64,000 bases of DNA from Streptomyces griseochromogenes (GTDB lineage: Bacteria; Actinomycetota; Actinomycetes; Streptomycetales; Streptomycetaceae), in contig NZ_CP016279.1 in NCBI RefSeq assembly GCF_001542625.1, positions 1,116,001-1,180,000 on the forward strand, given 5' to 3'. Both the position numbers and the translations under genes were made by a program. Below are positions 1 through 64,000 of this stretch, one piece after another. The first letter of the stretch is position 1. Every line of letters starts with the position of its first letter. The notes below the pieces were generated by a model. It ran no database searches. It was given only the letters and a program-made list of their open reading frames with translations, and was not told where the DNA came from.

Positions 1-11
1 ACGGAAGCCAT
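1..11 (-). CDS. Start of a downstream gene, possibly aldehyde dehydrogenase (partial)
   Basis: Five bases after the deoC stop, an ATG on the minus strand opens a frame reading Met-Ala-Ser before the window ends. In Streptomyces deoC is commonly followed by an aldehyde dehydrogenase gene, which would remove the acetaldehyde made by DeoC. Only three codons are visible, so the identity is inferred from context alone. Confidence 0.3.
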
Positions 12-16
12 GTTGA

Positions 17-976
17 TCAGTCCACCGTCACGTAGTCGGGGCCGGAGTAGCGGCCGGTGGCCAGCTTCTGGCGCTGCATCAGCAGGTCGTTCAGGAGCGA
101 GGAGGCGCCGAAGCGGAACCAGTGGTTGTCCAGCCAGTCCGCGCCCGCGGTCTCGTTGACCAGGACCAGGAACTTGATCGCGTCCTTGCTGGTACGGATG
201 CCGCCCGCGGGCTTCACGCCGATCTGGACGCCGGTCTGGGCGCGGAAGTCGCGCACCGCCTCCAGCATGAGGAGGGTGTTGGCGGGGGTCGCGTTGACGG
301 CGACCTTGCCGGTCGACGTCTTGATGAAGTCCGCGCCCGCCAGCATGCCCAGCCAGCTCGCCCGGCGGATGTTGTCGTACGTCGACAGCTCGCCGGTCTC
401 GAAGATGACCTTCAGCCGGGCGCTCGTCCCGCAGGCCTCCTTCACGGCGACGATCTCGTCGTACACCTTCAGGTACTTGCCCGAGAGGAACGCGCCCCGG
501 TCGATGACCATGTCGATCTCGTCGGCGCCCGCGGCGACGGCGTCACGGACGTCGGCCAGCTTGACGTCGAGGGCGGCGCGGCCGGCCGGGAAGGCGGTGG
601 CGACCGAGGCGACCTTCACGCCGGAGCCGGCGACGGCCTCCTTGGCGACGGCCACCATGTCGGGGTAGACGCAGACGGCCGCCGTGGTGGGGGTCGTCCG
701 GTCCGTCGGGTCCGGGTGGACCGCCTTGGCGCCGAGCGCCCGGACCTTGCCCGGGGTGTCCGCGCCTTCCAGCGTCGTCAGGTCGACCATCGAGATGGCG
801 AGGTCGATGGCGTACGCCTTCGCGGTGGTCTTGATGGAACGGGTGCCGAGAGACGCGGCGCGCGCCTCCAGGCCGACCGCGTCGACGCCGGGCAGCCCGT
901 GGAGGAAGCGGCGCAGCGTGCTGTCGGACGCGGTGACGTCAGCGAGAGCATGTGCTGTGGGTGCAGTGGTGGGCAT
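17..976 (-). CDS. deoC: Deoxyribose-phosphate aldolase DeoC
   Basis: Cytosolic class I aldolase that splits 2-deoxyribose 5-phosphate into acetaldehyde and glyceraldehyde 3-phosphate, the last step of deoxynucleoside salvage. From the ATG at 976 the protein is 319 residues. The Schiff-base lysine lies in the FIKTSTGK stretch (about residue 219), and the second active-site lysine is in GVKPAGGIR (about 255); their spacing matches the family. The longer open frame upstream to 1276 lacks family similarity and overlaps the divergent PH-domain gene, so the ATG at 976 is chosen. It lies 19 bases from a 12-bp palindrome that also precedes punA, which suggests shared control with the purine nucleoside phosphorylase gene. 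Confidence 0.96.
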   Translation of the reverse strand: MPTTAPTAHALADVTASDSTLRRFLHGLPGVDAVGLEARAASLGTRSIKTTAKAYAIDLAISMVDLTTLEGADTPGKVRALGAKAVHPDPTDRTTPTTAAVCVYPDMVAVAKEAVAGSGVKVASVATAFPAGRAALDVKLADVRDAVAAGADEIDMVIDRGAFLSGKYLKVYDEIVAVKEACGTSARLKVIFETGELSTYDNIRRASWLGMLAGADFIKTSTGKVAVNATPANTLLMLEAVRDFRAQTGVQIGVKPAGGIRTSKDAIKFLVLVNETAGADWLDNHWFRFGASSLLNDLLMQRQKLATGRYSGPDYVTVD

Positions 977-995
977 GGTCACCAGACGAGCATAT

Positions 996-1007
996 CTACG
1001 CGCGTAG
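996..1007. promoter_or_regulatory. 12-bp palindrome upstream of deoC, putative operator
   Basis: The sequence CTACGCGCGTAG is a perfect palindrome 19 bp upstream of the deoC start. The identical 12-mer stands 25 bp upstream of punA (5566-5577). Placement at two genes of one pathway suggests a repressor operator; the regulator is not identified here. Confidence 0.6.
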
Positions 1008-1113
1008 TTTCTGTATAGCCCCGGGCGCTCATTGCCTGGTCGGACATCACGGATGAGCGCCGGTATCAGGCCGCGTAGGGGCGGCCGCCGCGGCTTCGGG
1101 CAGAATCGGGACC

Positions 1114-1815
1114 ATGACGACCCCGGACCACCAGTCACCCGCGCCACAGCCTCCGGTGCCCGCCGCCAAGGACCGGATCTACCGTTCGCCGCTGGCGCTG
1201 GTGGCCGGCGTGCTGCTGCTCGCGCTCGTCGGCTGGCTGGGCTTCGACGCGCTGTTCCACGGCAGCGGGCGCACACCCTGGCTCGCGCTCGCCGGGCTCA
1301 TCCTGATCGTGCCGCTGGTGATCGCCTTCACGCTGCGCCCGGCCGTCTACGCGAACGACGAGCGGCTGCGGCTCCGCAACCCCTTCCGGGTGATCACCGT
1401 GCCCTGGGGCGAGATCGCCTCCCTGCGCTCCGGATACACCAACGAGGTCGTCACCAAGTCCGGCGCCAAGTACCAGCTGTGGGCCGTCCCCGTCTCGCTG
1501 CGCGCCCGCAAGAAGGCGGCACGCCGGCAGGCGCGGGTGGAATCCGCCACGAGAGGCGGCGGGCGCGGGGTGCTCGGCGGGCGGCCCGGGGGGCTGGGCC
1601 TGGGCGGGTTCGGAGGGTTCGGGGACGCCGACGCCTCCACCGGTCCGACGCGCGCCGAGACCGACAAGATCATGGACGACCTGCGGGAGATGCTGGAGCG
1701 GCACGGCGAGACGGAGCAGGCGCAGGGGGAGGTCAGCGTGCGCTGGGGGTACGAGGTGGCCGTGCCCGCGGTGGCCGGGGCGGTGCTGCTGGCGATCCTG
1801 CTGGCCACCGGCTGA
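1114..1815 (+). CDS. PH domain-containing membrane protein
   Basis: A 233-residue protein with two hydrophobic segments (about residues 28-48 and 54-72) followed by a bacterial PH-like domain (LRPAVYANDERLRLRNPFR and onward). A basic stretch RARKKAARRQAR and a Gly-rich linker follow, and a third hydrophobic segment lies at the C-terminus (VAVPAVAGAVLLAILLATG). The topology suggests a membrane-bound protein with a cytoplasmic PH fold. It is transcribed away from deoC, with 137 bp between the starts. Function is unknown; such proteins are common in Streptomyces. Confidence 0.85.
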   Translation: MTTPDHQSPAPQPPVPAAKDRIYRSPLALVAGVLLLALVGWLGFDALFHGSGRTPWLALAGLILIVPLVIAFTLRPAVYANDERLRLRNPFRVITVPWGEIASLRSGYTNEVVTKSGAKYQLWAVPVSLRARKKAARRQARVESATRGGGRGVLGGRPGGLGLGGFGGFGDADASTGPTRAETDKIMDDLREMLERHGETEQAQGEVSVRWGYEVAVPAVAGAVLLAILLATG

Positions 1816-2030
1816 GGCAGGGGGCCGCGTCTTTCACCCGCACCGCTCGTGCGGGTTTCGTGGCCGGGTGCGGGTGGCCCTCGGGGGAGGGGCGACTCGC
1901 CGTCGGCGGCTTGCGGATGGTTCCGTCCGTTCGGCCGCCAGGTCTTCGCCGTGACCCACGGCCCGCGCGAACGTCGTGGCGCGGATCCCCGCCGGCTCGC
2001 GGCGCGGTGTCAACCGGCGGCCGGCCGCTG

Positions 2031-2062
2031 AAAAGGGGTGCCCCGGGCGGGGGGCACCCCTT
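2031..2062 (-). terminator. Rho-independent-type terminator after the phosphomutase gene
   Basis: A perfect 12-bp stem (2033-2044 with 2051-2062) encloses a six-base loop and is followed on the minus strand by a short T run. It begins 16 bases past the phosphomutase stop codon. Confidence 0.75.
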
Positions 2063-2077
2063 CGTCGTGCGTGCGGG

Positions 2078-3724
2078 TCAGATGCCGGCCGCCGCCGACA
2101 GGTCCCGCTTCAGCGCGGTCAGCAGTTCGTCGGCCTTCGCACGGGCCGCCGGGAGCCCGGCGTGTGCGGCGACCGGGACGACAACCTCCAGGTAGCACTT
2201 CAGCTTGGGCTCGGTGCCGCTGGGGCGGACGATGACGCGGGCGCCGTCGAGCGTGTAGCGCAGGCCGTCGGTGGGCGGGAGCGTGTCCGTGCCCCGGGTG
2301 AGGTCCTCGGCGCGGACGACCCGCAGGCCCGCCAGCTCGGTCGGGGGCTGTTCGCGCAGGCGGCGCATCGCGTCCGCGATGACGGAGAGATCCTGCACGC
2401 GGACCGACAGCTGGTCCGTGGCGTGCAGGCCGTGCTCCACGGCGAGGTCGTCGAGCAGGTCGAGGAGGGTGCGGCCCTGCTCCTTGAGGACGGAGGCCAG
2501 CTCCGTGATCAGAAGCGCGGCCGTGATGCCGTCCTTGTCGCGTACGCCCTCGGGGTCCACGCAGTAGCCGAGGGCCTCCTCGTAGCCGTAGCGCAGGCCC
2601 TCCACGCGGGCGATCCACTTGAAGCCGGTGAGGGTCTCCTCGTACGGCAGGCCCGCCTTCTCGGCGATGCGGCCGAGGAGGGAGGAGGAGACGATCGACT
2701 CCGCGAAGGTGCCGGTGGCGCCGCGGGCCACCAGGTGGGCGGCGAGCAGCGCGCCGACCTCGTCGCCGCGCAGCATCCGCCAGGCGTCCCCGGCCTTGAC
2801 GGCCACGGCGCAGCGGTCGGCGTCGGGGTCGTTGGCGATGACCAGGTCCGGGTCGGTCGTACGGGCCTGGGCGAACGCCAGGTCCATGGCGCCCGGCTCC
2901 TCCGGGTTGGGGAAGGCCACCGTCGGGAAGTCCGGGTCCGGGTCGGCCTGCTCGGCGACCAGTACCGGCGCGGGGAAGCCGGCCCGGGCGAAGGCGGCCA
3001 GCAGGACGTCGCGGCCGACGCCGTGCATCGCCGTGTAGACCGTGCGGGCGGTGCGGGGGGAGCCGGGGGCGAGGACCTCGTCGGTACGGGCCAGGTAGGC
3101 GTCCAGGACCGTGTCGTCCAGGGTCTCCCAGCCGGTGTCCGGGCGGGGGACGTCGTTCAGGGAGGCGATCGCGTCGATCTCGGCGGCGATCTCCGCGTCG
3201 GCGGGCGGGACGATCTGGGAGCCGTCGCCGAGGTACACCTTGTAGCCGTTGTCGCGGGGCGGATTGTGGCTGGCGGTGACCTCCACGCCCGCGACCGCGC
3301 CCAGGTGCCTTATCGCGAAGGCCAGGACGGGGGTGGGGAGGGGGCGGGGGAGTACGGCCGCACGCAGGCCGGCGCCGATCATGACGGCGGCGGTGTCGCG
3401 GGCGAAGTCGGCGGACTTGTGGCGGGCGTCGTATCCGATGACGACGAGTCCGGCGCCTGCGTCCCCCCGGCGGGGCTCGTTCTTCTTCAGGTAGGCGGCG
3501 AGGCCGGCGGCGGCGCGGATGACGACGCCGCGGTTCATGCGCATCGGGCCGGCGCCGAGTTCGCCTCGCAGGCCGGCGGTGCCGAACTGCAGCGTGCCGC
3601 TGAACCGGGCCGACAGTTCCGTGATGTCACCGGCGTCGATCAGCTCGGCCAGTTCGTCGCGGGTTTCCTGGTCCGGGTCCTCGGCGAGCCACGCCTTGGC
3701 CCGGGCGATGAGATCGTCGTGCAC
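2078..3724 (-). CDS. Alpha-D-phosphohexomutase family protein (phosphoglucomutase/phosphomannomutase, likely phosphopentomutase role)
   Basis: A 548-residue four-domain phosphosugar mutase. The phosphoserine loop TASHNP lies at about residues 150-155, a metal-binding DPDADR motif follows in the middle domain, a sugar-specificity loop (GEEALGYCVDPEG region in shifted form) comes next, and RPSGTEPK binds phosphate near the C-terminus. Homologues are usually annotated phosphomannomutase. Lying between punA and deoC on the same strand, it probably interconverts (deoxy)ribose 1- and 5-phosphate, as PGM2/PgmB-type enzymes can. The GTG at 3724 is chosen because it is the first valid start after a ggag-type ribosome site and gives the usual N-terminus; the open frame upstream runs into repeat DNA. 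Confidence 0.9.
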   Translation of the reverse strand: MHDDLIARAKAWLAEDPDQETRDELAELIDAGDITELSARFSGTLQFGTAGLRGELGAGPMRMNRGVVIRAAAGLAAYLKKNEPRRGDAGAGLVVIGYDARHKSADFARDTAAVMIGAGLRAAVLPRPLPTPVLAFAIRHLGAVAGVEVTASHNPPRDNGYKVYLGDGSQIVPPADAEIAAEIDAIASLNDVPRPDTGWETLDDTVLDAYLARTDEVLAPGSPRTARTVYTAMHGVGRDVLLAAFARAGFPAPVLVAEQADPDPDFPTVAFPNPEEPGAMDLAFAQARTTDPDLVIANDPDADRCAVAVKAGDAWRMLRGDEVGALLAAHLVARGATGTFAESIVSSSLLGRIAEKAGLPYEETLTGFKWIARVEGLRYGYEEALGYCVDPEGVRDKDGITAALLITELASVLKEQGRTLLDLLDDLAVEHGLHATDQLSVRVQDLSVIADAMRRLREQPPTELAGLRVVRAEDLTRGTDTLPPTDGLRYTLDGARVIVRPSGTEPKLKCYLEVVVPVAAHAGLPAARAKADELLTALKRDLSAAAGI

Positions 3725-3814
3725 CTTGGGATCAACCTCTCCTTGTCTCCGCTGGGGGCTCCGCCCCCAGACCCCCGTCCGCCCACCCGCCCACCCGACT
3801 CGGTCGGCTGAAAA

Positions 3815-4690
3815 GTGAACGGGCGGTGTCGCGCTCCGCGGCACCACAGCACCGTGGCCCGCTCACGCTCCGCAGCGCCTGCGGCGTGCTCGCTCCCGCG
3901 TGGCACCTGCGGTCCGTGCGCGTCCGTGTGGCACCTGCGGTCCGTGCGCGTCCGTGTGGCACCTGCGGTCCGTGCGCGTCCGTGTGGCACCTGCGGTCCG
4001 TGCGCGTCCGTGTGGCACCTGCGGTGCGCATGCGCACCGCGGCGTCTGCGGTCCGTTCCGGCTCCGCAACGCCTCCGGCGTGCTCGCATCCGCGTGGCGC
4101 CTGCGGCCTGCTTGCGCCCCGTGGCGCCTGCGGCGTGCTCGCGCCCCGCAGCGTCTGCGGTGCGTTCGCGCCCCGCGTGGCGTTCACGGCGCGCTCGCGG
4201 CCCCTGGCACCCGTGGTGCGTTCGCACCCGCGTGGCACCTGCGCCGTGCTCGCGCGCCGCAGCACCACCTGCGGCGTACTCCCGCCTGGTGACACCTGCG
4301 GTGCGTTCGCGTTCCGTGGTGCTTCAGCGTGCTCGTGCCCGTGTGGCACCTGCGGTGTGTTCGCGTCCCGCGGTACCCCAGCGTGCTTGCGCCCGTGTGG
4401 CACCTGCGGCGTGTTCGCGCCCTGCGGTACCCCAGCGTGCTCGTGCCCGTGTGGCACGTGCGGTGCGTTCGCGTTCCGTGGTGCTTCAGCGTGCTCGTGC
4501 CCGTGTGGCACCTGCGGTGCGTTCGCGTCCCGCGGTACCCCAGCGTGCTTGCGCCCGTGTGGCATCCGCGGCGTGTTCGCGTCCCGCGGTACCCCAGCGT
4601 GCTCGTGCCCGTGTGGCATCCGCGGTGCGTTCGCGTCCTGTGGCACCGACGGCATGGTCACGCCCCCGGACACCCGCGCCGTCTTCACGT
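3815..4690. repeat. Higher-order degenerate tandem repeat region between phosphomutase and punA
   Basis: About 870 bp built from variants of one 27-28 bp unit with the core gtggcacctgcggt. Four near-identical 28-bp copies start at 3901, 3929, 3957 and 3985, with a fifth decaying copy at 4013. A degenerate middle section follows to about 4326. Six 54-bp copies then start at 4327, 4381, 4435, 4489, 4543 and 4597, each a dimer of two diverged 27-mers. The 54-bp section stays open in several frames. A minus-strand frame of 318 codons (4688 to 3732) spans the whole array, starting 28 bp after the punA stop. Because the 28-bp period shifts frame at each copy and no family is recognisable, it is treated as non-coding here. 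Confidence 0.85.
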
Positions 4691-4715
4691 CGCCGCAGGT
4701 CCCCGGGCTGCCCGC

Positions 4716-5540
4716 TTACAGCTTGCCCAGTACCTGGCCCAGGAGTTCGCCCATGCGCGCTGCCGAGTCGCGGCCCGCCTGGAGGACCTCTTCGTGGTTG
4801 AGGGGCTCGCCGGTCATGCCTGCCGCGAGGTTGGTGACCAGGGAGATGCCCAGCACCTCGGCGCCCGCCTCGCGTGCGGCGATCGCTTCGAGGACCGTGG
4901 ACATGCCGACCAGGTCGGCGCCGATCACACGGGCCATACGGATCTCGGCCGGCGTCTCGTAGTGCGGGCCGGGGAACTGTGCGTAGACGCCCTCTTCGAG
5001 GGTGGGGTCGATCTCCTTGCACAGGGCGCGCAGACGGGGGGAGTAGAGGTCCGTCAGGTCGACGAAGTTGGCGCCGACGATCGGGGACGTGGCCGTCAGG
5101 TTGATGTGGTCGCTGATCAGGACCGGCTGGCCGGGGCGCATGCCCTCGCGCAGACCGCCGCAGCCGTTGGTGAGCACGATGGTCTTGCAGCCTGCGGCGA
5201 CGGCCGTGCGGACGCCGTGCGCGACGGCGGCGACGCCGCGGCCCTCGTAGTAGTGCGTACGGCCCAGGAAGACCAGGGCGCGCTTGTCACCGAAGGAGTA
5301 CGAGCGGATCTTGCCGCCGTGCCCCTGGACGGCCGGCGGCGGGAAGCCGGGCAGCTCGGTGACCTGGAACTCGGCGTCGGGTGCGCCCAGGGCGTCGACG
5401 GCCGGAGCCCAGCCGGAGCCCATCACGAGGGCGACGTCGTGGGTCTCGGCGCCCGTGAGCTCGCGCAGGCGGGCGGCAGCGGCGTCAGCGGCGGCGTAGG
5501 GGTCGCCCAGGATGTCGTCCGGAAGAAGAGATGCGTTCAC
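4716..5540 (-). CDS. punA: Purine nucleoside phosphorylase
   Basis: A trimeric-type purine nucleoside phosphorylase of 274 residues that cleaves purine (deoxy)nucleosides with phosphate to base and (deoxy)ribose 1-phosphate. Family features are visible: MGSGW near the N-terminus, [30 protein letters not shown], the substrate-binding [12 protein letters not shown], and SLVTNLAAG. The GTG at 5540 ([10 protein letters not shown]) is the start; the frame extends upstream but crosses the putative operator at 5566-5577. Its product feeds the co-directional mutase and then DeoC. Confidence 0.95.
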
Positions 5541-5565
5541 GTCGACGAGGGTAGCCGCTCTTCGC

Positions 5566-5577
5566 CTACGCGCGTAG
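5566..5577. promoter_or_regulatory. 12-bp palindrome upstream of punA, putative operator
   Basis: CTACGCGCGTAG, identical to the element at 996-1007 before deoC, lies 25 bp upstream of the punA start. I saw no third copy in the window. Confidence 0.6.
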
Positions 5578-5664
5578 ATGACAGAGCCCACGGGATTGCG
5601 ATCGTTGTCTTGTCGTTTTCCACGAAGGCGGGGCAAATCCGCAGGAAGGCCCCGGTCGGCCGCC

Positions 5665-6102
5665 TCAGCAGGGGCGCTTGCGGAGTTCCATCACATAGTC
5701 GTGCGGCGCCCCCGCCGACTCGGCGGCGTCGGCGATCTCCCCGAGGTACCGGGCCGAGGGCAGCCCGCCCTCGTAGCCGTTCAGGACGTAGGCCCAGGCG
5801 GACTCCTCGCCGTCCAGGGTGTGCGCGCGCACCCGGACGCGCCGGTAGATGCCGAGGCTCACGCCCTCCCACCGGTCCAGGGACTCCTCGTCCATGGGCG
5901 CTATGTCGTACAGGCCGACGAAGACCTGGGCCCCGGGCTGCTCGACGATCGTCGCCAGCGCGCCTTCCCAGCCCAGCTGCTCGCCGCCGAAGGTCAGCCG
6001 CCAGCCGTTCAGCCAGCCGGTGGCGCGCAGGGGGGAGTGCGGGGCGCGGCCGGACATCAGCCCCGCATCCAGGTTGCAGCCGTACGCGGCATAGAGCGAC
6101 AT
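5665..6102 (-). CDS. Gamma-glutamylcyclotransferase-like protein
   Basis: A 145-residue single-domain protein of the GGCT/AIG2 fold. The N-terminal substrate loop reads YAAYGCNLD (the family usually has YGSN), and an acidic residue in the [11 protein letters not shown] stretch is in the expected place for the catalytic glutamate. Members release 5-oxoproline from gamma-glutamyl amino acids or act on related amides; the true substrate cannot be told from sequence. It is divergent from the flavoprotein gene at 6208. Confidence 0.8.
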
Positions 6103-6207
6103 GCACCGAGGGTACGGCAGGGGAAACCGCCGTTCCGATCATCTCTTCCGTCCCGGGAGTCCCGCTCGTGCGGCCCCGGGCAGTAGCACCTTGAAGCGTG
6201 CGGGACA

Positions 6208-7656
6208 ATGGAGTACGTGACTCGGATCGTGATCATCGGTGGCGGACCCGGCGGATACGAAGCGGCGCTGGTGGCCGCCCAGCTCGGCGCGGAGGTGACC
6301 GTCGTCGACTGCGACGGTCTGGGCGGAGCGTCGGTACTGACCGACTGCGTGCCGTCGAAGACCCTTATCGCTACGGCCGAGGTGATGACCACCTTCGACT
6401 CCTCCTACGAGGAGCTGGGCATCATCGTGGCCGACGACACCCCGCCGCTGGAGCAGGCGGCCCGGGTGGTGGGCGTGGACCTCGGGAAGGTCAACCGGCG
6501 TGTGAAGCGCCTCGCGCTCGCCCAGTCGCACGACATCACCGCCTCCGTCACCCGCGCCGGCGCCCGGGTCCTGCGCGGCCGCGGCCGGCTCGACGGCATG
6601 CAGGGCCTCGACGGCTCCCGCAAGGTCGTCGTCACCGCCGCCGACGGCACCGAGGAGATCCTCACCGCCGACGCCGTCCTCATCGCCACCGGCGGCCACC
6701 CGCGCGAGCTGCCCGACGCCCAGCCCGACGGCGAGCGCATCCTGAACTGGACCCAGGTCTACGACCTCACCGAGCTGCCGGAAGAGCTGATCGTGGTCGG
6801 CTCGGGTGTGACCGGTGCCGAGTTCGCCGGTGCCTATCAGGCCCTGGGGTCCAAGGTCACGCTCGTGTCGTCGCGGGATCGCGTGCTGCCGGGCGAGGAC
6901 CCCGACGCCGCCGCCGTCCTGGAGGACGTCTTCCGGCGCCGCGGCATGAACGTCATGGCCCGCTCCCGCGCGCAGTCCGCCAAGCGGGTCGGCGACCGGG
7001 TGGAGGTGACGCTGGCCGACGGGCGCGTCATCACCGGCTCGCACTGCCTCATGGCTGTCGGCGCCATCCCGAACAGCGCGGGGCTCGGCCTGGAGGAGGC
7101 CGGCGTCAAGCTGCGCGAGTCGGGTCACATCTGGACCGACAAGGTGTCGAGGACGACGGCTCCGGGCGTGTACGCGGCCGGTGACGTGACCGGTGTCTTC
7201 GCCCTCGCGTCCGTCGCCGCCATGCAGGGACGTATCGCCATGTACCACTTCCTCGGCGACGCGGTGGCCCCGCTGAACCTCAAGACGGTGTCGTCCAACG
7301 TCTTCACCGACCCCGAGATCGCCACCGTCGGCTACACCCAGGCCGATGTCGACGGGGGCAAGATCGACGCGCGCGTCGTCAAGCTCCCCCTGCTGCGCAA
7401 TCCGCGCGCCAAGATGCAGGGCATCCGGGACGGCTTCGTGAAGATCTTCTGCCGTCCGGGCACCGGGATCGTCGTCGGCGGTGTGGTCGTCTCGCCGCGC
7501 GCCTCGGAACTGATCCACCCCATCTCGATCGCCGTCGACAACAATCTGACGGTCGAACAGATCGCGAACGCATTCACGGTGTACCCCTCCCTTTCGGGGT
7601 CGATCGCGGAGGTGGCGCGCCAGCTCCACACCCGCAAGGCGGGCGGCGAGGTCTGA
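6208..7656 (+). CDS. NAD(P)H-quinone dehydrogenase LpdA-type flavoprotein disulfide reductase family
   Basis: A 482-residue FAD protein with an N-terminal Rossmann motif GGGPGG (residues 11-16), a second nucleotide-binding GSGVTGAEFAG, an FAD motif around GVYAAGDVTG, and a C-terminal dimerisation domain. The CxxxxC redox pair of lipoamide dehydrogenases is incomplete: Cys47 is present (DCVPSK) but the partner position, residue 42, is serine. This matches the mycobacterial LpdA group, which reduces quinones rather than lipoamide. The ATG at 6208 is used; an in-frame GTG at 6217 would give a protein beginning at TRIVIIGG and is equally possible. Confidence 0.9.
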   Translation: MEYVTRIVIIGGGPGGYEAALVAAQLGAEVTVVDCDGLGGASVLTDCVPSKTLIATAEVMTTFDSSYEELGIIVADDTPPLEQAARVVGVDLGKVNRRVKRLALAQSHDITASVTRAGARVLRGRGRLDGMQGLDGSRKVVVTAADGTEEILTADAVLIATGGHPRELPDAQPDGERILNWTQVYDLTELPEELIVVGSGVTGAEFAGAYQALGSKVTLVSSRDRVLPGEDPDAAAVLEDVFRRRGMNVMARSRAQSAKRVGDRVEVTLADGRVITGSHCLMAVGAIPNSAGLGLEEAGVKLRESGHIWTDKVSRTTAPGVYAAGDVTGVFALASVAAMQGRIAMYHFLGDAVAPLNLKTVSSNVFTDPEIATVGYTQADVDGGKIDARVVKLPLLRNPRAKMQGIRDGFVKIFCRPGTGIVVGGVVVSPRASELIHPISIAVDNNLTVEQIANAFTVYPSLSGSIAEVARQLHTRKAGGEV

Positions 7657-7822
7657 CGGCCGATTCCACATCCCCGCTGGTCACGGGGAGTTGTCGCGCA
7701 TGCGTACGGCATAGTCGGGCGGGTTAGGCCCTATATCACTTCCCGCCCTCCCATGCGAACAACTTCTGTTATTCGGCGCAAACTGCTGAAAGCAGGCGGT
7801 CGTTGGGGTTACTGTCAGTTTC

Positions 7823-8758
7823 GTGTTCGCTGCAGAACGTCGCCAATTGATCCTCGAAATGGTGCGAGCGAACGGGGCCGTGTCGCTCCGTGAACTCGCC
7901 CGTGTCGTCCAGACCTCAGAAGTGACCGTACGGCGGGACGTGCGGGCACTGGAGGCAGAAGGACTCCTCGACCGCCGGCACGGCGGTGCGGTACTGCCGG
8001 GCGGATTCACGCGGGAGTCCGGCTTTCCGCAGAAGTCCCATCTCGCGACCGCCGAAAAGACGGCCATCGCCGACCTGGCCGCGGGCCTCGTCGAAGAGGG
8101 CGAGGCCATCGTCGTCGGAGCGGGAACCACCACGCAGGAGCTGGCCCGCCGGCTCGCCCGCGTGCCCGGGCTGACGGTCGTCACCAACTCCCTCCTGGTC
8201 GCCCAGGCGTTGGCCCATGCCAACCGGGTGGAGGTCGTGATGACCGGCGGCACCCTGCGCGGCTCCAACTACGCCCTGGTCGGCTCCGGCGCCGAGCAGT
8301 CCCTGCAGGGGCTGAGAGTGTCGAAGGCGTTCCTGTCGGGGAGCGGTCTGACCGCGGAGCGGGGTCTGTCCACGTCCAACATGCTCTCGGCGTCCGTGGA
8401 CCGCGCGCTGGTGCAGGCCGCGGCGGAGGTCGTGGTCCTCGCCGACCACACCAAACTCGGCACGGACACGATGTTCCAGACGGTGCCGACGGATGTCATC
8501 ACCCGGCTGGTCACCGACGAGCCGCCCGTGCACGACGACCGCGCCGCGACCGAACTCCAGGCCCTCGCCGATCAGGGGGTGCAGATCGCCGTGGCCGGGG
8601 CGAGCAGCCCTCCGGGGGGTGAGCAGGTCCCGGCGCGACGCGCTCCGCTGCCGGGGCCCAGGCGGGGACAGGTGGCCGGGGGCGGGCTGCGGGGGATGCT
8701 GGGAGAGCCGGCGGCCGGGGCTGAGCGGGGGCGTGTCGCTGATCTTCGGCGGCGCTGA
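7823..8758 (+). CDS. DeoR/GlpR-family transcriptional regulator
   Basis: A 311-residue regulator. The N-terminal winged helix (AERRQLILEMV to EGLLDRRHGGAVL, residues about 4-57) is the DeoR signature, followed by a DeoR C-terminal sugar-phosphate sensor domain with VVGAGTTTQELARRL, VTNSLLVAQAL, MTGGTLR and VLADHTKLG. The last roughly 45 residues are a poorly conserved basic tail. The GTG at 7823 gives the standard N-terminus. DeoR proteins usually sense phosphorylated sugars, so it is one candidate for binding the deoC/punA palindromes, but that is only inference. Confidence 0.9.
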   Translation: MFAAERRQLILEMVRANGAVSLRELARVVQTSEVTVRRDVRALEAEGLLDRRHGGAVLPGGFTRESGFPQKSHLATAEKTAIADLAAGLVEEGEAIVVGAGTTTQELARRLARVPGLTVVTNSLLVAQALAHANRVEVVMTGGTLRGSNYALVGSGAEQSLQGLRVSKAFLSGSGLTAERGLSTSNMLSASVDRALVQAAAEVVVLADHTKLGTDTMFQTVPTDVITRLVTDEPPVHDDRAATELQALADQGVQIAVAGASSPPGGEQVPARRAPLPGPRRGQVAGGGLRGMLGEPAAGAERGRVADLRRR

Positions 8759-8811
8759 GGGTGCCTGGTCGCCGTAGGAGTCGAGGCCGTCTGGCGGGTG
8801 CGGGTCCGTTG

Positions 8812-8846
8812 TGGCTTGTCGCGCAGTTCCCCGCGCCCCTTTAGGC
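8812..8846. repeat. Streptomyces interspersed intergenic repeat (CGCGCAGTTCCCCGCGCCCC type)
   Basis: The stretch contains cgcgcagttccccgcgcccct. The same element in reverse orientation occurs at 18394-18420 (ggggcgcggggaactgcgcga), and a weaker relative lies at about 12505-12524. Such elements recur between Streptomyces genes; their role is not established. Confidence 0.6.
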
Positions 8847-8940
8847 CGGCTGCTCTCACGGACTCGAACAGCGCGACGCCCGGCAGGCCACCGTAAGCAG
8901 TCCACCGGGCGTCACTCAGACTCTTGCCGTCAGGCTGTCG

Positions 8941-10713
8941 TCAGTCCTTGATCTCGCAGATCGCCGCGCCCGACGTCACGGACGCGCCGACCTCGAAGGT
9001 CAGGCCCTTGATGGTGCCCGTCTTGTGGGCGTTCAGGGGCTGTTCCATCTTCATGGCCTCCAGGACGACGACCAGGTCGCCCTCCTGGACCTGCTGGCCT
9101 TCCTCGACGGCGACCTTCACGATCGTGCCCTGCATCGGGGAGGCGAGGGTGTCACCGGACGCCACCGGGCCGGACTTCTTGGCGGCACGGCGCTTCGGCT
9201 TGGCGCCCGCCGCGAGGCCGGTGCGGGCCAGGGACATGCCGAGGGAGGCCGGGAGGGAGACTTCCAGGCGCTTGCCGCCGACCTCGACGACGACCGTCTC
9301 ACGGCCCGCGTCCTCCTCCGCCTCGGCGTCGGCCGGGGTGGTGAAGGGCTTGATCTCGTTGACGAACTCGGTCTCGATCCAGCGGGTGTGGACCGTGAAC
9401 GGGTCGGCGGAGCCGGTCAGCTCGGGGGCGAAGGCGGGGTCCCTGACGACCGCGCGGTGGAAGGGGATCGCGGTGGCCATGCCCTCGACCTGGAACTCCT
9501 CCAGGGCGCGGGCGGCCCGCTCCAGGGCTTCCCGGCGGGTGCGGCCGGTGACGATCAGCTTGGCGAGCAGGGAGTCCCAGGCCGGGCCGATGACCGAGCC
9601 GGACTCCACGCCGGCGTCCAGGCGGACACCGGGGCCGGAGGGCGGGTTGAAGGTGGTGACCGTGCCGGGGGCCGGGAGGAAGTTGCGGCCGGGGTCCTCG
9701 CCGTTGATCCGGAACTCGAAGGAGTGGCCGCGCAGGGCCGGGTCGTCGTAGCCCAGTTCCTCGCCGTCGGCGATGCGGAACATCTCGCGGACCAGGTCGA
9801 TGCCGGCGACCTCCTCGGTGACCGGGTGCTCGACCTGGAGGCGGGTGTTGACCTCGAGGAAGGAGATCGTGCCGTCCTGGCCGACCAGGAACTCACAGGT
9901 GCCGGCGCCCTCGTAGTGGGCTTCCTTCAGGATGGCCTTCGAGGCGCGGTACAGCTCGGCGACCTGCTCGTCGCTCAGGAACGGCGCGGGGGCTTCCTCG
10001 ACCAGCTTCTGGTGGCGGCGCTGCAGGGAGCAGTCACGGGTGGAGACCACGACCACGTTGCCGTGCTTGTCGGCCAGGCACTGGGTCTCCACGTGCCGCG
10101 GGCGGTCCAGGTAGCGCTCGACGAAGCACTCGCCGCGCCCGAAGGCGGCGACCGCCTCGCGGACCGCGGACTCGTACAGCTCGGGGACCTCTTCGAGGGT
10201 GCGGGCGACCTTCAGGCCGCGGCCGCCGCCACCGAAGGCCGCCTTGATGGCGATGGGCAGGCCGTGCTGCTCGGCGAAGGCGACGACCTCGTCGGCACCG
10301 GAGACCGGGTCGGGGGTGCCGGCGACCAGGGGGGCGCCGGCGCGCTGGGCGATGTGCCGGGCGGCGACCTTGTCACCGAGGTCACGGATGGCCTGCGGGG
10401 GCGGGCCGATCCAGATCAGGCCGGCGTCCAGGACCGCCTGCGCGAACTCGGCGTTCTCGGAGAGGAAGCCGTAGCCGGGGTGGACGGCGTCCGCGCCGGA
10501 CTCGCGGGCGGCGTTCAGGACCTTCTCGATGTCCAGGTAACTGGTGGCCGGGGTGTCACCGCCCAGCGCGAACGCCTCATCCGCGGCGCGGACATGCAGA
10601 GCGTCCCGGTCCGGGTCGGCGTATACGGCCACGCTCGCGATCCCGCTGTCCTGGCAGGCCCGGGCCACGCGGACAGCGATTTCGCCACGGTTGGCGATGA
10701 GCACCTTGCGCAC
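8941..10713 (-). CDS. accA: Acetyl/propionyl-CoA carboxylase alpha subunit (biotin carboxylase + BCCP)
   Basis: A 590-residue protein fusing biotin carboxylase with a biotin carboxyl carrier domain, the alpha subunit shared by Streptomyces acetyl- and propionyl-CoA carboxylases (AccA1/AccA2 type). Visible are the N-terminal [12 protein letters not shown], the Gly-rich ATP loop [26 protein letters not shown], and the biotinylation motif EAMKM with the target lysine at about 555. The GTG at 10713 has a strong ribosome site (aaggagg) at good spacing and gives the typical length; the longer open frame to 10857 has no family support. It works with the beta subunit at 12774 and needs the ligase at 14482. 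Confidence 0.96.
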
Positions 10714-11089
10714 GATTGAGGCTCCCTCCTTGAAACAAGCCGAGTTTAGGGACTGCCGACACGTCACTTCGACCCGTCCCCCGTGGTGAGCTTGCCCACA
10801 CGGAGCGTGATCCGAGGCTCGCTCGACCCGCGAAATCCCATGTCGCACCTTGGGCACGCAGGACTCCCTCGGGAAACCCTAGCCCTGTCATGTGGTCAAG
10901 GTCTCTGTGAAGGCGTGCTGCGGCCCACTCCGTTTCTTTGTCGAGTCCCTACGAATGGCCCAATGATTCTTTGCTCCTGTCCGAACCCTTGTCCCTGGGT
11001 TTACCCGTTAGTAGCGTTCGCGATGACTCGGACGTACTTCAGGTAACAGCAGCTCTGCTCGGGCTGAGGTCGAAAGTGGGTGGGGGCCG
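10714..11089. other. Intergenic region between divergent accA and a membrane protein gene
   Basis: These 376 bp are less GC-rich than their surroundings, consistent with two promoters back to back. The accA ribosome site sits at 10725-10731. No convincing small gene or RNA gene was recognised. Confidence 0.5.
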
Positions 11090-11677
11090 GTGGTGCGCAG
11101 ACCGGTGGCTTGGGTCGTGACGGTCGTCCTCGTCGCCGAGGCGTTCGTCATCGCGGCACTGAACTGGTTCCTCGGCGTGGTCGTGGACCGGCAGAAGATG
11201 TCGCTGGCGGGCCTCGATCCCGACGTCATGTCCACGTCCTCGAAGATCGGCGGAGTCGTCTTCGGCGCCTACTTCGTCCTGTGCGCCGTGGTGGCCCTGC
11301 TGGTCGCGATACGGGACCGCGCCCCCGCCGGCTTCGGCCGCATCCTGCTGATCAGCGTCGCGGTGGTGCACGCCCTGCTGGGCGCGTTCGCCTGGGGTCT
11401 GGTGGGCTGGACGGCGTTCCTGTTCATGATGGTGATGCTCGGGCTCGTCGTCCTGCTCCTGATGACGTACGACCGTGACGGCGGTCCGGAGCGGGCCGCC
11501 TCCGGCGGTGCTCCGGAGGCGGGCGGCGACCCGGAGACCGTGACCGAGCCGGGCGTGTCGGCGCAGGTGCCGTCCGGCGCGCCCTCGGATGCCTGGGGTG
11601 CGCCGCAGGACGGGGACGATGTGCCGCAGGACTCGCCCCCCGCCCAGCTCATTCAGCCGGTGCCCACAACTCGGTGA
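11090..11677 (+). CDS. Four-helix integral membrane protein of unknown function
   Basis: A 195-residue protein with four hydrophobic helices (about residues 5-30, 50-72, 82-103 and 105-125) and a soluble, acidic Pro/Gly/Ala-rich C-terminal tail of about 65 residues. A GTG start at 11090 is followed directly by a second GTG. It is divergent from accA and its 3' end overlaps the convergent maf gene by 29 bp. No family is recognised. Confidence 0.75.
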
Positions 11678-12266
11678 TGCTGATGCCCAGTTCGGCCAGC
11701 AGTCGCCGTACGAGGGGCAGGCTGATGCCGATCACATTGCCGTGGTCGCCGTCGATGCCCTCGATGAACGGGGCCGAGCGGCCGTCCAGGGTGAACGCTC
11801 CGGCGACGTAGAGAGGTTCGCCGGAGGCGACGTACGCGGCGATCTCCTCGTCGGAGGGCTCGCCGAAGCGGACGACGGTGGAGGCGACCCCGGCGACATA
11901 CCGTTTGGCAGCCGTGTCCCAGATGCAGTGACCCGTCTGGAGGGTGCCGGCCCGCCCGCGCATCGCCTTCCAGCGGGCGGTGGCCTCCTCCGCGTCGGAG
12001 GGCTTGCCGAGCGCCTGCCCGTCCAGCTCAAGCACCGAGTCGCAGCCGATCACCAGGGCGCCCTGCACCTCCGGCTGCGCCGCCACCACGGAGGCCTTGG
12101 CCTCGGCGAGGGCGAGCGCGAGCTCCGCCGGAGTCGGCGCCGTGATCGAGTCCTCGTCGAAGCCGCTCACGATCACCTCGGGGTCCAGCCCTGCCTGCCG
12201 GAGCAGGCCCAGCCTGGCGGGGGACTTCGAGGCGAGAACGAGGCGACGGCGCGGCTGATCAGTCAT
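11649..12266 (-). CDS. maf: Maf-like nucleoside-triphosphate pyrophosphatase
   Basis: A 205-residue Maf/HAM1-fold protein. The signature [18 protein letters not shown] is at the N-terminus, with [10 protein letters not shown] and GKPSDAEEA in the middle and [12 protein letters not shown] near the C-terminus. Maf proteins hydrolyse dTTP, UTP and modified nucleotides to monophosphates and are linked to septum control. It is the last gene of the pccB-epsilon-mmpB-maf run on the minus strand. Confidence 0.93.
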
Positions 12267-12299
12267 GCGGTCAGGGTAGCGGCGGGGCGCCGCCGGGGC

Positions 12300-12428
12300 T
12301 CACCTCAGACCGATCACGATCATGGCCAGGATCATGGCCAGGGCCATGAAGAGACCGAGCCGCCGCAGTGTCTCCTGCATGTCGCGCAGGTCTTTGGGCG
12401 GCTCGTCCTCGGGGTCTGACCACAGCAT
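12300..12428 (-). CDS. mmpB: Morphogenic membrane protein MmpB-like small protein
   Basis: A 42-residue ORF starting MLWSDPEDEPPK, with a short amphipathic N-terminal half and one C-terminal membrane helix ending in GLR. It sits between the epsilon subunit and maf, the place where the small Streptomyces protein MmpB is encoded as I recall it. MmpB has been described as affecting morphology when its level changes. The match rests on length, position and the N-terminal sequence from memory. Confidence 0.8.
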   Translation of the reverse strand: MLWSDPEDEPPKDLRDMQETLRRLGLFMALAMILAMIVIGLR

Positions 12429-12539
12429 TCCACTAGCGTGAGGCTGGGCCGGGGAGGGCGCCTGAGTAGGCGTACCTAGATTGGCGCCCGGTGTTGTACT
12501 GCTGTGCGCGGTTCCTCGTGCCCCTGAGGAATCGCGCCC

Positions 12540-12749
12540 CTAGCCCGGCCAGTAGGTGCGGGTCCAGGAGGCCGGGCCCGGCTTGGGCAGGTGGGCCGAG
12601 GCGATGCGGGACGGGTCCGCCCATGCGTCCCGCGGTCCCTGCGCGCCGGACGGCGGCGTCGCCGCCGCCGCGGCGCGGGCGCGGACCACCGCCAGGGCGG
12701 CGGCCAGCTCCTCCGGGGTCGGGTTGCCTCGTACGACCTTGATGTTCAT
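12540..12749 (-). CDS. Acyl-CoA carboxylase epsilon subunit
   Basis: A 69-residue protein with the family pattern: an N-terminal VRGNPTPEELAAALAVV helix and a C-terminal tail ending WTRTYWPG. Actinobacterial epsilon subunits bind the carboxyltransferase beta subunit and stimulate the holoenzyme. It starts 24 bp after pccB and is almost certainly co-transcribed with it. Confidence 0.93.
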   Translation of the reverse strand: MNIKVVRGNPTPEELAAALAVVRARAAAAATPPSGAQGPRDAWADPSRIASAHLPKPGPASWTRTYWPG

Positions 12750-12773
12750 GTCCGCTCCAAGGGTCAGCGGGGC

Positions 12774-14369
12774 CTAGAGGGGGATGTTGCCGTGCTTCTT
12801 CGGAGGCAGGGATTCCCGTTTGGTGCGCAGCTGACGCAGACCGCGGACGATGTGGGCCCGTGTGTCCGACGGCATGATCACCGCGTCGATGTAGCCGCGC
12901 TCGGCCGCGACGTAGGGGTTGAGGAGGGCGTCCTCGTACTCCTGGATCAGGCGGGCGCGCACGGCCTCCAGATCCTCTCCGTTCGCCTCCGCCTCGGCGA
13001 TCGTGCGGCGGTGCAGGATGTTGACCGCGCCCTGGGCGCCCATGACGGCGATCTGGGCGGTCGGCCAGGCGAGGTTGAGGTCGGCGCCCAGGTGCTTGGA
13101 GCCCATGACGTCGTAGGCGCCGCCGAAGGCCTTGCGGGTGATGACCGTGATGAGGGGGACGGTGGCTTCCGCGTAGGCGTAGATCAGCTTCGCGCCTCGG
13201 CGGATGATGCCGGTGTGCTCCTGGTCGACGCCGGGGAGGAACCCGGGCACGTCGACGAAGGTGAGCACGGGGAGGTTGAACGCGTCGCACGTGCGCACGA
13301 AACGGGCCGCCTTCTCGCTGGCGTCGATGTCCAGGCAGCCGGCGAACTGCATCGGCTGGTTGGCGACGATGCCCACCGGGCGGCCCTCGACCCGGCCGAA
13401 GCCGGTGACGATGTTCGGCGCGAACAGCGCCTGCGTCTCGAAGAACTCGGCGTCGTCCAGGACGTGTTCGAGCACCGTGCGGATGTCGTACGGCTGGTTC
13501 GCGCTGTCCGGGACCAGGGTGTCCAGCTCCAGGTCCTCGCCGCTGACGGCGAGGTCCGCCTCCTCCGGGAAGACCGGGGGCTCGCTGAGGTTGTTGGACG
13601 GCAGGTACGACAGCAGCTGCTTGACGTACTCGATCGCGTCCTTCTCGTCGCCCGCCATGTGGTGGGCCACGCCGGAGGCGGTGTTGTGGGTGCGGGCGCC
13701 GCCCAGCTCCTCGAAACCGACGTCCTCGCCGGTGACCGTCTTGATGACGTCCGGTCCCGTGATGAACATGTGCGAGGTCTGGTCGACCATGACCGTGAAG
13801 TCGGTGATCGCCGGGGAGTAGACCGCGCCGCCCGCGCAGGGGCCGACGACCAGGCTGATCTGCGGGATGACGCCGGAGGCGTGGGTGTTGCGGCGGAAGA
13901 TCTCGCCGTACGCGCCGAGGGAGGCGACCCCCTCCTGGATGCGGGCGCCGCCGGAGTCGTTGATGCCGATGACCGGGCAGCCGGTCTTCAGCGCGAAGTC
14001 CATCACCTTGACGATCTTCTGGCCGTAGACCTCGCCGAGGGCGCCGCCGAAGACCGTGAAGTCCTGGGAGAAGACCGCCACGGGGCGGCCGTCGACCGTG
14101 CCGTAGCCGGTCACCACGCCGTCTCCGTACGGGCGGTTCTTGTCCAGCCCGAAGTTCGTGGAGCGGTGCCGGGCGAACTCGTCCAACTCGACGAAGGAGT
14201 CCTCGTCGAGGAGCAGCTCGATGCGCTCACGGGCCGTCAGTTTGCCCTTGGCGTGCTGCTTTTCGACGGCGCGCTCCGAGCCGGCGTGCGTCGCTTCATG
14301 GATACGGCGCTGCAGATCCGCGAGCTTGCCCGCGGTCGTGTGAATGTCGATCTCTTCCGGCTCGGACAT
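12774..14369 (-). CDS. pccB: Propionyl-CoA carboxylase beta subunit (carboxyltransferase)
   Basis: A 531-residue carboxyltransferase of the PccB/AccB class that transfers carboxylate from biotin to propionyl- or acetyl-CoA, supplying methylmalonyl-CoA and malonyl-CoA for fatty acids and polyketides. Visible are the acyl-CoA oxyanion GGA and carboxybiotin-binding motifs ([24 protein letters not shown], and later [13 protein letters not shown] and [11 protein letters not shown]). The ATG at 14369 ([15 protein letters not shown]) matches the family N-terminus; the frame upstream to 14987 overlaps birA on the other strand and is ignored. Confidence 0.96.
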
Positions 14370-14481
14370 CGGGATCGCGGCTCCCTGCCTGCTCAAAAGG
14401 GGGGGACGGTTACTCATCCGTAGCGTAGTGGCGCGCTTCGTTGTCGGCAGTGCGGCGTTTCCCACACCTAGGGTGACTTGC

Positions 14482-15342
14482 ATGACGCCGCACAATGCAT
14501 CAGACGACAGCCGTTGGTCCGACCTGGAGCGCCCGCCGTTGAACGCCACGGCGCTGCGGCGCGGGCTGGTCCGGGAGGGCAGTCTGTGGTCGGAGGTGGA
14601 GGTGGTCCAGCACACCGGATCCACCAACTCCGACCTGGTGGCCCGGGCCGTGGCCGGGAAGGCGGGCGAGGGCGCGGTCCTCGTCGCCGAGGAGCAGACC
14701 GCCGGGCGGGGACGGCTGGACCGGCAGTGGTCCGCGCCGGCTCGGTCCGGTCTCTTCTTCTCCGTCCTGCTGAACCCGGCCGAGGTGCCGGTGAGCCGGT
14801 GGGGCTGGCTGCCGTTGCTCACAGGGGTGGCGGTGGCGACCGGGCTGTCCCGGGCCGCGGGTGTGGACACCGCGCTCAAGTGGCCCAACGACCTGCTGGT
14901 GACCGTGGGCGGTGAGGAGCGCAAGACCGGGGGCATCCTCGCCGAGCGGGCCGGGGAGCGCGGGGTGGTCGTCGGGGTCGGCATCAACGTCTCCCTGCGG
15001 GCCGAGGAGCTGCCGGTGCCCCAGGCGGGCTCCCTGGTGCTGGCCGGGGCGGTGGGGACCGACCGGGATCCGCTGCTGCGGGCGGTGCTGCGGTCGCTGG
15101 AGGAGTGGTATCGGCGCTGGCGGGACGCGGGGGGTGACCCTGTGGCCAGTGGGCTGCAGGAGACCTATGCGGCGGGGTGCGCGACGCTCGGGCGGACGGT
15201 GCGGGCGGAGCTGCCGGGGGATCGGGCCGTGGTGGGGGAGGCGGTGGCCGTCGACGGGGACGGGCGGCTGGTCATCGCCACCGATGACGGCGTGCAGGAG
15301 CCCGTGGGGGCGGGGGACATCGTGCATCTGCGGCCTGTGTGA
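14482..15342 (+). CDS. birA: Biotin--[acetyl-CoA-carboxylase] ligase BirA
   Basis: A 286-residue biotin protein ligase that attaches biotin to the AMKM lysine of the carboxylase alpha subunit. The catalytic domain is clear ([14 protein letters not shown], the biotinyl-AMP loop [23 protein letters not shown]), followed by a C-terminal SH3-like domain. There is no N-terminal helix-turn-helix, so it is a monofunctional ligase rather than a repressor. It is divergent from pccB with 112 bp between the starts. The ATG at 14482 gives the expected N-terminus. Confidence 0.95.
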
Positions 15343-15622
15343 GGGTGCCCGCGACGCCTGTGTGGGCGAAGGTGGTCGGTGTGGCGCCCGGGTGGGGGCG
15401 CTGCGGCCGTGACGATGCCTGCGGCGCTCGCGCGGAGGTGTCGGGGCTCGTGCGGCGCCCTGCGGGGTGGCGGGGTCCCGCCGTGCGCGACCGCGGGCCC
15501 CGTGCGCCGAACGGTGCTGAGCAGCGCCGTCGGCCGAACCCGACGGAGTGAGCTGGCGCACACCTGCCGTAGAGTTGAGGCCGGTCGATACCTGACCGTG
15601 GCAGATCAGAAGGGCAGCAGGC

Positions 15623-16750
15623 GTGACCGTCGACGACACGGGCTCCGGCGCGGGCGAGGACGGCCGGGTGGAACCCCACGCCGCCGACCCCAGCGAGGAC
15701 CCGCTCGCGCTGCGTCTCGAACACCTCATCCTGGGCGCGGAGCGCCGTTACACCCCCTTCCAGGCGGCCCGCAGCGCCGGTGTCTCCATGGAACTGGCGT
15801 CACGGTTCTGGCGGGCCATGGGCTTCGCCGACATCGGGCAGGCCAAGGCGCTCACCGAGGCCGACGTGCTGGCCCTGCGGCGTCTTGCCGGTCTGGTCGA
15901 GGCGGGGCTGCTCAGCGAGGCCATGGCGGTGCAGGTCGCACGGTCGACCGGGCAGACCACCGCCCGGTTGGCGGAGTGGCAGATGGACTCCTTCCTGGAA
16001 GGCCTGACCGAGCCCCCCGAGCCGGGCATGACCCGCACCGAGGTGACGTACCCGATCGTCGAACTGCTCCTGCCCGAGCTGGAGGAGTTCCTGGTCTATG
16101 TGTGGCGCCGCCAGCTCGCCGCCTCGGCCGGCCGCGTCGTGCAGACCGGCGACGACGAGGAGATGATCGACCGGCGCCTGGCCGTCGGGTTCGCCGATCT
16201 GGTGGGGTTCACGCGGCTGACCCGCCGGATGGAGGAGGAGGAGCTCGGCGAGCTGGTCGAGGCCTTCGAGACCACCGCCGCCGATCTGGTGGCCGCTCGG
16301 GGCGGCCGGCTCATCAAGACCCTCGGCGACGAGGTCCTGTACGCCGCCGACGACGCGGGTACGGCCGCGGATATCGCCCTGCGGCTCGTCGAGACGATGG
16401 CGAACGACGAGACGATGCCCGAGCTGCGGGTCGGAATGGCGTTCGGGACCGTGACCACCCGGATGGGCGATGTCTTCGGTACGACGGTGAACCTGGCCTC
16501 CCGGCTGACCTCGATAGCGCCGCGGGACGCCGTGCTGGTGGACAGCGCCTTCGCCCAGGAGCTGATCCGCGCCGGCGAGGCCCCCGCCTCGGAGACGGAG
16601 GCGGCCGAGGCCGCGGCCGCCGCGGAGAAGGAGGGCGAGGAGCCGCCGGTGTATCGGTTCGCGCTCCAGCCGATGTGGCAGCGCCCGGTCCGCGGGCTCG
16701 GCGTGGTCGAGCCGTGGCTGCTCGCACGCCGCGACGGCCAGGAGCCCTGA
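15623..16750 (+). CDS. cya: Class III adenylate cyclase
   Basis: A 375-residue protein with an N-terminal regulatory segment containing a MerR-like predicted helical region (YTPFQAARSAGV to LRRLAGLVEAG) and a C-terminal class III cyclase domain starting near residue 190. The metal-binding FADLVGFT and the substrate region KTLGDEVLYA, GMAFGTV and TVNLASRLTS are intact. It fits the single Streptomyces Cya that makes cAMP for germination and development. The GTG at 15623 follows an agaaggg ribosome site. An Ala/Glu-rich insertion sits near the C-terminus. The gene ends 2 bp from the convergent gene at 16753. Confidence 0.93.
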   Translation: MTVDDTGSGAGEDGRVEPHAADPSEDPLALRLEHLILGAERRYTPFQAARSAGVSMELASRFWRAMGFADIGQAKALTEADVLALRRLAGLVEAGLLSEAMAVQVARSTGQTTARLAEWQMDSFLEGLTEPPEPGMTRTEVTYPIVELLLPELEEFLVYVWRRQLAASAGRVVQTGDDEEMIDRRLAVGFADLVGFTRLTRRMEEEELGELVEAFETTAADLVAARGGRLIKTLGDEVLYAADDAGTAADIALRLVETMANDETMPELRVGMAFGTVTTRMGDVFGTTVNLASRLTSIAPRDAVLVDSAFAQELIRAGEAPASETEAAEAAAAAEKEGEEPPVYRFALQPMWQRPVRGLGVVEPWLLARRDGQEP

Positions 16751-16752
16751 GG

Positions 16753-17346
16753 TTACGGCAGGTCCACGCACAGGCCGATCACCGGTACGCATACGCCGCC
16801 GCCCCGTGTAGGCGGCTGCGTGCTGTGGCTCGGGGCTGGGGCCGGGGCCGGTGTCTGGCTCTGGGCGGGCGTGGAGGCCGGGGCCGAGGCCGTGGGCGAG
16901 GGGTGCGGCCGCGGAGGGGCGGATGGGGTGGTCGTCCGGTGAGGGGCCTCGGCCGGGGCGGTGGTCGGGACGGTCGTGCCGCTCGGGGGCGTGCCGGATG
17001 CGGCCGTCTTCGTCGGTGTCGCGCTCACCCTGCCCATGGTGGCCGTGGCCGAGGAGCGGGGTGCGGCCGTGGGGGAGGCGCCGGGTGCGTGGTCGGTGGT
17101 GCCGGCGCCGGGGTTCAGGCGGGGCTCGGCCTCCGCGGTGCCGGGAGCGCCGACTCCGGAGTCCGGGGTCACGCGGACGAGGCTGAGGACTCCGGCGGCG
17201 ATCGCGAGACCGCCCGTGGCGAGCAGGACCTTGCGGGGGCGGGGCTTGCGGTGCCGGCCACGGCGGAAGGCGGGCGGAACCGGCTCCGTGGCCTCGGCCT
17301 GTTGATCCGTATCGGCCGTACGGGACTGTGCTCGTATCGGTGTCAT
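16753..17346 (-). CDS. Single-pass membrane protein with Pro/Thr/Ala-rich extracellular region
   Basis: A 197-residue protein: a basic cytoplasmic N-terminus (RRGRHRKPRPRK), one hydrophobic segment at about residues 39-58, then about 120 residues of Pro/Thr/Ser/Ala-rich sequence, ending in the compact motif VCVPVIGLCVDLP, whose two cysteines could form a disulfide outside the cell. No enzymatic domain is seen. Such proteins are typical wall-spanning or glycosylated surface proteins; the function is unknown. Confidence 0.7.
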   Translation of the reverse strand: MTPIRAQSRTADTDQQAEATEPVPPAFRRGRHRKPRPRKVLLATGGLAIAAGVLSLVRVTPDSGVGAPGTAEAEPRLNPGAGTTDHAPGASPTAAPRSSATATMGRVSATPTKTAASGTPPSGTTVPTTAPAEAPHRTTTPSAPPRPHPSPTASAPASTPAQSQTPAPAPAPSHSTQPPTRGGGVCVPVIGLCVDLP

Positions 17347-17535
17347 GAGGTTCCCTCCCCGCCGCGCGCCCGGGGCGCGCCGTGGCGGAGCGCACGCTAT
17401 GCCCTCCTGTGGGCGGTGTGGGGTGAGACGGCCGGGATGTCACTCGAACGGGCGTAGAACACCGGGCGGGGCCGGCTCTTGTCGCGGGCTCTTTCCCGGG
17501 GCGGGGTACGGCTGCGATGATCGGGCCGGCAATGA

Positions 17536-17551
17536 GTTAACCCGCGTTAAC
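17536..17551. promoter_or_regulatory. Inverted repeat GTTAAC-N4-GTTAAC upstream of enoyl-CoA hydratase gene
   Basis: Two GTTAAC hexamers separated by four bases end 11 bp before the ATG of the enoyl-CoA hydratase gene and abut its ribosome site (ccggagg). An operator for a dimeric repressor is the simplest reading. Confidence 0.45.
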
Positions 17552-17562
17552 CGGAGGGCGTC

Positions 17563-18357
17563 ATGAGCGAGGAGCGGTTCGGGGAGTTCGTGCTGGTGCG
17601 GCGGCACGGGCAGGTGGCGGAGCTGGTGCTGGACCGGCCGAAGGCCATGAACGCCGTCTCGACGGAGATGGCCCGCTCCATCGCGTCCGCCTGTGCGGCG
17701 CTCGGCGCCGACCGGGAGGCGCGGGTGGTCGTGGTGACCTCGTCGCACGAGCGGGCGTTCTGTGTCGGGGCCGATCTGAAGGAGCGGAACTCGTTCAGCG
17801 ACGCGGATCTCGTGCGGCAGCGGCCGGTGGCGCGGGGGGCGTACACCGGGGTGCTGGAGCTGCCGATGCCGACGATCGCGGCCGTGCACGGCTTCGCCCT
17901 GGGCGGCGGTTTCGAGCTGGCTCTGTCCTGCGACCTGATCGTGGCGGACCGTACGGCGGTGGTGGGGCTGCCGGAGGTGTCCGTGGGCGTGATTCCGGGC
18001 GGTGGCGGTACGCAGCTGCTGCCGCGGCGGGTCGGGGCGGCGCGGGCGGCCGAGCTGATCTTCTCGGCGCGGCGGGTGCAGGCGGCGGAGGCTGCCGAGA
18101 TCGGGCTGGTGGACCAGCTGGTGGAGGAGGGTCGGGACCGGGAGGAGGCGCTGGCGCTGGGGGCGCGGATCGCCGGGAACTCTCCGGTGGGACTGCGGGC
18201 GGCGAAGCGGGCGCTGCGGCTCGGGCACGGGTTGGACCTGCGGGCCGGGCTGGAGGTCGAGGACGCGGCGTGGAGGTCGGTGGCGTTCTCGGGGGACCGG
18301 GCGGAAGGGGTGGCCGCCTTCAACGAGAAGCGGAAGCCGGAGTGGCCTGGGGAGTGA
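17563..18357 (+). CDS. Enoyl-CoA hydratase/isomerase family protein
   Basis: A 264-residue crotonase-fold protein. The first oxyanion-hole segment is FCVGADLKER and the second is HGFALGGGFELALSCDL. The glutamate in LPEVSVGVIPGGGGTQLLPR is where hydratases carry a catalytic acid. The protein probably hydrates enoyl-CoA in fatty acid or branched-chain breakdown; the exact substrate is not readable. It has a strong ccggagg ribosome site and a putative operator immediately upstream. Confidence 0.92.
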   Translation: MSEERFGEFVLVRRHGQVAELVLDRPKAMNAVSTEMARSIASACAALGADREARVVVVTSSHERAFCVGADLKERNSFSDADLVRQRPVARGAYTGVLELPMPTIAAVHGFALGGGFELALSCDLIVADRTAVVGLPEVSVGVIPGGGGTQLLPRRVGAARAAELIFSARRVQAAEAAEIGLVDQLVEEGRDREEALALGARIAGNSPVGLRAAKRALRLGHGLDLRAGLEVEDAAWRSVAFSGDRAEGVAAFNEKRKPEWPGE

Positions 18358-18393
18358 GGGCGCGTTCCTGAGGGGCGGCCACCGCACCCTCTT

Positions 18394-18420
18394 GGGGGCG
18401 CGGGGAACTGCGCGATCAGC
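18394..18420. repeat. Streptomyces interspersed intergenic repeat, second copy
   Basis: Contains gggggcgcggggaactgcgcgatc, the reverse-complement form of the element at 8812-8846. It lies between the enoyl-CoA hydratase and diguanylate cyclase genes. Confidence 0.6.
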
Positions 18421-18519
18421 CCCCACGGGCCGGCGGCCGACGCAGGCCCGCACACCCCCGGCCACCTGATCGCCGCACCAATCTCCTCATTTGCCGGAAT
18501 TCATCCCTAATCTGGGGTA

Positions 18520-19674
18520 ATGGGTGAGGACAAGCGGCTCGCCGCTGTGGTGGCGCTGGCCCAGGGGATGGCGGCGGCGCCCACGTCGCGGGAGTCGTGG
18601 CGGGCCGCCGCGCTCGGTGCGTGCCGGGCGCTGGACGGCAGCTTCGCCGCGCTGTCGGTGTGGGAGCGGGAGCTGGGGCGGTTGAGGGTCCTCGTGAACG
18701 TGGGGGAGCGGAGGCCGGACGAGGAGGCGTTCCCGGAGGCCGAGGCCTATCCGGTGAACCAGTTTCCGGAGATCACCGAGTTTCTGCACGAGCGGTGGGC
18801 GGGCGGGGGCGGGCCCACCGCATGGGTGGAGACCGCCGAGGGCACGGCGGCCGGCACCCCCGGCTACTTCCACCGGCGCGTCGCCGCCCTGCGCCGCAGG
18901 GGGCGCGGCTGCTGTGTCGTCGCCCCCGTCGTGCTGCACGGCAGGGCCTGGGGCGAGCTGTATGTCGCCCGCAGGGTCGGTGTGCCCGTGTTCGGGCGGG
19001 CGGACGCCGACTTCGCCACCGTCCTGGCCGCCGTCGTCGCCGCGGGGCTCGCGCAGACCGAGCGGCTGGAGGAGGCCCGCCGGCTCGCCTACACCGACGC
19101 CCTCACCGGCCTCGCCAACCGCCGCGCCGTGGATGTGCGCCTGGAAGAGGCCGTCGAGCGGCACCGGGCGGACGAGGTGGTCGTCAGTCTCGTCGTCTGT
19201 GATCTCAATGGGCTCAAGAGGGTCAACGACACGTTGGGGCATGCCGTGGGGGACCGGCTGCTGGAGCGGTTCGGGTCGGTGTTGTCGCTGTGCGGGGCGA
19301 TGGTGCCGGGAGCGCTCGTCGCCCGGCTCGGCGGGGACGAGTTCTGTCTGCTGGCGGTGGGGCCGGCCGCCGATGACGTGGTCAAGGCGGCGGACGAACT
19401 GTGCTGCAGGGCCGCTGAGTTGGAGCTCGGTGAGGGGGTGGCCTGCGGGGTCGCCTCGACCGAGGATCCGATCGGGCCGGTGCGGGACGCCCGGCGGCTG
19501 TTCCGGCTGGCCGACGCCGCGCAGTACCGGGCCAAGGCCGTGCGCGCGGACCGGCCCGTGGTGGCCGGGCGGGAGGGCCCCGACGATCCGGTCGTGCGGC
19601 TGGCGGACGAGTCCCCGCTGGAGCCGTCGCCCGCGCGGGCCGAGCGCCGGCGTTTCCGCGGCCGGAGAGCGTGA
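18520..19674 (+). CDS. cdgE: GAF-GGDEF diguanylate cyclase (CdgE-like)
   Basis: A 384-residue cytosolic protein with an N-terminal GAF-like sensor domain (about residues 15-185) and a C-terminal GGDEF domain. The active-site motif RLGGDEF is intact, and DALTGLANRRA and NDTLGHAVGDRLL are present, so it should make cyclic di-GMP from GTP. No EAL domain is present. The GAF-GGDEF architecture and the neighbour hutH match what I recall of CdgE in S. coelicolor, one of several diguanylate cyclases that act on BldD-controlled development. Confidence 0.88.
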   Translation: MGEDKRLAAVVALAQGMAAAPTSRESWRAAALGACRALDGSFAALSVWERELGRLRVLVNVGERRPDEEAFPEAEAYPVNQFPEITEFLHERWAGGGGPTAWVETAEGTAAGTPGYFHRRVAALRRRGRGCCVVAPVVLHGRAWGELYVARRVGVPVFGRADADFATVLAAVVAAGLAQTERLEEARRLAYTDALTGLANRRAVDVRLEEAVERHRADEVVVSLVVCDLNGLKRVNDTLGHAVGDRLLERFGSVLSLCGAMVPGALVARLGGDEFCLLAVGPAADDVVKAADELCCRAAELELGEGVACGVASTEDPIGPVRDARRLFRLADAAQYRAKAVRADRPVVAGREGPDDPVVRLADESPLEPSPARAERRRFRGRRA

Positions 19675-19727
19675 GGTGATGCACACGGTCCGGTAAGGGG
19701 CAGTCCCGTTCCCCACTAGTGACATCA

Positions 19728-19742
19728 ACGCATTCAATGCGT
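19728..19742. promoter_or_regulatory. Perfect inverted repeat ACGCATT-C-AATGCGT upstream of hutH
   Basis: A 15-bp palindrome with a one-base centre ends 12 bp before the hutH ATG. Its position over the probable leader or promoter suggests a repressor operator controlling histidine use. Confidence 0.5.
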
Positions 19743-19754
19743 ACGCTCCTGAAT

Positions 19755-21299
19755 ATGGATATGCACACTGTGGTGGTGGGGACGTCCGGTGTCACCGCGT
19801 CCGACGTTCTCGCCGTGGCGCGCGGCGGTGCCCGCATCGAGCTGTCGGCGGAGGCGGTGGCGGCCCTCGCGGCGGCCCGGGAGATCGTGGACGCCCTGGC
19901 GGCGAAGCCGGAACCGGTCTACGGCGTCTCCACCGGTTTCGGAGCCCTGGCGACCCGGCACATCAGCCAGGAACTGCGCGCCCAGCTGCAGCGCAACATC
20001 GTCCGCTCGCACGCCGCCGGCATGGGACCGCGGGTCGAGCGGGAAGTCGTACGGGCCCTGATGTTCCTGCGGCTCAAGACCGTCTGCTCCGGGCACACGG
20101 GTGTGCGGCCCGAGGTCGCGCAGACCATGGCCGACGTGCTGAACGCCGGGATCACGCCGGTCGTGCACGAGTACGGCTCCCTGGGCTGCTCCGGCGACCT
20201 GGCCCCGCTGTCCCACTGCGCCCTCGCGCTCATGGGAGAGGGGGAGGCGGAGGGGCCCGACGGCAGCGTCCGTCCCGCCGGTGAGCTGCTCGCCGAGCAC
20301 GGCATCCAGCCCGTCGAGCTGCGCGAGAAGGAGGGGCTCGCCCTTCTGAACGGCACCGACGGCATGCTCGGCATGCTGGTCATGGCCCTGGCCGACCTGG
20401 ACACCCTCTACAAGTCCGCCGACGTCACCGCCGCCCTCAGCCTGGAGGCGCTGCTCGGCACGGACAAGGTGCTCGCGCCCGAACTGCACGCCATCCGGCC
20501 CCACCCGGGTCAGGGCGCCTCCGCCGCGAACATGCTCGCCGTCCTCCAGGGCTCCCAGCTCACCGGGCACCACCAGGACGACGCTCCCCGCGTCCAGGAC
20601 GCCTACTCGGTGCGCTGCGCCCCGCAGGTCGCCGGCGCCGGCCGGGACACGATCGCCCACGCCCGGCTCGTCGCCGAGCGCGAGCTCGCCTCCGCCGTCG
20701 ACAACCCGGTCGTGCTGCCCGACGGCCGAGTCGAGTCCAACGGCAACTTCCACGGCGCCCCGGTCGCCTATGTCCTGGACTTCCTCGCCATCGCCGCCGC
20801 GGACCTCGGCTCCATCGCCGAGCGCCGCACCGACCGGCTGCTGGACAAGAACCGCAGCCACGGGCTTCCGCCGTTCCTCGCCGACGACGCCGGTGTGGAC
20901 TCCGGGCTCATGATCGCCCAGTACACGCAGGCCGCGCTGGTCAGCGAGATGAAGCGGCTGGCCGTACCGGCCTCCGCGGACTCCATCCCGTCCTCCGCGA
21001 TGCAGGAGGACCACGTGTCCATGGGCTGGTCGGCCGCGCGCAAGCTGCGCACCGCCGTCGACAACCTCACCCGCATCATCGCCGTCGAGCTCTACGCCGC
21101 CACCCGCGCCATCGAACTGCGTGAGGGCCTGGCCCCGGCGCCCGCCTCGCGGGCCGTGATCGAGGCCGTGCGCGCCGCCGGTGTGCGGGGCCCGGGCCCG
21201 GACCGGTTCCTGGCGCCCGACCTGGCCGCCGCCGACGCGTTCGTGCGCGGGGGCCGGGTCGTCGCCGCCGTGGAGACGGTCACCGGGCCGCTGCGCTAG
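19755..21299 (+). CDS. hutH: Histidine ammonia-lyase
   Basis: A 514-residue enzyme that deaminates histidine to urocanate, the first step of histidine catabolism. The MIO prosthetic group forms from the triad Cys145-Ser146-Gly147 within GSLGCSGDLAPLSH; streptomycete enzymes carry Cys where most have Ala. Other family landmarks are GVSTGFGALA, the Gln/Asp-rich HHQDDAPRVQDAYSVR and SSAMQEDHVSMGW. The ATG at 19755 (MDMHTVVVG) matches the characterised S. griseus N-terminus as I recall it. An upstream ATG-free extension to 19719 is not used because it would include the palindrome. Confidence 0.96.
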   Translation: MDMHTVVVGTSGVTASDVLAVARGGARIELSAEAVAALAAAREIVDALAAKPEPVYGVSTGFGALATRHISQELRAQLQRNIVRSHAAGMGPRVEREVVRALMFLRLKTVCSGHTGVRPEVAQTMADVLNAGITPVVHEYGSLGCSGDLAPLSHCALALMGEGEAEGPDGSVRPAGELLAEHGIQPVELREKEGLALLNGTDGMLGMLVMALADLDTLYKSADVTAALSLEALLGTDKVLAPELHAIRPHPGQGASAANMLAVLQGSQLTGHHQDDAPRVQDAYSVRCAPQVAGAGRDTIAHARLVAERELASAVDNPVVLPDGRVESNGNFHGAPVAYVLDFLAIAAADLGSIAERRTDRLLDKNRSHGLPPFLADDAGVDSGLMIAQYTQAALVSEMKRLAVPASADSIPSSAMQEDHVSMGWSAARKLRTAVDNLTRIIAVELYAATRAIELREGLAPAPASRAVIEAVRAAGVRGPGPDRFLAPDLAAADAFVRGGRVVAAVETVTGPLR

Positions 21300-21336
21300 G
21301 AGAGCGGGCCGCTCGCATCGGGAGGGGCCGGCGGAC

Positions 21337-21370
21337 AAAGGGGTCCTGTCCTGGCGGACAGGACCCCTTT
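21337..21370. terminator. Bidirectional terminator between hutH and the LAXTG gene
   Basis: A perfect 14-bp stem (21337-21350 with 21357-21370) with a six-base loop is flanked by A on one side and T on the other, so it can serve both convergent genes. Confidence 0.8.
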
Positions 21371-21384
21371 CCGGCTTCGCGGAA

Positions 21385-21711
21385 TCAGAAGCCGAGGCGT
21401 TCCCGGCGCACCGAATACGCCACGAATCCGGCGCCGATGGCGAGGAACGCGCTGCCGCCGACGACGTACGGCGTGGTGTCGAAGCTGCCGGTGTCGGCGA
21501 GTTCGGTGGAGTCCTCGGCGGCCTCGGAAGCGGCCCGGGACATCGCCCTGGCCTGTTCGGTGACCTGTGTCGTCGTGGTGGCCGGGGCGGTCTGTGCCGT
21601 CGCTCTCGCCGGGCTGCCCTGCGACGCGTTGGCGGACGGGACGAACCACAACGCGCACAGCAGGGTTCCCGCGGCGGTGGCGGTCAGCAGCGGACGGCGA
21701 GCGGATGACAC
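21385..21711 (-). CDS. LAXTG-anchored cell-wall protein (sortase substrate)
   Basis: A 108-residue secreted protein. It has a signal peptide (about residues 1-29, cleavage after ANA), a short Ala/Thr-rich mature part, and a complete cell-wall sorting signal: LADTG at residues 71-75, a hydrophobic stretch (YVVGGSAFLAIGAGFVAY) and a charged tail RRERLGF. LAXTG is the recognition motif of class E sortases, which anchor proteins such as long chaplins to peptidoglycan. No chaplin domain is present. The mature part is only about 40 residues, so it may be a short surface peptide. The start is a GTG at 21711. Confidence 0.82.
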   Translation of the reverse strand: MSSARRPLLTATAAGTLLCALWFVPSANASQGSPARATAQTAPATTTTQVTEQARAMSRAASEAAEDSTELADTGSFDTTPYVVGGSAFLAIGAGFVAYSVRRERLGF

Positions 21712-21821
21712 GGAATATCGATCCCCCTTGTGGCGCCAGCGAATTGGCCGTGTGGGGCGATGTTAGTGAAAGTCGCGGGTCACAGGAAAGTCACGGGAGG
21801 TTTCGGCCGTACGCTCCCCGC

Positions 21822-22169
21822 ATGAGCGCTGAAGAGACATCACGGTTTGTACGGCTTCGGGTTGAGCTGGTCCTCGAAGTGCAGGACGAGGACGAGGTGA
21901 CCAAGGCCGCGCTGGGCCGGCTCGCCCATGATCCGGAGCTGCCGCCGGAGGAGCGGGCCCATGCGGAGAGTGCTGTGACGGAAGACACCGCCGAGGCCCT
22001 CGCCTATCTCGTGGATCCGTTCGACCTGGTCAGCGAGGTGCCCGGAGTGGAGCTCCAGCAGGCCTCCTGGTCCAGCGAGCGGATCGAGTACGACCCGGAC
22101 TCGCCGGACTGGGATCTGGACGAGGATGATGGGGCGGACGACGACGAGGAAGAGGTCGGCATCGGCTGA
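21822..22169 (+). CDS. Small acidic conserved hypothetical protein
   Basis: A 115-residue cytosolic protein starting MSAEETSRFVRLRVELVLEV. Its C-terminal third is strongly acidic (WDLDEDDGADDDEEE). No catalytic motif is recognised. A good ATG at 21822 follows a gggagg-like ribosome site further upstream; the longer frame from 21567 overlaps the divergent LAXTG gene and is rejected. Confidence 0.75.
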   Translation: MSAEETSRFVRLRVELVLEVQDEDEVTKAALGRLAHDPELPPEERAHAESAVTEDTAEALAYLVDPFDLVSEVPGVELQQASWSSERIEYDPDSPDWDLDEDDGADDDEEEVGIG

Positions 22170-22189
22170 GCGTCCAGGGGGGACCGATG

Positions 22190-22220
22190 GCCCCGGACGG
22201 CAACCGCTGTCCGGGGTTCT
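22190..22220 (+). terminator. Terminator after the acidic hypothetical gene
   Basis: An 8-bp GC-rich stem (22191-22198 with 22209-22216) with a ten-base loop is followed by ttct. It starts 22 bp past the stop codon at 22169. Confidence 0.55.
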
Positions 22221-22374
22221 GTCGTCTCAGGGGGCGCAGGGGCGACTTCCGCACCACCCGGCTCCGGGCGGACGTGGTGGGACCCACATCCGCGAGCTAT
22301 ATGGACCGGGACGAACCGCCCGTAGCGTTGAAGATTCCCAGCGGGGGCTCGGGCTTGTCACGGATACGGCGACG

Positions 22375-23634
22375 ATGGAGAAGCGTGTGATGACGGACAG
22401 TAAGCGGCGCAAGGGCCTGACGGTCGCGTCCGCACTGCTCGGCGGTGTGCTGGCACTCACCGGATGTTCCGGCGGCGGCGACGGCAAGGCCGCCGGCGAC
22501 GACACATCCCAGGCGAAGGCGGACGCAGCGGCCGCCAAGAAGTCGTCCGAGGCCCAGATCACGATCACACCCAAGGACGGCTCCAACAACGCCTCCATCA
22601 ACAACTCGGCCGCCGTCACGGTCGCCAAGGGCACGCTCACCGGCGTGACCATGACCACCGTCGACGGCAAGACCGTCGCGGGCGCCCTGTCCGCCGACAA
22701 GACCAGCTGGAAGCCCACCGCCCAGCTGAACCGCTCGACCACCTACAAGGTCGCCGCGGAGGCCAAGGACTCGGCCGGCCGGGTCGCCCACGAGAACGCC
22801 TCCTTCACCACGGTCGCCCCGGCCAACAGCTTCATAGGCACCTACACCCCGGACAACGGCGCCACCGTCGGCGTGGGCATGCCCGTGTCGATCAACTTCG
22901 ACAAGGCGATCACCAACAAGGCGGCCGTCCAGAAGGGCATCACGGTCACCTCCAGCAGCGGCCAGGAGGTCGTCGGCCACTGGTTCAACGCCAACCGCAT
23001 CGACTTCCGTCCGGAGCAGTACTGGAAGGCGGGCTCCACCGTCACGCTGAAGCTCGCGCTCGACGGTGTCGAGGGCGCGCCCGGCGTCACCGGCATCCAG
23101 CAGAAGACGGTCACCTTCCACATCGGCCGCAACCAGGTCTCCTACGTCGACGCGAAGACCAAGCAGATGAAGGTCACGCAGGACGGCAAGGTCGTCAAGA
23201 CCATCCCGATCTCGGCCGGCTCCCCCGAGCACACCACGTACCAGGGCCAGATGGTGATCTCCGAGAAGTTCACCCAGACCCGTATGAACGGCGCGACGGT
23301 CGGCTTCAAGGACGACGACGGCAAGGGCGAGTACGACATCAAGGACGTGCCGCACGCCATGCGCCTGACCAGCTCCGGCACCTTCATCCACGGCAACTAC
23401 TGGGGCGCTCCGTCCGTCTTCGGCGGCGTCAACACCAGCCACGGCTGCGTCGGCCTGCAGGACAAGAAGGGCGCGGGCGACCCGAGCATGCCGGCCGCGT
23501 GGTTCTACAGCCACTCGCTGATCGGTGACGTGGTGGTCGTCCAGAACACCGGCGACAGGACGGTCTCGCCGGACAACGGCCTCAACGGCTGGAACCTGAG
23601 CTGGGCCCAGTGGAAGGCCGATTCGGCCGTCTGA
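22375..23634 (+). CDS. L,D-transpeptidase lipoprotein
   Basis: A 419-residue exported lipoprotein. A signal peptide ends in a lipobox (ALTGC), followed by a Ser/Ala/Lys linker, two Ig-like domains and a C-terminal YkuD catalytic domain. The catalytic motif is complete: FIHGNYW, then NTSHGCVGL with the nucleophile cysteine, and a C-terminal aromatic tail. These enzymes make 3-3 cross-links between meso/LL-DAP residues in peptidoglycan. The ATG at 22375 is chosen; an in-frame ATG at 22390 is an alternative. Confidence 0.93.
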   Translation: MEKRVMTDSKRRKGLTVASALLGGVLALTGCSGGGDGKAAGDDTSQAKADAAAAKKSSEAQITITPKDGSNNASINNSAAVTVAKGTLTGVTMTTVDGKTVAGALSADKTSWKPTAQLNRSTTYKVAAEAKDSAGRVAHENASFTTVAPANSFIGTYTPDNGATVGVGMPVSINFDKAITNKAAVQKGITVTSSSGQEVVGHWFNANRIDFRPEQYWKAGSTVTLKLALDGVEGAPGVTGIQQKTVTFHIGRNQVSYVDAKTKQMKVTQDGKVVKTIPISAGSPEHTTYQGQMVISEKFTQTRMNGATVGFKDDDGKGEYDIKDVPHAMRLTSSGTFIHGNYWGAPSVFGGVNTSHGCVGLQDKKGAGDPSMPAAWFYSHSLIGDVVVVQNTGDRTVSPDNGLNGWNLSWAQWKADSAV

Positions 23635-23655
23635 CACCCCGTTCACCGTCTTCCC

Positions 23656-23679
23656 GATGCCGCCCCGAGGGGCGGCATC
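23656..23679 (+). terminator. Terminator after the L,D-transpeptidase gene
   Basis: Inverted repeat gatgccgccc/gggcggcatc with a four-base loop, 22 bp past the stop codon. Confidence 0.7.
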
Positions 23680-23777
23680 GGTGTTTCCGGGGCCGTCCCG
23701 GGCCGGGCCGCATCCTTCTCATGGTTCTTTTATTTCGGCCTTATCGAGTCATCACGGTCCGTCTCTAGCTTGCGGGC

Positions 23778-25223
23778 ATGTTCTTCACCTACCTGAGGCG
23801 CGAACTGCGCCGCCGTAGAAAGGCGGCCCTCGTCGTCGCCTCCGGTCTCGCGCTGGGCATCGCCCTCGTCATCGTGGTCAGCTCCGTGTCCAACGGCATG
23901 GGGAAGGCCCAGGACAAGGTGCTGCAGTCGCTGTACGGCCTGGGTACGGACATGACCGTCACCAAGGCGCAGACGCCGACCGCGAGCAGCTCAGGGCGGC
24001 CGCGCTTCCGGTTCGACGCGCGGGGCGACGACGACAAGTCCGCCCAGAGCAGCGACCGGGTCATGGTGCAGGGTTTCACCACCCTGGCCTCCTCCACCGT
24101 CACCCGGGTCGCGGCCCAGAAGGGCGTCTCGTCGGCCGTCGGCGGGCTGAGCCTCAATGTGTTCAAGGTCAGCGGCCAGTTCACCCGCGGCCAGTTCCAG
24201 CAGAACGGCGACACGGGCGGCGGATTCCGGCGCGGCGGCGACGGCGGCGCGCAGGGTGAAGTCCGGGGCGGCGGCGCGGACTTCGACATCAACCAGTACA
24301 CCGTCTTCGGCACGGATGTCACCAGGTCCGCGCTCGGCCCGCTGACCTCCTCGAAGATCACCAGCGGCCGTGCCTTCAGGACCACCGAGACGAACGCCGC
24401 CGTGGCCGTGGTCGATTCGGCCTACGCCAAGGAGAAGAAGTACGAGGTCGGCTCCACCGTCACCGTGAAGGGCGTCAAGTTCCAGGTGATCGGCATCGCC
24501 ACCGCCGACAGCGGCGACTCGGCGGCCAACCTGTACATCCCGCTGCGGCAGGCCCAGACCCTCGCGGACGAGAAGGACAAGGTCACCACGATCTACGTCA
24601 AGGCGACCGACTCCCAGCGGATCGACGCCGTCAAGGGCGCGATCCGGAAGAACGTCTCCGGTACGACCGTCACCACCTCCTCCGACCTCGCCAAGACGGT
24701 CTCCGGCTCCCTGTCCACCGCCTCCTCCCTCGCCACCAAGGTCGGCAAGTGGCTGTCCGCCGCGGTGCTCGTGGCCGCGTTCCTGGTGGCCGGACTGCTC
24801 ACCTCCTCCGCGGTCTCCCGCCGGGTGCGCGAGTTCGGCACGCTGAAGGCCCTGGGCTGGAAGTCGGGCCGGGTGACCCGTCAGGTGGTCGGCGAGGCCA
24901 TCGTCAACGGCCTGGTCGGCGGCGCCCTCGGTATCGCGCTCGGCCTGGCCGGCGCCTACGCCGTCACCGCCGTCAGCCCCACGCTGCAGGCGCAGTTGGG
25001 CGGGGGCGGCGGTTTCGGGAGCGGCCCCGGCGGCGGTGGCTTCGGCGGCCCCGGGCGGCAGGCGGAGAAGACCCTGGAAGTCGCCCTCACGGCCCCGGTC
25101 AGCGTCACGACGATCGCCCTCGCGGTGGGCCTCGCGGTGGCGGGCGGCCTGATCGCGGGAGCGTTCGGGGGCTGGCGGGCGTCGCGCCTGCGCCCGGCGG
25201 ACGCGCTCAGGCGCGTGGAGTAG
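23778..25223 (+). CDS. MacB/FtsX-type ABC transporter permease
   Basis: A 481-residue permease. One helix lies near the N-terminus (AALVVASGLALGIALVIVV), followed by a large extracytoplasmic MacB-like domain, and three helices at the C-terminus carry the FtsX signature (RVREFGTLKALGWKSGRV). Two Gly/Arg-rich low-complexity loops stand out, one in the periplasm-equivalent domain (near residue 150) and one before the last helix (near residue 415). It pairs with the ATPase 51 bp downstream. The class drives mechanotransmission or export of lipids, peptides or signals rather than simple transport. Confidence 0.9.
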   Translation: MFFTYLRRELRRRRKAALVVASGLALGIALVIVVSSVSNGMGKAQDKVLQSLYGLGTDMTVTKAQTPTASSSGRPRFRFDARGDDDKSAQSSDRVMVQGFTTLASSTVTRVAAQKGVSSAVGGLSLNVFKVSGQFTRGQFQQNGDTGGGFRRGGDGGAQGEVRGGGADFDINQYTVFGTDVTRSALGPLTSSKITSGRAFRTTETNAAVAVVDSAYAKEKKYEVGSTVTVKGVKFQVIGIATADSGDSAANLYIPLRQAQTLADEKDKVTTIYVKATDSQRIDAVKGAIRKNVSGTTVTTSSDLAKTVSGSLSTASSLATKVGKWLSAAVLVAAFLVAGLLTSSAVSRRVREFGTLKALGWKSGRVTRQVVGEAIVNGLVGGALGIALGLAGAYAVTAVSPTLQAQLGGGGGFGSGPGGGGFGGPGRQAEKTLEVALTAPVSVTTIALAVGLAVAGGLIAGAFGGWRASRLRPADALRRVE

Positions 25224-25274
25224 CGGCGCCATTCCGGCGGGGCCGAGCAGCCAAAGACAATCCCAGGAGCCACC

Positions 25275-25958
25275 ATGTACGACCTCAGAAACGTAACCAA
25301 GCGCTACACCAGGGGCAAAGACACCGTCCACGCCCTCGACGGCATAGACCTGTCCATCGGCGACGGCGACAGACTCGTCATCGAAGGACCCACCGGCGGC
25401 GGAAAATCCACCCTCCTCCAGATGCTCGGCGGCCTCGATCGTCCCACCGAAGGCGAAGTCATCCTCGACGGCACCGACTTGGCCGGACTCCCCGAGGCCC
25501 GCCTGACGAAGGTCCGCAGCGAGAGCATCGGCTTCGTCTTCCAGACCTTCAACCTCATCCCCACCCTCACCGCCCAGGAGAACGTGGAGACCGCCCTCGT
25601 CCCCCTCGGCATCAAGGCCGGGGAACGCCGCGAACGCGCCGCCGAGGCACTGGACTCCGTCGGCCTCGGCGAACGCCTCACGCATCTGCCCTCCGAGATG
25701 TCCGGCGGGCAGCAGCAGCGCGTGGCCATCGCCCGCGCGTTCGTCAAACGGCCGAAGGTGCTCCTCGCCGACGAGCCCACCGGCAACCTCGACGAGAGCA
25801 TGCGCGACGAGATCATGGACGTACTCGAACGCCTTTGGAAGGAACACGGGCTGACCTTCATCATGGTCACCCACGACTCCGCGATCGCGAAGAAGGCCCC
25901 GCGCCTGGCCACGATCCGGAAGGGCAGGATCACCGTCGAGGAGAACGCGGGCGCCTGA
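25275..25958 (+). CDS. ABC transporter ATP-binding protein, MacB/LolD type
   Basis: A 227-residue ATPase with Walker A (GPTGGGKST), Q-loop (FQTFNLIPTLTAQEN), signature (LPSEMSGGQQQRVAIARA), Walker B (KVLLADEPTGNLDE) and H-loop (VTHD). The GNLDE form and small size place it with the MacB/LolD/FtsE group, matching the upstream permease. The Walker A has a third glycine (GGGKST) where serine or cysteine is more usual. Confidence 0.93.
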   Translation: MYDLRNVTKRYTRGKDTVHALDGIDLSIGDGDRLVIEGPTGGGKSTLLQMLGGLDRPTEGEVILDGTDLAGLPEARLTKVRSESIGFVFQTFNLIPTLTAQENVETALVPLGIKAGERRERAAEALDSVGLGERLTHLPSEMSGGQQQRVAIARAFVKRPKVLLADEPTGNLDESMRDEIMDVLERLWKEHGLTFIMVTHDSAIAKKAPRLATIRKGRITVEENAGA

Positions 25959-26080
25959 CGGCGTATAACACCGTTCGGACGCGGGGGACTTCGCGGTTGT
26001 GTAACGGTGCCCCGCCCACTGCGTAACAGTTCCGGGCAGCGCTTTCTCACTGTCCTCTCACCTATTGAGCCGTCTGATCA

Positions 26081-26109
26081 CCCCCCGGCATACTTCGGCA
26101 TCCGGGGGG
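26081..26109. other. GC-rich hairpin in the leader of the subtilase gene
   Basis: Inverted repeat ccccccgg/ccgggggg with a 13-base loop, 80 bp before the TTG start of the secreted protease. There is no T run, so it may be a leader structure or operator rather than a terminator. Confidence 0.35.
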
Positions 26110-26188
26110 CTGACGTGCAGGTGTTCAGGATTGCCCCCCGCCGGGTGAATGGGGAATTCGCCCGGTACTCCATCTCCAGGGGGAGATC

Positions 26189-29100
26189 TTGCGCAGACAA
26201 GTGAAAAGAGCGGCCGCGGCCACGGTGGCCACCGCCGCAGCCGTCGCCCTCGCAGCGGGTATGACCAGCCCCGCGTCGGCGAAGACCGGGCAGCACGCCT
26301 CGGCCGCCGCTTCCTCGTTCACCGCCAAGCACCACGTCACCCTGATCACCGGCGACCGCGTCGACCTCGACGCCAAGGGCCGCGTCGTCGGCCTGCAGCG
26401 GGCCAAGGGACGGGAGCACATACCCTTCCAGGTCCGCAAGGCCGAGGGGCACACGCTGGTCATCCCCGCGGACGCGGCCCGCCCGGTCGCCTCCGGCAAG
26501 CTGGACCGGCGCCTGTTCGACGTCACCGAGCTGAACAAGGCCGCCACCCGCCAGGCCCAGAAGAACGGCCTGAAGGTCATCGTCGGCTACAGCGGCGCCG
26601 CCGCGGCCGCCAAGGCCGACGTCCGGGGCGCGGGCCACCTGCGCCGCAGCCTGACGGCGCTGAACGCGGACGCCGTGCAGACCCCGGTCAAGGACACCGC
26701 CGAGCTGTGGCACGCCGTCACCAACGGCGACGGGACCGCCTCGGGCATCGCGCACGTCTGGCTCGACGGCGTCCGCAAGGCCTCGCTCGACAAGTCCGTG
26801 CCGCAGATCGGCGCCCCGACGGCGTGGGCGGCCGGCTACACCGGCAAGGGCGTGAAGGTCGCCGTTCTGGACACGGGTGTGGACACCAGCCACCCGGACC
26901 TCAAGGACCAGGTGACCGAGTCCAAGAACTTCACCCCCGCGGCCGACGCCAAGGACCACTTCGGCCACGGCACGCACGTCGCCTCCATCGTGGCGGGCAC
27001 CGGCGCCAAGTCGGGCGGCAAGTACCGGGGTGTCGCCCCGGACGCCAAGATCCTCAACGGCAAGGTCCTCGACGACTCCGGCTCCGGTGACGACTCCGGC
27101 ATCCTCGCCGGCATGGAGTGGGCCGCCTCGCAGGGTGCCTCCGTCATCAACCTGAGCCTCGGCGGCTACGACACGCCCGAGGTCGACCCGCTCGAGGCCG
27201 AGGTCAACAAGCTCTCCGCCGAGAAGGGCGTCCTGTTCGCGATCGCCGCGGGCAACGACGGCCCCCAGTCGATCGGTTCGCCGGGCAGCGCGGACGCCGC
27301 GCTCACCGTCGGCGCCGTCGACAAGAAGGACAAGCTGGCCGACTTCTCCTCCACCGGCCCGCGCGTCGGCGACGGCGCGATCAAGCCCGACGTCACCGCG
27401 CCCGGCGTGAGCATCACCGCCGCCGCGGCCAAGGGCAGTGTCCTCGACCAGGAGGTCGGCGAGAAGCCCGAGGGGTACATGACCCTCGACGGCACCTCGA
27501 TGGCCACCCCGCACGTCGCGGGCGCCGCCGCGATCCTGAAGCAGGAGCACCCCGACTGGGGCTACGCCGAGCTGAAGGGCGCGCTCACCGGCTCCGCCAA
27601 GGGCGGCAACTACACGCCGTTCCAGCAGGGTTCGGGCCGGATCGCGGTCGACAAGGCGATCAAGGAGTCCGTGATCGCCGACCCGGTCTCGGTCAGCTTC
27701 GGTGTGCAGCAGTGGCCGCACACCGACGACAAGCCGGTCACCAAGCAGCTGACGTACCGCAACCTGGGCGACAAGGACGTCACCCTCGACCTGACCAGCA
27801 CCGCCACCGGCCCCAAGGGCCAGGCGGCTCCGGCGGGCTTCTTCACGCTCGGCGCGACCAAGGTGACGGTCCCGGCGCACGGCAAGGCCGCCGTCGGCTT
27901 CACGGTGAACACGAAGCTGGGCGGCACCCTCGACGGCGCCTACTCCTCCTACGTGACCGCGACCGGCGGCGGGCAGACCGTCCGCACGGCCGCCGCGGTG
28001 CAGCGCGAGGTGGAGTCCTACGACGTCACGCTGAAGTTCATCGGCCGTGACGGCAAGCCGGCTCCGTACTACAACGCCGACCTGAGCGGGGTGGCGGGTC
28101 TCGCCACCGGCCGGCAGGTGAGCCCGTACGACAAGTCCGGCACGGTGAAGGTGCGCGCGCCCAAGGGCACGTACATCCTGAACACCGCCGTCTTCAAGGA
28201 CCCGCAGGACCCCGCCAAGGGCGTCGACTGGATCGGCCAGCCGAAGCTGACGGTCGGCAAGAAGCAGACGATCACGATCGACGCGCGCAAGGCCAAGCCG
28301 GTGGACATCACCGTCCCGGCCACGGGCGCCAAGTCGCAGTTCGCCTCGCCGGAGTGGGACGTCACGGTCGGCGGCAACCAGTACGGCTACGGCTGGTTCC
28401 TCGACACGTACAAGAACTTCCGCACCGCACACCTCGGCCCCTCGCTGCCCCCGGGCACGCTGTTCCAGCAGTGGGACGGCCACTGGTCCAAGGGCGCGAC
28501 CGAGGAGTACGACACCACGGTCGGCGGTCCGGTCAAGCAGCTCGCCACCGGCTACACCAAGCACTACAAGGCGAGTGAGCTGGCCACGGTCAAGGCCCGG
28601 CTCGGTGCCGCCGCGAGCGGCAAGAAGGGCTCCCTCAGCGCCTCGGGCTGGCTTCCCGGCAGCTCCGGCGCCTCCGGCATCAGCATGCCGCAGAAGCTGC
28701 CCGGCACCCGCACCCTGCACGTGTCCGCCAAGGGCGGTGTGAAGTGGGAGCTGCAGTTCGAGCAGGACGGCGCGCTCGACCAGGACGGCTTCCCGGTCGC
28801 CGACTCCTCCTACTCGCTCGGCACGCAGTCCTTCACGGCGGGCAGGACGTACACGAAGACCGTCAACACCGCGGTCTTCGCCCCGCTCGTCAACGCCTAC
28901 GCGGGCCTGTTCCGGGACGGAAACGAGATCTACGGCTCGCTGCCGCTGTTCGCCGACGGCGCCAAGAACCCCGGGTACTCGACGTTCACCTCGGTGAACA
29001 CGACCCTGTACCGCAACGGCACCAAGGTCGGCTCCAACGACGACCCGCTGTTCGGCGGCAAGACCTTCAAGGTCCCGGCCGGTGACGCCGCCTACAAGCT

Positions 29101-29503
29101 GACCACCTCGGTCACGCGCTCGCCGAAGGTCGCGAACGCCTCCACGCGGATCGACGCGACCTGGACCTTCCGCTCCAAGAAGCCGTCCGGCAGCTCGGCC
29201 AGGCTGCCCGCCTCCGCCCTGTACTTCGGCGCCAGGACCGGCCTGGACAGCCGTGTCGAGGCCGGCCGGACGGTCACCTTCCCGGTCACCGTGGAGGGTT
29301 CGGCCGCAGGCCGCAACCTGAAGTCCCTGGCCGTCTACGTCTCCTACGACGGCAGGACCTTCAAGAAGGCCGACGTCCGCGGCGGCAGGATCACCGTCCA
29401 GAACCCGGCCGCGGGCAAGGGCATCTCGTTCCGCGCCAAGATCGTCGACAAGCAGGGCAACACCTCGACGATCACGGTCTACAACGCCTACTACGGCAAG
29501 TGA
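26189..29503 (+). CDS. Large secreted subtilisin-like serine peptidase (S8)
   Basis: A 1104-residue secreted protease. A basic signal peptide with Ala-rich core ends near residue 31 (SPASA). A propeptide of about 170 residues follows, then the S8 domain with catalytic Asp228 (VLDTGVD), His260 (GHGTHVAS) and Ser437 (GTSMATPH). About 600 further residues form beta-rich C-terminal domains. The TTG at 26189 is preceded by an agggggaga ribosome site at ideal spacing; a GTG four codons later lacks that spacing. It probably degrades extracellular protein during growth on complex substrates. Confidence 0.93.
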   Translation: MRRQVKRAAAATVATAAAVALAAGMTSPASAKTGQHASAAASSFTAKHHVTLITGDRVDLDAKGRVVGLQRAKGREHIPFQVRKAEGHTLVIPADAARPVASGKLDRRLFDVTELNKAATRQAQKNGLKVIVGYSGAAAAAKADVRGAGHLRRSLTALNADAVQTPVKDTAELWHAVTNGDGTASGIAHVWLDGVRKASLDKSVPQIGAPTAWAAGYTGKGVKVAVLDTGVDTSHPDLKDQVTESKNFTPAADAKDHFGHGTHVASIVAGTGAKSGGKYRGVAPDAKILNGKVLDDSGSGDDSGILAGMEWAASQGASVINLSLGGYDTPEVDPLEAEVNKLSAEKGVLFAIAAGNDGPQSIGSPGSADAALTVGAVDKKDKLADFSSTGPRVGDGAIKPDVTAPGVSITAAAAKGSVLDQEVGEKPEGYMTLDGTSMATPHVAGAAAILKQEHPDWGYAELKGALTGSAKGGNYTPFQQGSGRIAVDKAIKESVIADPVSVSFGVQQWPHTDDKPVTKQLTYRNLGDKDVTLDLTSTATGPKGQAAPAGFFTLGATKVTVPAHGKAAVGFTVNTKLGGTLDGAYSSYVTATGGGQTVRTAAAVQREVESYDVTLKFIGRDGKPAPYYNADLSGVAGLATGRQVSPYDKSGTVKVRAPKGTYILNTAVFKDPQDPAKGVDWIGQPKLTVGKKQTITIDARKAKPVDITVPATGAKSQFASPEWDVTVGGNQYGYGWFLDTYKNFRTAHLGPSLPPGTLFQQWDGHWSKGATEEYDTTVGGPVKQLATGYTKHYKASELATVKARLGAAASGKKGSLSASGWLPGSSGASGISMPQKLPGTRTLHVSAKGGVKWELQFEQDGALDQDGFPVADSSYSLGTQSFTAGRTYTKTVNTAVFAPLVNAYAGLFRDGNEIYGSLPLFADGAKNPGYSTFTSVNTTLYRNGTKVGSNDDPLFGGKTFKVPAGDAAYKLTTSVTRSPKVANASTRIDATWTFRSKKPSGSSARLPASALYFGARTGLDSRVEAGRTVTFPVTVEGSAAGRNLKSLAVYVSYDGRTFKKADVRGGRITVQNPAAGKGISFRAKIVDKQGNTSTITVYNAYYGK

Positions 29504-29533
29504 GCCCGAGGTAGCCGAATAGCGCACCGACAG

Positions 29534-29575
29534 CGAGCGGCCCGCCGGAAGCGGTCTCCTCCGGCGGGCCGCTCG
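29534..29575 (+). terminator. Strong terminator after the subtilase gene
   Basis: A perfect 16-bp GC-rich stem (29534-29549 with 29560-29575) with a ten-base loop, 31 bp after the stop codon. Confidence 0.8.
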
Positions 29576-29598
29576 TGCGCCGCGCCGGGGTCACCGGA

Positions 29599-29623
29599 CC
29601 CGCACGGAAGCAGTCCGTGCGGG
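29599..29623. other. Second hairpin before the ABM-globin gene
   Basis: Inverted repeat cccgcacgga/tccgtgcggg with a five-base loop. It could back up the upstream terminator or act in the leader of the gene at 29706. Confidence 0.4.
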
Positions 29624-29705
29624 TACCCGCGCGGTTCGCTCACCGCTGAGCGGCAGGACGCCGGAAGGGCTGCCTCCGGTGGCCCTGCCGTGTTTGCCTG
29701 GGCGC

Positions 29706-30476
29706 ATGACGGCTCACACGATCGAATACATCCGGTACCGCATCCCCGAGCAGCGGTCGGCGGACTTCCTGTCCGCCTACACCCGCGCCGCGGCCCAGCT
29801 GGCCGCGGCCCCGCAGTGCGTCGACTACGAACTCACACGCTGCGAGGAGGACCCGGAGCACTTCGTCCTCCGGATCACCTGGACGTCGACGCGCGACCAT
29901 CTGGAGGGCTTTCGCACCTCGGAGCGGTTCCCGCCGTTCCTCGCCGAGATCCGCCCGTACGTCGAGGACATCGAGGAGATGCGCCACTACGACCCGACGC
30001 CGGTCCACGGCACCGGGTCGGCCACCCCCACGCTCTACGACTGGGCGGGCGGCGCCGAGGCGTTCTCCCGTCTGACGGACGCGTTCTACGACAAGGTCCT
30101 CAAGGACGACCTCCTCGCCCCGCTCTTCCAGGACCTCGCCCCGGACCACGCCGCCCACGTCGCCCTCTGGCTCGGCGAGGTCTTCGGCGGCCCCGCCCGC
30201 TACTCCGAGACCCAGGGCGGCCACGGCCACATGGTGGCCAAGCACGTCGGCAAGCACATCACCGAGCCCCAGCGCCGCCGCTGGGTCAACCTCGTCCAGG
30301 ACGCCGCCGACGACGCCGGCCTGCCCACCGACGCCGAGTTCCGCTCGGCCTTCCTGGCCTACGTGGAGTGGGGCACCCGGCTGGCGGTGTACTTCTCGGG
30401 CCCCAACGCGCGGCCTCCGGCCGAGCAGCCGGTGCCGCGGTGGAACTGGGGCGCGATGTCGCCGTACCAGGGCTGA
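29706..30476 (+). CDS. ABM domain fused to group II truncated hemoglobin
   Basis: A 256-residue two-domain cytosolic protein. Residues about 1-95 form an antibiotic-biosynthesis-monooxygenase-like ferredoxin-fold domain (IEYIRYRIPEQR to EDIEEMRHY). Residues about 110-235 form a truncated globin (YDWAGGAEAFSRLTDAFYDKVLKDD) with the proximal histidine in GHGHMVAKH and a Trp/Tyr-rich C-terminal helix. Group II globins bind O2 or NO; ABM domains include heme-degrading and quinol oxygenases. The fusion suggests a heme-dependent oxygenase or NO/redox protein. The ATG at 29706 gives the clean domain start. Confidence 0.88.
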   Translation: MTAHTIEYIRYRIPEQRSADFLSAYTRAAAQLAAAPQCVDYELTRCEEDPEHFVLRITWTSTRDHLEGFRTSERFPPFLAEIRPYVEDIEEMRHYDPTPVHGTGSATPTLYDWAGGAEAFSRLTDAFYDKVLKDDLLAPLFQDLAPDHAAHVALWLGEVFGGPARYSETQGGHGHMVAKHVGKHITEPQRRRWVNLVQDAADDAGLPTDAEFRSAFLAYVEWGTRLAVYFSGPNARPPAEQPVPRWNWGAMSPYQG

Positions 30477-30492
30477 CACAGGATCCCTGTCC

Positions 30493-31005
30493 ATGACCGC
30501 CGCCATCACCGCCATGATCACTGCCGTCGTCGGTGTCCTCGGGACGCTCCTCGCCCCCGCGCTCAGTCAGCGACACGCCGCGCGGGAACGTGCCGAGGAG
30601 GCCGAACGGGCCGAGCACAGGCGGCTGTTCGAGGAGCGACGGGACGCCTACACCGCGATGAACCGTGCTTCCCGGCACTTCCACACCCTGCTCAAGGACG
30701 CCCTGCACCGGATCCGCGACGGCGTCTACACCGATCACGACCGCGAACAGCTGGAGGAGGCCCGGCGCGACCACCGCGACCGCTACGCCGAGGCGCAGAT
30801 GGTCGTACCCGAGCGGATCCTGGACGCCTCACGGGCTGTCAACGAGGTGCTGGCCCGGACGGACGCCGTCACCAAGCGGCTCGACCGGGGGCTGCCCCGG
30901 GAGGATGAGAGCGCCGAACGGGCGCTGCTGGAGCTGAAGGAGGCCGAGCCGCTGCTGACGGCCATGCGCCGGGCGATGCGGGCCGACCTGGGCGTCCAGG
31001 ACTAG
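30493..31005 (+). CDS. Membrane-anchored coiled-coil protein of unknown function
   Basis: A 170-residue protein with one N-terminal hydrophobic segment (about residues 5-24) followed by a long, highly charged helical region rich in Arg, Glu and Ala, predicted to form coiled coils. It follows the ABM-globin gene by 16 bp on the same strand, so the two may be co-transcribed. Its 3' end overlaps the convergent regulator gene by four bases. No family recognised. Confidence 0.75.
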   Translation: MTAAITAMITAVVGVLGTLLAPALSQRHAARERAEEAERAEHRRLFEERRDAYTAMNRASRHFHTLLKDALHRIRDGVYTDHDREQLEEARRDHRDRYAEAQMVVPERILDASRAVNEVLARTDAVTKRLDRGLPREDESAERALLELKEAEPLLTAMRRAMRADLGVQD

Positions 31006-31898
31006 GCCGGCACCGCCTGGGCCGCGTCCGTGGCCCAGCTCGCCAGCAGGCGCAGGGACTGGGCGGAGGGGGAGCCCGGTTCCGCGTGGTAGGTCACCAG
31101 GGATTGGTCGGAGCCGTCCGTGAGGCGGAAACCCTCGTAGTGCAGGGCCAGGTCGCCGACCAGGGGGTGGTGCAGGCGCTTGACGCCATGGCTCTTCTCC
31201 TTGACGTCGTGGGTCGCCCACAGACGGCGGAACTCCTCGCTCTTGACCGAGAGTTCGCCCACCAGGGCGGACAGCCGCGCGTCGTCGGGGTAGCAGCCCG
31301 CGTCCATGCGCAGCGCGCAGACGATGTCGATCGCCTTCTGCTCCCAGTCGATGAACAGATCGCGGTACTCGGGGTGCAGGAAGACCAGACGGGCCCAGTT
31401 CCGCTCGGCGGGCGGGAGCTTCGACCAGTCGCCGAAGACCGCCGCCGCCATCCGGTTCCAGGCGAGGATCTCCGAGCGGCGCCCGGCGACGTACGCCGGT
31501 ACCCCCTCCATCGAGTCCAGCAGCTGCCGCAGCGCCACCCGCACCTGCTGCTGCCGGGCCGCGGGCTTCTTCTTGTGCGCCTTCGGCTTGGCCAGGTGGG
31601 TGAGGTGGGCGTGCTCGGCGTCCGTCAGGCGCAGGGCGCGGGCGATCGAGTCCAGCACCTCCGCCGAGACGTTGCGTCCGTTGCCCTGCTCCAGGCGTGT
31701 GTAGTACGCCACCGACACCCCGGCCAGCTGGGCCAGCTCCTCACGGCGCAGCCCGGGCACCCGGCGGTGCCGTCCGAAGTCGGGCAGCCCCACGTCCTCC
31801 GGCTTCAGCCGGGCCCGCCGGCTGCGCAGGAACTCGCTCAGCTCGGCCCGCCGGTCCAGGGGCCGTCCGGCACCGGCTGCTTCCGGCTGTTCGTCCAT
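31002..31898 (-). CDS. XRE-family regulator with MmyB-like ligand-binding domain
   Basis: A 298-residue regulator. The N-terminal XRE helix-turn-helix (RVPGLRREELAQLAGVSVAYYTRLEQG, written here in part, about residues 47-75) is followed by a C-terminal MmyB-like PAS-fold domain thought to bind fatty acids or similar ligands (EILAWNRMAAAVFGD, LVFLHPEYRDLF, HPLVGDLALHYE). MmyB-type regulators in actinobacteria usually control an adjacent divergent oxidoreductase gene, as here. The ATG at 31898 is used; the longer frame crosses the intergenic region into the dehydrogenase. Confidence 0.92.
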   Translation of the reverse strand: MDEQPEAAGAGRPLDRRAELSEFLRSRRARLKPEDVGLPDFGRHRRVPGLRREELAQLAGVSVAYYTRLEQGNGRNVSAEVLDSIARALRLTDAEHAHLTHLAKPKAHKKKPAARQQQVRVALRQLLDSMEGVPAYVAGRRSEILAWNRMAAAVFGDWSKLPPAERNWARLVFLHPEYRDLFIDWEQKAIDIVCALRMDAGCYPDDARLSALVGELSVKSEEFRRLWATHDVKEKSHGVKRLHHPLVGDLALHYEGFRLTDGSDQSLVTYHAEPGSPSAQSLRLLASWATDAAQAVPA

Positions 31899-31922
31899 AG
31901 GGCCAGTATCGGGCCTGCGCCA

Positions 31923-31977
31923 CGGTCGTACGCCTGCGTTCCTGTCCCCGCCAATGGTAGGAACAGCGGTCGTACGC
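31923..31977. promoter_or_regulatory. Paired direct repeats in the MmyB regulator/ADH divergent promoter
   Basis: The 11-mer cggtcgtacgc occurs at 31923-31933 and again at 31967-31977, four helical turns apart. Between them is the inverted repeat gttcct/aggaac (31938-31943 and 31959-31964). The arrangement fits cooperative binding by the neighbouring XRE regulator. Confidence 0.5.
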
Positions 31978-32078
31978 AAACCTGTGGACTGGGTGGTGCG
32001 GGGAGATCGGATGCAGGCTGGACCACGTACCCGGTGGAAGGCAGCCGGGCACACGACCCCTGCTAGGAGAACCCCGGC

Positions 32079-33122
32079 ATGACCACTGTTGCTGCTTACG
32101 CCGCGCCCGCACCGAAGGCCCCGCTGGAGCGGACCACCATCGAGCGGCGCGCGGTCGGCGCATTCGACGTCCTGATCGACATCAAGTTCACCGGTATCTG
32201 CCACTCCGACATCCACCAGGCCCAGGACGGCTGGCGCCCCGGTATCTTCCCGATGGTCCCCGGCCACGAGATCGCGGGTGTCGTCGCCGAGGTCGGCTCC
32301 GGCGTCACGAAGTTCACCGTCGGTGACCGGGTGGGCGTCGGCTGCATGGTCGACTCCTGCCGCGAGTGCGACAACTGCAGGGCCGGCCTGGAGCAGTACT
32401 GCCTCAAGGGCGGCCCCGTCTGGACCTACAACGACACCGGCAAGGACGGCGAGCCCACCTACGGCGGCTACGCGCGCAACGTCGTCGTCGACGAGAACTA
32501 CGTCGTCCGCATCCCCGAGGGGCTGTCACTGGACGTGGCCGCGCCGCTGCTCTGCGCGGGCATCACCACGTACTCGCCCCTGAAGCACTGGAACGCCGGC
32601 CCCGGCACGAAGGTCGCCGTCGTCGGCCTGGGCGGTCTCGGCCACATGGGCGTCAAGATCGCGCACGCGCTCGGCGCCGAGGTCACCGTCCTGTCCCAGT
32701 CCCTGCGCAAGAAGGACGACGGCCTGATGCTGGGGGCCGATCACTACCACGCCACCGGCGACCCGGACACCTTCGAGGAGCTGGCCGGCACCTTCGACAT
32801 CATCCTGAACACCGTCTCGGCACCGCTCGACTTCGCCGCGTACCTGTCCCTGCTGCGCACGGACGGCACCATGGTGAACGTCGGCCTCCCCGAGGAGCCG
32901 GTGCAGATCGTCCTCCAGTCCCTGCTCGGCAACCGCCGCAGCATCAGCACCTCCGGCATCGGCGGCATCGCCGAGACCCAGGAGATGCTGGACTTCTGCG
33001 CCGAGCACGGCCTGGGCGCGGAGATCGAGCTGATCCGTGCCGACCAGATCAACGAGGCGTACGAGCGGGTGCGGGCCAGCGACGTCCGCTACCGCTTCGT
33101 CATCGACATCGCCACCATCTGA
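32079..33122 (+). CDS. Zinc-dependent NAD(P) alcohol dehydrogenase (cinnamyl alcohol dehydrogenase-like)
   Basis: A 347-residue medium-chain dehydrogenase. The catalytic zinc site is CHSDIHQ plus GHEIAG, the structural zinc site has four cysteines in a CxxCxxCx7C spacing ([15 protein letters not shown]), and the cofactor fold shows [11 protein letters not shown]. The pattern matches the CAD/AdhC/YahK group of NADP-dependent aldehyde reductases with broad substrates. It is divergent from the MmyB-like regulator, which probably controls it. Confidence 0.93.
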
Positions 33123-33153
33123 GCCGCCCGGCCGCCCAGCGGCCGAGCACACG

Positions 33154-33181
33154 CGACCGGCCCGGGACCCCGGGCCGGTCG
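33154..33181. terminator. Bidirectional terminator between ADH and S51 peptidase-like genes
   Basis: A 12-13 bp perfect GC-rich stem (33154-33166 with 33169-33181) lies between the two convergent stop codons, ending one base before the stop of the minus-strand gene. Confidence 0.75.
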
Positions 33182-33916
33182 TCAGCCCACCTCGAACGAC
33201 TCACCGGCGGCGTACGACCGCACGGCCACGCCCGCGTCCCCACCCGGCCGTACGACATGCACCCGCCCGCGCCCCGCCACCCGGGCACCTTCGCCGCCGA
33301 CCTCCAGCAGTGTGTTCTCGTCGACGGCGACGCCGTACGGCACCGTCCCGCGTCCCACCGCCGCGACCAGCCGTGCCAACGTCCCCCACTGCGCCGCGTG
33401 CACGTCCACCGCGAACGGCACGAGCCCCAGCCCCGCCCGTACCTCGATCTCCGCAAGGTCCTCCCCGGTGTCCTCCGGGCACACCGGCACCCCGTCCAGC
33501 AGCCAGCCGCCGACCACCGCCCGCCGCGCGGCGACGGCGGCACCCGCGGAGAAGCCCGCGTACGGCACCCCGCGCTCGGCGAGCAGCCGCGGCAGCCGCT
33601 CCAGGCAGCCGGCGAACGCCTCCTGATACGCGGGCGTCAGCCCGCCGCACCCCAGCAGCCCGTCGACACCGTCCAGCGCGCCGTCCGGCTCGAACCGCTC
33701 GCCCAGCGGCACCAGCAACGGCACCGGCACACACGCCCCCGCCTTCCCCAGCGCCTCCGTGTACCGCTCGAACTGCCGCTGCCCGTCACCCTCGTCGACG
33801 ATCACACACCCGATCCGCGGCACCCCGCCCCCACCACGGGCCGCCGCCCGTAGAAACGGCTCGTACACCTCGGCGACGTCCCAGCCACCACCCACCAGAA
33901 ACGTGTGCCCGGCCAT
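33182..33916 (-). CDS. Peptidase S51 / class I glutamine amidotransferase-like protein
   Basis: A 244-residue protein of the dipeptidase E/cyanophycinase fold. The nucleophile elbow GFSAGAAVA provides a serine, and a histidine in VDVHAAQWG is a candidate partner. N-terminal FLVGGGWD and the GCGGLTPAYQE loop are also family-like. S51 enzymes cleave Asp-X dipeptides or cyanophycin; the natural substrate here is unknown. It starts at the ATG at 33916. Confidence 0.8.
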   Translation of the reverse strand: MAGHTFLVGGGWDVAEVYEPFLRAAARGGGGVPRIGCVIVDEGDGQRQFERYTEALGKAGACVPVPLLVPLGERFEPDGALDGVDGLLGCGGLTPAYQEAFAGCLERLPRLLAERGVPYAGFSAGAAVAARRAVVGGWLLDGVPVCPEDTGEDLAEIEVRAGLGLVPFAVDVHAAQWGTLARLVAAVGRGTVPYGVAVDENTLLEVGGEGARVAGRGRVHVVRPGGDAGVAVRSYAAGESFEVG

Positions 33917-34012
33917 CCGGCTTCCTCCCCTTGTACGTGTCCCCTGTGCGTTGCTCCGCGTGAGTTTCGCGAGTGGTGAATGTACGGGGAGGAATGGATG
34001 GCGTCGCCCGAA

Positions 34013-34297
34013 TTACCTGCTCGTGCCGACCCCTGCCCGGGCTCGATCGCCGGCTTTCGCGGCGTACGCGAGGAGGTCCGCGAAGCGGAGCCAGGGGAGC
34101 AGGTACGTGTTCAGCGGCGCGTAGCCGGGACGAGTGAGGCCGTGGATGCCGTGGACGGCGCCGGCCGGTTCCTCCGCTGCCGGGCCGTCGAGGCGGCCGA
34201 GGGCCTTGAGGTACGAAGAGGCGCAGGCGTCGAGTCGTGCGCGCAGGTCGGCGAAACGACGAAGGGCGCGGTCGGCTGTGGTTGCGGAGGCCGCGGG
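34013..34297 (-). pseudogene. Start-less C-terminal gene remnant in frame behind the phosphatase gene
   Basis: Directly after the TGA of the phosphatase gene (34298-34300) the same frame stays open for another 94 codons to a TAA at 34013. The reading has typical Streptomyces coding quality: roughly 84 percent GC at third positions and plausible protein such as LRARLDACASSYLKALGRL and YAPLNTYLLPWLRFADLLAY. No ATG, GTG or TTG start lies in it. It looks like the C-terminal end of a gene whose front was deleted at the junction, though readthrough of the stop is a formal alternative. No family is recognised. The remaining 96 bp to the next gene (33917-34012) show nothing distinct. Confidence 0.55.
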
Positions 34298-36733
34298 TCA
34301 GGCGGGCGGCAGAGGCTGCTCCGTCCAGACCGTCTTGCCGTCGTGGGTGTAGCGGGTGCCCCACCGTTCCGTGAGCTGCGCGACCAGGAAGAGCCCGCGG
34401 CCGCCCTCGTCCGTGCTCAGGGCCCGTCGGAGGTGCGGGGAGGTGTGGCTGGTGTCGGACACTTCGCAGATAAGAGAGTGCGTACGGATGAGGCGCAGGG
34501 TGACGGGGCCGGCCGCGTACCGGTAGGTGTTGGTGACGAGCTCGCTGGCGACCAGCTCGGTGGTGAAGGCCAGGTCCGTCAGCCCCCATTCGGTCAGCTT
34601 CGCCGTGGTCAGTTCCCTCGCACGGGCGGCGGCGGTCGCTTCCAGGGGCAGCTGCCATGTGGCGACATTCTGCGGCGGCAGCACCCGGGTGCGGGCGATG
34701 AGCAGTGCGATGTCGTCGGAGGGGCGGTGATCCTTGGCCAGCAGCGCTTCGACCACGGCGTCGCAGGTGCGGTCCAGGGGATCGGCGGAGTGGGAGAGAC
34801 ACCCGTACAGGTTCTCCAGCGCGGCGTCGATGTCGCCGTCGCGCGCCTCCAGGAGGCCGTTGGTGTAGAGGGCGAGCAGGCTGCCCTCGGGGAGGTCGAG
34901 GTCGTACGTCTCGAACGGCAGTCCGCCCAGTCCGAGCGGCGGACCCGCGGGCAGATCGAGCACGGTCACCTGGCCGTCCGGCGTGGCCACCACCGGAGCC
35001 GGGTGGCCGGCGCGGGCCAGGGCGCAGTGCCGGGACACCGGGTCGTAGACCGCGTACACGCAGGTGGCCCCGAGCACCTGCTCGATCGCCGACCAGTTGC
35101 CGTCGGCGTTCGCCTCCAGTTCGGAGGCCAGCAGACTGACTAGATCGTCCAGCCGCGCCACCACCTCGTCCGGTTCCAGGTCGAGACTGGCCAGGGTGCG
35201 CGCGGCGGCGCGCAGGCGGCCCATCGAGGCCGCGGCGTGGATCCCGTGGCCGACCACGTCTCCCACCACCAGGGCGACCCGCGCCCCTGACAACGGGATC
35301 ACGTCGAACCAGTCACCGCCGATGCCCGGTTCACCGCTCGCCGGCAGATATCGGCAGGCCACCTCGACGGCCGGCAGATCGGACACCGCGTTCGGCAGCA
35401 GACTGCGCTGCAGAGTCAGAGCGGCGCTCTGCTGCTGGGTGAAGCGGCGCGCGTTGTCGATGCAGACGGCCGCACGCGAGGAGAGCTCCTGGGCCACCGC
35501 GGCGTCGCCGTCCTCGAAAGGCTCCGCATGGCGCGACCGCCACAGGCTCACCACGCCCAGTACCAGGCCGCGCGCGACCAGAGGCACCGCGATCAGTGAA
35601 TGAACACCCAGCCCCAGGGCGATCTCGATCCGCCGCCGGTCCATGGCGTACCACTCGGGGCGGAGCGACAGCAGCCCCTCCAGAATCGGGCGCCGCTCGG
35701 CCAGGCACCGCGCCTGCGGAGATTCCGGAAGCAGCGGGACCACGTCGCCCTCCTGGTGCGGGACGCGGTGTTCGGGCGGCGAGAGCGCGGCCCGGAGCAG
35801 CGGACCTGTGGAACCGGGAACCGGTTCCTCACCGAGCATCACCGGTTTGAGGAGGTCCACCGAGCAGTAGTCGGCCAGCCCGTGGACGACCTCCTCGGCC
35901 AGTTCCCGGGCGGTCTGTGTCACGTCCAGTGAGGTCCCGATCCGGGCGCTCGCCTCGTTCAGCAGGGCGAGCCTGCGCTGGGCCCGGTGGCGTTCGGTCA
36001 CGTCCTCGATCGTCTCGGCCACGCCGAGAACCCGGCCCGACGGATCTTCCATCCGGAACGCCGAGACGGACACGACCCGATCCCGGCCCGGATCGTGGCG
36101 CGCCCGGGCGGACTGTTCCGTGAAGATCAGCGGCTCGCCGGTCTCCAGGACGTGCCGCACCCGTTCCTCCGTCGGACCCGCGTCCTCGTCGACCATGAAT
36201 TCCCGGGGGCGATGGCCCACCGGCGCCGAGGCCGGGACGCCGCTCGCCTTCTCGACCGCACGGTTGACCCGGATCACCGTCCTGTCCGGGCCGTAGGTGA
36301 CCAGACCGATCGGGGACCGGTTGTACAGACCGTCCAGCAGCGCTCGGTCCCGCTGCCAGGCGATGACCTCCGAAGCAGGAGCACCGACCAGGAGCCACTC
36401 CTGACGGTCCCCGTCCCGGGTGACCGCGCGGGCCCGGAAACCCATCTCCACCCGGTGTCCGTCGCGATGCCGGACGGGCAGGACACCGAACCAGCCCCCC
36501 GCCTTCACGGCGTCCAGGGCGACGGACCGCACGACAGCCAGATCACGGGTGTCGACCAGGAGGCCCTGCCAGGCCCGTCCGATCACTTCCTTGGCCGGAT
36601 AGCCCAGCAGCTCCTGTGCGCGGGCGCTCCAGCCGACCACGGTGCCTTGATCGTCGAGCACGGCCGAAGCGCCACGCCCGAGGGCGAACGGATCCTCGGG
36701 ACTCTCGCTGAAATGCATCGACGGCGTCCCCAT
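34298..36733 (-). CDS. PAS-GAF-SpoIIE phosphatase-HATPase regulator
   Basis: An 811-residue multidomain signalling protein. In order: two PAS domains (about residues 15-260), a GAF domain (about 275-440), a SpoIIE/RsbU-type PP2C phosphatase domain (GIGGDWFDVIPL, VVGDVVGHGIHAAASM, SDDIALLIAR) and a C-terminal GHKL anti-sigma-type kinase domain (ELVASELVTNTYRYA, DEGGRGLFLV). The metal-ligand position in the usual LYTDGL motif reads YTNGL, so activity may differ. Such proteins dephosphorylate anti-anti-sigma factors in partner-switching stress pathways. The ATG at 36733 follows an aaggtgg ribosome site. No partner sigma or STAS gene is nearby. Confidence 0.9.
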   Translation of the reverse strand: MGTPSMHFSESPEDPFALGRGASAVLDDQGTVVGWSARAQELLGYPAKEVIGRAWQGLLVDTRDLAVVRSVALDAVKAGGWFGVLPVRHRDGHRVEMGFRARAVTRDGDRQEWLLVGAPASEVIAWQRDRALLDGLYNRSPIGLVTYGPDRTVIRVNRAVEKASGVPASAPVGHRPREFMVDEDAGPTEERVRHVLETGEPLIFTEQSARARHDPGRDRVVSVSAFRMEDPSGRVLGVAETIEDVTERHRAQRRLALLNEASARIGTSLDVTQTARELAEEVVHGLADYCSVDLLKPVMLGEEPVPGSTGPLLRAALSPPEHRVPHQEGDVVPLLPESPQARCLAERRPILEGLLSLRPEWYAMDRRRIEIALGLGVHSLIAVPLVARGLVLGVVSLWRSRHAEPFEDGDAAVAQELSSRAAVCIDNARRFTQQQSAALTLQRSLLPNAVSDLPAVEVACRYLPASGEPGIGGDWFDVIPLSGARVALVVGDVVGHGIHAAASMGRLRAAARTLASLDLEPDEVVARLDDLVSLLASELEANADGNWSAIEQVLGATCVYAVYDPVSRHCALARAGHPAPVVATPDGQVTVLDLPAGPPLGLGGLPFETYDLDLPEGSLLALYTNGLLEARDGDIDAALENLYGCLSHSADPLDRTCDAVVEALLAKDHRPSDDIALLIARTRVLPPQNVATWQLPLEATAAARARELTTAKLTEWGLTDLAFTTELVASELVTNTYRYAAGPVTLRLIRTHSLICEVSDTSHTSPHLRRALSTDEGGRGLFLVAQLTERWGTRYTHDGKTVWTEQPLPPA

Positions 36734-36887
36734 AGCCACCACCTTGCCTCGTGACTCCGATGTTCCTCCCCACGGTCCAGGTCCGCGACTCTCTTCCCCT
36801 CTCGGCCCGGCAGCACGACTCGGCCGCGGCACCGTGCCGATGACGACCGACTCCGCGGCCGGCCGGGCGGGACTCAGGCCGGTTCGG

Positions 36888-37610
36888 CTACCTGTCCGAG
36901 ACCTCCGGCACCTCCGGTGCCGGAACGATCCCCGTCGGGCACGACGCGCCCCGGTTCGTCGCGAACGGGGTGCTCAGCTCGACTCCCGTCCCGCCCAGAC
37001 CGCAGTAGCCCGCCGGGTTCCTGTCGAGGTACTGCTGGTGGTACGCCTCGGCCGGGTAGAAGGGGCGGCCGTCCGCCGGGAGGATCTCCGTGGTGATCGT
37101 GCCGTGGCCGGAGTAGGTCAGGACCTTCTGGTACGCGGCGCGGGAGGCCTCGGCCGCGGCCGCCTGTTCCGGGGTGTGGGTGTAGACCGCCGAGCGGTAC
37201 TGGGTGCCCACGTCGTTGCCCTGGCGGAAGCCCTGGGTCGGGTCGTGGGACTCCCAGAACGTCTTCAAGAGACGGTCGTAGGAGATCCGCCGCGGGTCGT
37301 AGACCACCCGGACCACCTCCGTGTGGCCGGTCAGGCCCGAGCAGACCTCCTCGTACAGGGGGTTCTCGGTGTGGCCGCCCTGGTACCCGACCAGTGTGGT
37401 GTGCACGCCCGCCGGGAGCTGCCAGAACTTCCGCTCGGCGCCCCAGAAGCAGCCCAGGCCGAAGTCGGCGGTCTCAAGCCCCTCGGGGTAGGGGCCGAGG
37501 AGCGGGTTGCCCAGGACGGTGTGGCGCTCGGGGACCTCGAAGGCGGGCCCGGCGCGGCCCTTGAGCGCCTGCTCGGGGGTGGGCAGCTGTGGTGTGCGGC
37601 CGAAGAGCAT
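36888..37610 (-). CDS. msrA: Peptide-methionine (S)-S-oxide reductase MsrA
   Basis: A 240-residue MsrA that repairs methionine S-sulfoxide in proteins. The catalytic [11 protein letters not shown] is at about residues 53-63, with [34 protein letters not shown] and a C-terminal GYCGLGG carrying a resolving cysteine. Most family members run GLGGTGVSCP; here about a dozen residues ([12 protein letters not shown]) are inserted between GTGV and SCP, moving the second C-terminal cysteine away. Confidence 0.94.
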
Positions 37611-37696
37611 GGGGTCTCCCTGTCGGTCCGGGGACGAAGGCCGGCCTCAGCGGGCCGGCACGTCGTCCAACGGCGGGGAAGTCCGCCGAATTCCGG

Positions 37697-38788
37697 TCAG
37701 GCGGCGCCCGTCACCGCCCGCACCGTCTCGTTGCGCACCTGGCAGTAGTACGCCGCCGATCCGTCACCCCGGTACCTCCAGGGCAGCGCGTCCACATACC
37801 CGTCGACCAGCTTGAACTGTTCCAGCGCGGCCTCGTGCCGGTCCTGGAGATGGAGGTAGAACGCCAGCAGGTGGCGCACTTGCGCCAGGGCGGGGTGGCC
37901 GGGCTCGGCGGCCGCCACATCCGCGAGGCCCGCGTCGACCCGGGCCACCATCTCGGGTGTGCCGTCGGCCGCGACGGCGGTCGACTCGTCGTGCTCGAAG
38001 TGCGCGACGAGCGGCAGCACCGACAGCAGAGTGCCCGGCGGCGCCCCGGCCGCCGCGCGCTCGGCGAAGTCGAACGCCTGCTGCCGCGAGCCCCGCCACT
38101 TCGCGCACCAGTACTGGAGGGCCGAGTAGTGGGCCCCGAAGTGGTGCGGGGCGCGCGTGGTGATCTCCGCCCACAGCTTGTCCATCTCGGCCTGCGGATA
38201 GCCGAGGCCGAGCGCCACCCAGATCTCCGCGATGTACGGCGTGGGGTCGTCGGGGTTGAGGGCGGCCGCCCGCGCGATCTCCTCGCGAGCGCTCACGAGC
38301 GTCCGGTGGAAGCCTTCGAACTGCTCCCGCGTCGTGTGCTCGGCCATTTTCGCGCCCCGCAGCTCCCAGGCCAGGTCCACCGTGCTGTTCGCCCTGACCA
38401 CGGCCGCGTCCGGGGCATCGGGCCGCGCCGCCTCCCAGGCCAGCAGCCATGCGTCCTCCTCGGCCGCGAGCGTGGCCAGCAGCCCGGTGAACGTCGTACG
38501 GCGCTCCCAGTCCCGGCCGATCGCGTCCAGCACTTCGGCCGCGGGCTGCCAGTCGCCCTCCCGCGCGGCTGCGAGGGCCTGTGCCCAGGGCGCGGGCAGC
38601 GGTGCGGCGTGCTCGGTGTCCTGCCGCTCGGCGGGCAGCAGGCCGAGCCGCTCCGCCGCCTCGGCCGCCTGGTCGGCGTCCGGAGGGCTCGGCGAGAACA
38701 GTTCCTTCACGAACGCGCCGGTGAACCATACGGCGGCGATCACCACGGGGAGGGCCAGAATGCCCAGGATCCAGAGCAGGACGGTCAT
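37697..38788 (-). CDS. Membrane-anchored helical-repeat protein, paralogue of the gene at 40862
   Basis: A 363-residue protein with one N-terminal membrane helix (VLLWILGILALPVVIAAVWF) and an otherwise soluble, helix-rich, TPR-like body. It shares a long signature with the protein at 40862-41980, including PYIxE, YPQxExxKLW, RAPHHxGAH, YWCxKWxGSR and LPLxAxFEH, so the two are paralogues flanking the M48 peptidase gene. The ATG at 38788 is the first in the conserved part; the frame further upstream is low-complexity. Function unknown; a peptidase partner or adaptor is a reasonable guess. Confidence 0.8.
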   Translation of the reverse strand: MTVLLWILGILALPVVIAAVWFTGAFVKELFSPSPPDADQAAEAAERLGLLPAERQDTEHAAPLPAPWAQALAAAREGDWQPAAEVLDAIGRDWERRTTFTGLLATLAAEEDAWLLAWEAARPDAPDAAVVRANSTVDLAWELRGAKMAEHTTREQFEGFHRTLVSAREEIARAAALNPDDPTPYIAEIWVALGLGYPQAEMDKLWAEITTRAPHHFGAHYSALQYWCAKWRGSRQQAFDFAERAAAGAPPGTLLSVLPLVAHFEHDESTAVAADGTPEMVARVDAGLADVAAAEPGHPALAQVRHLLAFYLHLQDRHEAALEQFKLVDGYVDALPWRYRGDGSAAYYCQVRNETVRAVTGAA

Positions 38789-38984
38789 CGGGGGTTCGGT
38801 CCGTTCGTCGGAGGGGCCGGGGTGTGCGCGGCTCGCGACCGTGGTGCCGGCCGCGCGGGTTGTACGGGTTGTACGGCTCGCGCGGCTGTGTCGCTCGCGT
38901 GAGCTGTGTTCCATGTGCGGGCTGTGTTGCCTGTGTGAGCCGTGCGGCCGACGCGGGCCGTGCCGCTCACGCCGGCTGGGCCGC
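38789..38984. repeat. Short tandem repeats behind the M48 peptidase gene
   Basis: The 18-mer gccgctcacgccggctgg is exactly duplicated at 38962-38979 and 38980-38997. The second copy contains the stop codon of the M48 gene, so the last codons and stop (Ala-Gln-Pro-Ala-stop) are repeated in frame. The rest is low-complexity GT/CG-rich DNA with short repeats such as gggttgtac. Confidence 0.65.
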
Positions 38985-40619
38985 TCACGCCGGCTGGGCC
39001 GCCGGTGGCAGCAGTGCGCGCAGGGGCGCGGTGTCGGGGTGGTCGGCGAGTGCCGCGGCCACGGCCGCCTCCAGCGCGGCCTCGGGGCCGTCGTCCGGCG
39101 TGTTCTGCGAGGCCCAGCCGGGCAGGCGGACGGTCGCCGGACGGGACCAGGAGAACTCCCAGTGCAGCAGCGAACGGGCGCTGAACTCGGCCAGCACCAT
39201 CGTCCGCAGCAACTCACCCAGCCGCGGCCGTACGAACTCGCGGAAGGCCCGGCCCTTGGCCGCGGCCGCCTGCTCGGACAGCGGCAGCCGCTCCGCCAGC
39301 ACCCACAGCCGGCCGTCGTCGATCACCTCCAGCAGTGCGGTCAGCGTCGGAGGCTGCCCGGTGAAGTCGGCCAGCGCCCGGTGCAGCGGGGTGCGTGCCG
39401 AGGACAGGCCCTCGGTCATGGAGGCGTCCAGCAGTTCCTCCCAGGCGCCGGTGCGCCGGAAGGCGAGGACCTCGTCCGTGAGGACGGCGTCCTCCAACGC
39501 GGCCAGGGTGCGCCGCGCGTCGGTGAGCAGGGCGGACGCCGAGCTCTGGGCCTCCTCGGCGCGACCGTCGGCGGGCAGCGCCTCGATCCGGCGCACCCGC
39601 TCGGCGATCGGCGGATGGGAGTCGTACGGCGAACTGGGCTCGGCCGGCAGCTCGGCGCGCAGCTCCACCAGTTCCCCCGCGCGGGCAGACAGCAGCCGGC
39701 CGAAGCCGCCGAAGAACTCGCCGCGCGGCGGCAGCAGCCGCGCCGGCAGGCCGAGGGTGGCGTAGGAGTCGAGGTAGAAGTCGTGGGAGGCGGCCAGCAC
39801 GGGGATCTCGCGCAGCGCCGACGCGGTCGCGTCGCGGCCGGCGATGCGGGCGGCGGACAGATCGGCGGCGTACTCCTGGGCGCGGGCCGTGGAGAGGGAG
39901 GCGCGCAGGTAGAGCTTGCCGTACGCGGTGTAGATCGACGCCATCGTCCGGTACGTCGCCCCGGCCCCGCCGGTGTCGACCGTCTTCGCCTTCTTGCCCT
40001 TGGCGACCCGCCTGGCGGAGGCCTCCTCCTGGCGGGCGCGCTCGGCGGCCACCTTGCCGTCCGCCTTCGCCCGGAACTGCCCGATCACCCGGCCGATCTG
40101 CGCCCTGCCGCGCACCACCAGCGCGGCCAGCCGGGTGTCTCCGCCGGTGAAGTGGCCGTACTCGTGGGCGAGTACGGCACGCAGCTGTGCCTCGGTCAGC
40201 CCCGTCAGCAGCGGCACGCCGAGGTAGAGACGGCGCCGGCCGGGCAGCAGGCCGAGCAGCCGCGACCGTTCGCCGACGGCCGCGTTGACGTCGGCCGTGA
40301 GCAGGATCCGGTCGGGGGCGCGGGTGCCCGTCGCCGCGGCGAGTTCCCGGACCAGGGCCCACAGCCGGGGCTCGTCGGCTTCGGCGACCGCGACGCCGGC
40401 CGGCTCCTCGCCCCGGGGTGTGCGAAGCATGAGCATGCCGCGTACGACGGGGACGGCGAGCAGCACCGAGACGATGACGATCTTCACGGCGAGCGCGCCG
40501 TGCGCCCAGGTGAACACCGCGATGTCGAGGCCGGCCAGCGCCCCTAGCAGCACGAGGCTCAGCAGATAGAAGCCGAACAGCAGAACGAGGGCACGCAGCG
40601 CGCGCAGAGTTGCGCCCAT
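38985..40619 (-). CDS. M48-family membrane zinc metallopeptidase
   Basis: A 544-residue peptidase. Two N-terminal membrane helices (about residues 8-30 and 40-58) precede the catalytic domain, where HEYGH (near residue 165, in LAHEYGHFTGGD) provides two zinc histidines and the catalytic glutamate and a downstream EYAADLSAA provides the third ligand. This is the HtpX/Ste24-like fold. A long C-terminal helical extension follows. It lies between two paralogous membrane proteins on the same strand, suggesting a three-gene unit for membrane-protein quality control or protein processing. Confidence 0.9.
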   Translation of the reverse strand: MGATLRALRALVLLFGFYLLSLVLLGALAGLDIAVFTWAHGALAVKIVIVSVLLAVPVVRGMLMLRTPRGEEPAGVAVAEADEPRLWALVRELAAATGTRAPDRILLTADVNAAVGERSRLLGLLPGRRRLYLGVPLLTGLTEAQLRAVLAHEYGHFTGGDTRLAALVVRGRAQIGRVIGQFRAKADGKVAAERARQEEASARRVAKGKKAKTVDTGGAGATYRTMASIYTAYGKLYLRASLSTARAQEYAADLSAARIAGRDATASALREIPVLAASHDFYLDSYATLGLPARLLPPRGEFFGGFGRLLSARAGELVELRAELPAEPSSPYDSHPPIAERVRRIEALPADGRAEEAQSSASALLTDARRTLAALEDAVLTDEVLAFRRTGAWEELLDASMTEGLSSARTPLHRALADFTGQPPTLTALLEVIDDGRLWVLAERLPLSEQAAAAKGRAFREFVRPRLGELLRTMVLAEFSARSLLHWEFSWSRPATVRLPGWASQNTPDDGPEAALEAAVAAALADHPDTAPLRALLPPAAQPA

Positions 40620-40861
40620 CGGGCAGATTCCCCCACAGGACCCGGAGAAGCGGACATGGCGAACACCGTGCACCGGTGCTGCCGTGAGCGTGGGGGGACT
40701 CAGAGCTTGCTCGGAGCGAGACGCAGAGCGGACTCGGCGTCGGCTCGGGCAAAGCGTGAGCAAACTCGGAGCACGCGGAGTATGCCCTACCGCAGGTCAG
40801 CAGGGCAATCCCAATTCCGTTGGAGCGGTGGGGTGATGGGGTGGGGTGGGGTGGCGGCCCG

Positions 40862-41980
40862 TCAGCCGGGCAGGCTCGCCGGGCTGCCGCCGTTCGCCTC
40901 GTAGCCGGCCACCGCCAGCGCGCGGTAGAGGGCGAACTCGGCGGCCGGGTCGGCGGAGAGGGTCCAGGGCAGCGCGCCGACGTGGCCGTCCACGTGTATG
41001 AGCTGGTCCATGGCCTCCGCCCAGCGTTCGGCCCGGACCAGGAAGAAGACCAGCAGGTGACGGACGTGGGCGAGCATCGGGTCGTCGGGGCGGGCCGAGT
41101 GCACCGCGTGCAGCGCGCCGTGCATCGCCTTGGTGAGAACCTCGCTCTGGTACAAGCTCGCCACCAGGTTCACCTCGGGGAGGTGCTCGAAGACCGCGAA
41201 GAGCGGCAGCGCGGCGAGCAGCGAACCCTCGGGAGCGCGGGCCGCCGCGGCCTCGGCGAACGCGTACGCCTGCGCGCGCGAGCCGTGCCACTTCTCGCAC
41301 CAGTAGTGCAGCGCGGCCAGATGCGCCCCCATGTGGTGCGGGGCGCGGTCCAGGATGTTCAGCCACAGCTTCTCGAACTCCGGCTGCGGATAGGCCAGGC
41401 CCCGGGCGATGGACAGTTCGACGATGTACGGCACGGGGTCGCCGGGGGCCGGCAGCGCCGCCTGCTCGCACGCCTGACGGGCCTCCTCCATGATGATCCG
41501 GAAGTCGTCCGTGCCCGGCGTGGACGTCCGCCACGCCTGCTGCACCAGGAACTCGGCGTGCACCGCCGCGCCGCCCGCGTCCTCGGGCCGCTCGGCCCGC
41601 CACACCCTGAGCCACTGTCCGCCGGGCGTCTCGTGCACCCCGCCCGGCCGCTGCTGCAGCTCCAGCGCCGCCGCGCCGGCGAAGGCCTGCACCCGCTGCC
41701 AGCGCACCTCGCCCTCGGCCTCGGTGCCGGCCAGCAGCTGGGCCGCCGCGCGGTAGTCCTGGGTGCGCTGCACCAGGTCCAGGACGTCCAGCAGGTCCTG
41801 GTCGGGGCCGGGCATCCGCACGTCCAGCTCTTCCTGGCGCACGAAGCCGTAGACCGCCGGGTCGGCGGCGTCCGGGTGGCCCGGGGCAACCTGCTCGATC
41901 ACCCCGCGCCTGCGCCGTACGAGCGGCAGCATCACGAAGCCGAGCAGGACCAGGGCCATGAGCAGCCAGAGAATCGACAT
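40862..41980 (-). CDS. Membrane-anchored helical-repeat protein, paralogue of the gene at 37697
   Basis: A 372-residue protein with one N-terminal helix (ILWLLMALVLLGFVMLPLV), a short basic stretch and a helix-rich soluble body sharing the RAPHHMGAHLAALHYWCEKW-type signature with the protein at 37697-38788. It lies upstream of the M48 peptidase gene on the same strand, 242 bp before its start. Function unknown. Confidence 0.82.
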   Translation of the reverse strand: MSILWLLMALVLLGFVMLPLVRRRRGVIEQVAPGHPDAADPAVYGFVRQEELDVRMPGPDQDLLDVLDLVQRTQDYRAAAQLLAGTEAEGEVRWQRVQAFAGAAALELQQRPGGVHETPGGQWLRVWRAERPEDAGGAAVHAEFLVQQAWRTSTPGTDDFRIIMEEARQACEQAALPAPGDPVPYIVELSIARGLAYPQPEFEKLWLNILDRAPHHMGAHLAALHYWCEKWHGSRAQAYAFAEAAAARAPEGSLLAALPLFAVFEHLPEVNLVASLYQSEVLTKAMHGALHAVHSARPDDPMLAHVRHLLVFFLVRAERWAEAMDQLIHVDGHVGALPWTLSADPAAEFALYRALAVAGYEANGGSPASLPG

Positions 41981-42339
41981 GCTTCAAGCGAACCAGACGC
42001 CGCCGACAATTGGCCAACCTCGCCCGCCGAGCCTGTGGAAAACTCCGGCCAGGTCATGACGGGGGCGGCCGACGCCGTCGTACACCGGGGGCGATGACGG
42101 CCCGGCGCCGCCGCGCACACCGACTGCCGCGGACACCGGCCGCCAAGCTCACCGGCCGCCGCGGACACCGGCCGCCGCGGACACCGGCCACCGTGCACAC
42201 CGGCCGCCGCGCACACCGGCCACCATGCCCGAATACCGCCGTACGCAAAGGCCGCCGTGCACAGGGAAAACCCTTTCGCCGGAGCTGTGCCACCCAGCCG
42301 TCCGGCAGCACCCGCGCGAGCGCACTACGCTCGGTGCAC
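41981..42339. other. Divergent intergenic region upstream of metB
   Basis: These 359 bp separate the paralogue gene (start 41980) from metB (start 42340). They contain the 16-bp tandem repeat array at 42135-42230 and the metB promoter, which I cannot place. No gene or riboswitch-like structure was recognised. Nearest the metB start there is no strong purine-rich ribosome site. Confidence 0.5.
42135..42230. repeat. 16-bp tandem repeat array upstream of metB
   Basis: Six units with the consensus accggccgccgcggac start at 42135, 42151, 42167, 42183, 42199 and 42215, each exactly 16 bp apart. Later units vary in the gccgcg part. Confidence 0.85.
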
Positions 42340-43494
42340 ATGAGCGACAGGCAGATCAGTCAGCACTTCGAGACCCTCGCGATCCACGCGGGCAACACCG
42401 CGGATCCCCTCACCGGCGCGGTCGTCCCGCCGATCTACCAGGTCTCGACCTACAAGCAGGACGGCGTGGGTGGCCTGCGCGGCGGCTACGAGTACAGCCG
42501 CAGCGCCAACCCGACCAGGACCGCCCTGGAGGAGAACCTCGCCGCGCTGGAAGGCGGCCGCCGCGGCCTCGCGTTCGCGTCCGGCCTGGCGGCCGAGGAC
42601 ACCCTGCTGCGCACGCTGCTCAGCCCCGGCGACCACGTGGTGATCCCGAACGACGCCTATGGCGGAACCTTCCGCCTCTTCGCCAAGGTCGTCTCCCGGT
42701 GGGGCGTGGAGTGGTCGGTCGCCGACACCAGCGACCCGTCCGCCGTGCGCGCCGCGATCACCCCGAAGACCAAGGCCGTCTGGGTGGAGACCCCCTCCAA
42801 CCCGCTGCTCGGCATCACCGACATCGCCGCCGTCGCCCAGGTCGCCCACGACGCGGGCGCGAGGCTCGTCGTCGACAACACCTTCGCCACCCCCTACCTC
42901 CAGCAGCCGCTGTCGCTCGGGGCGGACGTCGTCGTGCACTCCCTGACCAAGTACATGGGCGGCCACTCGGACGTGGTGGGCGGTGCGCTGATCGTCTCCG
43001 ACCAGGCCCTGGGCGAGGAACTGGCCTACCACCAGAACTCGATGGGCGCCGTCGCCGGCCCCTTCGACTCCTGGCTGGTGCTGCGCGGCACCAAGACCCT
43101 CGCGGTGCGCATGGACCGGCACAGCGAGAACGCCGCCAAGATCGTCGACATGCTGACCCGGCACAAGCGCGTGACCAGCGTCCTGTACCCGGGGCTGCCC
43201 GAGCACCCGGGCCACGAGACCGCCGCCAAGCAGATGAAGGCGTTCGGCGGCATGGTGTCCTTCCGGGTCGAGGGCGGCGAGGAGGCCGCGGTCGAGGTGT
43301 GCAACCGCACCAAGGTGTTCACGCTCGGCGAGTCGCTCGGCGGTGTCGAGTCGCTCATCGAGCACCCCGGCCGGATGACGCACGCCTCCGTGGCCGGCTC
43401 GGCCCTGGAGGTCCCCGGCGACCTGGTGCGCCTGTCCGTGGGCATCGAGAACGTCGACGACCTGCTGGAGGACCTGCAGCAGGCCCTGGGCTGA
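42340..43494 (+). CDS. metB: Cystathionine gamma-synthase / PLP-dependent trans-sulfuration enzyme
   Basis: A 384-residue PLP enzyme of the Cys/Met metabolism family. The PLP lysine is in HSLTKYMGGHSDVVGG, with GYEYSRSANPTR, ASGLAAEDTLL and VVDNTFATPYLQ also typical. It joins O-succinyl- or O-acetylhomoserine with cysteine to make cystathionine, or runs the reverse gamma-lyase reaction; sequence alone does not separate the two. The ATG at 42340 gives the family N-terminus; the longer frame to 42010 passes through tandem repeats. Confidence 0.93.
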   Translation: MSDRQISQHFETLAIHAGNTADPLTGAVVPPIYQVSTYKQDGVGGLRGGYEYSRSANPTRTALEENLAALEGGRRGLAFASGLAAEDTLLRTLLSPGDHVVIPNDAYGGTFRLFAKVVSRWGVEWSVADTSDPSAVRAAITPKTKAVWVETPSNPLLGITDIAAVAQVAHDAGARLVVDNTFATPYLQQPLSLGADVVVHSLTKYMGGHSDVVGGALIVSDQALGEELAYHQNSMGAVAGPFDSWLVLRGTKTLAVRMDRHSENAAKIVDMLTRHKRVTSVLYPGLPEHPGHETAAKQMKAFGGMVSFRVEGGEEAAVEVCNRTKVFTLGESLGGVESLIEHPGRMTHASVAGSALEVPGDLVRLSVGIENVDDLLEDLQQALG

Positions 43495-43503
43495 CGGCAG
43501 GAG

Positions 43504-43752
43504 TCACCAGCCGGTGATCGGTGGAGTCGTCTGCGACGGCGGCTCCACCCACGGGTGGGCGCGCGCCGCCCACACGGTGAAGGCCACGGCCGCGGCGCAC
43601 AGCAGCAGCCACAGCAGTCGGCGGAGGACCCGCTCGCGGCGCAGCAGACGGCTGCCGCGGCGGACGACCTCGCCGTACAGGTCCGGCGGCACGGGTGCCG
43701 GCGCCCGCTCCATGATCTGCCGCGCCGCGGCCTCCCGTTCGGGCCGGTTCAC
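43504..43752 (-). CDS. Small single-pass membrane protein next to a sigma-like gene
   Basis: An 82-residue protein from the GTG at 43752. A polar, Arg/Glu-rich N-terminal half (PEREAAARQIMERAP) precedes one membrane helix (VLRRLLWLLLCAAAVAFTVWAA) and a short outer tail. It begins 25 bp after the sigma-like gene on the same strand. The order and topology resemble a sigma/anti-sigma pair, but no zinc-binding HxxxCxxC motif is seen. Confidence 0.65.
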   Translation of the reverse strand: MNRPEREAAARQIMERAPAPVPPDLYGEVVRRGSRLLRRERVLRRLLWLLLCAAAVAFTVWAARAHPWVEPPSQTTPPITGW

Positions 43753-43777
43753 CGGGGCCCGCCCGCACGCCGTGGCC

Positions 43778-44284
43778 TCATGACGGTGCCACCTTCGCAC
43801 CGCCCATCGCGCGCGGGGCGGCCGTGCGCGCCGGGTGCAGCAGTGTGGCCGTCGCACGGTCGCAGATGGTGTGCACGCGCTCGGCGGGCAGGCCGAGCAG
43901 TGCCGCCGTCTGTTCCTCGGCGACCCCCTCGTACAGCCGCAGCACCAGGATCAGCCGCTCCTGGGGCGTCAGGGCGGCGAGCGGGCTGCGCGGATGGGGC
44001 CGGGCGCGGCCGAAGGCGCCGTACTGGTGCCATGTCCCGTGCGAGAAGCGAGTGGCGAGGTACTGGCGGGCGCAGTCGTACGGGTCCTCGCCGCGCAGCC
44101 GGTCCCAGCGGGCGTAGGTGTGGGCGAGGGCCAGCGTCAGCAGCCTTCGCGCGCGCGGATTGGCGTCCGGCGCCTCGGCGGTGAGCAGTGTGGCGGCATG
44201 CTGCAGCCGGCCGGCCGCGCCCGCCACGAACGCCTCGAACTCCCGGGCCCGGCGGGCATCGCGGGATGCCTGCCGATCACGCAC
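43778..44284 (-). CDS. Sigma-70 region 4-like transcription factor
   Basis: A 168-residue protein. The C-terminal part carries a sigma-70 region 4 helix-turn-helix (LTPQERLILVLRLYEGVAEEQTAALLGLPAERVHTICDR, given here only in outline: LTPQERLILVLRL then AALLGLPAERVH). The N-terminal half resembles a degenerate ECF region 2 (EFEAFVAGAAGRLQHAATLL). The start is a GTG at 44284. It may be an ECF-type sigma factor or a sigma-like regulator, possibly controlled by the small membrane protein downstream. Confidence 0.75.
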   Translation of the reverse strand: MRDRQASRDARRAREFEAFVAGAAGRLQHAATLLTAEAPDANPRARRLLTLALAHTYARWDRLRGEDPYDCARQYLATRFSHGTWHQYGAFGRARPHPRSPLAALTPQERLILVLRLYEGVAEEQTAALLGLPAERVHTICDRATATLLHPARTAAPRAMGGAKVAPS

Positions 44285-44353
44285 CGCGCCTCCCCCCCTG
44301 AGGGGGCCCTGTCCGGCACGGGGCGGTGAACCGCGTACGACGCAGGACCCGGT

Positions 44354-44363
44354 CTCATATGAG
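44354..44363. promoter_or_regulatory. 10-bp palindrome upstream of the sigma-like gene
   Basis: CTCATATGAG is an unusually AT-rich perfect palindrome 69 bp before the GTG of the sigma-like gene. It may mark a promoter or a MarR-type operator, given the MarR gene immediately upstream. Confidence 0.35.
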
Positions 44364-44416
44364 GCCAGCGGCGGCCCAGGGTCAAGACTTCGGACCGCAC
44401 CCGTGCGGTGCGTGCC

Positions 44417-44941
44417 TCAGGCCGTGGTCGGCTGCTCCGAGGAGGGCACCCCCTGGACCGTCATACGGGCCGAGAGCGCGCTGTTGAAGCGCGTGAGGAG
44501 CGTGCAGAACTGCTCGCGCTCCTCCGGGGCCCAGTCGTGTGTCAGCTCGGCCATCAACTGACGCCGGGAGGAACGCACTTCCTCCAGCCGCGACAGACCG
44601 CGCGGCGACAGCTGGAGTACCACCGCCCGCCCGTCCTCCGGGTGCGAGGTGCGCTTGACGAGCCCGGTGTCGACCAGCGGAGCCACCTGCCGCGTGACCG
44701 TGGACGAGTCGATCCCCATGCTCGCGGCCAGCGCCTTGACGCCCATCGGACCCTCGTTGTCGAGGCGGTTGAGCAGCAGATACGCGGCGCGGTCCATGGA
44801 GTTGCGCACCTGTCCGACGCCGCCGAGCCGGGTCTGTTCGGCACGCCGGGCGAACACCGCCACCTCGTGCTGGAGGGTGTCGAGAAGACCGGTGTCACCG
44901 ACGGTCGTCATGTCCATCGACATTTCAGGTGTTGTGGGCAT
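44417..44941 (-). CDS. MarR-family transcriptional regulator
   Basis: A 174-residue winged-helix regulator. The MarR DNA-binding part is clear: GVKALAASMGIDSSTVTRQVAPL and the wing KRTSHPEDGRAVV, here quoted in part, flanked by helices for dimer formation. It is divergent from ilvA (143 bp between starts) and upstream of the sigma-like gene. The ligand and targets are unknown. Confidence 0.92.
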   Translation of the reverse strand: MPTTPEMSMDMTTVGDTGLLDTLQHEVAVFARRAEQTRLGGVGQVRNSMDRAAYLLLNRLDNEGPMGVKALAASMGIDSSTVTRQVAPLVDTGLVKRTSHPEDGRAVVLQLSPRGLSRLEEVRSSRRQLMAELTHDWAPEEREQFCTLLTRFNSALSARMTVQGVPSSEQPTTA

Positions 44942-45084
44942 GGCCGGAGGCTCGCTTCATGAAGGGTGCTGGGTTGGGGGACAGGGTACGCGGCCCGGGG
45001 GCGGGCCGTACCGGCGCTGCGCAAACCGGTCTCGGAGGTTGGTCACACCCGTCGTGTGCGACCGTGAACTGCGAGACTTGGGTC

Positions 45085-46314
45085 ATGAGCTACGGCACTA
45101 CTGACTCCTTGCGCTCCGTCACCCTCGACGATGTGCGCGGAGCCCAGAAGATGCTCTCCGGAGTGGCGCGGGTGACCGCCATGGAGGGCAGCCGGCACCT
45201 GTCCCAGCTGATCGGCGCGCCGGTGCACCTCAAGTGCGAGAACCTGCAGCGCACGGGCTCGTTCAAGCTGCGCGGCGCCTACGTCCGGATCGCCGGGCTG
45301 CTGCCGGAGGAACGTGCCGCCGGGGTGGTGGCCGCGAGCGCCGGCAACCACGCGCAGGGCGTGGCGCTGGCCTCCTCGCTGCTGGGCGTGCACGCCACCG
45401 TGTTCATGCCGAAGGGCGCCCCGCTGCCGAAGATCAGCGCCACCCGGGACTACGGCGCCGAGGTGCGCCTGCACGGCCAGGTGGTCGACGAGACGCTGGC
45501 CGCCGCCGAGGAGTACGCGGCCGAGACCGGCGCGGTGTTCATCCACCCCTTCGACCACCCCGACGTCATCGCAGGTCAGGGCACGGTCGGCCTGGAGATC
45601 CTGGAGCAGTGCCCGGAGGTGCGCACCATCGTCGTCGGTATCGGCGGCGGCGGGCTCGCGGCCGGGATCGCGGTCGCGGTGAAGGCGCTCAGGCCGGACG
45701 TCAGGATCGTCGGGGTGCAGGCGGAAGGGGCCGCGGCCTATCCGCCCTCGCTCGCGGCCGGCCGTCCGGTGTCGGTGCACAACCCGGCGACGATGGCCGA
45801 CGGCATCAAGGTGGGCCGCCCGGGCCTGGTGCCGTTCGGGATCATCAGCGATCTGGTGGACGAGGTACGCACGGTCAGCGAGGACCAGCTGTCGGCCGCG
45901 CTGCTGCTGTGCCTGGAGCGGGCCAAGCTGGTCGTCGAACCGGCCGGCGCGAGCCCGGTGGCGGCCCTGCTCGGCGAGCCCGGCGCCTTCCCCGGCCCGG
46001 TCGTCGCCGTGCTGTCCGGCGGCAACGTCGATCCGGTGCTGCTCCAGCGGGTGCTGCGGCACGGCATGGCCGCGCAGGGCCGCTACCTGGCGGTCCGGCT
46101 GCGGCTGACCGACCGGCCCGGCGCCCTCGCCACGCTCCTCGGGGTGTTGTCAGTGGTCGACGCCAACGTCCTCGACGTGAGCCATGTACGAACCGATCCC
46201 CGGCTCGGGCTCACGGAGGCGGAGGTGGAGCTGCACCTCGAGACGAAGGGACCGGCGCACTGCGCCGAGGTCGGCCAGGCCCTGCGCGAGGCGGGCTACA
46301 CGGTCATCGACTGA
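45085..46314 (+). CDS. ilvA: Threonine ammonia-lyase (threonine dehydratase)
   Basis: A 409-residue PLP enzyme that deaminates threonine to 2-oxobutyrate, the entry into isoleucine synthesis. The PLP lysine is in GSFKLRGAY, with ASAGNHAQGVA and the phosphate-binding GIGGGGLAAG. A C-terminal ACT-like regulatory domain of about 80 residues (LRLTDRPGALATLLGVL) is present. The single short regulatory domain is closer to the catabolic/actinobacterial form than to the twin-ACT biosynthetic enzyme. The ATG at 45085 gives the expected N-terminus. Confidence 0.95.
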   Translation: MSYGTTDSLRSVTLDDVRGAQKMLSGVARVTAMEGSRHLSQLIGAPVHLKCENLQRTGSFKLRGAYVRIAGLLPEERAAGVVAASAGNHAQGVALASSLLGVHATVFMPKGAPLPKISATRDYGAEVRLHGQVVDETLAAAEEYAAETGAVFIHPFDHPDVIAGQGTVGLEILEQCPEVRTIVVGIGGGGLAAGIAVAVKALRPDVRIVGVQAEGAAAYPPSLAAGRPVSVHNPATMADGIKVGRPGLVPFGIISDLVDEVRTVSEDQLSAALLLCLERAKLVVEPAGASPVAALLGEPGAFPGPVVAVLSGGNVDPVLLQRVLRHGMAAQGRYLAVRLRLTDRPGALATLLGVLSVVDANVLDVSHVRTDPRLGLTEAEVELHLETKGPAHCAEVGQALREAGYTVID

Positions 46315-46359
46315 GGTCCGGGGCGGCGCTGGCATTCGTTCGGAGAAATGCATTGAGGG

Positions 46360-46375
46360 ACGCGATACATCGCGT
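46360..46375. promoter_or_regulatory. Perfect inverted repeat ACGCGAT-AC-ATCGCGT upstream of the DrrAB-like operon
   Basis: A 16-bp palindrome with a two-base centre stands 129 bp before the transporter start and 45 bp after the ilvA stop. TetR- or PadR-type repressors of efflux pumps bind sites of this form. No such regulator gene is adjacent. Confidence 0.5.
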
Positions 46376-46504
46376 TATGGTGTGTCGTGCGGCCGCCGGT
46401 CCGCCGGATCGCCTGCGGAAATCCGCAGGTGAAAAACCCTGGGCGGCGCCGAGCGCGCAAACCTACTCTCTCTTCCGAAGAATCCCGACGACGTGGAGAC
46501 TCAC

Positions 46505-47488
46505 ATGCCAGGCGCCATCTATGCCGAAGGCCTGGTGAAGACCTTCGGCGACGTAAAGGCACTGGACGGCGTCGACCTCGATGTCCCCGAGGGCACGGTC
46601 CTCGGCCTGCTCGGGCCGAACGGCGCCGGCAAGACGACGACGGTCCGCTGTCTGACCACACTGCTCCGTCCCGACCACGGCAAGGCGGTCGTCGCGGGCG
46701 TGGACGTCCTCAAGCACCCCGACACCGTCCGCCGCTCCATCGGCCTGTCCGGACAGTTCGCGGCTGTCGACGAATACCTGACCGGCCGGGAGAACCTCCA
46801 GATGGTCGGGCAGCTCTACCAGATGAAGGCCAAGGCGGCCAAGCGGCGCGCGGCCGAGCTGCTGGAGCAGTTCAACCTCGCGGACGCCGCCGACCGCCCC
46901 GCCAAGACCTACTCCGGAGGCATGCGCCGCCGGCTCGACCTCGCCGCCGCCCTCGTGGTCTCACCGCCCGTGATGTTCATGGACGAACCGACGACCGGCC
47001 TCGACCCGCGCAACCGCCAGCAGCTGTGGGAGGTCATCAAACAGCTCGTCTCCGGCGGTACGACGCTGCTGCTCACCACGCAGTACCTCGAAGAGGCCGA
47101 CCACCTCGCCCATGACATCGCCGTCGTCGACCACGGCCGTGTCATCGCCAAGGGCACCTCCGACCAGCTCAAGGCCCGCACCGGCGGCGAGCGCGTCGAG
47201 GTCGTGGTGCACGAACGCGAGCACATATCGACCGCCGCCGAAGTCCTGCGAGGCTTCGGCAAGGGCGAGACCACCGTCGAGGAGCACACCCGCAAGCTCA
47301 CCGTCCCCGTCACCGGCGGCGCCAAGCTGCTGGCCGAGGTCATCCGGGAGCTGGACGGCCGCGGGATCGAGATAGACGACATCGGCCTGCGCCGCCCGAC
47401 CCTCGACGACGTCTTCCTGTCCCTGACCGGACACATGGCCGAGACGGCCGAACAGAGCGAGACGAACGGCAAGGAGGCCGTGAAGTGA
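46505..47488 (+). CDS. ABC transporter ATP-binding protein, DrrA family
   Basis: A 327-residue ATPase with Walker A GPNGAGKTTT, Q-loop, signature YSGGMRRRLDLAAALV and Walker B VMFMDEPTTGLDP. The C-terminal 100 residues match the DrrA/drug-resistance extension (GERVEVVVHERE and onward). The ATG at 46505 (MPGAIYAEGLVKTFG) lies six bases after a gtggag ribosome site; an in-frame GTG four codons earlier is the alternative. Together with the overlapping permease it forms an exporter for drugs, lipids or antibiotics. Confidence 0.93.
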   Translation: MPGAIYAEGLVKTFGDVKALDGVDLDVPEGTVLGLLGPNGAGKTTTVRCLTTLLRPDHGKAVVAGVDVLKHPDTVRRSIGLSGQFAAVDEYLTGRENLQMVGQLYQMKAKAAKRRAAELLEQFNLADAADRPAKTYSGGMRRRLDLAAALVVSPPVMFMDEPTTGLDPRNRQQLWEVIKQLVSGGTTLLLTTQYLEEADHLAHDIAVVDHGRVIAKGTSDQLKARTGGERVEVVVHEREHISTAAEVLRGFGKGETTVEEHTRKLTVPVTGGAKLLAEVIRELDGRGIEIDDIGLRRPTLDDVFLSLTGHMAETAEQSETNGKEAVK

Positions 47489-48342
47489 GTGCCGTCACCG
47501 ATGCCGTGCCTGTCGCGGCCCCCGGCAACCCCATCGGCCGGTCCATCCGCGACTCGCTGATCGTTGCAAAACGCAATCTGATCCGTATGTCCCGAATCCC
47601 GGAAGTGGTGATCTTCGGGCTGATACAGCCGATCATGTTCGTGGTGCTGTTCACCTATGTGTTCGGCGGCTCCATGCGGATCGGCGGCAGCACCAGCACC
47701 GAGTCCTACAAGAACTTCCTGATGGCCGGCATCTTCGCGCAGACCGTCACCTTCGCCACCGCCAGCGCGGGCGCGGGCATCGCCGACGACATGCACAAGG
47801 GCCTCATCGACCGCTTCCGCTCCCTGCCCATGGCGCGCGGTGCGGTGCTGACCGGGCGGACCCTGGCCGACCTGGTCCAGACGGCGCTCACCCTGCTGGT
47901 CCTCTCCGTCGTCGCGCTCCTGGTCGGCTGGCGGGTCGGGACCTTCCACGACACCGACGCCCTCCGGGTCCTCGCGGCCTTCGGCCTGCTGCTCCTGCTC
48001 GGGTACGCGTTCACCTGGGTGGGTGCTCTCATCGGCCTGAGCGTGCGCACCCCGGAGGCGGCCACCTCCGGCGGACTGGTCTGGCTCTTCCCGGTGACCT
48101 TCATCTCCAGCGCGTTCGTGGACACCACCTACATGACCCCGTGGCTGCGCCACATAGCGGAGTGGAACCCGTTCAGCGCCACCGTCGAGGCGGCCCGCGT
48201 GCTGTTCGGCTCCCCCGGGCAGTCCCACTCGACCGCCTGGCCCATGCAGCACTCGATCTGGGCCTCGCTGATCTACTCGGTCCTGATCGTCGTCGTCTTC
48301 CGCACCCTGGCGGTCCGCAGGTACCGCTCGGCGACCGCCTGA
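47485..48342 (+). CDS. ABC-2 type transporter permease, DrrB family
   Basis: A 285-residue permease with six predicted helices. The ABC-2 pattern (IPEVVIFGLIQPIMFVVLF, FTWVGALIGLSVRTPEAA, LVWLFPVTFISSAFV) is clear. Its GTG overlaps the stop codon of the ATPase gene (GTGA at 47485-47488), so the two are translationally coupled. Confidence 0.93.
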   Translation: MSAVTDAVPVAAPGNPIGRSIRDSLIVAKRNLIRMSRIPEVVIFGLIQPIMFVVLFTYVFGGSMRIGGSTSTESYKNFLMAGIFAQTVTFATASAGAGIADDMHKGLIDRFRSLPMARGAVLTGRTLADLVQTALTLLVLSVVALLVGWRVGTFHDTDALRVLAAFGLLLLLGYAFTWVGALIGLSVRTPEAATSGGLVWLFPVTFISSAFVDTTYMTPWLRHIAEWNPFSATVEAARVLFGSPGQSHSTAWPMQHSIWASLIYSVLIVVVFRTLAVRRYRSATA

Positions 48343-48349
48343 CAGCACG

Positions 48350-48390
48350 ACAGCGCCCCCCGGCGTCACATGGACGCCGGGGGGCGCTGT
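48350..48390. terminator. Bidirectional terminator between the ABC exporter and greA
   Basis: A perfect 18-bp stem (48350-48367 with 48373-48390) with a five-base loop lies between the convergent stop codons at 48342 and 48409. Confidence 0.85.
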
Positions 48391-48408
48391 GCGAATCGGG
48401 GGGCGGGC

Positions 48409-48909
48409 TCAGCCCGAGTACGGCTCGGCCTTCAGGATCCGCACCGAGGCCTTCTTGCCGTTCGGCAGCTCGTACTCCGCGTCCTCGCCGACCTTGTGGC
48501 CGATGACGCCGGCGCCGAGCGGGGACTGCGGCGAGTACGTCTCGATCTCGGCGCTCGCGTACTCGCGTGAGGCGAGCAGGAACGTCATCGTGTCGTCCTC
48601 GTCACCGTCGAAGGCGATCGTGACGACCATGCCTGGCGCGACGGCACCGTCCGCGGAGGCCGGAGCCTCGCCGACCTGGGCGTTCTCCAGGAGCTGGGTC
48701 AGCTGGCGCACGCGGAGCTCCTGCTTGCCCTGCTCCTCCTTGGCCGCGTGGTACCCGCCGTTCTCGCGCAGGTCTCCCTCCTCGCGCGCGGCCGCGATCT
48801 TGGCGGCGATCTCCGTGCGCGCAGGACCAGTAAGGTACTCAAGCTCATCCTTGAGCTTGTTGTACGCCTCCTGGGTCAGCCAGGTGACGTTCTCGCTGGT
48901 CTGGGTCAC
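48409..48909 (-). CDS. greA: Transcription elongation factor GreA
   Basis: A 166-residue GreA, which rescues backtracked RNA polymerase by stimulating transcript cleavage. The N-terminal coiled coil carries the acidic tip (EEGDLRENGGYHAAKEEQ), and the C-terminal FKBP-like domain has SPLGAGVIGHKVGE. The GTG at 48909 (VTQTSENVTWLTQEA) is preceded by an aggag ribosome site and gives the typical length. Confidence 0.95.
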   Translation of the reverse strand: MTQTSENVTWLTQEAYNKLKDELEYLTGPARTEIAAKIAAAREEGDLRENGGYHAAKEEQGKQELRVRQLTQLLENAQVGEAPASADGAVAPGMVVTIAFDGDEDDTMTFLLASREYASAEIETYSPQSPLGAGVIGHKVGEDAEYELPNGKKASVRILKAEPYSG

Positions 48910-49121
48910 AGGGTGCTCCTCGTCGGTACTGGGAATACAAAGCATCGCCCTACCCAGAAGCATGTTCCCTCTTGGATGGGCGAAACCACGAGCCTAACAA
49001 TTCCGTGGCCAAAGGGGGAGGACATAAGCCATCAGAATCACATCAACGCAGGTCAGCGCCTACGCATTCCGGGTGACATCGGGCGTTGTGCGGGGGTCGG
49101 CGCGCGGGTTCGGCCGGTGGA

Positions 49122-49520
49122 TCAGTCCGCGTGACAGCCGAGCAGCTCGGCCGTCGTGCCCTTCGCCGTCGTACGGAGCGTGACGACCTTGTCGATGCGC
49201 GTGGCCGAGCCGGTGAAACGGAAGTCCGCCCGGCCCACCTCGGAGCCGTCGGCGGCCTGGGAGCGCAGCGTGCAGTAGCCGGAGGCGCCCGAGTCCTTGT
49301 GGACCTCCAGATGGACCCGGACCGCGTCGTCGGACGCGTCGAAGGTGATCACCTGGGCGCTGATCTCGTTCTCGGCGACGTAGTGGTAGGCGAAGTAGCC
49401 GACCAGGGCGAGCAGGGCCGCGCCGAGCACCGATCCGGCGATCCTGAGCTTGCGGTCGGCGCGCTCGTCCGAGGAGCGGCCGTAGCGGCCCTCGGGCAGC
49501 CGCGTGCTCGCCGTACTCAT
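49122..49520 (-). CDS. DUF4307 family membrane protein
   Basis: A 132-residue protein. The N-terminus has the DUF4307-like LPEGRYGRSSDERADRKL stretch, then one membrane helix (VLGAALLALVGYFAYHYV) and an outer beta-rich domain with two cysteines (GYCTLRS and LLGCHAD) that could form a disulfide. The family is widespread in actinobacteria next to mca, as here. Function unknown. The ATG at 49520 is used. Confidence 0.85.
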   Translation of the reverse strand: MSTASTRLPEGRYGRSSDERADRKLRIAGSVLGAALLALVGYFAYHYVAENEISAQVITFDASDDAVRVHLEVHKDSGASGYCTLRSQAADGSEVGRADFRFTGSATRIDKVVTLRTTAKGTTAELLGCHAD

Positions 49521-49724
49521 GATCGTCCTCCCGGCCGGGTCGGGACCGATGCCCCGAAAAGGGACCCCGGGGCGGGACCCCGGAATTATTCGCCCCCCGA
49601 TTCGGTCACTATAGAAGCCGCCTGCCCGCCACCCGACCACCGCCCCTCAGGGACCCACCTACGGGGCGGCACCTTTCAACTGCACCCGAAGACACCGGGG
49701 CGCCGACATACCAAGGATTGAGTC

Positions 49725-50606
49725 TTGACTGAGCAGCTGCGACTGATGGCCGTTCATGCGCACCCCGACGACGAGTCGAGCAAGGGCGCGGCCACCATGG
49801 CGAAGTACGTGTCCGAGGGGGTGGACGTCCTGGTGGTGACCTGCACCGGCGGAGAGCGCGGTTCCATCCTCAATCCCAAGCTGCAGGGCGACAAGTACAT
49901 CGAGGAGCACATCCACGAGGTACGCAAGAAGGAGATGGACGAGGCCCGCGAGATCCTCGGTGTGGGGCAGGAGTGGCTCGGCTTCGTCGACTCCGGCCTC
50001 CCCGAGGGCGACCCGCTGCCGCCGCTGCCCGAGGGCTGCTTCGCCCTGGAGGACGTCGACAAGGCGGCCGGTGAGCTGGTGCGGAAGATCCGCGCCTTCC
50101 GCCCGCAGGTGATCACCACCTACGACGAGAACGGCGGGTACCCGCACCCCGACCACATCATGACCCACAAGATCTCGATGGTGGCGTTCGAGGGCGCGGC
50201 GGACACCGAGAAGTACCCGGAGAGCGAGTACGGCCTGGCCCACCAGCCGCAGAAGCTCTACTACAACCAGGGCTTCAACCGCCCCCGCACCGAGGCCCTG
50301 CACCAGGCGATGCTCGACCGGGGCCTGGAGTCGCCGTACGGGGAGTGGCTCAAGCGCTGGAGCGAGTTCGAGCGCACCGAGCGCACGCTGACCACGCACA
50401 TTCCGTGCGCGGACTTCTTCGAGATCCGTGACAAGGCGCTGATCGCGCACGCCACGCAGATCGATCCCGACGGCGGCTGGTTCAAGGTGCCGATGGAGCT
50501 GCAGAAGGAGGTCTGGCCGACGGAGGAGTACGAGCTGGCGAAGTCGCTCGCCGACACCTCCCTCCCCGAGGACGACCTCTTCGCGGGCATCCGCGACAAT
50601 GCCTGA
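49725..50606 (+). CDS. mca: Mycothiol S-conjugate amidase
   Basis: A 293-residue zinc hydrolase of the LmbE/MshB family that cleaves mycothiol conjugates of toxins, releasing mercapturic acids for export. Zinc ligands are in AHPDDE (about residues 11-16) and HPDHIM (about residues 143-148). The extra length and the QKLYYNQGF region favour Mca over the deacetylase MshB. A TTG at 49725 follows a caagga ribosome site. It is divergent from the DUF4307 gene. Confidence 0.93.
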   Translation: MTEQLRLMAVHAHPDDESSKGAATMAKYVSEGVDVLVVTCTGGERGSILNPKLQGDKYIEEHIHEVRKKEMDEAREILGVGQEWLGFVDSGLPEGDPLPPLPEGCFALEDVDKAAGELVRKIRAFRPQVITTYDENGGYPHPDHIMTHKISMVAFEGAADTEKYPESEYGLAHQPQKLYYNQGFNRPRTEALHQAMLDRGLESPYGEWLKRWSEFERTERTLTTHIPCADFFEIRDKALIAHATQIDPDGGWFKVPMELQKEVWPTEEYELAKSLADTSLPEDDLFAGIRDNA

Positions 50607-50841
50607 CATGAGCGCAAGCGTGAGCCTGGCAGTGACGCACCTCGTCCCCCTCGCCAAGGAGGTCGACCAGAACAAGGTCACCCCCGGCGTCCTCGGTTTC
50701 GTCGTCTTCGCGGTGATGGCCCTGGCCGTGTGGGGCCTGATGAAGTCGATGAACAAGCACATGCAGAAGGTCGACTTCAAGGAGAGTCCCTCCGCGGAGG
50801 AAGCGAAGGCCTCCGGCGGGGCCGAGCCGCAGAAGGGCTGA
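50599..50841 (+). CDS. Small single-pass membrane protein downstream of mca
   Basis: An 80-residue protein with one membrane helix (GVLGFVVFAVMALAVWGLM) and a polar C-terminal tail (KHMQKVDFKESPSAEE). The ATG at 50599 overlaps the end of mca by eight bases, so the two are coupled. A second ATG at 50608 (MSASVSLAV) is an alternative start. Function unknown. Confidence 0.78.
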   Translation: MPDMSASVSLAVTHLVPLAKEVDQNKVTPGVLGFVVFAVMALAVWGLMKSMNKHMQKVDFKESPSAEEAKASGGAEPQKG

Positions 50842-50846
50842 AGCGC

Positions 50847-50873
50847 CGGCGGTGCCGCCGTTCGGCACCGCCG
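50847..50873 (+). terminator. Terminator after the mca operon
   Basis: Inverted repeat cggcggtgcc/ggcaccgccg with a seven-base loop, 6 bp after the stop codon. Confidence 0.65.
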
Positions 50874-50926
50874 TGGCCGCTCGTCCGTGGTCGCCCGCCG
50901 TCGTGGCGCGTCAGGGGAGCGGCCCC

Positions 50927-53900
50927 CTAGTCCCCCGACGTCACCGTCACCCCCATCACATCCCGGGCGTGGCGGTCCGGGGTCATTCCCAGGCGCCAGG
51001 CCTGCCAGCCCGTCTCCAGGCTCACGCCCCGCTCCAGCAGCAGGGCGTAGGCCGGCACGTACTCGCTCAGCTTCTCGTCCCGCAGGGGATGCGTGGCACG
51101 GGAGAGCTGGGCCAGTTCCTCCTGGACGACCGCCGTGCCGACGTCCACCCCGCCCGGCGCCGCGTACGGCAGCAGGGTGCAGCGCAGGAAGCGGGCCCAG
51201 TCCTCGCCGCGACGGTCGCCGAACGACGTGAACAGGGTCAGCGCCTCGTCGCACAGGGCGAGCGCCTGCTGCATCCGGGCGTTGCCCGCGTCCACCACCG
51301 CCAGCTCCAGGCAGGTCCAGGCCTCGCCATGGGCCACGCCGATGCGCTGGAAGTCGGCGCGGGCGTCCACGAGCAGCTGGCGGGCGAAACCCGAGTTGCG
51401 CAGGGAGCCGGTCTGCGCGGCCCGCTGGTCGCGGGTGACCCGGGCCGAGTGGTGCCGGGCGCAGGCGAGGCCGTAGACGTCCCGCATCCGGGAGAACATC
51501 GTGCGCGAGCGCTCCAGGTCACGGACCGCCTGGCCCAGCTCGCCGGTCTCCTCCATGGCCTGGCCGAGGTAGTACAGCGTCCAGGCCTCGCCGCGCGCGT
51601 CCTCGTTCTCCCGGTGCCGGGCCGCCGCCCGGCGCAGGCTCTCGACGGCGGGGGAAGGATCGCCGTCCACCAGCCGGGCCCGGGCCAGCTGGGTCAGCGC
51701 CCAGGCCTCCCCGCGGGCGTCGTGTGTACGGCCGTACCGCTCCAGGGCGGCCCGCAGCTCCGTCTCCGCGCGCGGTACGTCGCCCATGCGCAGCGCGAGC
51801 TGGCCGAGCTGGAAGTGAGCCCAGGCCTCCCCGTGCAGGGAACCGCCCTCGCGGTGCAGGACCAGGGAGCGGGTCAGCAGGTCGAGGGCCTCCGACAGCC
51901 GGCCGCGGTCGCGCTGGACCGCTCCGAGCGCGTGCATCGTCCAGGCCCGGTCCACCGCCAGCGCCGGAGCCGCCTGCAGGTCCAGGGCCTCCTGGAGCCT
52001 GGCGGCCGCCTCGGTGAGGTTGCCCTGGTGGTGCAGGGTGATCCCGAGGGAGCACAGGGCGCGGGCCGCACCCGCGTCGTGATGGGCCTCCCGGTAGAGG
52101 TCCACCACGGAGGTCAGGGTGGTGCGCGCCTTGTCCAGCTCGCCCAGCTGACGGGCCGCGATACCGGTGCGCCACTGCACCGAGCGCACCAGCAGGCCCT
52201 GGTCCACGGCCTGGGCCAGCTCGCTGATCTCACCGAGCCGGTAGAGGTCGCCGCGCAGCAGGCAGTAGTCGCACAGCGCGCCCAGCAGGTTCTGCACGGC
52301 CGCCTGGTCCACGCCCTCGGCCTGGCGCAGGGCCGCCGTGATGAAGCTGGACTCGTCGTCCAGCCAGCGCAGCGCCTCGTCCAGCGAGGTGAAGCCGTGC
52401 GAGCCGAACCGGTCCGAACGCGTCGACATGTTGCCGTCGACCAGCCGCAGCACCGAGTCGGCCAGCTCCGCGTAGTTCACGATCAGCCGTTCCTGCGCGG
52501 CCGCGCGCTCGGCCGGGTCCTCCTCGTCCAGCAGGCGGCCCAGTGCGAAGGCCCGCACCAGGTCGTGCAGCCGGTACCGGCTGCCGCGCACATGGTCGAT
52601 CAGGCCGGCCTGTGCGAGGGCGACCAGATGCCGGGTGGCCTCCTGCTCGTCGGTGGCCAGCAGGGCGGCGGCCGCCGCCGCGCCCAGCGAGGCCCGGCCG
52701 GCCAGCGCGAGCCTTCTCAGCAGCCGCCGCGTGGCCTCCGGCTGGTCGGTGTAGCGCAGCCACAGCACCCGCTCCACCGGTTCCACCGGGCCGTACGCGG
52801 CCAGGTCCGTGGCCAGCTGCCGGGGTGAGCGCGGGCCCAGCGCCGAACCGGCGACCCGCAGGGTCAGCGGCAGGCCCCCGCACAACTCCCGGATCAGGTC
52901 GGCGGATTCCGCGTCGTACGGTCCCGAGGCGTCCTCGGCCGCCGCGGTCAGCAGTTCCTCGGCGCCCGCCGGGTCCAGGGCCCGCACCGGCAGGTGGTGC
53001 ACCCAGGCCGGCAGGTCCGCGGGCAGCTCCAGGGGTGTGCGGGAGGTGATCAGGACCAGGCTCTCGGAGTGCTCCGGCACCAGGGCGCGCACCTGCTCCG
53101 GGTCCGAGGCGTCGTCCAGCACGATCGTCACCGGCAGGCCGGTCAGATGCCGGTGGTAGAGCTCGCAGAGCCGCTTGACCTGCTGGTCGGGGGAGGAGCG
53201 TTCACGGAACAGCAGTTGCTCGCGCGGCGCGCCGAGCCGGTTGAGCAGGTGCAGCAGGGCATCGCGGGTGGGCAGCGGCGGCTGCTCCCGGCTGCCACCG
53301 CGCAGGTCCACGACGACGGCACCCCGGAAGTGGTCCCTGAGTTCGTGCGCCGCGCGGACCGCCAGCGTCGTACGGCCGGAGCCGGGCTCGCCGTGCAGCA
53401 CGACCACGGTCGGCCGGGTCTCGGTGGTCGCACGGGCCGCCTGCGCCCACTGTCTGATCCGCGCCAGCTCCTGCCGGCGTCCCGCGAACGGGCCGTCCGG
53501 CTCAGGCAGTTGACCGAACGACTGCTCCAGCACCGTGCGCCTGCGGGCCGCCGAGCTCTTGTCCGCGCCGCGCAGCGACGGGCCGCCGGGCTGCTTCGGG
53601 CCCGTGGAGGCGTTGAGCACCCGCTGCTGGTCGAGGAACGGGCGGATACCGCGCACCTCCAGCGCGGTCAGCCACTGCAGCCGCAGCTGCTCCGGACCGC
53701 CGGGCTGGCCGGCCGCGCCCGCGCGATGGTGGGCTGCGGGCAGATGGGAACCGGCCACCTTCACCACGGTGGCGGCAGCACCCACCACGCCCGCGGTGAC
53801 GCCCGCGCCGACCGCCGTGCCGGCTCCGGTGCCGAGCACCAGGTCGGCGACGACGGTGCCGGCCGCGGCGACGGCCGCCACCAGCAAGGCGGTTCCGGCG

Positions 53901-54130
53901 CCCTCGCGTGCGCAGCGCTGGCCGAAGGTGAGACGGTCGGCCTCGGTCTCGTCGAGCGCGCGGGTGTAGGCCTCGTACTCCTCGGCGGCCGGCTGCGCGA
54001 TGGCGTCCAGCGCGCCGCGCGCCCGCGAGAGCAGCAGCCGCCCGTCGGTCCGCCCGCCCAGGCGGCGCGCCTCCTCCTCCACGGCCCGCGCCAGCAGCCG
54101 CTCGGCCTCCGCCCGATGGTCGTCTCTCAT
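50927..54130 (-). CDS. STAND NTPase with N-terminal membrane region and C-terminal TPR repeats
   Basis: A 1067-residue protein. Residues about 79-125 are a Gly/Ala/Val-rich hydrophobic pair of helices. The NB-ARC-type NTPase domain follows, with P-loop GEPGSGRTT (about 247-255), Walker B VTIVLDDA and sensor motif LVLITSRTP. From about residue 600 to the end are tandem helical repeats, many with the TPR-like phrase RGEAWAL or HGEAWTC. The layout matches AfsR-like regulators without the SARP DNA-binding domain. Such STAND proteins act as switches in development, secondary metabolism or phage defence. The ATG at 54130 is used; the open frame to 55558 covers other genes. Confidence 0.85.
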   Translation of the reverse strand: MRDDHRAEAERLLARAVEEEARRLGGRTDGRLLLSRARGALDAIAQPAAEEYEAYTRALDETEADRLTFGQRCAREGAGTALLVAAVAAAGTVVADLVLGTGAGTAVGAGVTAGVVGAAATVVKVAGSHLPAAHHRAGAAGQPGGPEQLRLQWLTALEVRGIRPFLDQQRVLNASTGPKQPGGPSLRGADKSSAARRRTVLEQSFGQLPEPDGPFAGRRQELARIRQWAQAARATTETRPTVVVLHGEPGSGRTTLAVRAAHELRDHFRGAVVVDLRGGSREQPPLPTRDALLHLLNRLGAPREQLLFRERSSPDQQVKRLCELYHRHLTGLPVTIVLDDASDPEQVRALVPEHSESLVLITSRTPLELPADLPAWVHHLPVRALDPAGAEELLTAAAEDASGPYDAESADLIRELCGGLPLTLRVAGSALGPRSPRQLATDLAAYGPVEPVERVLWLRYTDQPEATRRLLRRLALAGRASLGAAAAAALLATDEQEATRHLVALAQAGLIDHVRGSRYRLHDLVRAFALGRLLDEEDPAERAAAQERLIVNYAELADSVLRLVDGNMSTRSDRFGSHGFTSLDEALRWLDDESSFITAALRQAEGVDQAAVQNLLGALCDYCLLRGDLYRLGEISELAQAVDQGLLVRSVQWRTGIAARQLGELDKARTTLTSVVDLYREAHHDAGAARALCSLGITLHHQGNLTEAAARLQEALDLQAAPALAVDRAWTMHALGAVQRDRGRLSEALDLLTRSLVLHREGGSLHGEAWAHFQLGQLALRMGDVPRAETELRAALERYGRTHDARGEAWALTQLARARLVDGDPSPAVESLRRAAARHRENEDARGEAWTLYYLGQAMEETGELGQAVRDLERSRTMFSRMRDVYGLACARHHSARVTRDQRAAQTGSLRNSGFARQLLVDARADFQRIGVAHGEAWTCLELAVVDAGNARMQQALALCDEALTLFTSFGDRRGEDWARFLRCTLLPYAAPGGVDVGTAVVQEELAQLSRATHPLRDEKLSEYVPAYALLLERGVSLETGWQAWRLGMTPDRHARDVMGVTVTSGD

Positions 54131-54315
54131 GTCCCGTCCCCCTCCGGCGGCAACTCCTTTGCCTACGAGTGTGCTTCGGGGGTGACGCGAGCGCGAGGGG
54201 TCGGTGATCAGTGGGTGGGTGAGGGCTTTGGCATCGCGCCGGCGCGGGGCCGTCCTTCGCGTGAGCGACGGCGCCGAAGGCCGGCCGGGCCCCGACACGT
54301 ACTCGCCGGCGGATG

Positions 54316-54744
54316 TCACAGCTGAGAGCGAGACCGCCGCTTGGGAGGACCGGACCGCCGGGCGTACGGGGACCGTATGTGCCCGCGCCCCTTGGACAGC
54401 GCCAGGAACACGCACGCCCCGGCCAGTAACCCCTCCGCCACCGCGCACGCGAGGGCCAGGACGAGGTCGCCGCCCGACCGGGCCGTCGTGATGTCGAACC
54501 ACGCGTCCAGCACCGCCACCGACGCCGTCGCCGAAGCGGTGAGGCGGGCGCGGGGGTCGCCGCGCAGGCCCAGGAGGGCCGTCGTGGCGCAGCCCGCCGC
54601 CATGAGGACGTCCAGGCCGATCCAGGCCAGTGCCCAGTTGTCCACCCGCGTGCTGCCCGGCAGCGTCACGGCCAGCACCACCGTCCACGGCACCAGCAGG
54701 ACAGCCGCCGCTCCCAGCGCGGTCAGCGCCCACTTCCTCGTCAT
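54316..54744 (-). CDS. Four-helix membrane protein of unknown function
   Basis: A 142-residue protein with four predicted membrane helices and a basic cytoplasmic tail (RSPYARRSGPPKRRSRS). The ATG at 54744 begins the hydrophobic part. It is divergent from the ArsR-like regulator gene, which may control it. No family recognised with confidence. Confidence 0.72.
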   Translation of the reverse strand: MTRKWALTALGAAAVLLVPWTVVLAVTLPGSTRVDNWALAWIGLDVLMAAGCATTALLGLRGDPRARLTASATASVAVLDAWFDITTARSGGDLVLALACAVAEGLLAGACVFLALSKGRGHIRSPYARRSGPPKRRSRSQL

Positions 54745-54805
54745 CGCCGCCCCCTCCCCGCAGCCTCGTCCGGCCGCCTCCGACTGCCTCCACCGTAGAT
54801 CGCAG

Positions 54806-54815
54806 AGAATATTCT
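54806..54815. promoter_or_regulatory. AT-rich palindrome between the membrane protein and ArsR-like genes
   Basis: AGAATATTCT is a perfect 10-bp palindrome in a divergent promoter region, 61 bp from the membrane-protein start and 59 bp from the regulator start. A nearby ttcggcaa and ttgcag resemble partial second sites. Confidence 0.4.
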
Positions 54816-54874
54816 GCAAAGGAAATTCGGCAATCTCGGGGACTTCTCAGGGTTCTCGGGGTTACCGTGACGGC

Positions 54875-55465
54875 ATGACCGACGGCATGCCCGAGATGAC
54901 CAGCCTTGAGCGCACCGCCCTCTACAAGTCCCTCGGTAATCCCCTGCGCCGCCGGATCCTCGACTACCTCGGCCGGCACGGCGAGGCCAACTCCACCGTC
55001 CTCGCCCGTGAACTCGGCGAAAGCTCCGGCACCACCAGCTACCACCTGCGCAAACTCGCCGAGCAGCGGCTCATCGAGGAGATTCCGGAGAAGTCCGGCG
55101 GGCGGGAGAGGTGGTGGCGGTCCCTGCCCTTCAGCCACACCACGCCCGACCCGGCCACGATGTCCCCGCAGGAGTACGCGGCCGCGGAGCAGCTCGCCCA
55201 CCTCAAGATCGAGGTCGACACCGCCCTCTACCGCCGCGCCCACCGGGAGTACCGCGGCCCCGAGGGCTGGGCCCAGGTCCAGCGCCATGGCGCGTGGATG
55301 ACCCGGGAGGAACTGCTCTCCTTCATGCGCGACTATCACGCCCTGCTCGAACGCCACGGCCACCCGCGCGAAGAGGCCCCGGAGGGGGCGCGCCCGGTGG
55401 CGATGCGTTTCTACGCCGTTCCGGAGCCCGTGGGAGAGTGGAACGGTGAACCGACTGGCCCATGA
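54875..55465 (+). CDS. ArsR-like winged-helix transcriptional regulator
   Basis: A 196-residue regulator with an N-terminal ArsR-type winged helix ([18 protein letters not shown], then [20 protein letters not shown]) and a C-terminal helical domain of about 110 residues. No cysteine metal-site is visible, so it is not a metal sensor of the classic kind. Its 3' end overlaps the next gene by 20 bp. It probably controls the divergent membrane-protein gene through the palindrome between them. Confidence 0.88.
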
Positions 55466-57476
55466 GACGTCCCCGTATCTGCTCCAGCACGCCGACAACC
55501 CCGTCGACTGGTGGCCCTGGTCGGCCGAGGCCTTCGACGAGGCCCGCACGACCGACAAACCCGTGCTGCTGAGCGTCGGGTATTCGAGTTGCCACTGGTG
55601 TCACGTCATGGCTCACGAGTCCTTCGAGGACCAGGTCACCGCCGACTACCTCAACGAGCACTTCGTCAGCGTCAAGGTCGACCGCGAGGAACGCCCGGAC
55701 GTCGACGCCGTCTACATGGAGGCCGTCCAGGCGGCCACCGGCCAGGGCGGCTGGCCCATGACCGTCTTCCTCACCCCGGACGGCGAACCCTTCTACTTCG
55801 GCACCTACTTCCCGCCCGCGCCCCGGCACGGCATGCCCTCCTTCCGGCAGGTGCTGGAGGGCGTCAGGCAGGCCTGGACCGAGCGGCGGGACGAGGTCGC
55901 CGAGGTCGCCGGGAAGATCGTGCGCGACCTCGCCCAGCGGGAGATCAGCCACCAGGGTGCCGAGCCGCCCGGCGAGCCGGAACTCGCCCAGGCCCTTCTC
56001 GGGCTCACCCGGGAGTACGACCCGCAGCGCGGCGGATTCGGCGGCGCGCCGAAGTTCCCGCCGTCCATGGTGCTGGAGTTCCTGCTGCGGCATCACGCGC
56101 GCACCGGCGCCGAGGGCGCGCTGCAGATGGCCCAGGACACCTGCGAGCGCATGGCCCGGGGCGGGATCTACGACCAGCTCGGCGGGGGCTTCGCCCGCTA
56201 CTCCGTCGACCGTGACTGGGTCGTGCCCCACTTCGAGAAGATGCTGTACGACAACGCCCTGCTGTGCCGGGTGTACGCGCATCTGTGGCGGGCGACCCGT
56301 TCGGACCTCGCCCGCCGGGTCGCCCTGGAGACCGCCGACTTCCTGGTGCGCGAACTGCGCACCCAGGAGGGCGGGTTCGCCTCGGCGCTCGACGCCGACA
56401 GCGACGACGGGAGCGGCCGGCACGTCGAGGGCGCGTACTACGTGTGGACACCCGAGCAGCTCCGTGAGGCACTGCGCGACGATGCCGAACTCGCCGCCCA
56501 GCACTTCGGGGTGACCGAGGAAGGCACCTTCGAGCACGGGCAGTCCGTCCTCCAACTCCCGCTGAACGAGGGTGTGTTCGATGCGGAGAAGGTCGCATCC
56601 GTCAAGGAACGGCTGCTGGCGGAGCGGGCCCGGCGCCCCGCCCCCGGACGCGACGACAAGGTCGTCGCCGCCTGGAACGGGCTCGCGATCGCCGCACTCG
56701 CCGAGACCGGCGCCTACTTCGGCCGGCCCGACCTCGTCGAAGCCGCACTCGGCGCCGCCGACCTCCTCGTACGCGTGCATCTCGACGAGCACGCCCGGCT
56801 CGCCCGCACCAGCAAGGACGGCCGGGTGGGGCCCAACGCGGGTGTGCTGGAGGACTACGCCGACGTCGCCGAGGGCTTCCTGGCGCTCGCGTCCGTGACG
56901 GGGGAGGGGGTGTGGCTCGACTTCGCCGGTCTGCTCCTCGACCATGTGCTCGCCCGCTTCACCGACCCCGCGAGCGGCGCCCTGTACGACACCGCCTCCG
57001 ACGCCGAGCAGCTCATCCGCCGGCCCCAGGACCCCACCGACAACGCCACCCCGTCCGGCTGGAGCGCGGCGGCCGGCGCCCTGCTGGGTTACGCCGCCCA
57101 CACCGGCTCGGAACCCCACCGGACCGCGGCGGAAAGGGCGTTGGGGGTCGTCAAGACGCTCGGGCCGCGCGTGCCCCGGTTCATCGGCTGGGGGCTGGCC
57201 GCCGCCGAGGCGCTGCTCGACGGGCCCCGGGAGGTCGCCGTGGTCGGGCCTTCGCCGACCGACGAGCGGACAACTTCCCTGCATCGCACGGCACTTCTGG
57301 GTACCGCGCCGGGCGCGGTCGTCGCCGCCGGGACTCCGGACAGTGACGAGTTCCCGCTGCTCGCCGACCGTCCGCTCGTCGGAGGCGAACCGGCGGCGTA
57401 CGTCTGCCGCAACTTCACCTGTGATGCCCCGACGACGGATCCGGAGCGGCTGGCCGCGGCGCTGAACACCCGCTGA
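55446..57476 (+). CDS. DUF255 thioredoxin-fold / YyaL-like protein
   Basis: A 676-residue protein. The N-terminal thioredoxin-like domain (about residues 1-165) has SCHWCHVM with a CxxC motif. The C-terminal (alpha/alpha)6 domain resembles GH76/N-acylglucosamine-epimerase folds ([34 protein letters not shown]). The family is called spermatogenesis-associated protein 20-like, and its activity is unknown. The GTG at 55446 lies inside the end of the ArsR-like gene, implying translational coupling. Confidence 0.9.
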
Positions 57477-57560
57477 TCGGCGCAGCGGAAGGGGGCGGCG
57501 GAGGCGGCGAACTGTCCGCATGTGAGCGGGTGTTCGGATATTACCGCTTCCCGCACCACG

Positions 57561-57585
57561 TTCCGAAACACGCTATTTATCGGAA
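57561..57585. promoter_or_regulatory. Inverted repeat in the promoter region of the glycan operon
   Basis: ttccga (57561-57566) and tcggaa (57580-57585) face each other across 13 bases in a relatively AT-rich part of the 213-bp gap before the GT2 gene. A possible -10-like tactgt lies about 30 bp further on. No terminator for the upstream gene was recognised. Confidence 0.35.
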
Positions 57586-57689
57586 CAGCTCTTGCGCTTC
57601 ACAGTTCCCTCCTACTGTCTCCACTGCGCGCGACGGGTGTGACGCACCGTCGTGTGCACCGGGGGTAATGGGGATCTGGGGGGATCTTT

Positions 57690-58958
57690 GTGCTGACGTC
57701 TGTCTTCGTCGCTGCCGTTTCACTCGCGCTGTTCTGGATGGCGGCCTTCACTCTGTGGTGGCAGATGCACGCGTGGCGCACGCCCGAGGTGCTCGCCTCC
57801 ACCCGGTTCGGCAGACCGGACGGCGGCGAGCATCTGTCGTTCTCCCTGCTTCTGCCGGCCCGGCACGAGCAGGCCGTGCTCGACCACACCATCCAGCGGC
57901 TGCTGGAGTCCACCCACACCGACTTCGAGATCATCGTGATCGTCGGGCACGACGACCCCGGGACCACGGCGGTCGCCGAGCAGGCCGCCGCCCGTGACCC
58001 GCGGGTGCGGGTGGTCGTCGACGCCCACGAGAAGAAGAACAAGCCCAAGGCCATGAACACGGCGCTGCCGCACTGCCGCGGTGACGTCGTCGGGGTCTTC
58101 GACGCCGAGGACCAGGTCCATCCGGAACTGCTCGCCCACGTCGACCACGCCTTCAGGACGACCGGAGCGCACGTCGTCCAGGGCGGTGTCCAGCTCATCA
58201 ACTTCCACTCCAGCTGGTACAGCCTGCGCAACTGCCTGGAGTACTTCTTCTGGTTCCGCTCCCGGCTGCACCTGCACGCGCAGGAGGGGTTCATCCCGCT
58301 CGGCGGCAACACCGTGTTCGTACGGACCGACGTCCTCAGGGAAGCGGACGGCTGGGACCCCGACTGCCTGGCCGAGGACTGCGACCTGGGCGTACGTCTG
58401 TCCAGCGTCGGCAAGAAGGTCGTCGTCGCCTACGACTCCGACATGGTCACCCGCGAGGAGACCCCCGGCTCGCTGATGTCGCTGCTCAAGCAGCGCACCC
58501 GCTGGAACCAGGGCTTCCTGCAGGTGTACCGGAAGAAGGACTGGAAGCAACTGCCCGCGCTCAGGCAGCGGTTGCTCGCCCGGTACACCCTGATGACCCC
58601 GTTCCTGCAGGCCTTCTCCGGCGTGATCATCCCGCTGAACGCGGCCGTCGCGCTCCTCCTCGACGTGCCCGTCGGCATCGCCTTCCTCACCTTCCTGCCG
58701 CTCGTCACCGCCGCCGTCACCTTCGTCTTCGAGGTGGTCGGACTGCACGACTTCGGCAAGCAGTACGGCCTCAGGGTCCGCCTCGTCCACTACGTGAAGC
58801 TCGTCGTGGGCGGCCCCTTCTACCAGGTCCTCCTCGCCGGAGCCGCGATCCGCGCAGTGTGGCGCGAGCAACGCGGCCGGAACGAATGGGAGTTGACCAC
58901 TCACGTCGGCGCGCACCTCACCGCGGCCGAGCCCATCCGAGAGGACATTGCCGCGTGA
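57690..58958 (+). CDS. Processive family 2 glycosyltransferase (cellulose synthase-like)
   Basis: A 422-residue membrane glycosyltransferase. One helix at the N-terminus, a GT-A catalytic domain with FDAEDQ (nucleotide-sugar/metal aspartates), AEDCDLG (catalytic base aspartate) and QRTRWNQGF (the QxxRW motif of processive synthases), and several C-terminal helices. It resembles short CslA-like enzymes that polymerise and extrude beta-glucans. The GTG at 57690 follows a ggggga ribosome site. The next gene starts within its stop codon. Confidence 0.9.
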   Translation: MLTSVFVAAVSLALFWMAAFTLWWQMHAWRTPEVLASTRFGRPDGGEHLSFSLLLPARHEQAVLDHTIQRLLESTHTDFEIIVIVGHDDPGTTAVAEQAAARDPRVRVVVDAHEKKNKPKAMNTALPHCRGDVVGVFDAEDQVHPELLAHVDHAFRTTGAHVVQGGVQLINFHSSWYSLRNCLEYFFWFRSRLHLHAQEGFIPLGGNTVFVRTDVLREADGWDPDCLAEDCDLGVRLSSVGKKVVVAYDSDMVTREETPGSLMSLLKQRTRWNQGFLQVYRKKDWKQLPALRQRLLARYTLMTPFLQAFSGVIIPLNAAVALLLDVPVGIAFLTFLPLVTAAVTFVFEVVGLHDFGKQYGLRVRLVHYVKLVVGGPFYQVLLAGAAIRAVWREQRGRNEWELTTHVGAHLTAAEPIREDIAA

Positions 58959-60607
58959 CCTCCACTCTTCCCGCGGTGACCACCCAGAAGGTCCCCGCGC
59001 AGCCCCGGCCTGCGCCTGAGGCGCGTCCGGCCGGCCGGACAAGCCCGCCGGAGCGGCTCCGCTCCTCCCGCTCCGACCTGCTGCTGTGCGGCGCCCTGCT
59101 GGTGGCGATCCTCGTCGTCCAGGGCTGGAACATCGCCGACTACCCGACCCTCAGCGACGACGAGGGCACCTATCTCGCCCAGGCCTGGGCCGTCCAGCAG
59201 GGCAGGGGCCTGGCCCACTACACCTACTGGTACGACCACCCGCCGCTCGGCTGGATCCAGATCGCCCTGCTCAGCTGGATACCCTCGGCGCTCAGCCCCG
59301 GCTCGATGACCGTCGGCTCCATGCGGGTCATCATGCTCGTCGTCACCGCCGTCAGCGCGGTCCTGGTCTACGCCCTCGGGCGGCGGCTGTCCCTGCCCCG
59401 CTGGGCCGCCGGGCTCGGCATGGCCCTGTTCGGACTCTCCCCGCTCGCGGTCGTGCTCAGCCGGGAGATCTTCCTCGACAACATCGCCGTGATGTGGCTG
59501 CTGCTGGCGTTCTGCCTGGCCGCCTCGCCCAGCCGCCATCTGTGGCACCACTTCGGCGCGGGCCTCGCGGCCGCCGCGGGCGTGCTCACCAAGGAGACGA
59601 TGCTCGTCGTCCTGCCCGCCCTGTTCGTCACCATGTGGCGCCACAGCCACCGCGACACCCGCAAGTTCGCGCTCACCGGTGCCGTCACCGCCTGCGCCCT
59701 GATCGGCTTCTCCTACCCGCTCTTCGCCCTGCTCAAGGGCGAGCTGCTCCCGGGCGCCGGGCACGTCTCGCTGTGGGACGGGATCAAGTACCAGATGTCC
59801 AGGCCGGGTTCGGGCTTCATCCTGGACCGGGCATCCGGCTCGTACGGAGTGCTGCGCTCCTGGCTGTACTGTGACCGTGTCCTGCCCCTCGGCGGCCTCG
59901 CCGGAGCCCTGCTGCTGATCGTCACCTGGCGCTGGTCCGTCACCGCCCGAGCGCTCGCCGGACCGGCCCTGGCCGTGGCGGTCCTGGCCGCCGTGGCCAT
60001 GCGCCCGGGCGGCTATCTGCCCGCCATGTACATCATCGGCGCCCTGCCCTTCCTCGCCCTGGTCCTGGCCGGCGGCGCCGCCTCCGTGACCCACGCGGTG
60101 CTGCGCCGGTGGCGCGAGGAGGACGAGAAGAGGTTCCTCACCGGCGGCCGGTACACGCTCGCCGCCGCCCTCGCCCTCGCCGCCGGCGCCTATGTCGTCC
60201 CGCACTGGTACGACGGCGACCGCACCGCCCTGACCGCCGACGCCAACAAGCCCTACCGGCAGGCCTCCACCTGGCTGAGCACGCGGGTCGAGAACCCGCG
60301 GCGCACCCGGGTCCTCGTCGACGACGCCCTCTGGCTGGACCTCGTGCACGCCGGATACCGGCCCGGGCCCGGCGTCATCTGGTTCTACAAGGCCGACCTC
60401 GACCCGGCCGTCACCAAGACCATGCCGCACGGCTGGCGGGACCTCGACTACGTCGTCGCCTCGCCGACCGTCCGCCGTGACGCCAAGGACCTGCCGAACG
60501 TCCGGGCCGCCATCCGGCACTCCGATCCGGTCGCCACCTTCGGCACCGGGGACGACCGCATCGAGATCCGGCAGATCCGGACGGCAGCCGCGGGAGGCGC
60601 GCGATGA
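58955..60607 (+). CDS. GT39/ArnT-like integral membrane glycosyltransferase
   Basis: A 550-residue protein with about ten to twelve predicted membrane helices. The first outer loop has the acidic pair typical of PMT/ArnT enzymes (TLSDDEGTYLAQAW), followed by HPPLGW. Such enzymes move a sugar from a polyprenyl-phosphate donor to a protein, lipid or glycan outside the membrane. The GTG at 58955 overlaps the previous stop codon (GTGA). A polar C-terminal domain of about 130 residues lies outside. Confidence 0.88.
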   Translation: MTSTLPAVTTQKVPAQPRPAPEARPAGRTSPPERLRSSRSDLLLCGALLVAILVVQGWNIADYPTLSDDEGTYLAQAWAVQQGRGLAHYTYWYDHPPLGWIQIALLSWIPSALSPGSMTVGSMRVIMLVVTAVSAVLVYALGRRLSLPRWAAGLGMALFGLSPLAVVLSREIFLDNIAVMWLLLAFCLAASPSRHLWHHFGAGLAAAAGVLTKETMLVVLPALFVTMWRHSHRDTRKFALTGAVTACALIGFSYPLFALLKGELLPGAGHVSLWDGIKYQMSRPGSGFILDRASGSYGVLRSWLYCDRVLPLGGLAGALLLIVTWRWSVTARALAGPALAVAVLAAVAMRPGGYLPAMYIIGALPFLALVLAGGAASVTHAVLRRWREEDEKRFLTGGRYTLAAALALAAGAYVVPHWYDGDRTALTADANKPYRQASTWLSTRVENPRRTRVLVDDALWLDLVHAGYRPGPGVIWFYKADLDPAVTKTMPHGWRDLDYVVASPTVRRDAKDLPNVRAAIRHSDPVATFGTGDDRIEIRQIRTAAAGGAR

Positions 60608-61785
60608 GCGGCCACGAGTACACCGCGCCCGTCCCGGGCCTGGAAGCGGTCGAGGTACCCGAGCCGGGCGCCGTCACCATCGTCGTCCCCACCTTCAACG
60701 AGTCCGCGAACATCCGGCGGCTGCTGCGCCAGATCACCGAGGCGGTGCCCGCCCGGCTGCCCTGCGAGGTCGTCTTCGTGGACGACTCCACCGACGACAC
60801 CCCCGAGGTGATCCGCGACGCCGCCCAGGACTGCCCGTTCCCGGTGGCCGTGCTGCACCGGGAGGAACCGGTCGGCGGGCTCGGCGGCGCCGTGGTCGAG
60901 GGGCTGAAGGCGGCGACCTCGGAGTGGATCGTCGTCATGGACGGCGACTGCCAGCATCCGCCGTCCCTGGTACCGGAGTTGGTGGCCACCGGCGAGCGGG
61001 CGAACGCCGCTCTCGTCGTCGCCTCGCGGTACATCGAGGGCGGCAGCCGGGCCGGGCTCGCCGGCAGCTACCGGGTGGCCGTCTCGCGCGGCGCGACCTG
61101 GCTGACCAAGGCGCTCTTCCCGCGCCGGCTGCACGGCATCAGCGACCCGATGAGCGGCTTCTTCGCCATCCGGCGCAGCGCGGTCACCGCCGAGGCGCTC
61201 AAGCCGCTCGGCTACAAGATCCTCCTGGAACTGGCCGTACGCAGCCGCCCCCGGCAGGTCGCCGAGGTGCCGTTCGTCTTCCAGGACCGGTTCGCGGGGG
61301 AGTCCAAGTCGAGCGCGCAGGAGGGCCTGCGCTTCCTGCGCCACCTGGCCGGGCTGCGCACCGCCTCACCCGTCGCCCGCATGGTCGGCTTCGGGCTGAT
61401 CGGCGCGAGCGGCTTCGTGCCCAACCTGGCCGGACTGTGGGCACTGACCGCGCTCGGCCTGCACTACGTACCCGCCGAGATCCTCGCCAACCAGTTCGGT
61501 GTCGCCTGGAACTTCCTGCTCATCGAGCACCTGCTGTTCCGTGACCGGCGGGCGCACCGCCGCTGGTGGGACCGTCTGGGCCGGTTCGCGCTGCTCGCCA
61601 ACGCGGACCTGGTGCTGCGCATCCCGCTGATCGCGCTGCTCGTCGGCCGGTTCGGCATGGGCGCGCTGCCCGCCACCGCGCTCGCGCTGGTGCTGACGTT
61701 CGTCCTGCGCTTCGTGGGGACCGAAGCGCTGGTCTATCTCCCGCGCCGGCGGGGGAACCGTACGACCGCAAGGAGAGCCGTGTGA
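60604..61785 (+). CDS. Polyprenol-phosphate glycosyltransferase fused to GtrA-like membrane domain
   Basis: A 393-residue protein. The N-terminal dolichol-phosphate-mannose-synthase-like GT2 domain (VVPTFNESANI, VVFVDDSTDDT, VVMDGDCQHPP) should load a sugar onto polyprenyl phosphate. The C-terminal 130 residues are a four-helix GtrA-like domain (FGLIGASGFVPNLAGL, NQFGVAWNFLLIEHL). It probably makes and flips the donor used by the GT39-like protein. The ATG at 60604 overlaps the previous stop (ATGA). Confidence 0.91.
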   Translation: MSGHEYTAPVPGLEAVEVPEPGAVTIVVPTFNESANIRRLLRQITEAVPARLPCEVVFVDDSTDDTPEVIRDAAQDCPFPVAVLHREEPVGGLGGAVVEGLKAATSEWIVVMDGDCQHPPSLVPELVATGERANAALVVASRYIEGGSRAGLAGSYRVAVSRGATWLTKALFPRRLHGISDPMSGFFAIRRSAVTAEALKPLGYKILLELAVRSRPRQVAEVPFVFQDRFAGESKSSAQEGLRFLRHLAGLRTASPVARMVGFGLIGASGFVPNLAGLWALTALGLHYVPAEILANQFGVAWNFLLIEHLLFRDRRAHRRWWDRLGRFALLANADLVLRIPLIALLVGRFGMGALPATALALVLTFVLRFVGTEALVYLPRRRGNRTTARRAV

Positions 61786-64000
61786 ACGAGCACCGCAGAC
61801 GGACCGCGCTGGTCGGGGTGGGGGCCCTGACCGCCGGTCTGCTCCTGACCGCGCCGCAGCCGGCCGAGGCCGCGAACCTGGTGAAGAACCCGGGTTTCGA
61901 GAGCGCCGGCCCGGACGACATGCCGTACTGCTGGGAGAAGTCGGGCTGGGGCGACAACGACTTCGGATTCGAGACCACCTCCGACGCCCACTCCGGGGCC
62001 AAGGCGATGAAGGTCACGCTGACCCGCCGGGTCGACGGCGACCGCAAGGCCCTGATCACCGAGTCGACGGACTGCGCGCCGGTGGTGAGCGCGGGCAGGC
62101 AGTACGACCTCGGGCTCTGGTACAAGACCACGACCCCGGACGCCGGCATCACCCTCTTCCGGCACGACGCCACCGCCGGCTGGCAGTACTGGACCGACCT
62201 CAAGACCCTGGACATGGCGTCCGCCTGGACCCGGGCCACGGTCCGCACCCCCGAGGTCCCGGCCGGCACCGACCGGATCACCTGGGGCGTCTCCGTCTAC
62301 GGCACCGGCTCGGCGACCACCGACGACTACACCATGGAGCAGGTCCCGGACACCCTCCCGCCCGCCCAGTGCACGGGCACGAACGACCAGTGCGCCAACG
62401 GCAGCTGGTCGGTGCTGCCGACGCGGAACCCGGTCCGCTCCATGCACTCCGTCGTGCTCGACAACGGCAAGGTGCTGCTGATCGCGGGCTCCGGCAACAG
62501 CGAGGAGAACTTCGACGCGGGCACTTTCACGTCCGCCGTGTACGACCCGGCGAACGGCACCTACAAGGTCATCCCCACGCCCAAGGACATGTTCTGCGCG
62601 GGCCATGTGCAGCTCCAGGACGGGCGGGTGCTCGTCATGAGCGGCAACAAGGCGTACCCGGTCCCGGGCGGGCACGGCTACGAGGGGTTCAAGGACTCGT
62701 ACGTCTTCGACCCGAAGACCGAGACCTACAGCAAGACCAACGACCTCAACGACGGCCACTGGTACCCCTCGGCGACCGAGCTGGGCAACGGTGACGTCAT
62801 CTCCTTCGGCGGCCTGCGCGAGGACTCCACCGGCTCCGTCACCAACGAGCTGTGGTCGGACGAGGACCAGCGGTGGCTGCCGCTGTGGAAGGTCAACCAG
62901 ACCTGGTCGTACTGGGGGCTGTACCCGTCGATGGTCCTCATGCAGGACGGCCGGCTCTTCTACACGGGCAGCCATGTCTTCGGGAACAACATCCCCGGCA
63001 CGGGCTCCGCGATCTACGACTACAACGCCAACACGGTCACCCGGATCCCGGGGCTGCGGGACAAGGACGAACGGGACCAGTCGGCGAGCGTGCTGCTGCC
63101 TCCGGCGCAGGACCAGAAGGTCCTCACGATCGGCGGCGGCAACATCGACTCCAACCCGGACGCGGGTCGTCTGACCGACCTGATCGACCTCAAGCAGGCG
63201 AGCCCGTCCTACATCGCCGGGCCGCCCGTCCCGCAGGGCACGGTGGACCTCGGCAACGGAAAGGTCGCCGAGACCGGCGACCAGGGCAAGATGTACGTCT
63301 CCGCCGTACTGCTGCCCGACGGCAAGGTGCTGGAGACGGGCGGCGCCCTGCACAACCGCGCCGACCCGGTGTACGAGTCCTCGGTCTACGACCCGGACAC
63401 CAACACCTTCGACCCGGTCGCCGCCGACCCCGAGTCCCGCGGCTACCACTCCTCGGCGTTCCTGCTGCCCGACGGCCGCGTGATGGCCACCGGTGACAAC
63501 CCGGGCAACGGCACCTGGAACCACAACGTGTCGATCTACACCCCGCCCTATCTCTACAAGGGCACCCGGCCGACGATCACCTCGGTGATCAACCAGGAGT
63601 GGAAGTACGGCGACACCCAGCGGATCACCGTCGACCGGCCCGTCGCCGAGGCCGAGCTGATCCGCCCGGCCGCGGTCACCCACTCCTCCGACCCCAACCA
63701 GCGGTTCGTGGATCTGCCCCTGAGCGTGGACGGCGACAACGTCGACCTCAACGTGACGAACAACCCGAACATCGCCCCGCCCGGCTGGTACATGCTCTTC
63801 GCGGTGGACGCGGGCGGGGTTCCCTCGGTGGCCCGGTGGGTGCACCTGACCGGTCCGGCGGCCCTCGGCGCGTCCGCCGCCTCGCCGCACGTCCACTCCT
63901 TCGCCGACGGACTGAAGGGCGGGACGTGGGGGCCGGGCGAGAAGCGGTCCTCCCAGAAGGTCAGCACCACGATCTCCGGGTGCGACCGGCACTACGGGTC
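61782..64000 (+). CDS. Secreted galactose-oxidase-like copper radical oxidase (partial, runs off the end)
   Basis: 739 residues are visible with no stop. A signal peptide (about 1-31) is followed by a carbohydrate-binding-like domain (about 33-190, starting LVKNPGFES), a kelch beta-propeller and a DUF1929-type domain. The galactose oxidase active site can be matched residue by residue: Cys272 (KDMFCAGH) for the Tyr-Cys crosslink, Tyr328 (HWYPSATE), Tyr555-His556 (RGYHSSAF) and His634 (AVTHSSD). It should oxidise primary alcohols of sugars to aldehydes with H2O2 release. The GTG at 61782 overlaps the previous stop. A C-terminal extension of more than 40 residues continues past the window. Confidence 0.9.
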   Translation, partial: MNEHRRRTALVGVGALTAGLLLTAPQPAEAANLVKNPGFESAGPDDMPYCWEKSGWGDNDFGFETTSDAHSGAKAMKVTLTRRVDGDRKALITESTDCAPVVSAGRQYDLGLWYKTTTPDAGITLFRHDATAGWQYWTDLKTLDMASAWTRATVRTPEVPAGTDRITWGVSVYGTGSATTDDYTMEQVPDTLPPAQCTGTNDQCANGSWSVLPTRNPVRSMHSVVLDNGKVLLIAGSGNSEENFDAGTFTSAVYDPANGTYKVIPTPKDMFCAGHVQLQDGRVLVMSGNKAYPVPGGHGYEGFKDSYVFDPKTETYSKTNDLNDGHWYPSATELGNGDVISFGGLREDSTGSVTNELWSDEDQRWLPLWKVNQTWSYWGLYPSMVLMQDGRLFYTGSHVFGNNIPGTGSAIYDYNANTVTRIPGLRDKDERDQSASVLLPPAQDQKVLTIGGGNIDSNPDAGRLTDLIDLKQASPSYIAGPPVPQGTVDLGNGKVAETGDQGKMYVSAVLLPDGKVLETGGALHNRADPVYESSVYDPDTNTFDPVAADPESRGYHSSAFLLPDGRVMATGDNPGNGTWNHNVSIYTPPYLYKGTRPTITSVINQEWKYGDTQRITVDRPVAEAELIRPAAVTHSSDPNQRFVDLPLSVDGDNVDLNVTNNPNIAPPGWYMLFAVDAGGVPSVARWVHLTGPAALGASAASPHVHSFADGLKGGTWGPGEKRSSQKVSTTISGCDRHYG

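Follow-up and report, generated by a model that had tools for sequence, protein, structure and literature searches.

Many Streptomyces carry a conserved set of four genes, csl-pmt-gtrA-cro, which we read as a cell-surface glycan operon separate from cslA-glxA, in which polymer synthesis would be followed by lipid-linked decoration and then by oxidation outside the cell. We give this reading an even chance. The set lies at the end of the window, the whole stretch of 64,000 nucleotides of Streptomyces griseochromogenes DNA that was analysed (Table 1). In the open-licence PMC literature, with subscription papers outside the scope of the search, we found no description of such an operon and no paper in which "galactose oxidase" and "GtrA" occur together. 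The Actinoplanes gsf cluster was considered as the same system and dropped, because the main text of its paper never mentions "galactose oxidase", "copper" or "GT39".

Layout and catalytic motifs of the operon

The gene coordinates of the first-pass annotation were correct, and the GTGA, ATGA and GTGA overlaps can be read directly in the sequence at the three junctions. cro ends 178 bases beyond the window, at the equivalent of position 64178 (L004:10179), giving a full length of 798 aa. All four genes are under purifying selection, with dN/dS of 0.15-0.33 against four relatives. Upstream of csl, a block conserved over 80 upstream regions is the probable promoter or operator. An inverted repeat, GTTCCG-N-CGGAAC, was rejected as the operator, being present in just 8 of the 80 regions, and bldA control through TTA codons was set aside, as csl, pmt, gtrA and cro contain none.

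Table 1. Features of the csl-pmt-gtrA-cro operon (nucleotide positions in the window; motifs and regions by residue; GO, galactose oxidase).
Feature	Position	Strand	Description
Upstream conserved block	57565..57625	+	GAAACA..GCTATTTATC.GAA and CTTCACAG.TCCC.C.TA; probable promoter/operator
csl	57690..58958	+	422-aa membrane GT2, hydrophobic segments at N- and C-terminus
csl motifs	DAED 138-141, ED 229-230, QRTRW 268-272	+	From sequence and alignment
pmt	58955..60607	+	550-aa GT39/PMT-like integral membrane transferase
pmt motifs	D69-E70, YDHPP 93-97	+	D69-E70 past first hydrophobic segment; from sequence and alignment
gtrA	60604..61785	+	393-aa predicted polyprenyl-phosphate-hexose synthase (GT2) fused to GtrA/DPMS membrane domain
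gtrA DGD motif	113-115		GT2 domain
cro	61782..64000	+	Predicted secreted copper radical oxidase; start GTG 61782; continues past window
cro regions	~1-30; ~31-190; 596-688; ~730-798		Likely signal peptide; beta-rich N domain, followed by kelch propeller; GO early-set; excalibur-like tail
cro Cys272 codon	62595..62597	+	Predicted Tyr-Cys cofactor, equals GO Cys228
cro Trp327 and Tyr328	62760..62765	+	Trp aligned with GlxA Trp288; predicted cofactor Tyr equals GO Tyr272
cro Tyr555-His556	63444..63449	+	Presumed axial Tyr (Tyr555) and Cu ligand (His556), corresponding to GO Tyr495-His496 (roles and numbers partly assumed)
cro His634	63681..63683	+	Cu ligand, which we take to equal GO His581

The product of csl carries GT2 domains (Pfam PF13641/PF00535), and D138, D141, E229, D230, Q268, R271 and W272 are kept in 98 of 98 homologues, among them the Q, R and W of the QxxRW motif of membrane-integrated GT2 synthases. 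It had been called cellulose-synthase-like, which holds in the broad GT2 sense and agrees with some database names (cellulose/PNAG-synthase-like), but not beyond that: csl is 24% identical to CslA over 223 aa, CslA being 677 aa long, and scores 34.6 bits with the CelA model (TIGR03030). The cut-off of that model, 699.1, cannot by itself separate the two proteins, because CslA of the same genome scores just 92.3. Csl is only distantly related to CslA. Processive synthases usually carry DxD where csl has DAED, and the best PDB match of csl is weak (6yv7, E 2.7e-6), so csl may not polymerise.

By family, the next two products agree with the first-pass annotation, as a GT39-like transferase and a GT2-GtrA fusion predicted to make the donor. 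pmt scores above cut-off with PF02366 (40 bits against 22.7) and PF13231 (39.8 against 26.1), and its acidic DE pair is conserved (D69 in 95 of 95 homologues, E70 in 94 of 95). A search of PDB sequences at E 1 returned nothing for it, and its structure model was discarded as too poor for use (mean pLDDT 49.7). gtrA passes the cut-offs of PF00535 (108.9 against 23.3) and PF04138 (61.1 against 26.1), and its residues 23-372 match 5mlz (E 2.6e-53), presumably from Pyrococcus furiosus, which over this span has the same arrangement of a GT2 and a GtrA/DPMS membrane domain; 5mlz is a dolichyl-phosphate mannose synthase, whereas for gtrA we predict a polyprenyl-phosphate-hexose synthase.

Cro contains PF09118 and PF07250, with a kelch propeller and a galactose oxidase early-set domain, and its closest solved structure is GlxA. 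The five residues of a galactose-oxidase centre, Cys272, Tyr328, Tyr555, His556 and His634, are where the first-pass annotation put them, and they align with active-site residues of GlxA and of galactose oxidase, the copper-centre alignment having been made with the fungal enzyme. All five occur in 88 of 88 orthologues, that is the window's own, those of 80 fetched loci and 7 divergent ones. By residues and domains, cro belongs to the AA5-type copper radical oxidase superfamily; the Tyr-Cys cross-link and an alcohol oxidation that releases H2O2 are predicted for it. Fungal galactose oxidase (1gof) and the Pseudarthrobacter siccitolerans enzyme (9g43/9g8h) share with it the kelch propeller, the early-set domain and the Cys/Tyr/Tyr/His/His centre, but cro differs from them in its N-terminal region and in the place of its gene in a glycan operon. 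Beside the cofactor Tyr it has Trp, as in GlxA, where the fungal enzyme has Gly; this Trp was rejected as a mark of GlxA only, being present in 72 of 75 rows of a wider oxidase set.

The N-terminal stretch of cro ends in a conserved A-x-A-like site and reads as a cleaved signal peptide. The N-terminal carbohydrate-binding domain that had been proposed could not be assigned to a CBM family: residues ~31-190 matched no Pfam family and no PDB sequence at E 10; a second copy in the genome was likewise absent at E 0.01. In the structure model, where this region was folded together with other parts of cro, it is predicted to be a beta-rich domain without family match, and at least a fifth of the rows in the fold comparison took in no more than residues 198-691.

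Separateness from the CslA/GlxA locus

The operon is separate from the CslA/GlxA locus. The same genome holds a cslA-glxA-endoglucanase locus elsewhere (L005 6473-11529), with no GT39 or GtrA genes beside it, in line with the first-pass description of the pair, and the csl-pmt-gtrA-cro operon has neither cslA nor a cslZ-type endoglucanase. Cro is 35% identical to GlxA over 408 aa, and with the GlxA model NF052501 it scores 403 bits against a cut-off of 800, while the genome's own GlxA, as positive control, scores 1150.6. The cofactor Cys and Tyr are 57-58 residues apart in 19 of 19 rows of the cro clade and 167-175 apart in 21 of 21 rows of the GlxA clade (2 of the 21 being repeats), and cro is missing a GlxA insert of ~110 residues. 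In the tree, read after re-rooting, cro forms its own clade with support 1.0 and GlxA another with 0.999; the node that joins them, which also holds G099, has 0.92. This tree keeps all of its 75 rows, 17 of which repeat a twice-fetched sequence or the own GlxA, and 5 of the 75 are without CWYYHH (L126/L185, L127/L186 and L006). The concern that the operon might be simply the CslA/GlxA locus, with the same partners everywhere, is thus removed by the phylogeny, the model score, the identity, the missing insert and the second locus.

In the CslA-GlxA(-CslZ) complex of Streptomyces (SCO2836-2837), too, a membrane GT2 gene adjoins an AA5-type oxidase gene, and GlxA shares with cro the five catalytic residues and the Trp. 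However, GlxA lacks the long N-terminal region and the C-terminal tail of cro, and in this genome an endoglucanase gene converges on cslA-glxA. Could the main task of cro, then, be to activate csl as its partner subunit, in the way that GlxA activates CslA, and not to oxidise the glycan? PMC11022532 reports that CslA alone released no UDP, whereas the co-produced CslA-GlxA complex released UDP and made cellulose in vitro, and GlxA is also the solved structure nearest to cro. Yet the same paper predicts for GlxA a membrane helix whose presumed role is to anchor it at CslA, while cro has an apparent cleaved signal peptide and no GlxA insert. Moreover, cro is absent from 4 of the 76 genomes with csl, and csl is found without it in other classes as well. 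We regard the partner-subunit role as improbable.

Distribution and linkage across genomes

Of 197 genomes of the order, 76 have csl (at E 1e-80), and exactly these 76 have pmt (at E 1e-50); the two genes are at most 300 bases apart in 74 of them and at most 417 in the other 2. cro is found in 72 of the 197, by a cut that we set at 892 bits, where scores drop to 257 bits; every one of these genomes has csl, never more than 4058 bases away. gtrA accompanies csl in 70 of the 76 genomes and lies within 3 kb of it in 69 of the 70. At E 1e-60 it is missing from 3 of the 72 cro genomes (G480, G502, G532), and in G465 a partial match sits on another contig, so a linked donor gene is not obligatory. 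Nor is gtrA specific to the system, because six other genomes carry a gtrA-type gene without csl; in G527, gtrA stands alone at the usual site and csl, pmt and cro are all absent.

Among the fetched loci, 79 of 80 contain all four genes and the 80th is cut off by its contig; together with the 72 genomes, this disposes of the idea of a one-strain oddity and bears out the claim of one conserved unit. These loci are the best 80 of 370 and thus lean to close relatives. The four-base overlap is found at csl-pmt in 75 of 78 loci, at pmt-gtrA in 67 of 78 and at gtrA-cro in 58 of 76 (the loci with values printed), with start codons picked nearest the homologous start, which biases toward this overlap. 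In a second sample, 19 of 37 same-genus genomes have cro (matches above 780 bits among G000-G036), counting G028, whose gene is incomplete at the end of a contig; a further match, in G047, belongs to another family. The genomes counted belong to related species, and the counts do not stand for independent events. Linkage survives rearrangement, since the genes stay together where csl is divergent from pmt-cro (G016, G465) and where the order is cro...csl-pmt-gtrA (G588).

The exceptions tell how the set may have been assembled. Four of the 76 genomes have csl and pmt without a cro orthologue (G041, G049, G051, G548), and outside the class pmt matches adjoin csl, with no cro in the stretch, in G072, G336 (as two short pieces), G411, G137, G114 and G086. 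Csl-pmt pairs without adjoining cro therefore reach other classes of the phylum, and it would seem that the oxidase joined a pair older than itself. Taken with the cro genomes that miss gtrA, this describes a core pair with two add-ons, not an indivisible machine, and the "complete logic" of polymerising, decorating and oxidising that had been seen in the four genes is an interpretation that claims more than their distribution gives.

The same counts bear on the acceptor of pmt. In Streptomyces, Pmt and Ppm1 act in protein O-glycosylation; PF02366 and PF13231 are protein-mannosyltransferase families and gtrA matches a dolichyl-phosphate mannose synthase, so pmt and gtrA might form an O-glycosylation branch acting on secreted proteins, the oxidase included, with the csl glycan unrelated or lipid-linked. 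But pmt tracks csl and not cro, both in the shared 76 genomes, including the four without cro, and in the six outside the class. We consider such a branch unlikely, if less so than the partner-subunit role of cro.

Cro might also merely share surface co-regulation with its neighbours and supply H2O2 or oxidise environmental alcohols or aldehydes. H2O2 release is general among copper radical oxidases (PMC4736821); another oxidase gene of the same genome (L006) stands alone, and of 18 stretches that surround other oxidases, 15 showed no GT2 to screen or eye. The gene caller used there depends on GC-rich third positions and called few genes in some of the low-GC stretches. The other three hold a CslA-type GT2 (G228, G135) or another GT2 ~1.4 kb from the oxidase (G112). 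A general bacterial pairing of copper radical oxidase and GT2 is thus unsupported, although 18 stretches are a weak test of it. What speaks against an independent role for cro is that all 72 genomes with cro also have csl and pmt, and that its linkage persists through rearrangements; we consider this role improbable.

A possible glycan pathway and its meaning for Streptomyces

In the glycan-operon reading, csl would use a nucleotide sugar of the cytosol to build a sugar chain, which it would pass through the membrane. gtrA would make a polyprenyl-phosphate-hexose, its membrane domain bringing the lipid-linked hexose to the outer face, and pmt would transfer the hexose from the carrier onto the chain outside the cell. 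Once exported, cro would fold around copper, with Tyr-Cys as its radical cofactor, and would act on the completed glycan, converting one of its primary alcohols (in the simplest case at C6 of the hexose that pmt attached) into an aldehyde and releasing H2O2. Through such aldehydes the glycan could become cross-linked with itself, with proteins or with surfaces. That cro oxidises sugars is not a given, because PMC4736821 reports that GlxA, its nearest characterised relative, had no significant activity on galactose and the sugars that the fungal galactose oxidase converts.

The GT-A/GtrA/GT-C systems that decorate teichoic acids and secondary polymers in Gram-positive bacteria likewise combine a polyprenyl-phosphate-sugar synthase, a GtrA domain and a GT-C-type transferase in one operon. 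Here, unlike there, synthase and GtrA form one protein and are linked to a GT2 of their own and to a copper radical oxidase.

More tentatively, and at somewhat under even odds, we envision an unrecognised second glycan-synthesis-and-oxidation system of streptomycetes, in which an old Actinomycetota GT2-GT39 pair acquired a donor-making GtrA fusion and a secreted oxidase, so that a sugar attached outside the cell from a lipid carrier would become an aldehyde handle for cross-linking. The oxidase may then have been added in Streptomyces, in one other genus of the family and in one of the order, a step we hold with the same reserve. If so, Streptomyces would twice have come to couple a copper radical oxidase with a polysaccharide synthase, each time a different one. 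A 2013 domain-architecture survey of 28 genomes reported a single such oxidase per genome, with three exceptions (PMC3543389), and GlxA is the Streptomyces copper radical oxidase studied so far. An additional, orthologous oxidase accompanied by a GT2, a transferase and a sugar donor of its own would open another way to ask which substrates these enzymes act on. Unlike cslA-glxA, this operon has a candidate side-chain donor and a candidate transfer enzyme, and chain, side sugar and oxidation may thus be genetically separable.

Operon layout and relation to CslA/GlxA

Within a 10.76-Mb genome (G000, the window being G000:C1:1116001-1180000), four genes follow one another: csl (a membrane GT2), pmt (a GT39/PMT-like transferase), gtrA (a polyprenyl-phosphate-hexose synthase fused to GtrA) and cro (a secreted copper radical oxidase). 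The overlaps of four bases that the first-pass annotation had claimed at each junction are confirmed by the coordinates. Past the window, cro is followed by a Mut7-C gene in convergent orientation and by genes for an MFS protein, a haemolysin-III-like protein and PEP carboxykinase.

Coordinates of the operon and its upstream neighbours in the window
Feature	Coordinates	Remarks
DsbH/thioredoxin-domain protein	55446-57476	upstream of operon; PF03190
Conserved block	57565-57625	5' of csl
csl	57690-58958	
pmt	58955-60607	overlaps csl by four bases
gtrA	60604-61785	overlaps pmt by four bases
cro	61782-64178	overlaps gtrA by four bases; end beyond window; 798 aa

Could this operon be the known Streptomyces pair CslA/GlxA (SCO2836-2837)? 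The same genome also encodes CslA (677 aa) and GlxA (645 aa) at another locus, L005, with an endoglucanase-type gene converging on them. Against a GlxA model with a cut-off of 800, the genome's own GlxA scores 1150.6 and cro 403; the two proteins share 35% identity over 408 aa, and csl shares 24% with CslA over 223 aa. The cofactor Cys and Tyr are 57-58 residues apart in all 19 cro-clade rows, versus 167-175 in all 21 GlxA-clade rows. The separate cslA-glxA locus, the model score, this spacing and the separate clades together rule out identity with CslA/GlxA. The distinction first drawn from the sequence holds in the phylogeny as well: a FastTree tree of 75 rows places cro and GlxA in separate clades (support 1.0 and 0.999, respectively).

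The genome carries a third copper radical oxidase, solitary and 961 aa long (L006:7320-10205; G000 C1 about 5605319-5608204), in which Gly rather than Trp precedes the cofactor Tyr, like in fungal galactose oxidase.

Distribution of the gene set

The closest relatives of cro, the best 80 of 370 loci, are all labelled Streptomyces except one, labelled Actinobacteria bacterium, which points to a Streptomyces host. In the order sample, cro orthologues score 892 bits or more, the next scores dropping to 257 bits (the GlxA type), and they occur in 72 of 197 genomes, every one with csl and pmt. These two genes (E 1e-80 and 1e-50) occupy an identical set of 76 genomes, lying within 300 bases of each other in 74 and within 417 in the remaining two; csl and cro are always within 4058 bases (72/72). 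As for gtrA (E 1e-60), it is found in 70 of the 76, plus six other genomes, and within 3 kb of csl in all of the 70 but G465. These counts are not independent events because species share descent, and rearranged loci are better evidence for linkage.

Three genomes (G480, G502, G532) have csl, pmt and cro with no gtrA at E 1e-60; in G041, G049 and G051 csl-pmt stands without gtrA or any cro orthologue, and G548 lacks cro. G600 has all four genes and, in addition, another pmt…csl-gtrA that has no cro. This pattern of presence and absence makes csl-pmt the core and gtrA and cro accessories. In G527, a gtrA orthologue sits alone between the usual neighbours (L182, G527:C32:60000-72000, at 5661-6908), with csl, pmt and cro absent; possibly it is a relic of the operon.

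Another sample has the oxidase in 19 of 37 same-genus genomes. Across 396 genomes of the phylum, cro orthologues occur in six, all of the same genus and including the window's own, whereas csl homologues (E 1e-50) reach 14 genomes, of which eight lie outside the class. In six of these eight (G072, G336, G411, G137, G114, G086) pmt matches adjoin csl, the G336 match being two short pieces; at the csl position of G203 no genes are callable. In G365 (L222 4184-8866) the csl position is followed in a row by pmt, a GT2 that is not fused and a gene with a GtrA domain; this amounts to the Streptomyces set in split form, and the stretch contains no oxidase.

Oxidases in other settings

Outside the class, an oxidase gene in G135 is grouped with a CslA-like GT2 and a gene resembling endoglucanases (L191:6833-13681), an arrangement like cslA-glxA-cslZ, cslZ being the endoglucanase-type partner. 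In G112 (L196 5572-9921) an oxidase gene lies ~1.4 kb from an unrelated-looking GT2 gene, both on the minus strand. On a Burkholderia ambifaria plasmid (L204:3843-7192), the gene for a distantly related copper radical oxidase shares a four-base overlap with an SCO-family gene, a hint that the oxidase has its own partner for copper loading.

Novelty and predicted function

The best 120 listed orthologues of cro are named 'galactose oxidase-like', 'galactose oxidase early set' or 'DUF1929 domain-containing protein', and those of csl 'glycosyltransferase' or 'cellulose synthase/poly-beta-1,6-N-acetylglucosamine synthase-like glycosyltransferase'. A 2013 survey by domain architecture reported one such oxidase per genome in all but three of 28 genomes (PMC3543389). 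We found no joint mention of galactose oxidase and GtrA in the open-licence PMC papers searched. We judge the enzyme families, and the principle of a synthase with a copper radical oxidase, to be already known, and the csl-pmt-gtrA-cro combination, of which those papers yielded no description, to be probably new.

As judged from gene composition, the operon probably fits a scheme in which csl would synthesise a chain, gtrA would supply the sugar donor, pmt would transfer the sugar outside the cell and cro would carry out oxidation. Decoration of wall polymers by a polyprenyl-sugar synthase of the GT-A type, acting with GtrA and a GT-C transferase, is an established system (PMC13390465). In CslA-GlxA, the oxidase is described as a partner required for in vitro cellulose synthesis, with a predicted membrane helix (PMC11022532), and PMC4736821 reports no significant GlxA activity on galactose and related sugars. 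Unlike GlxA, cro lacks the insert and is seemingly not membrane-anchored. Its predicted activity is therefore more likely to be oxidation of the product than a purely structural role.
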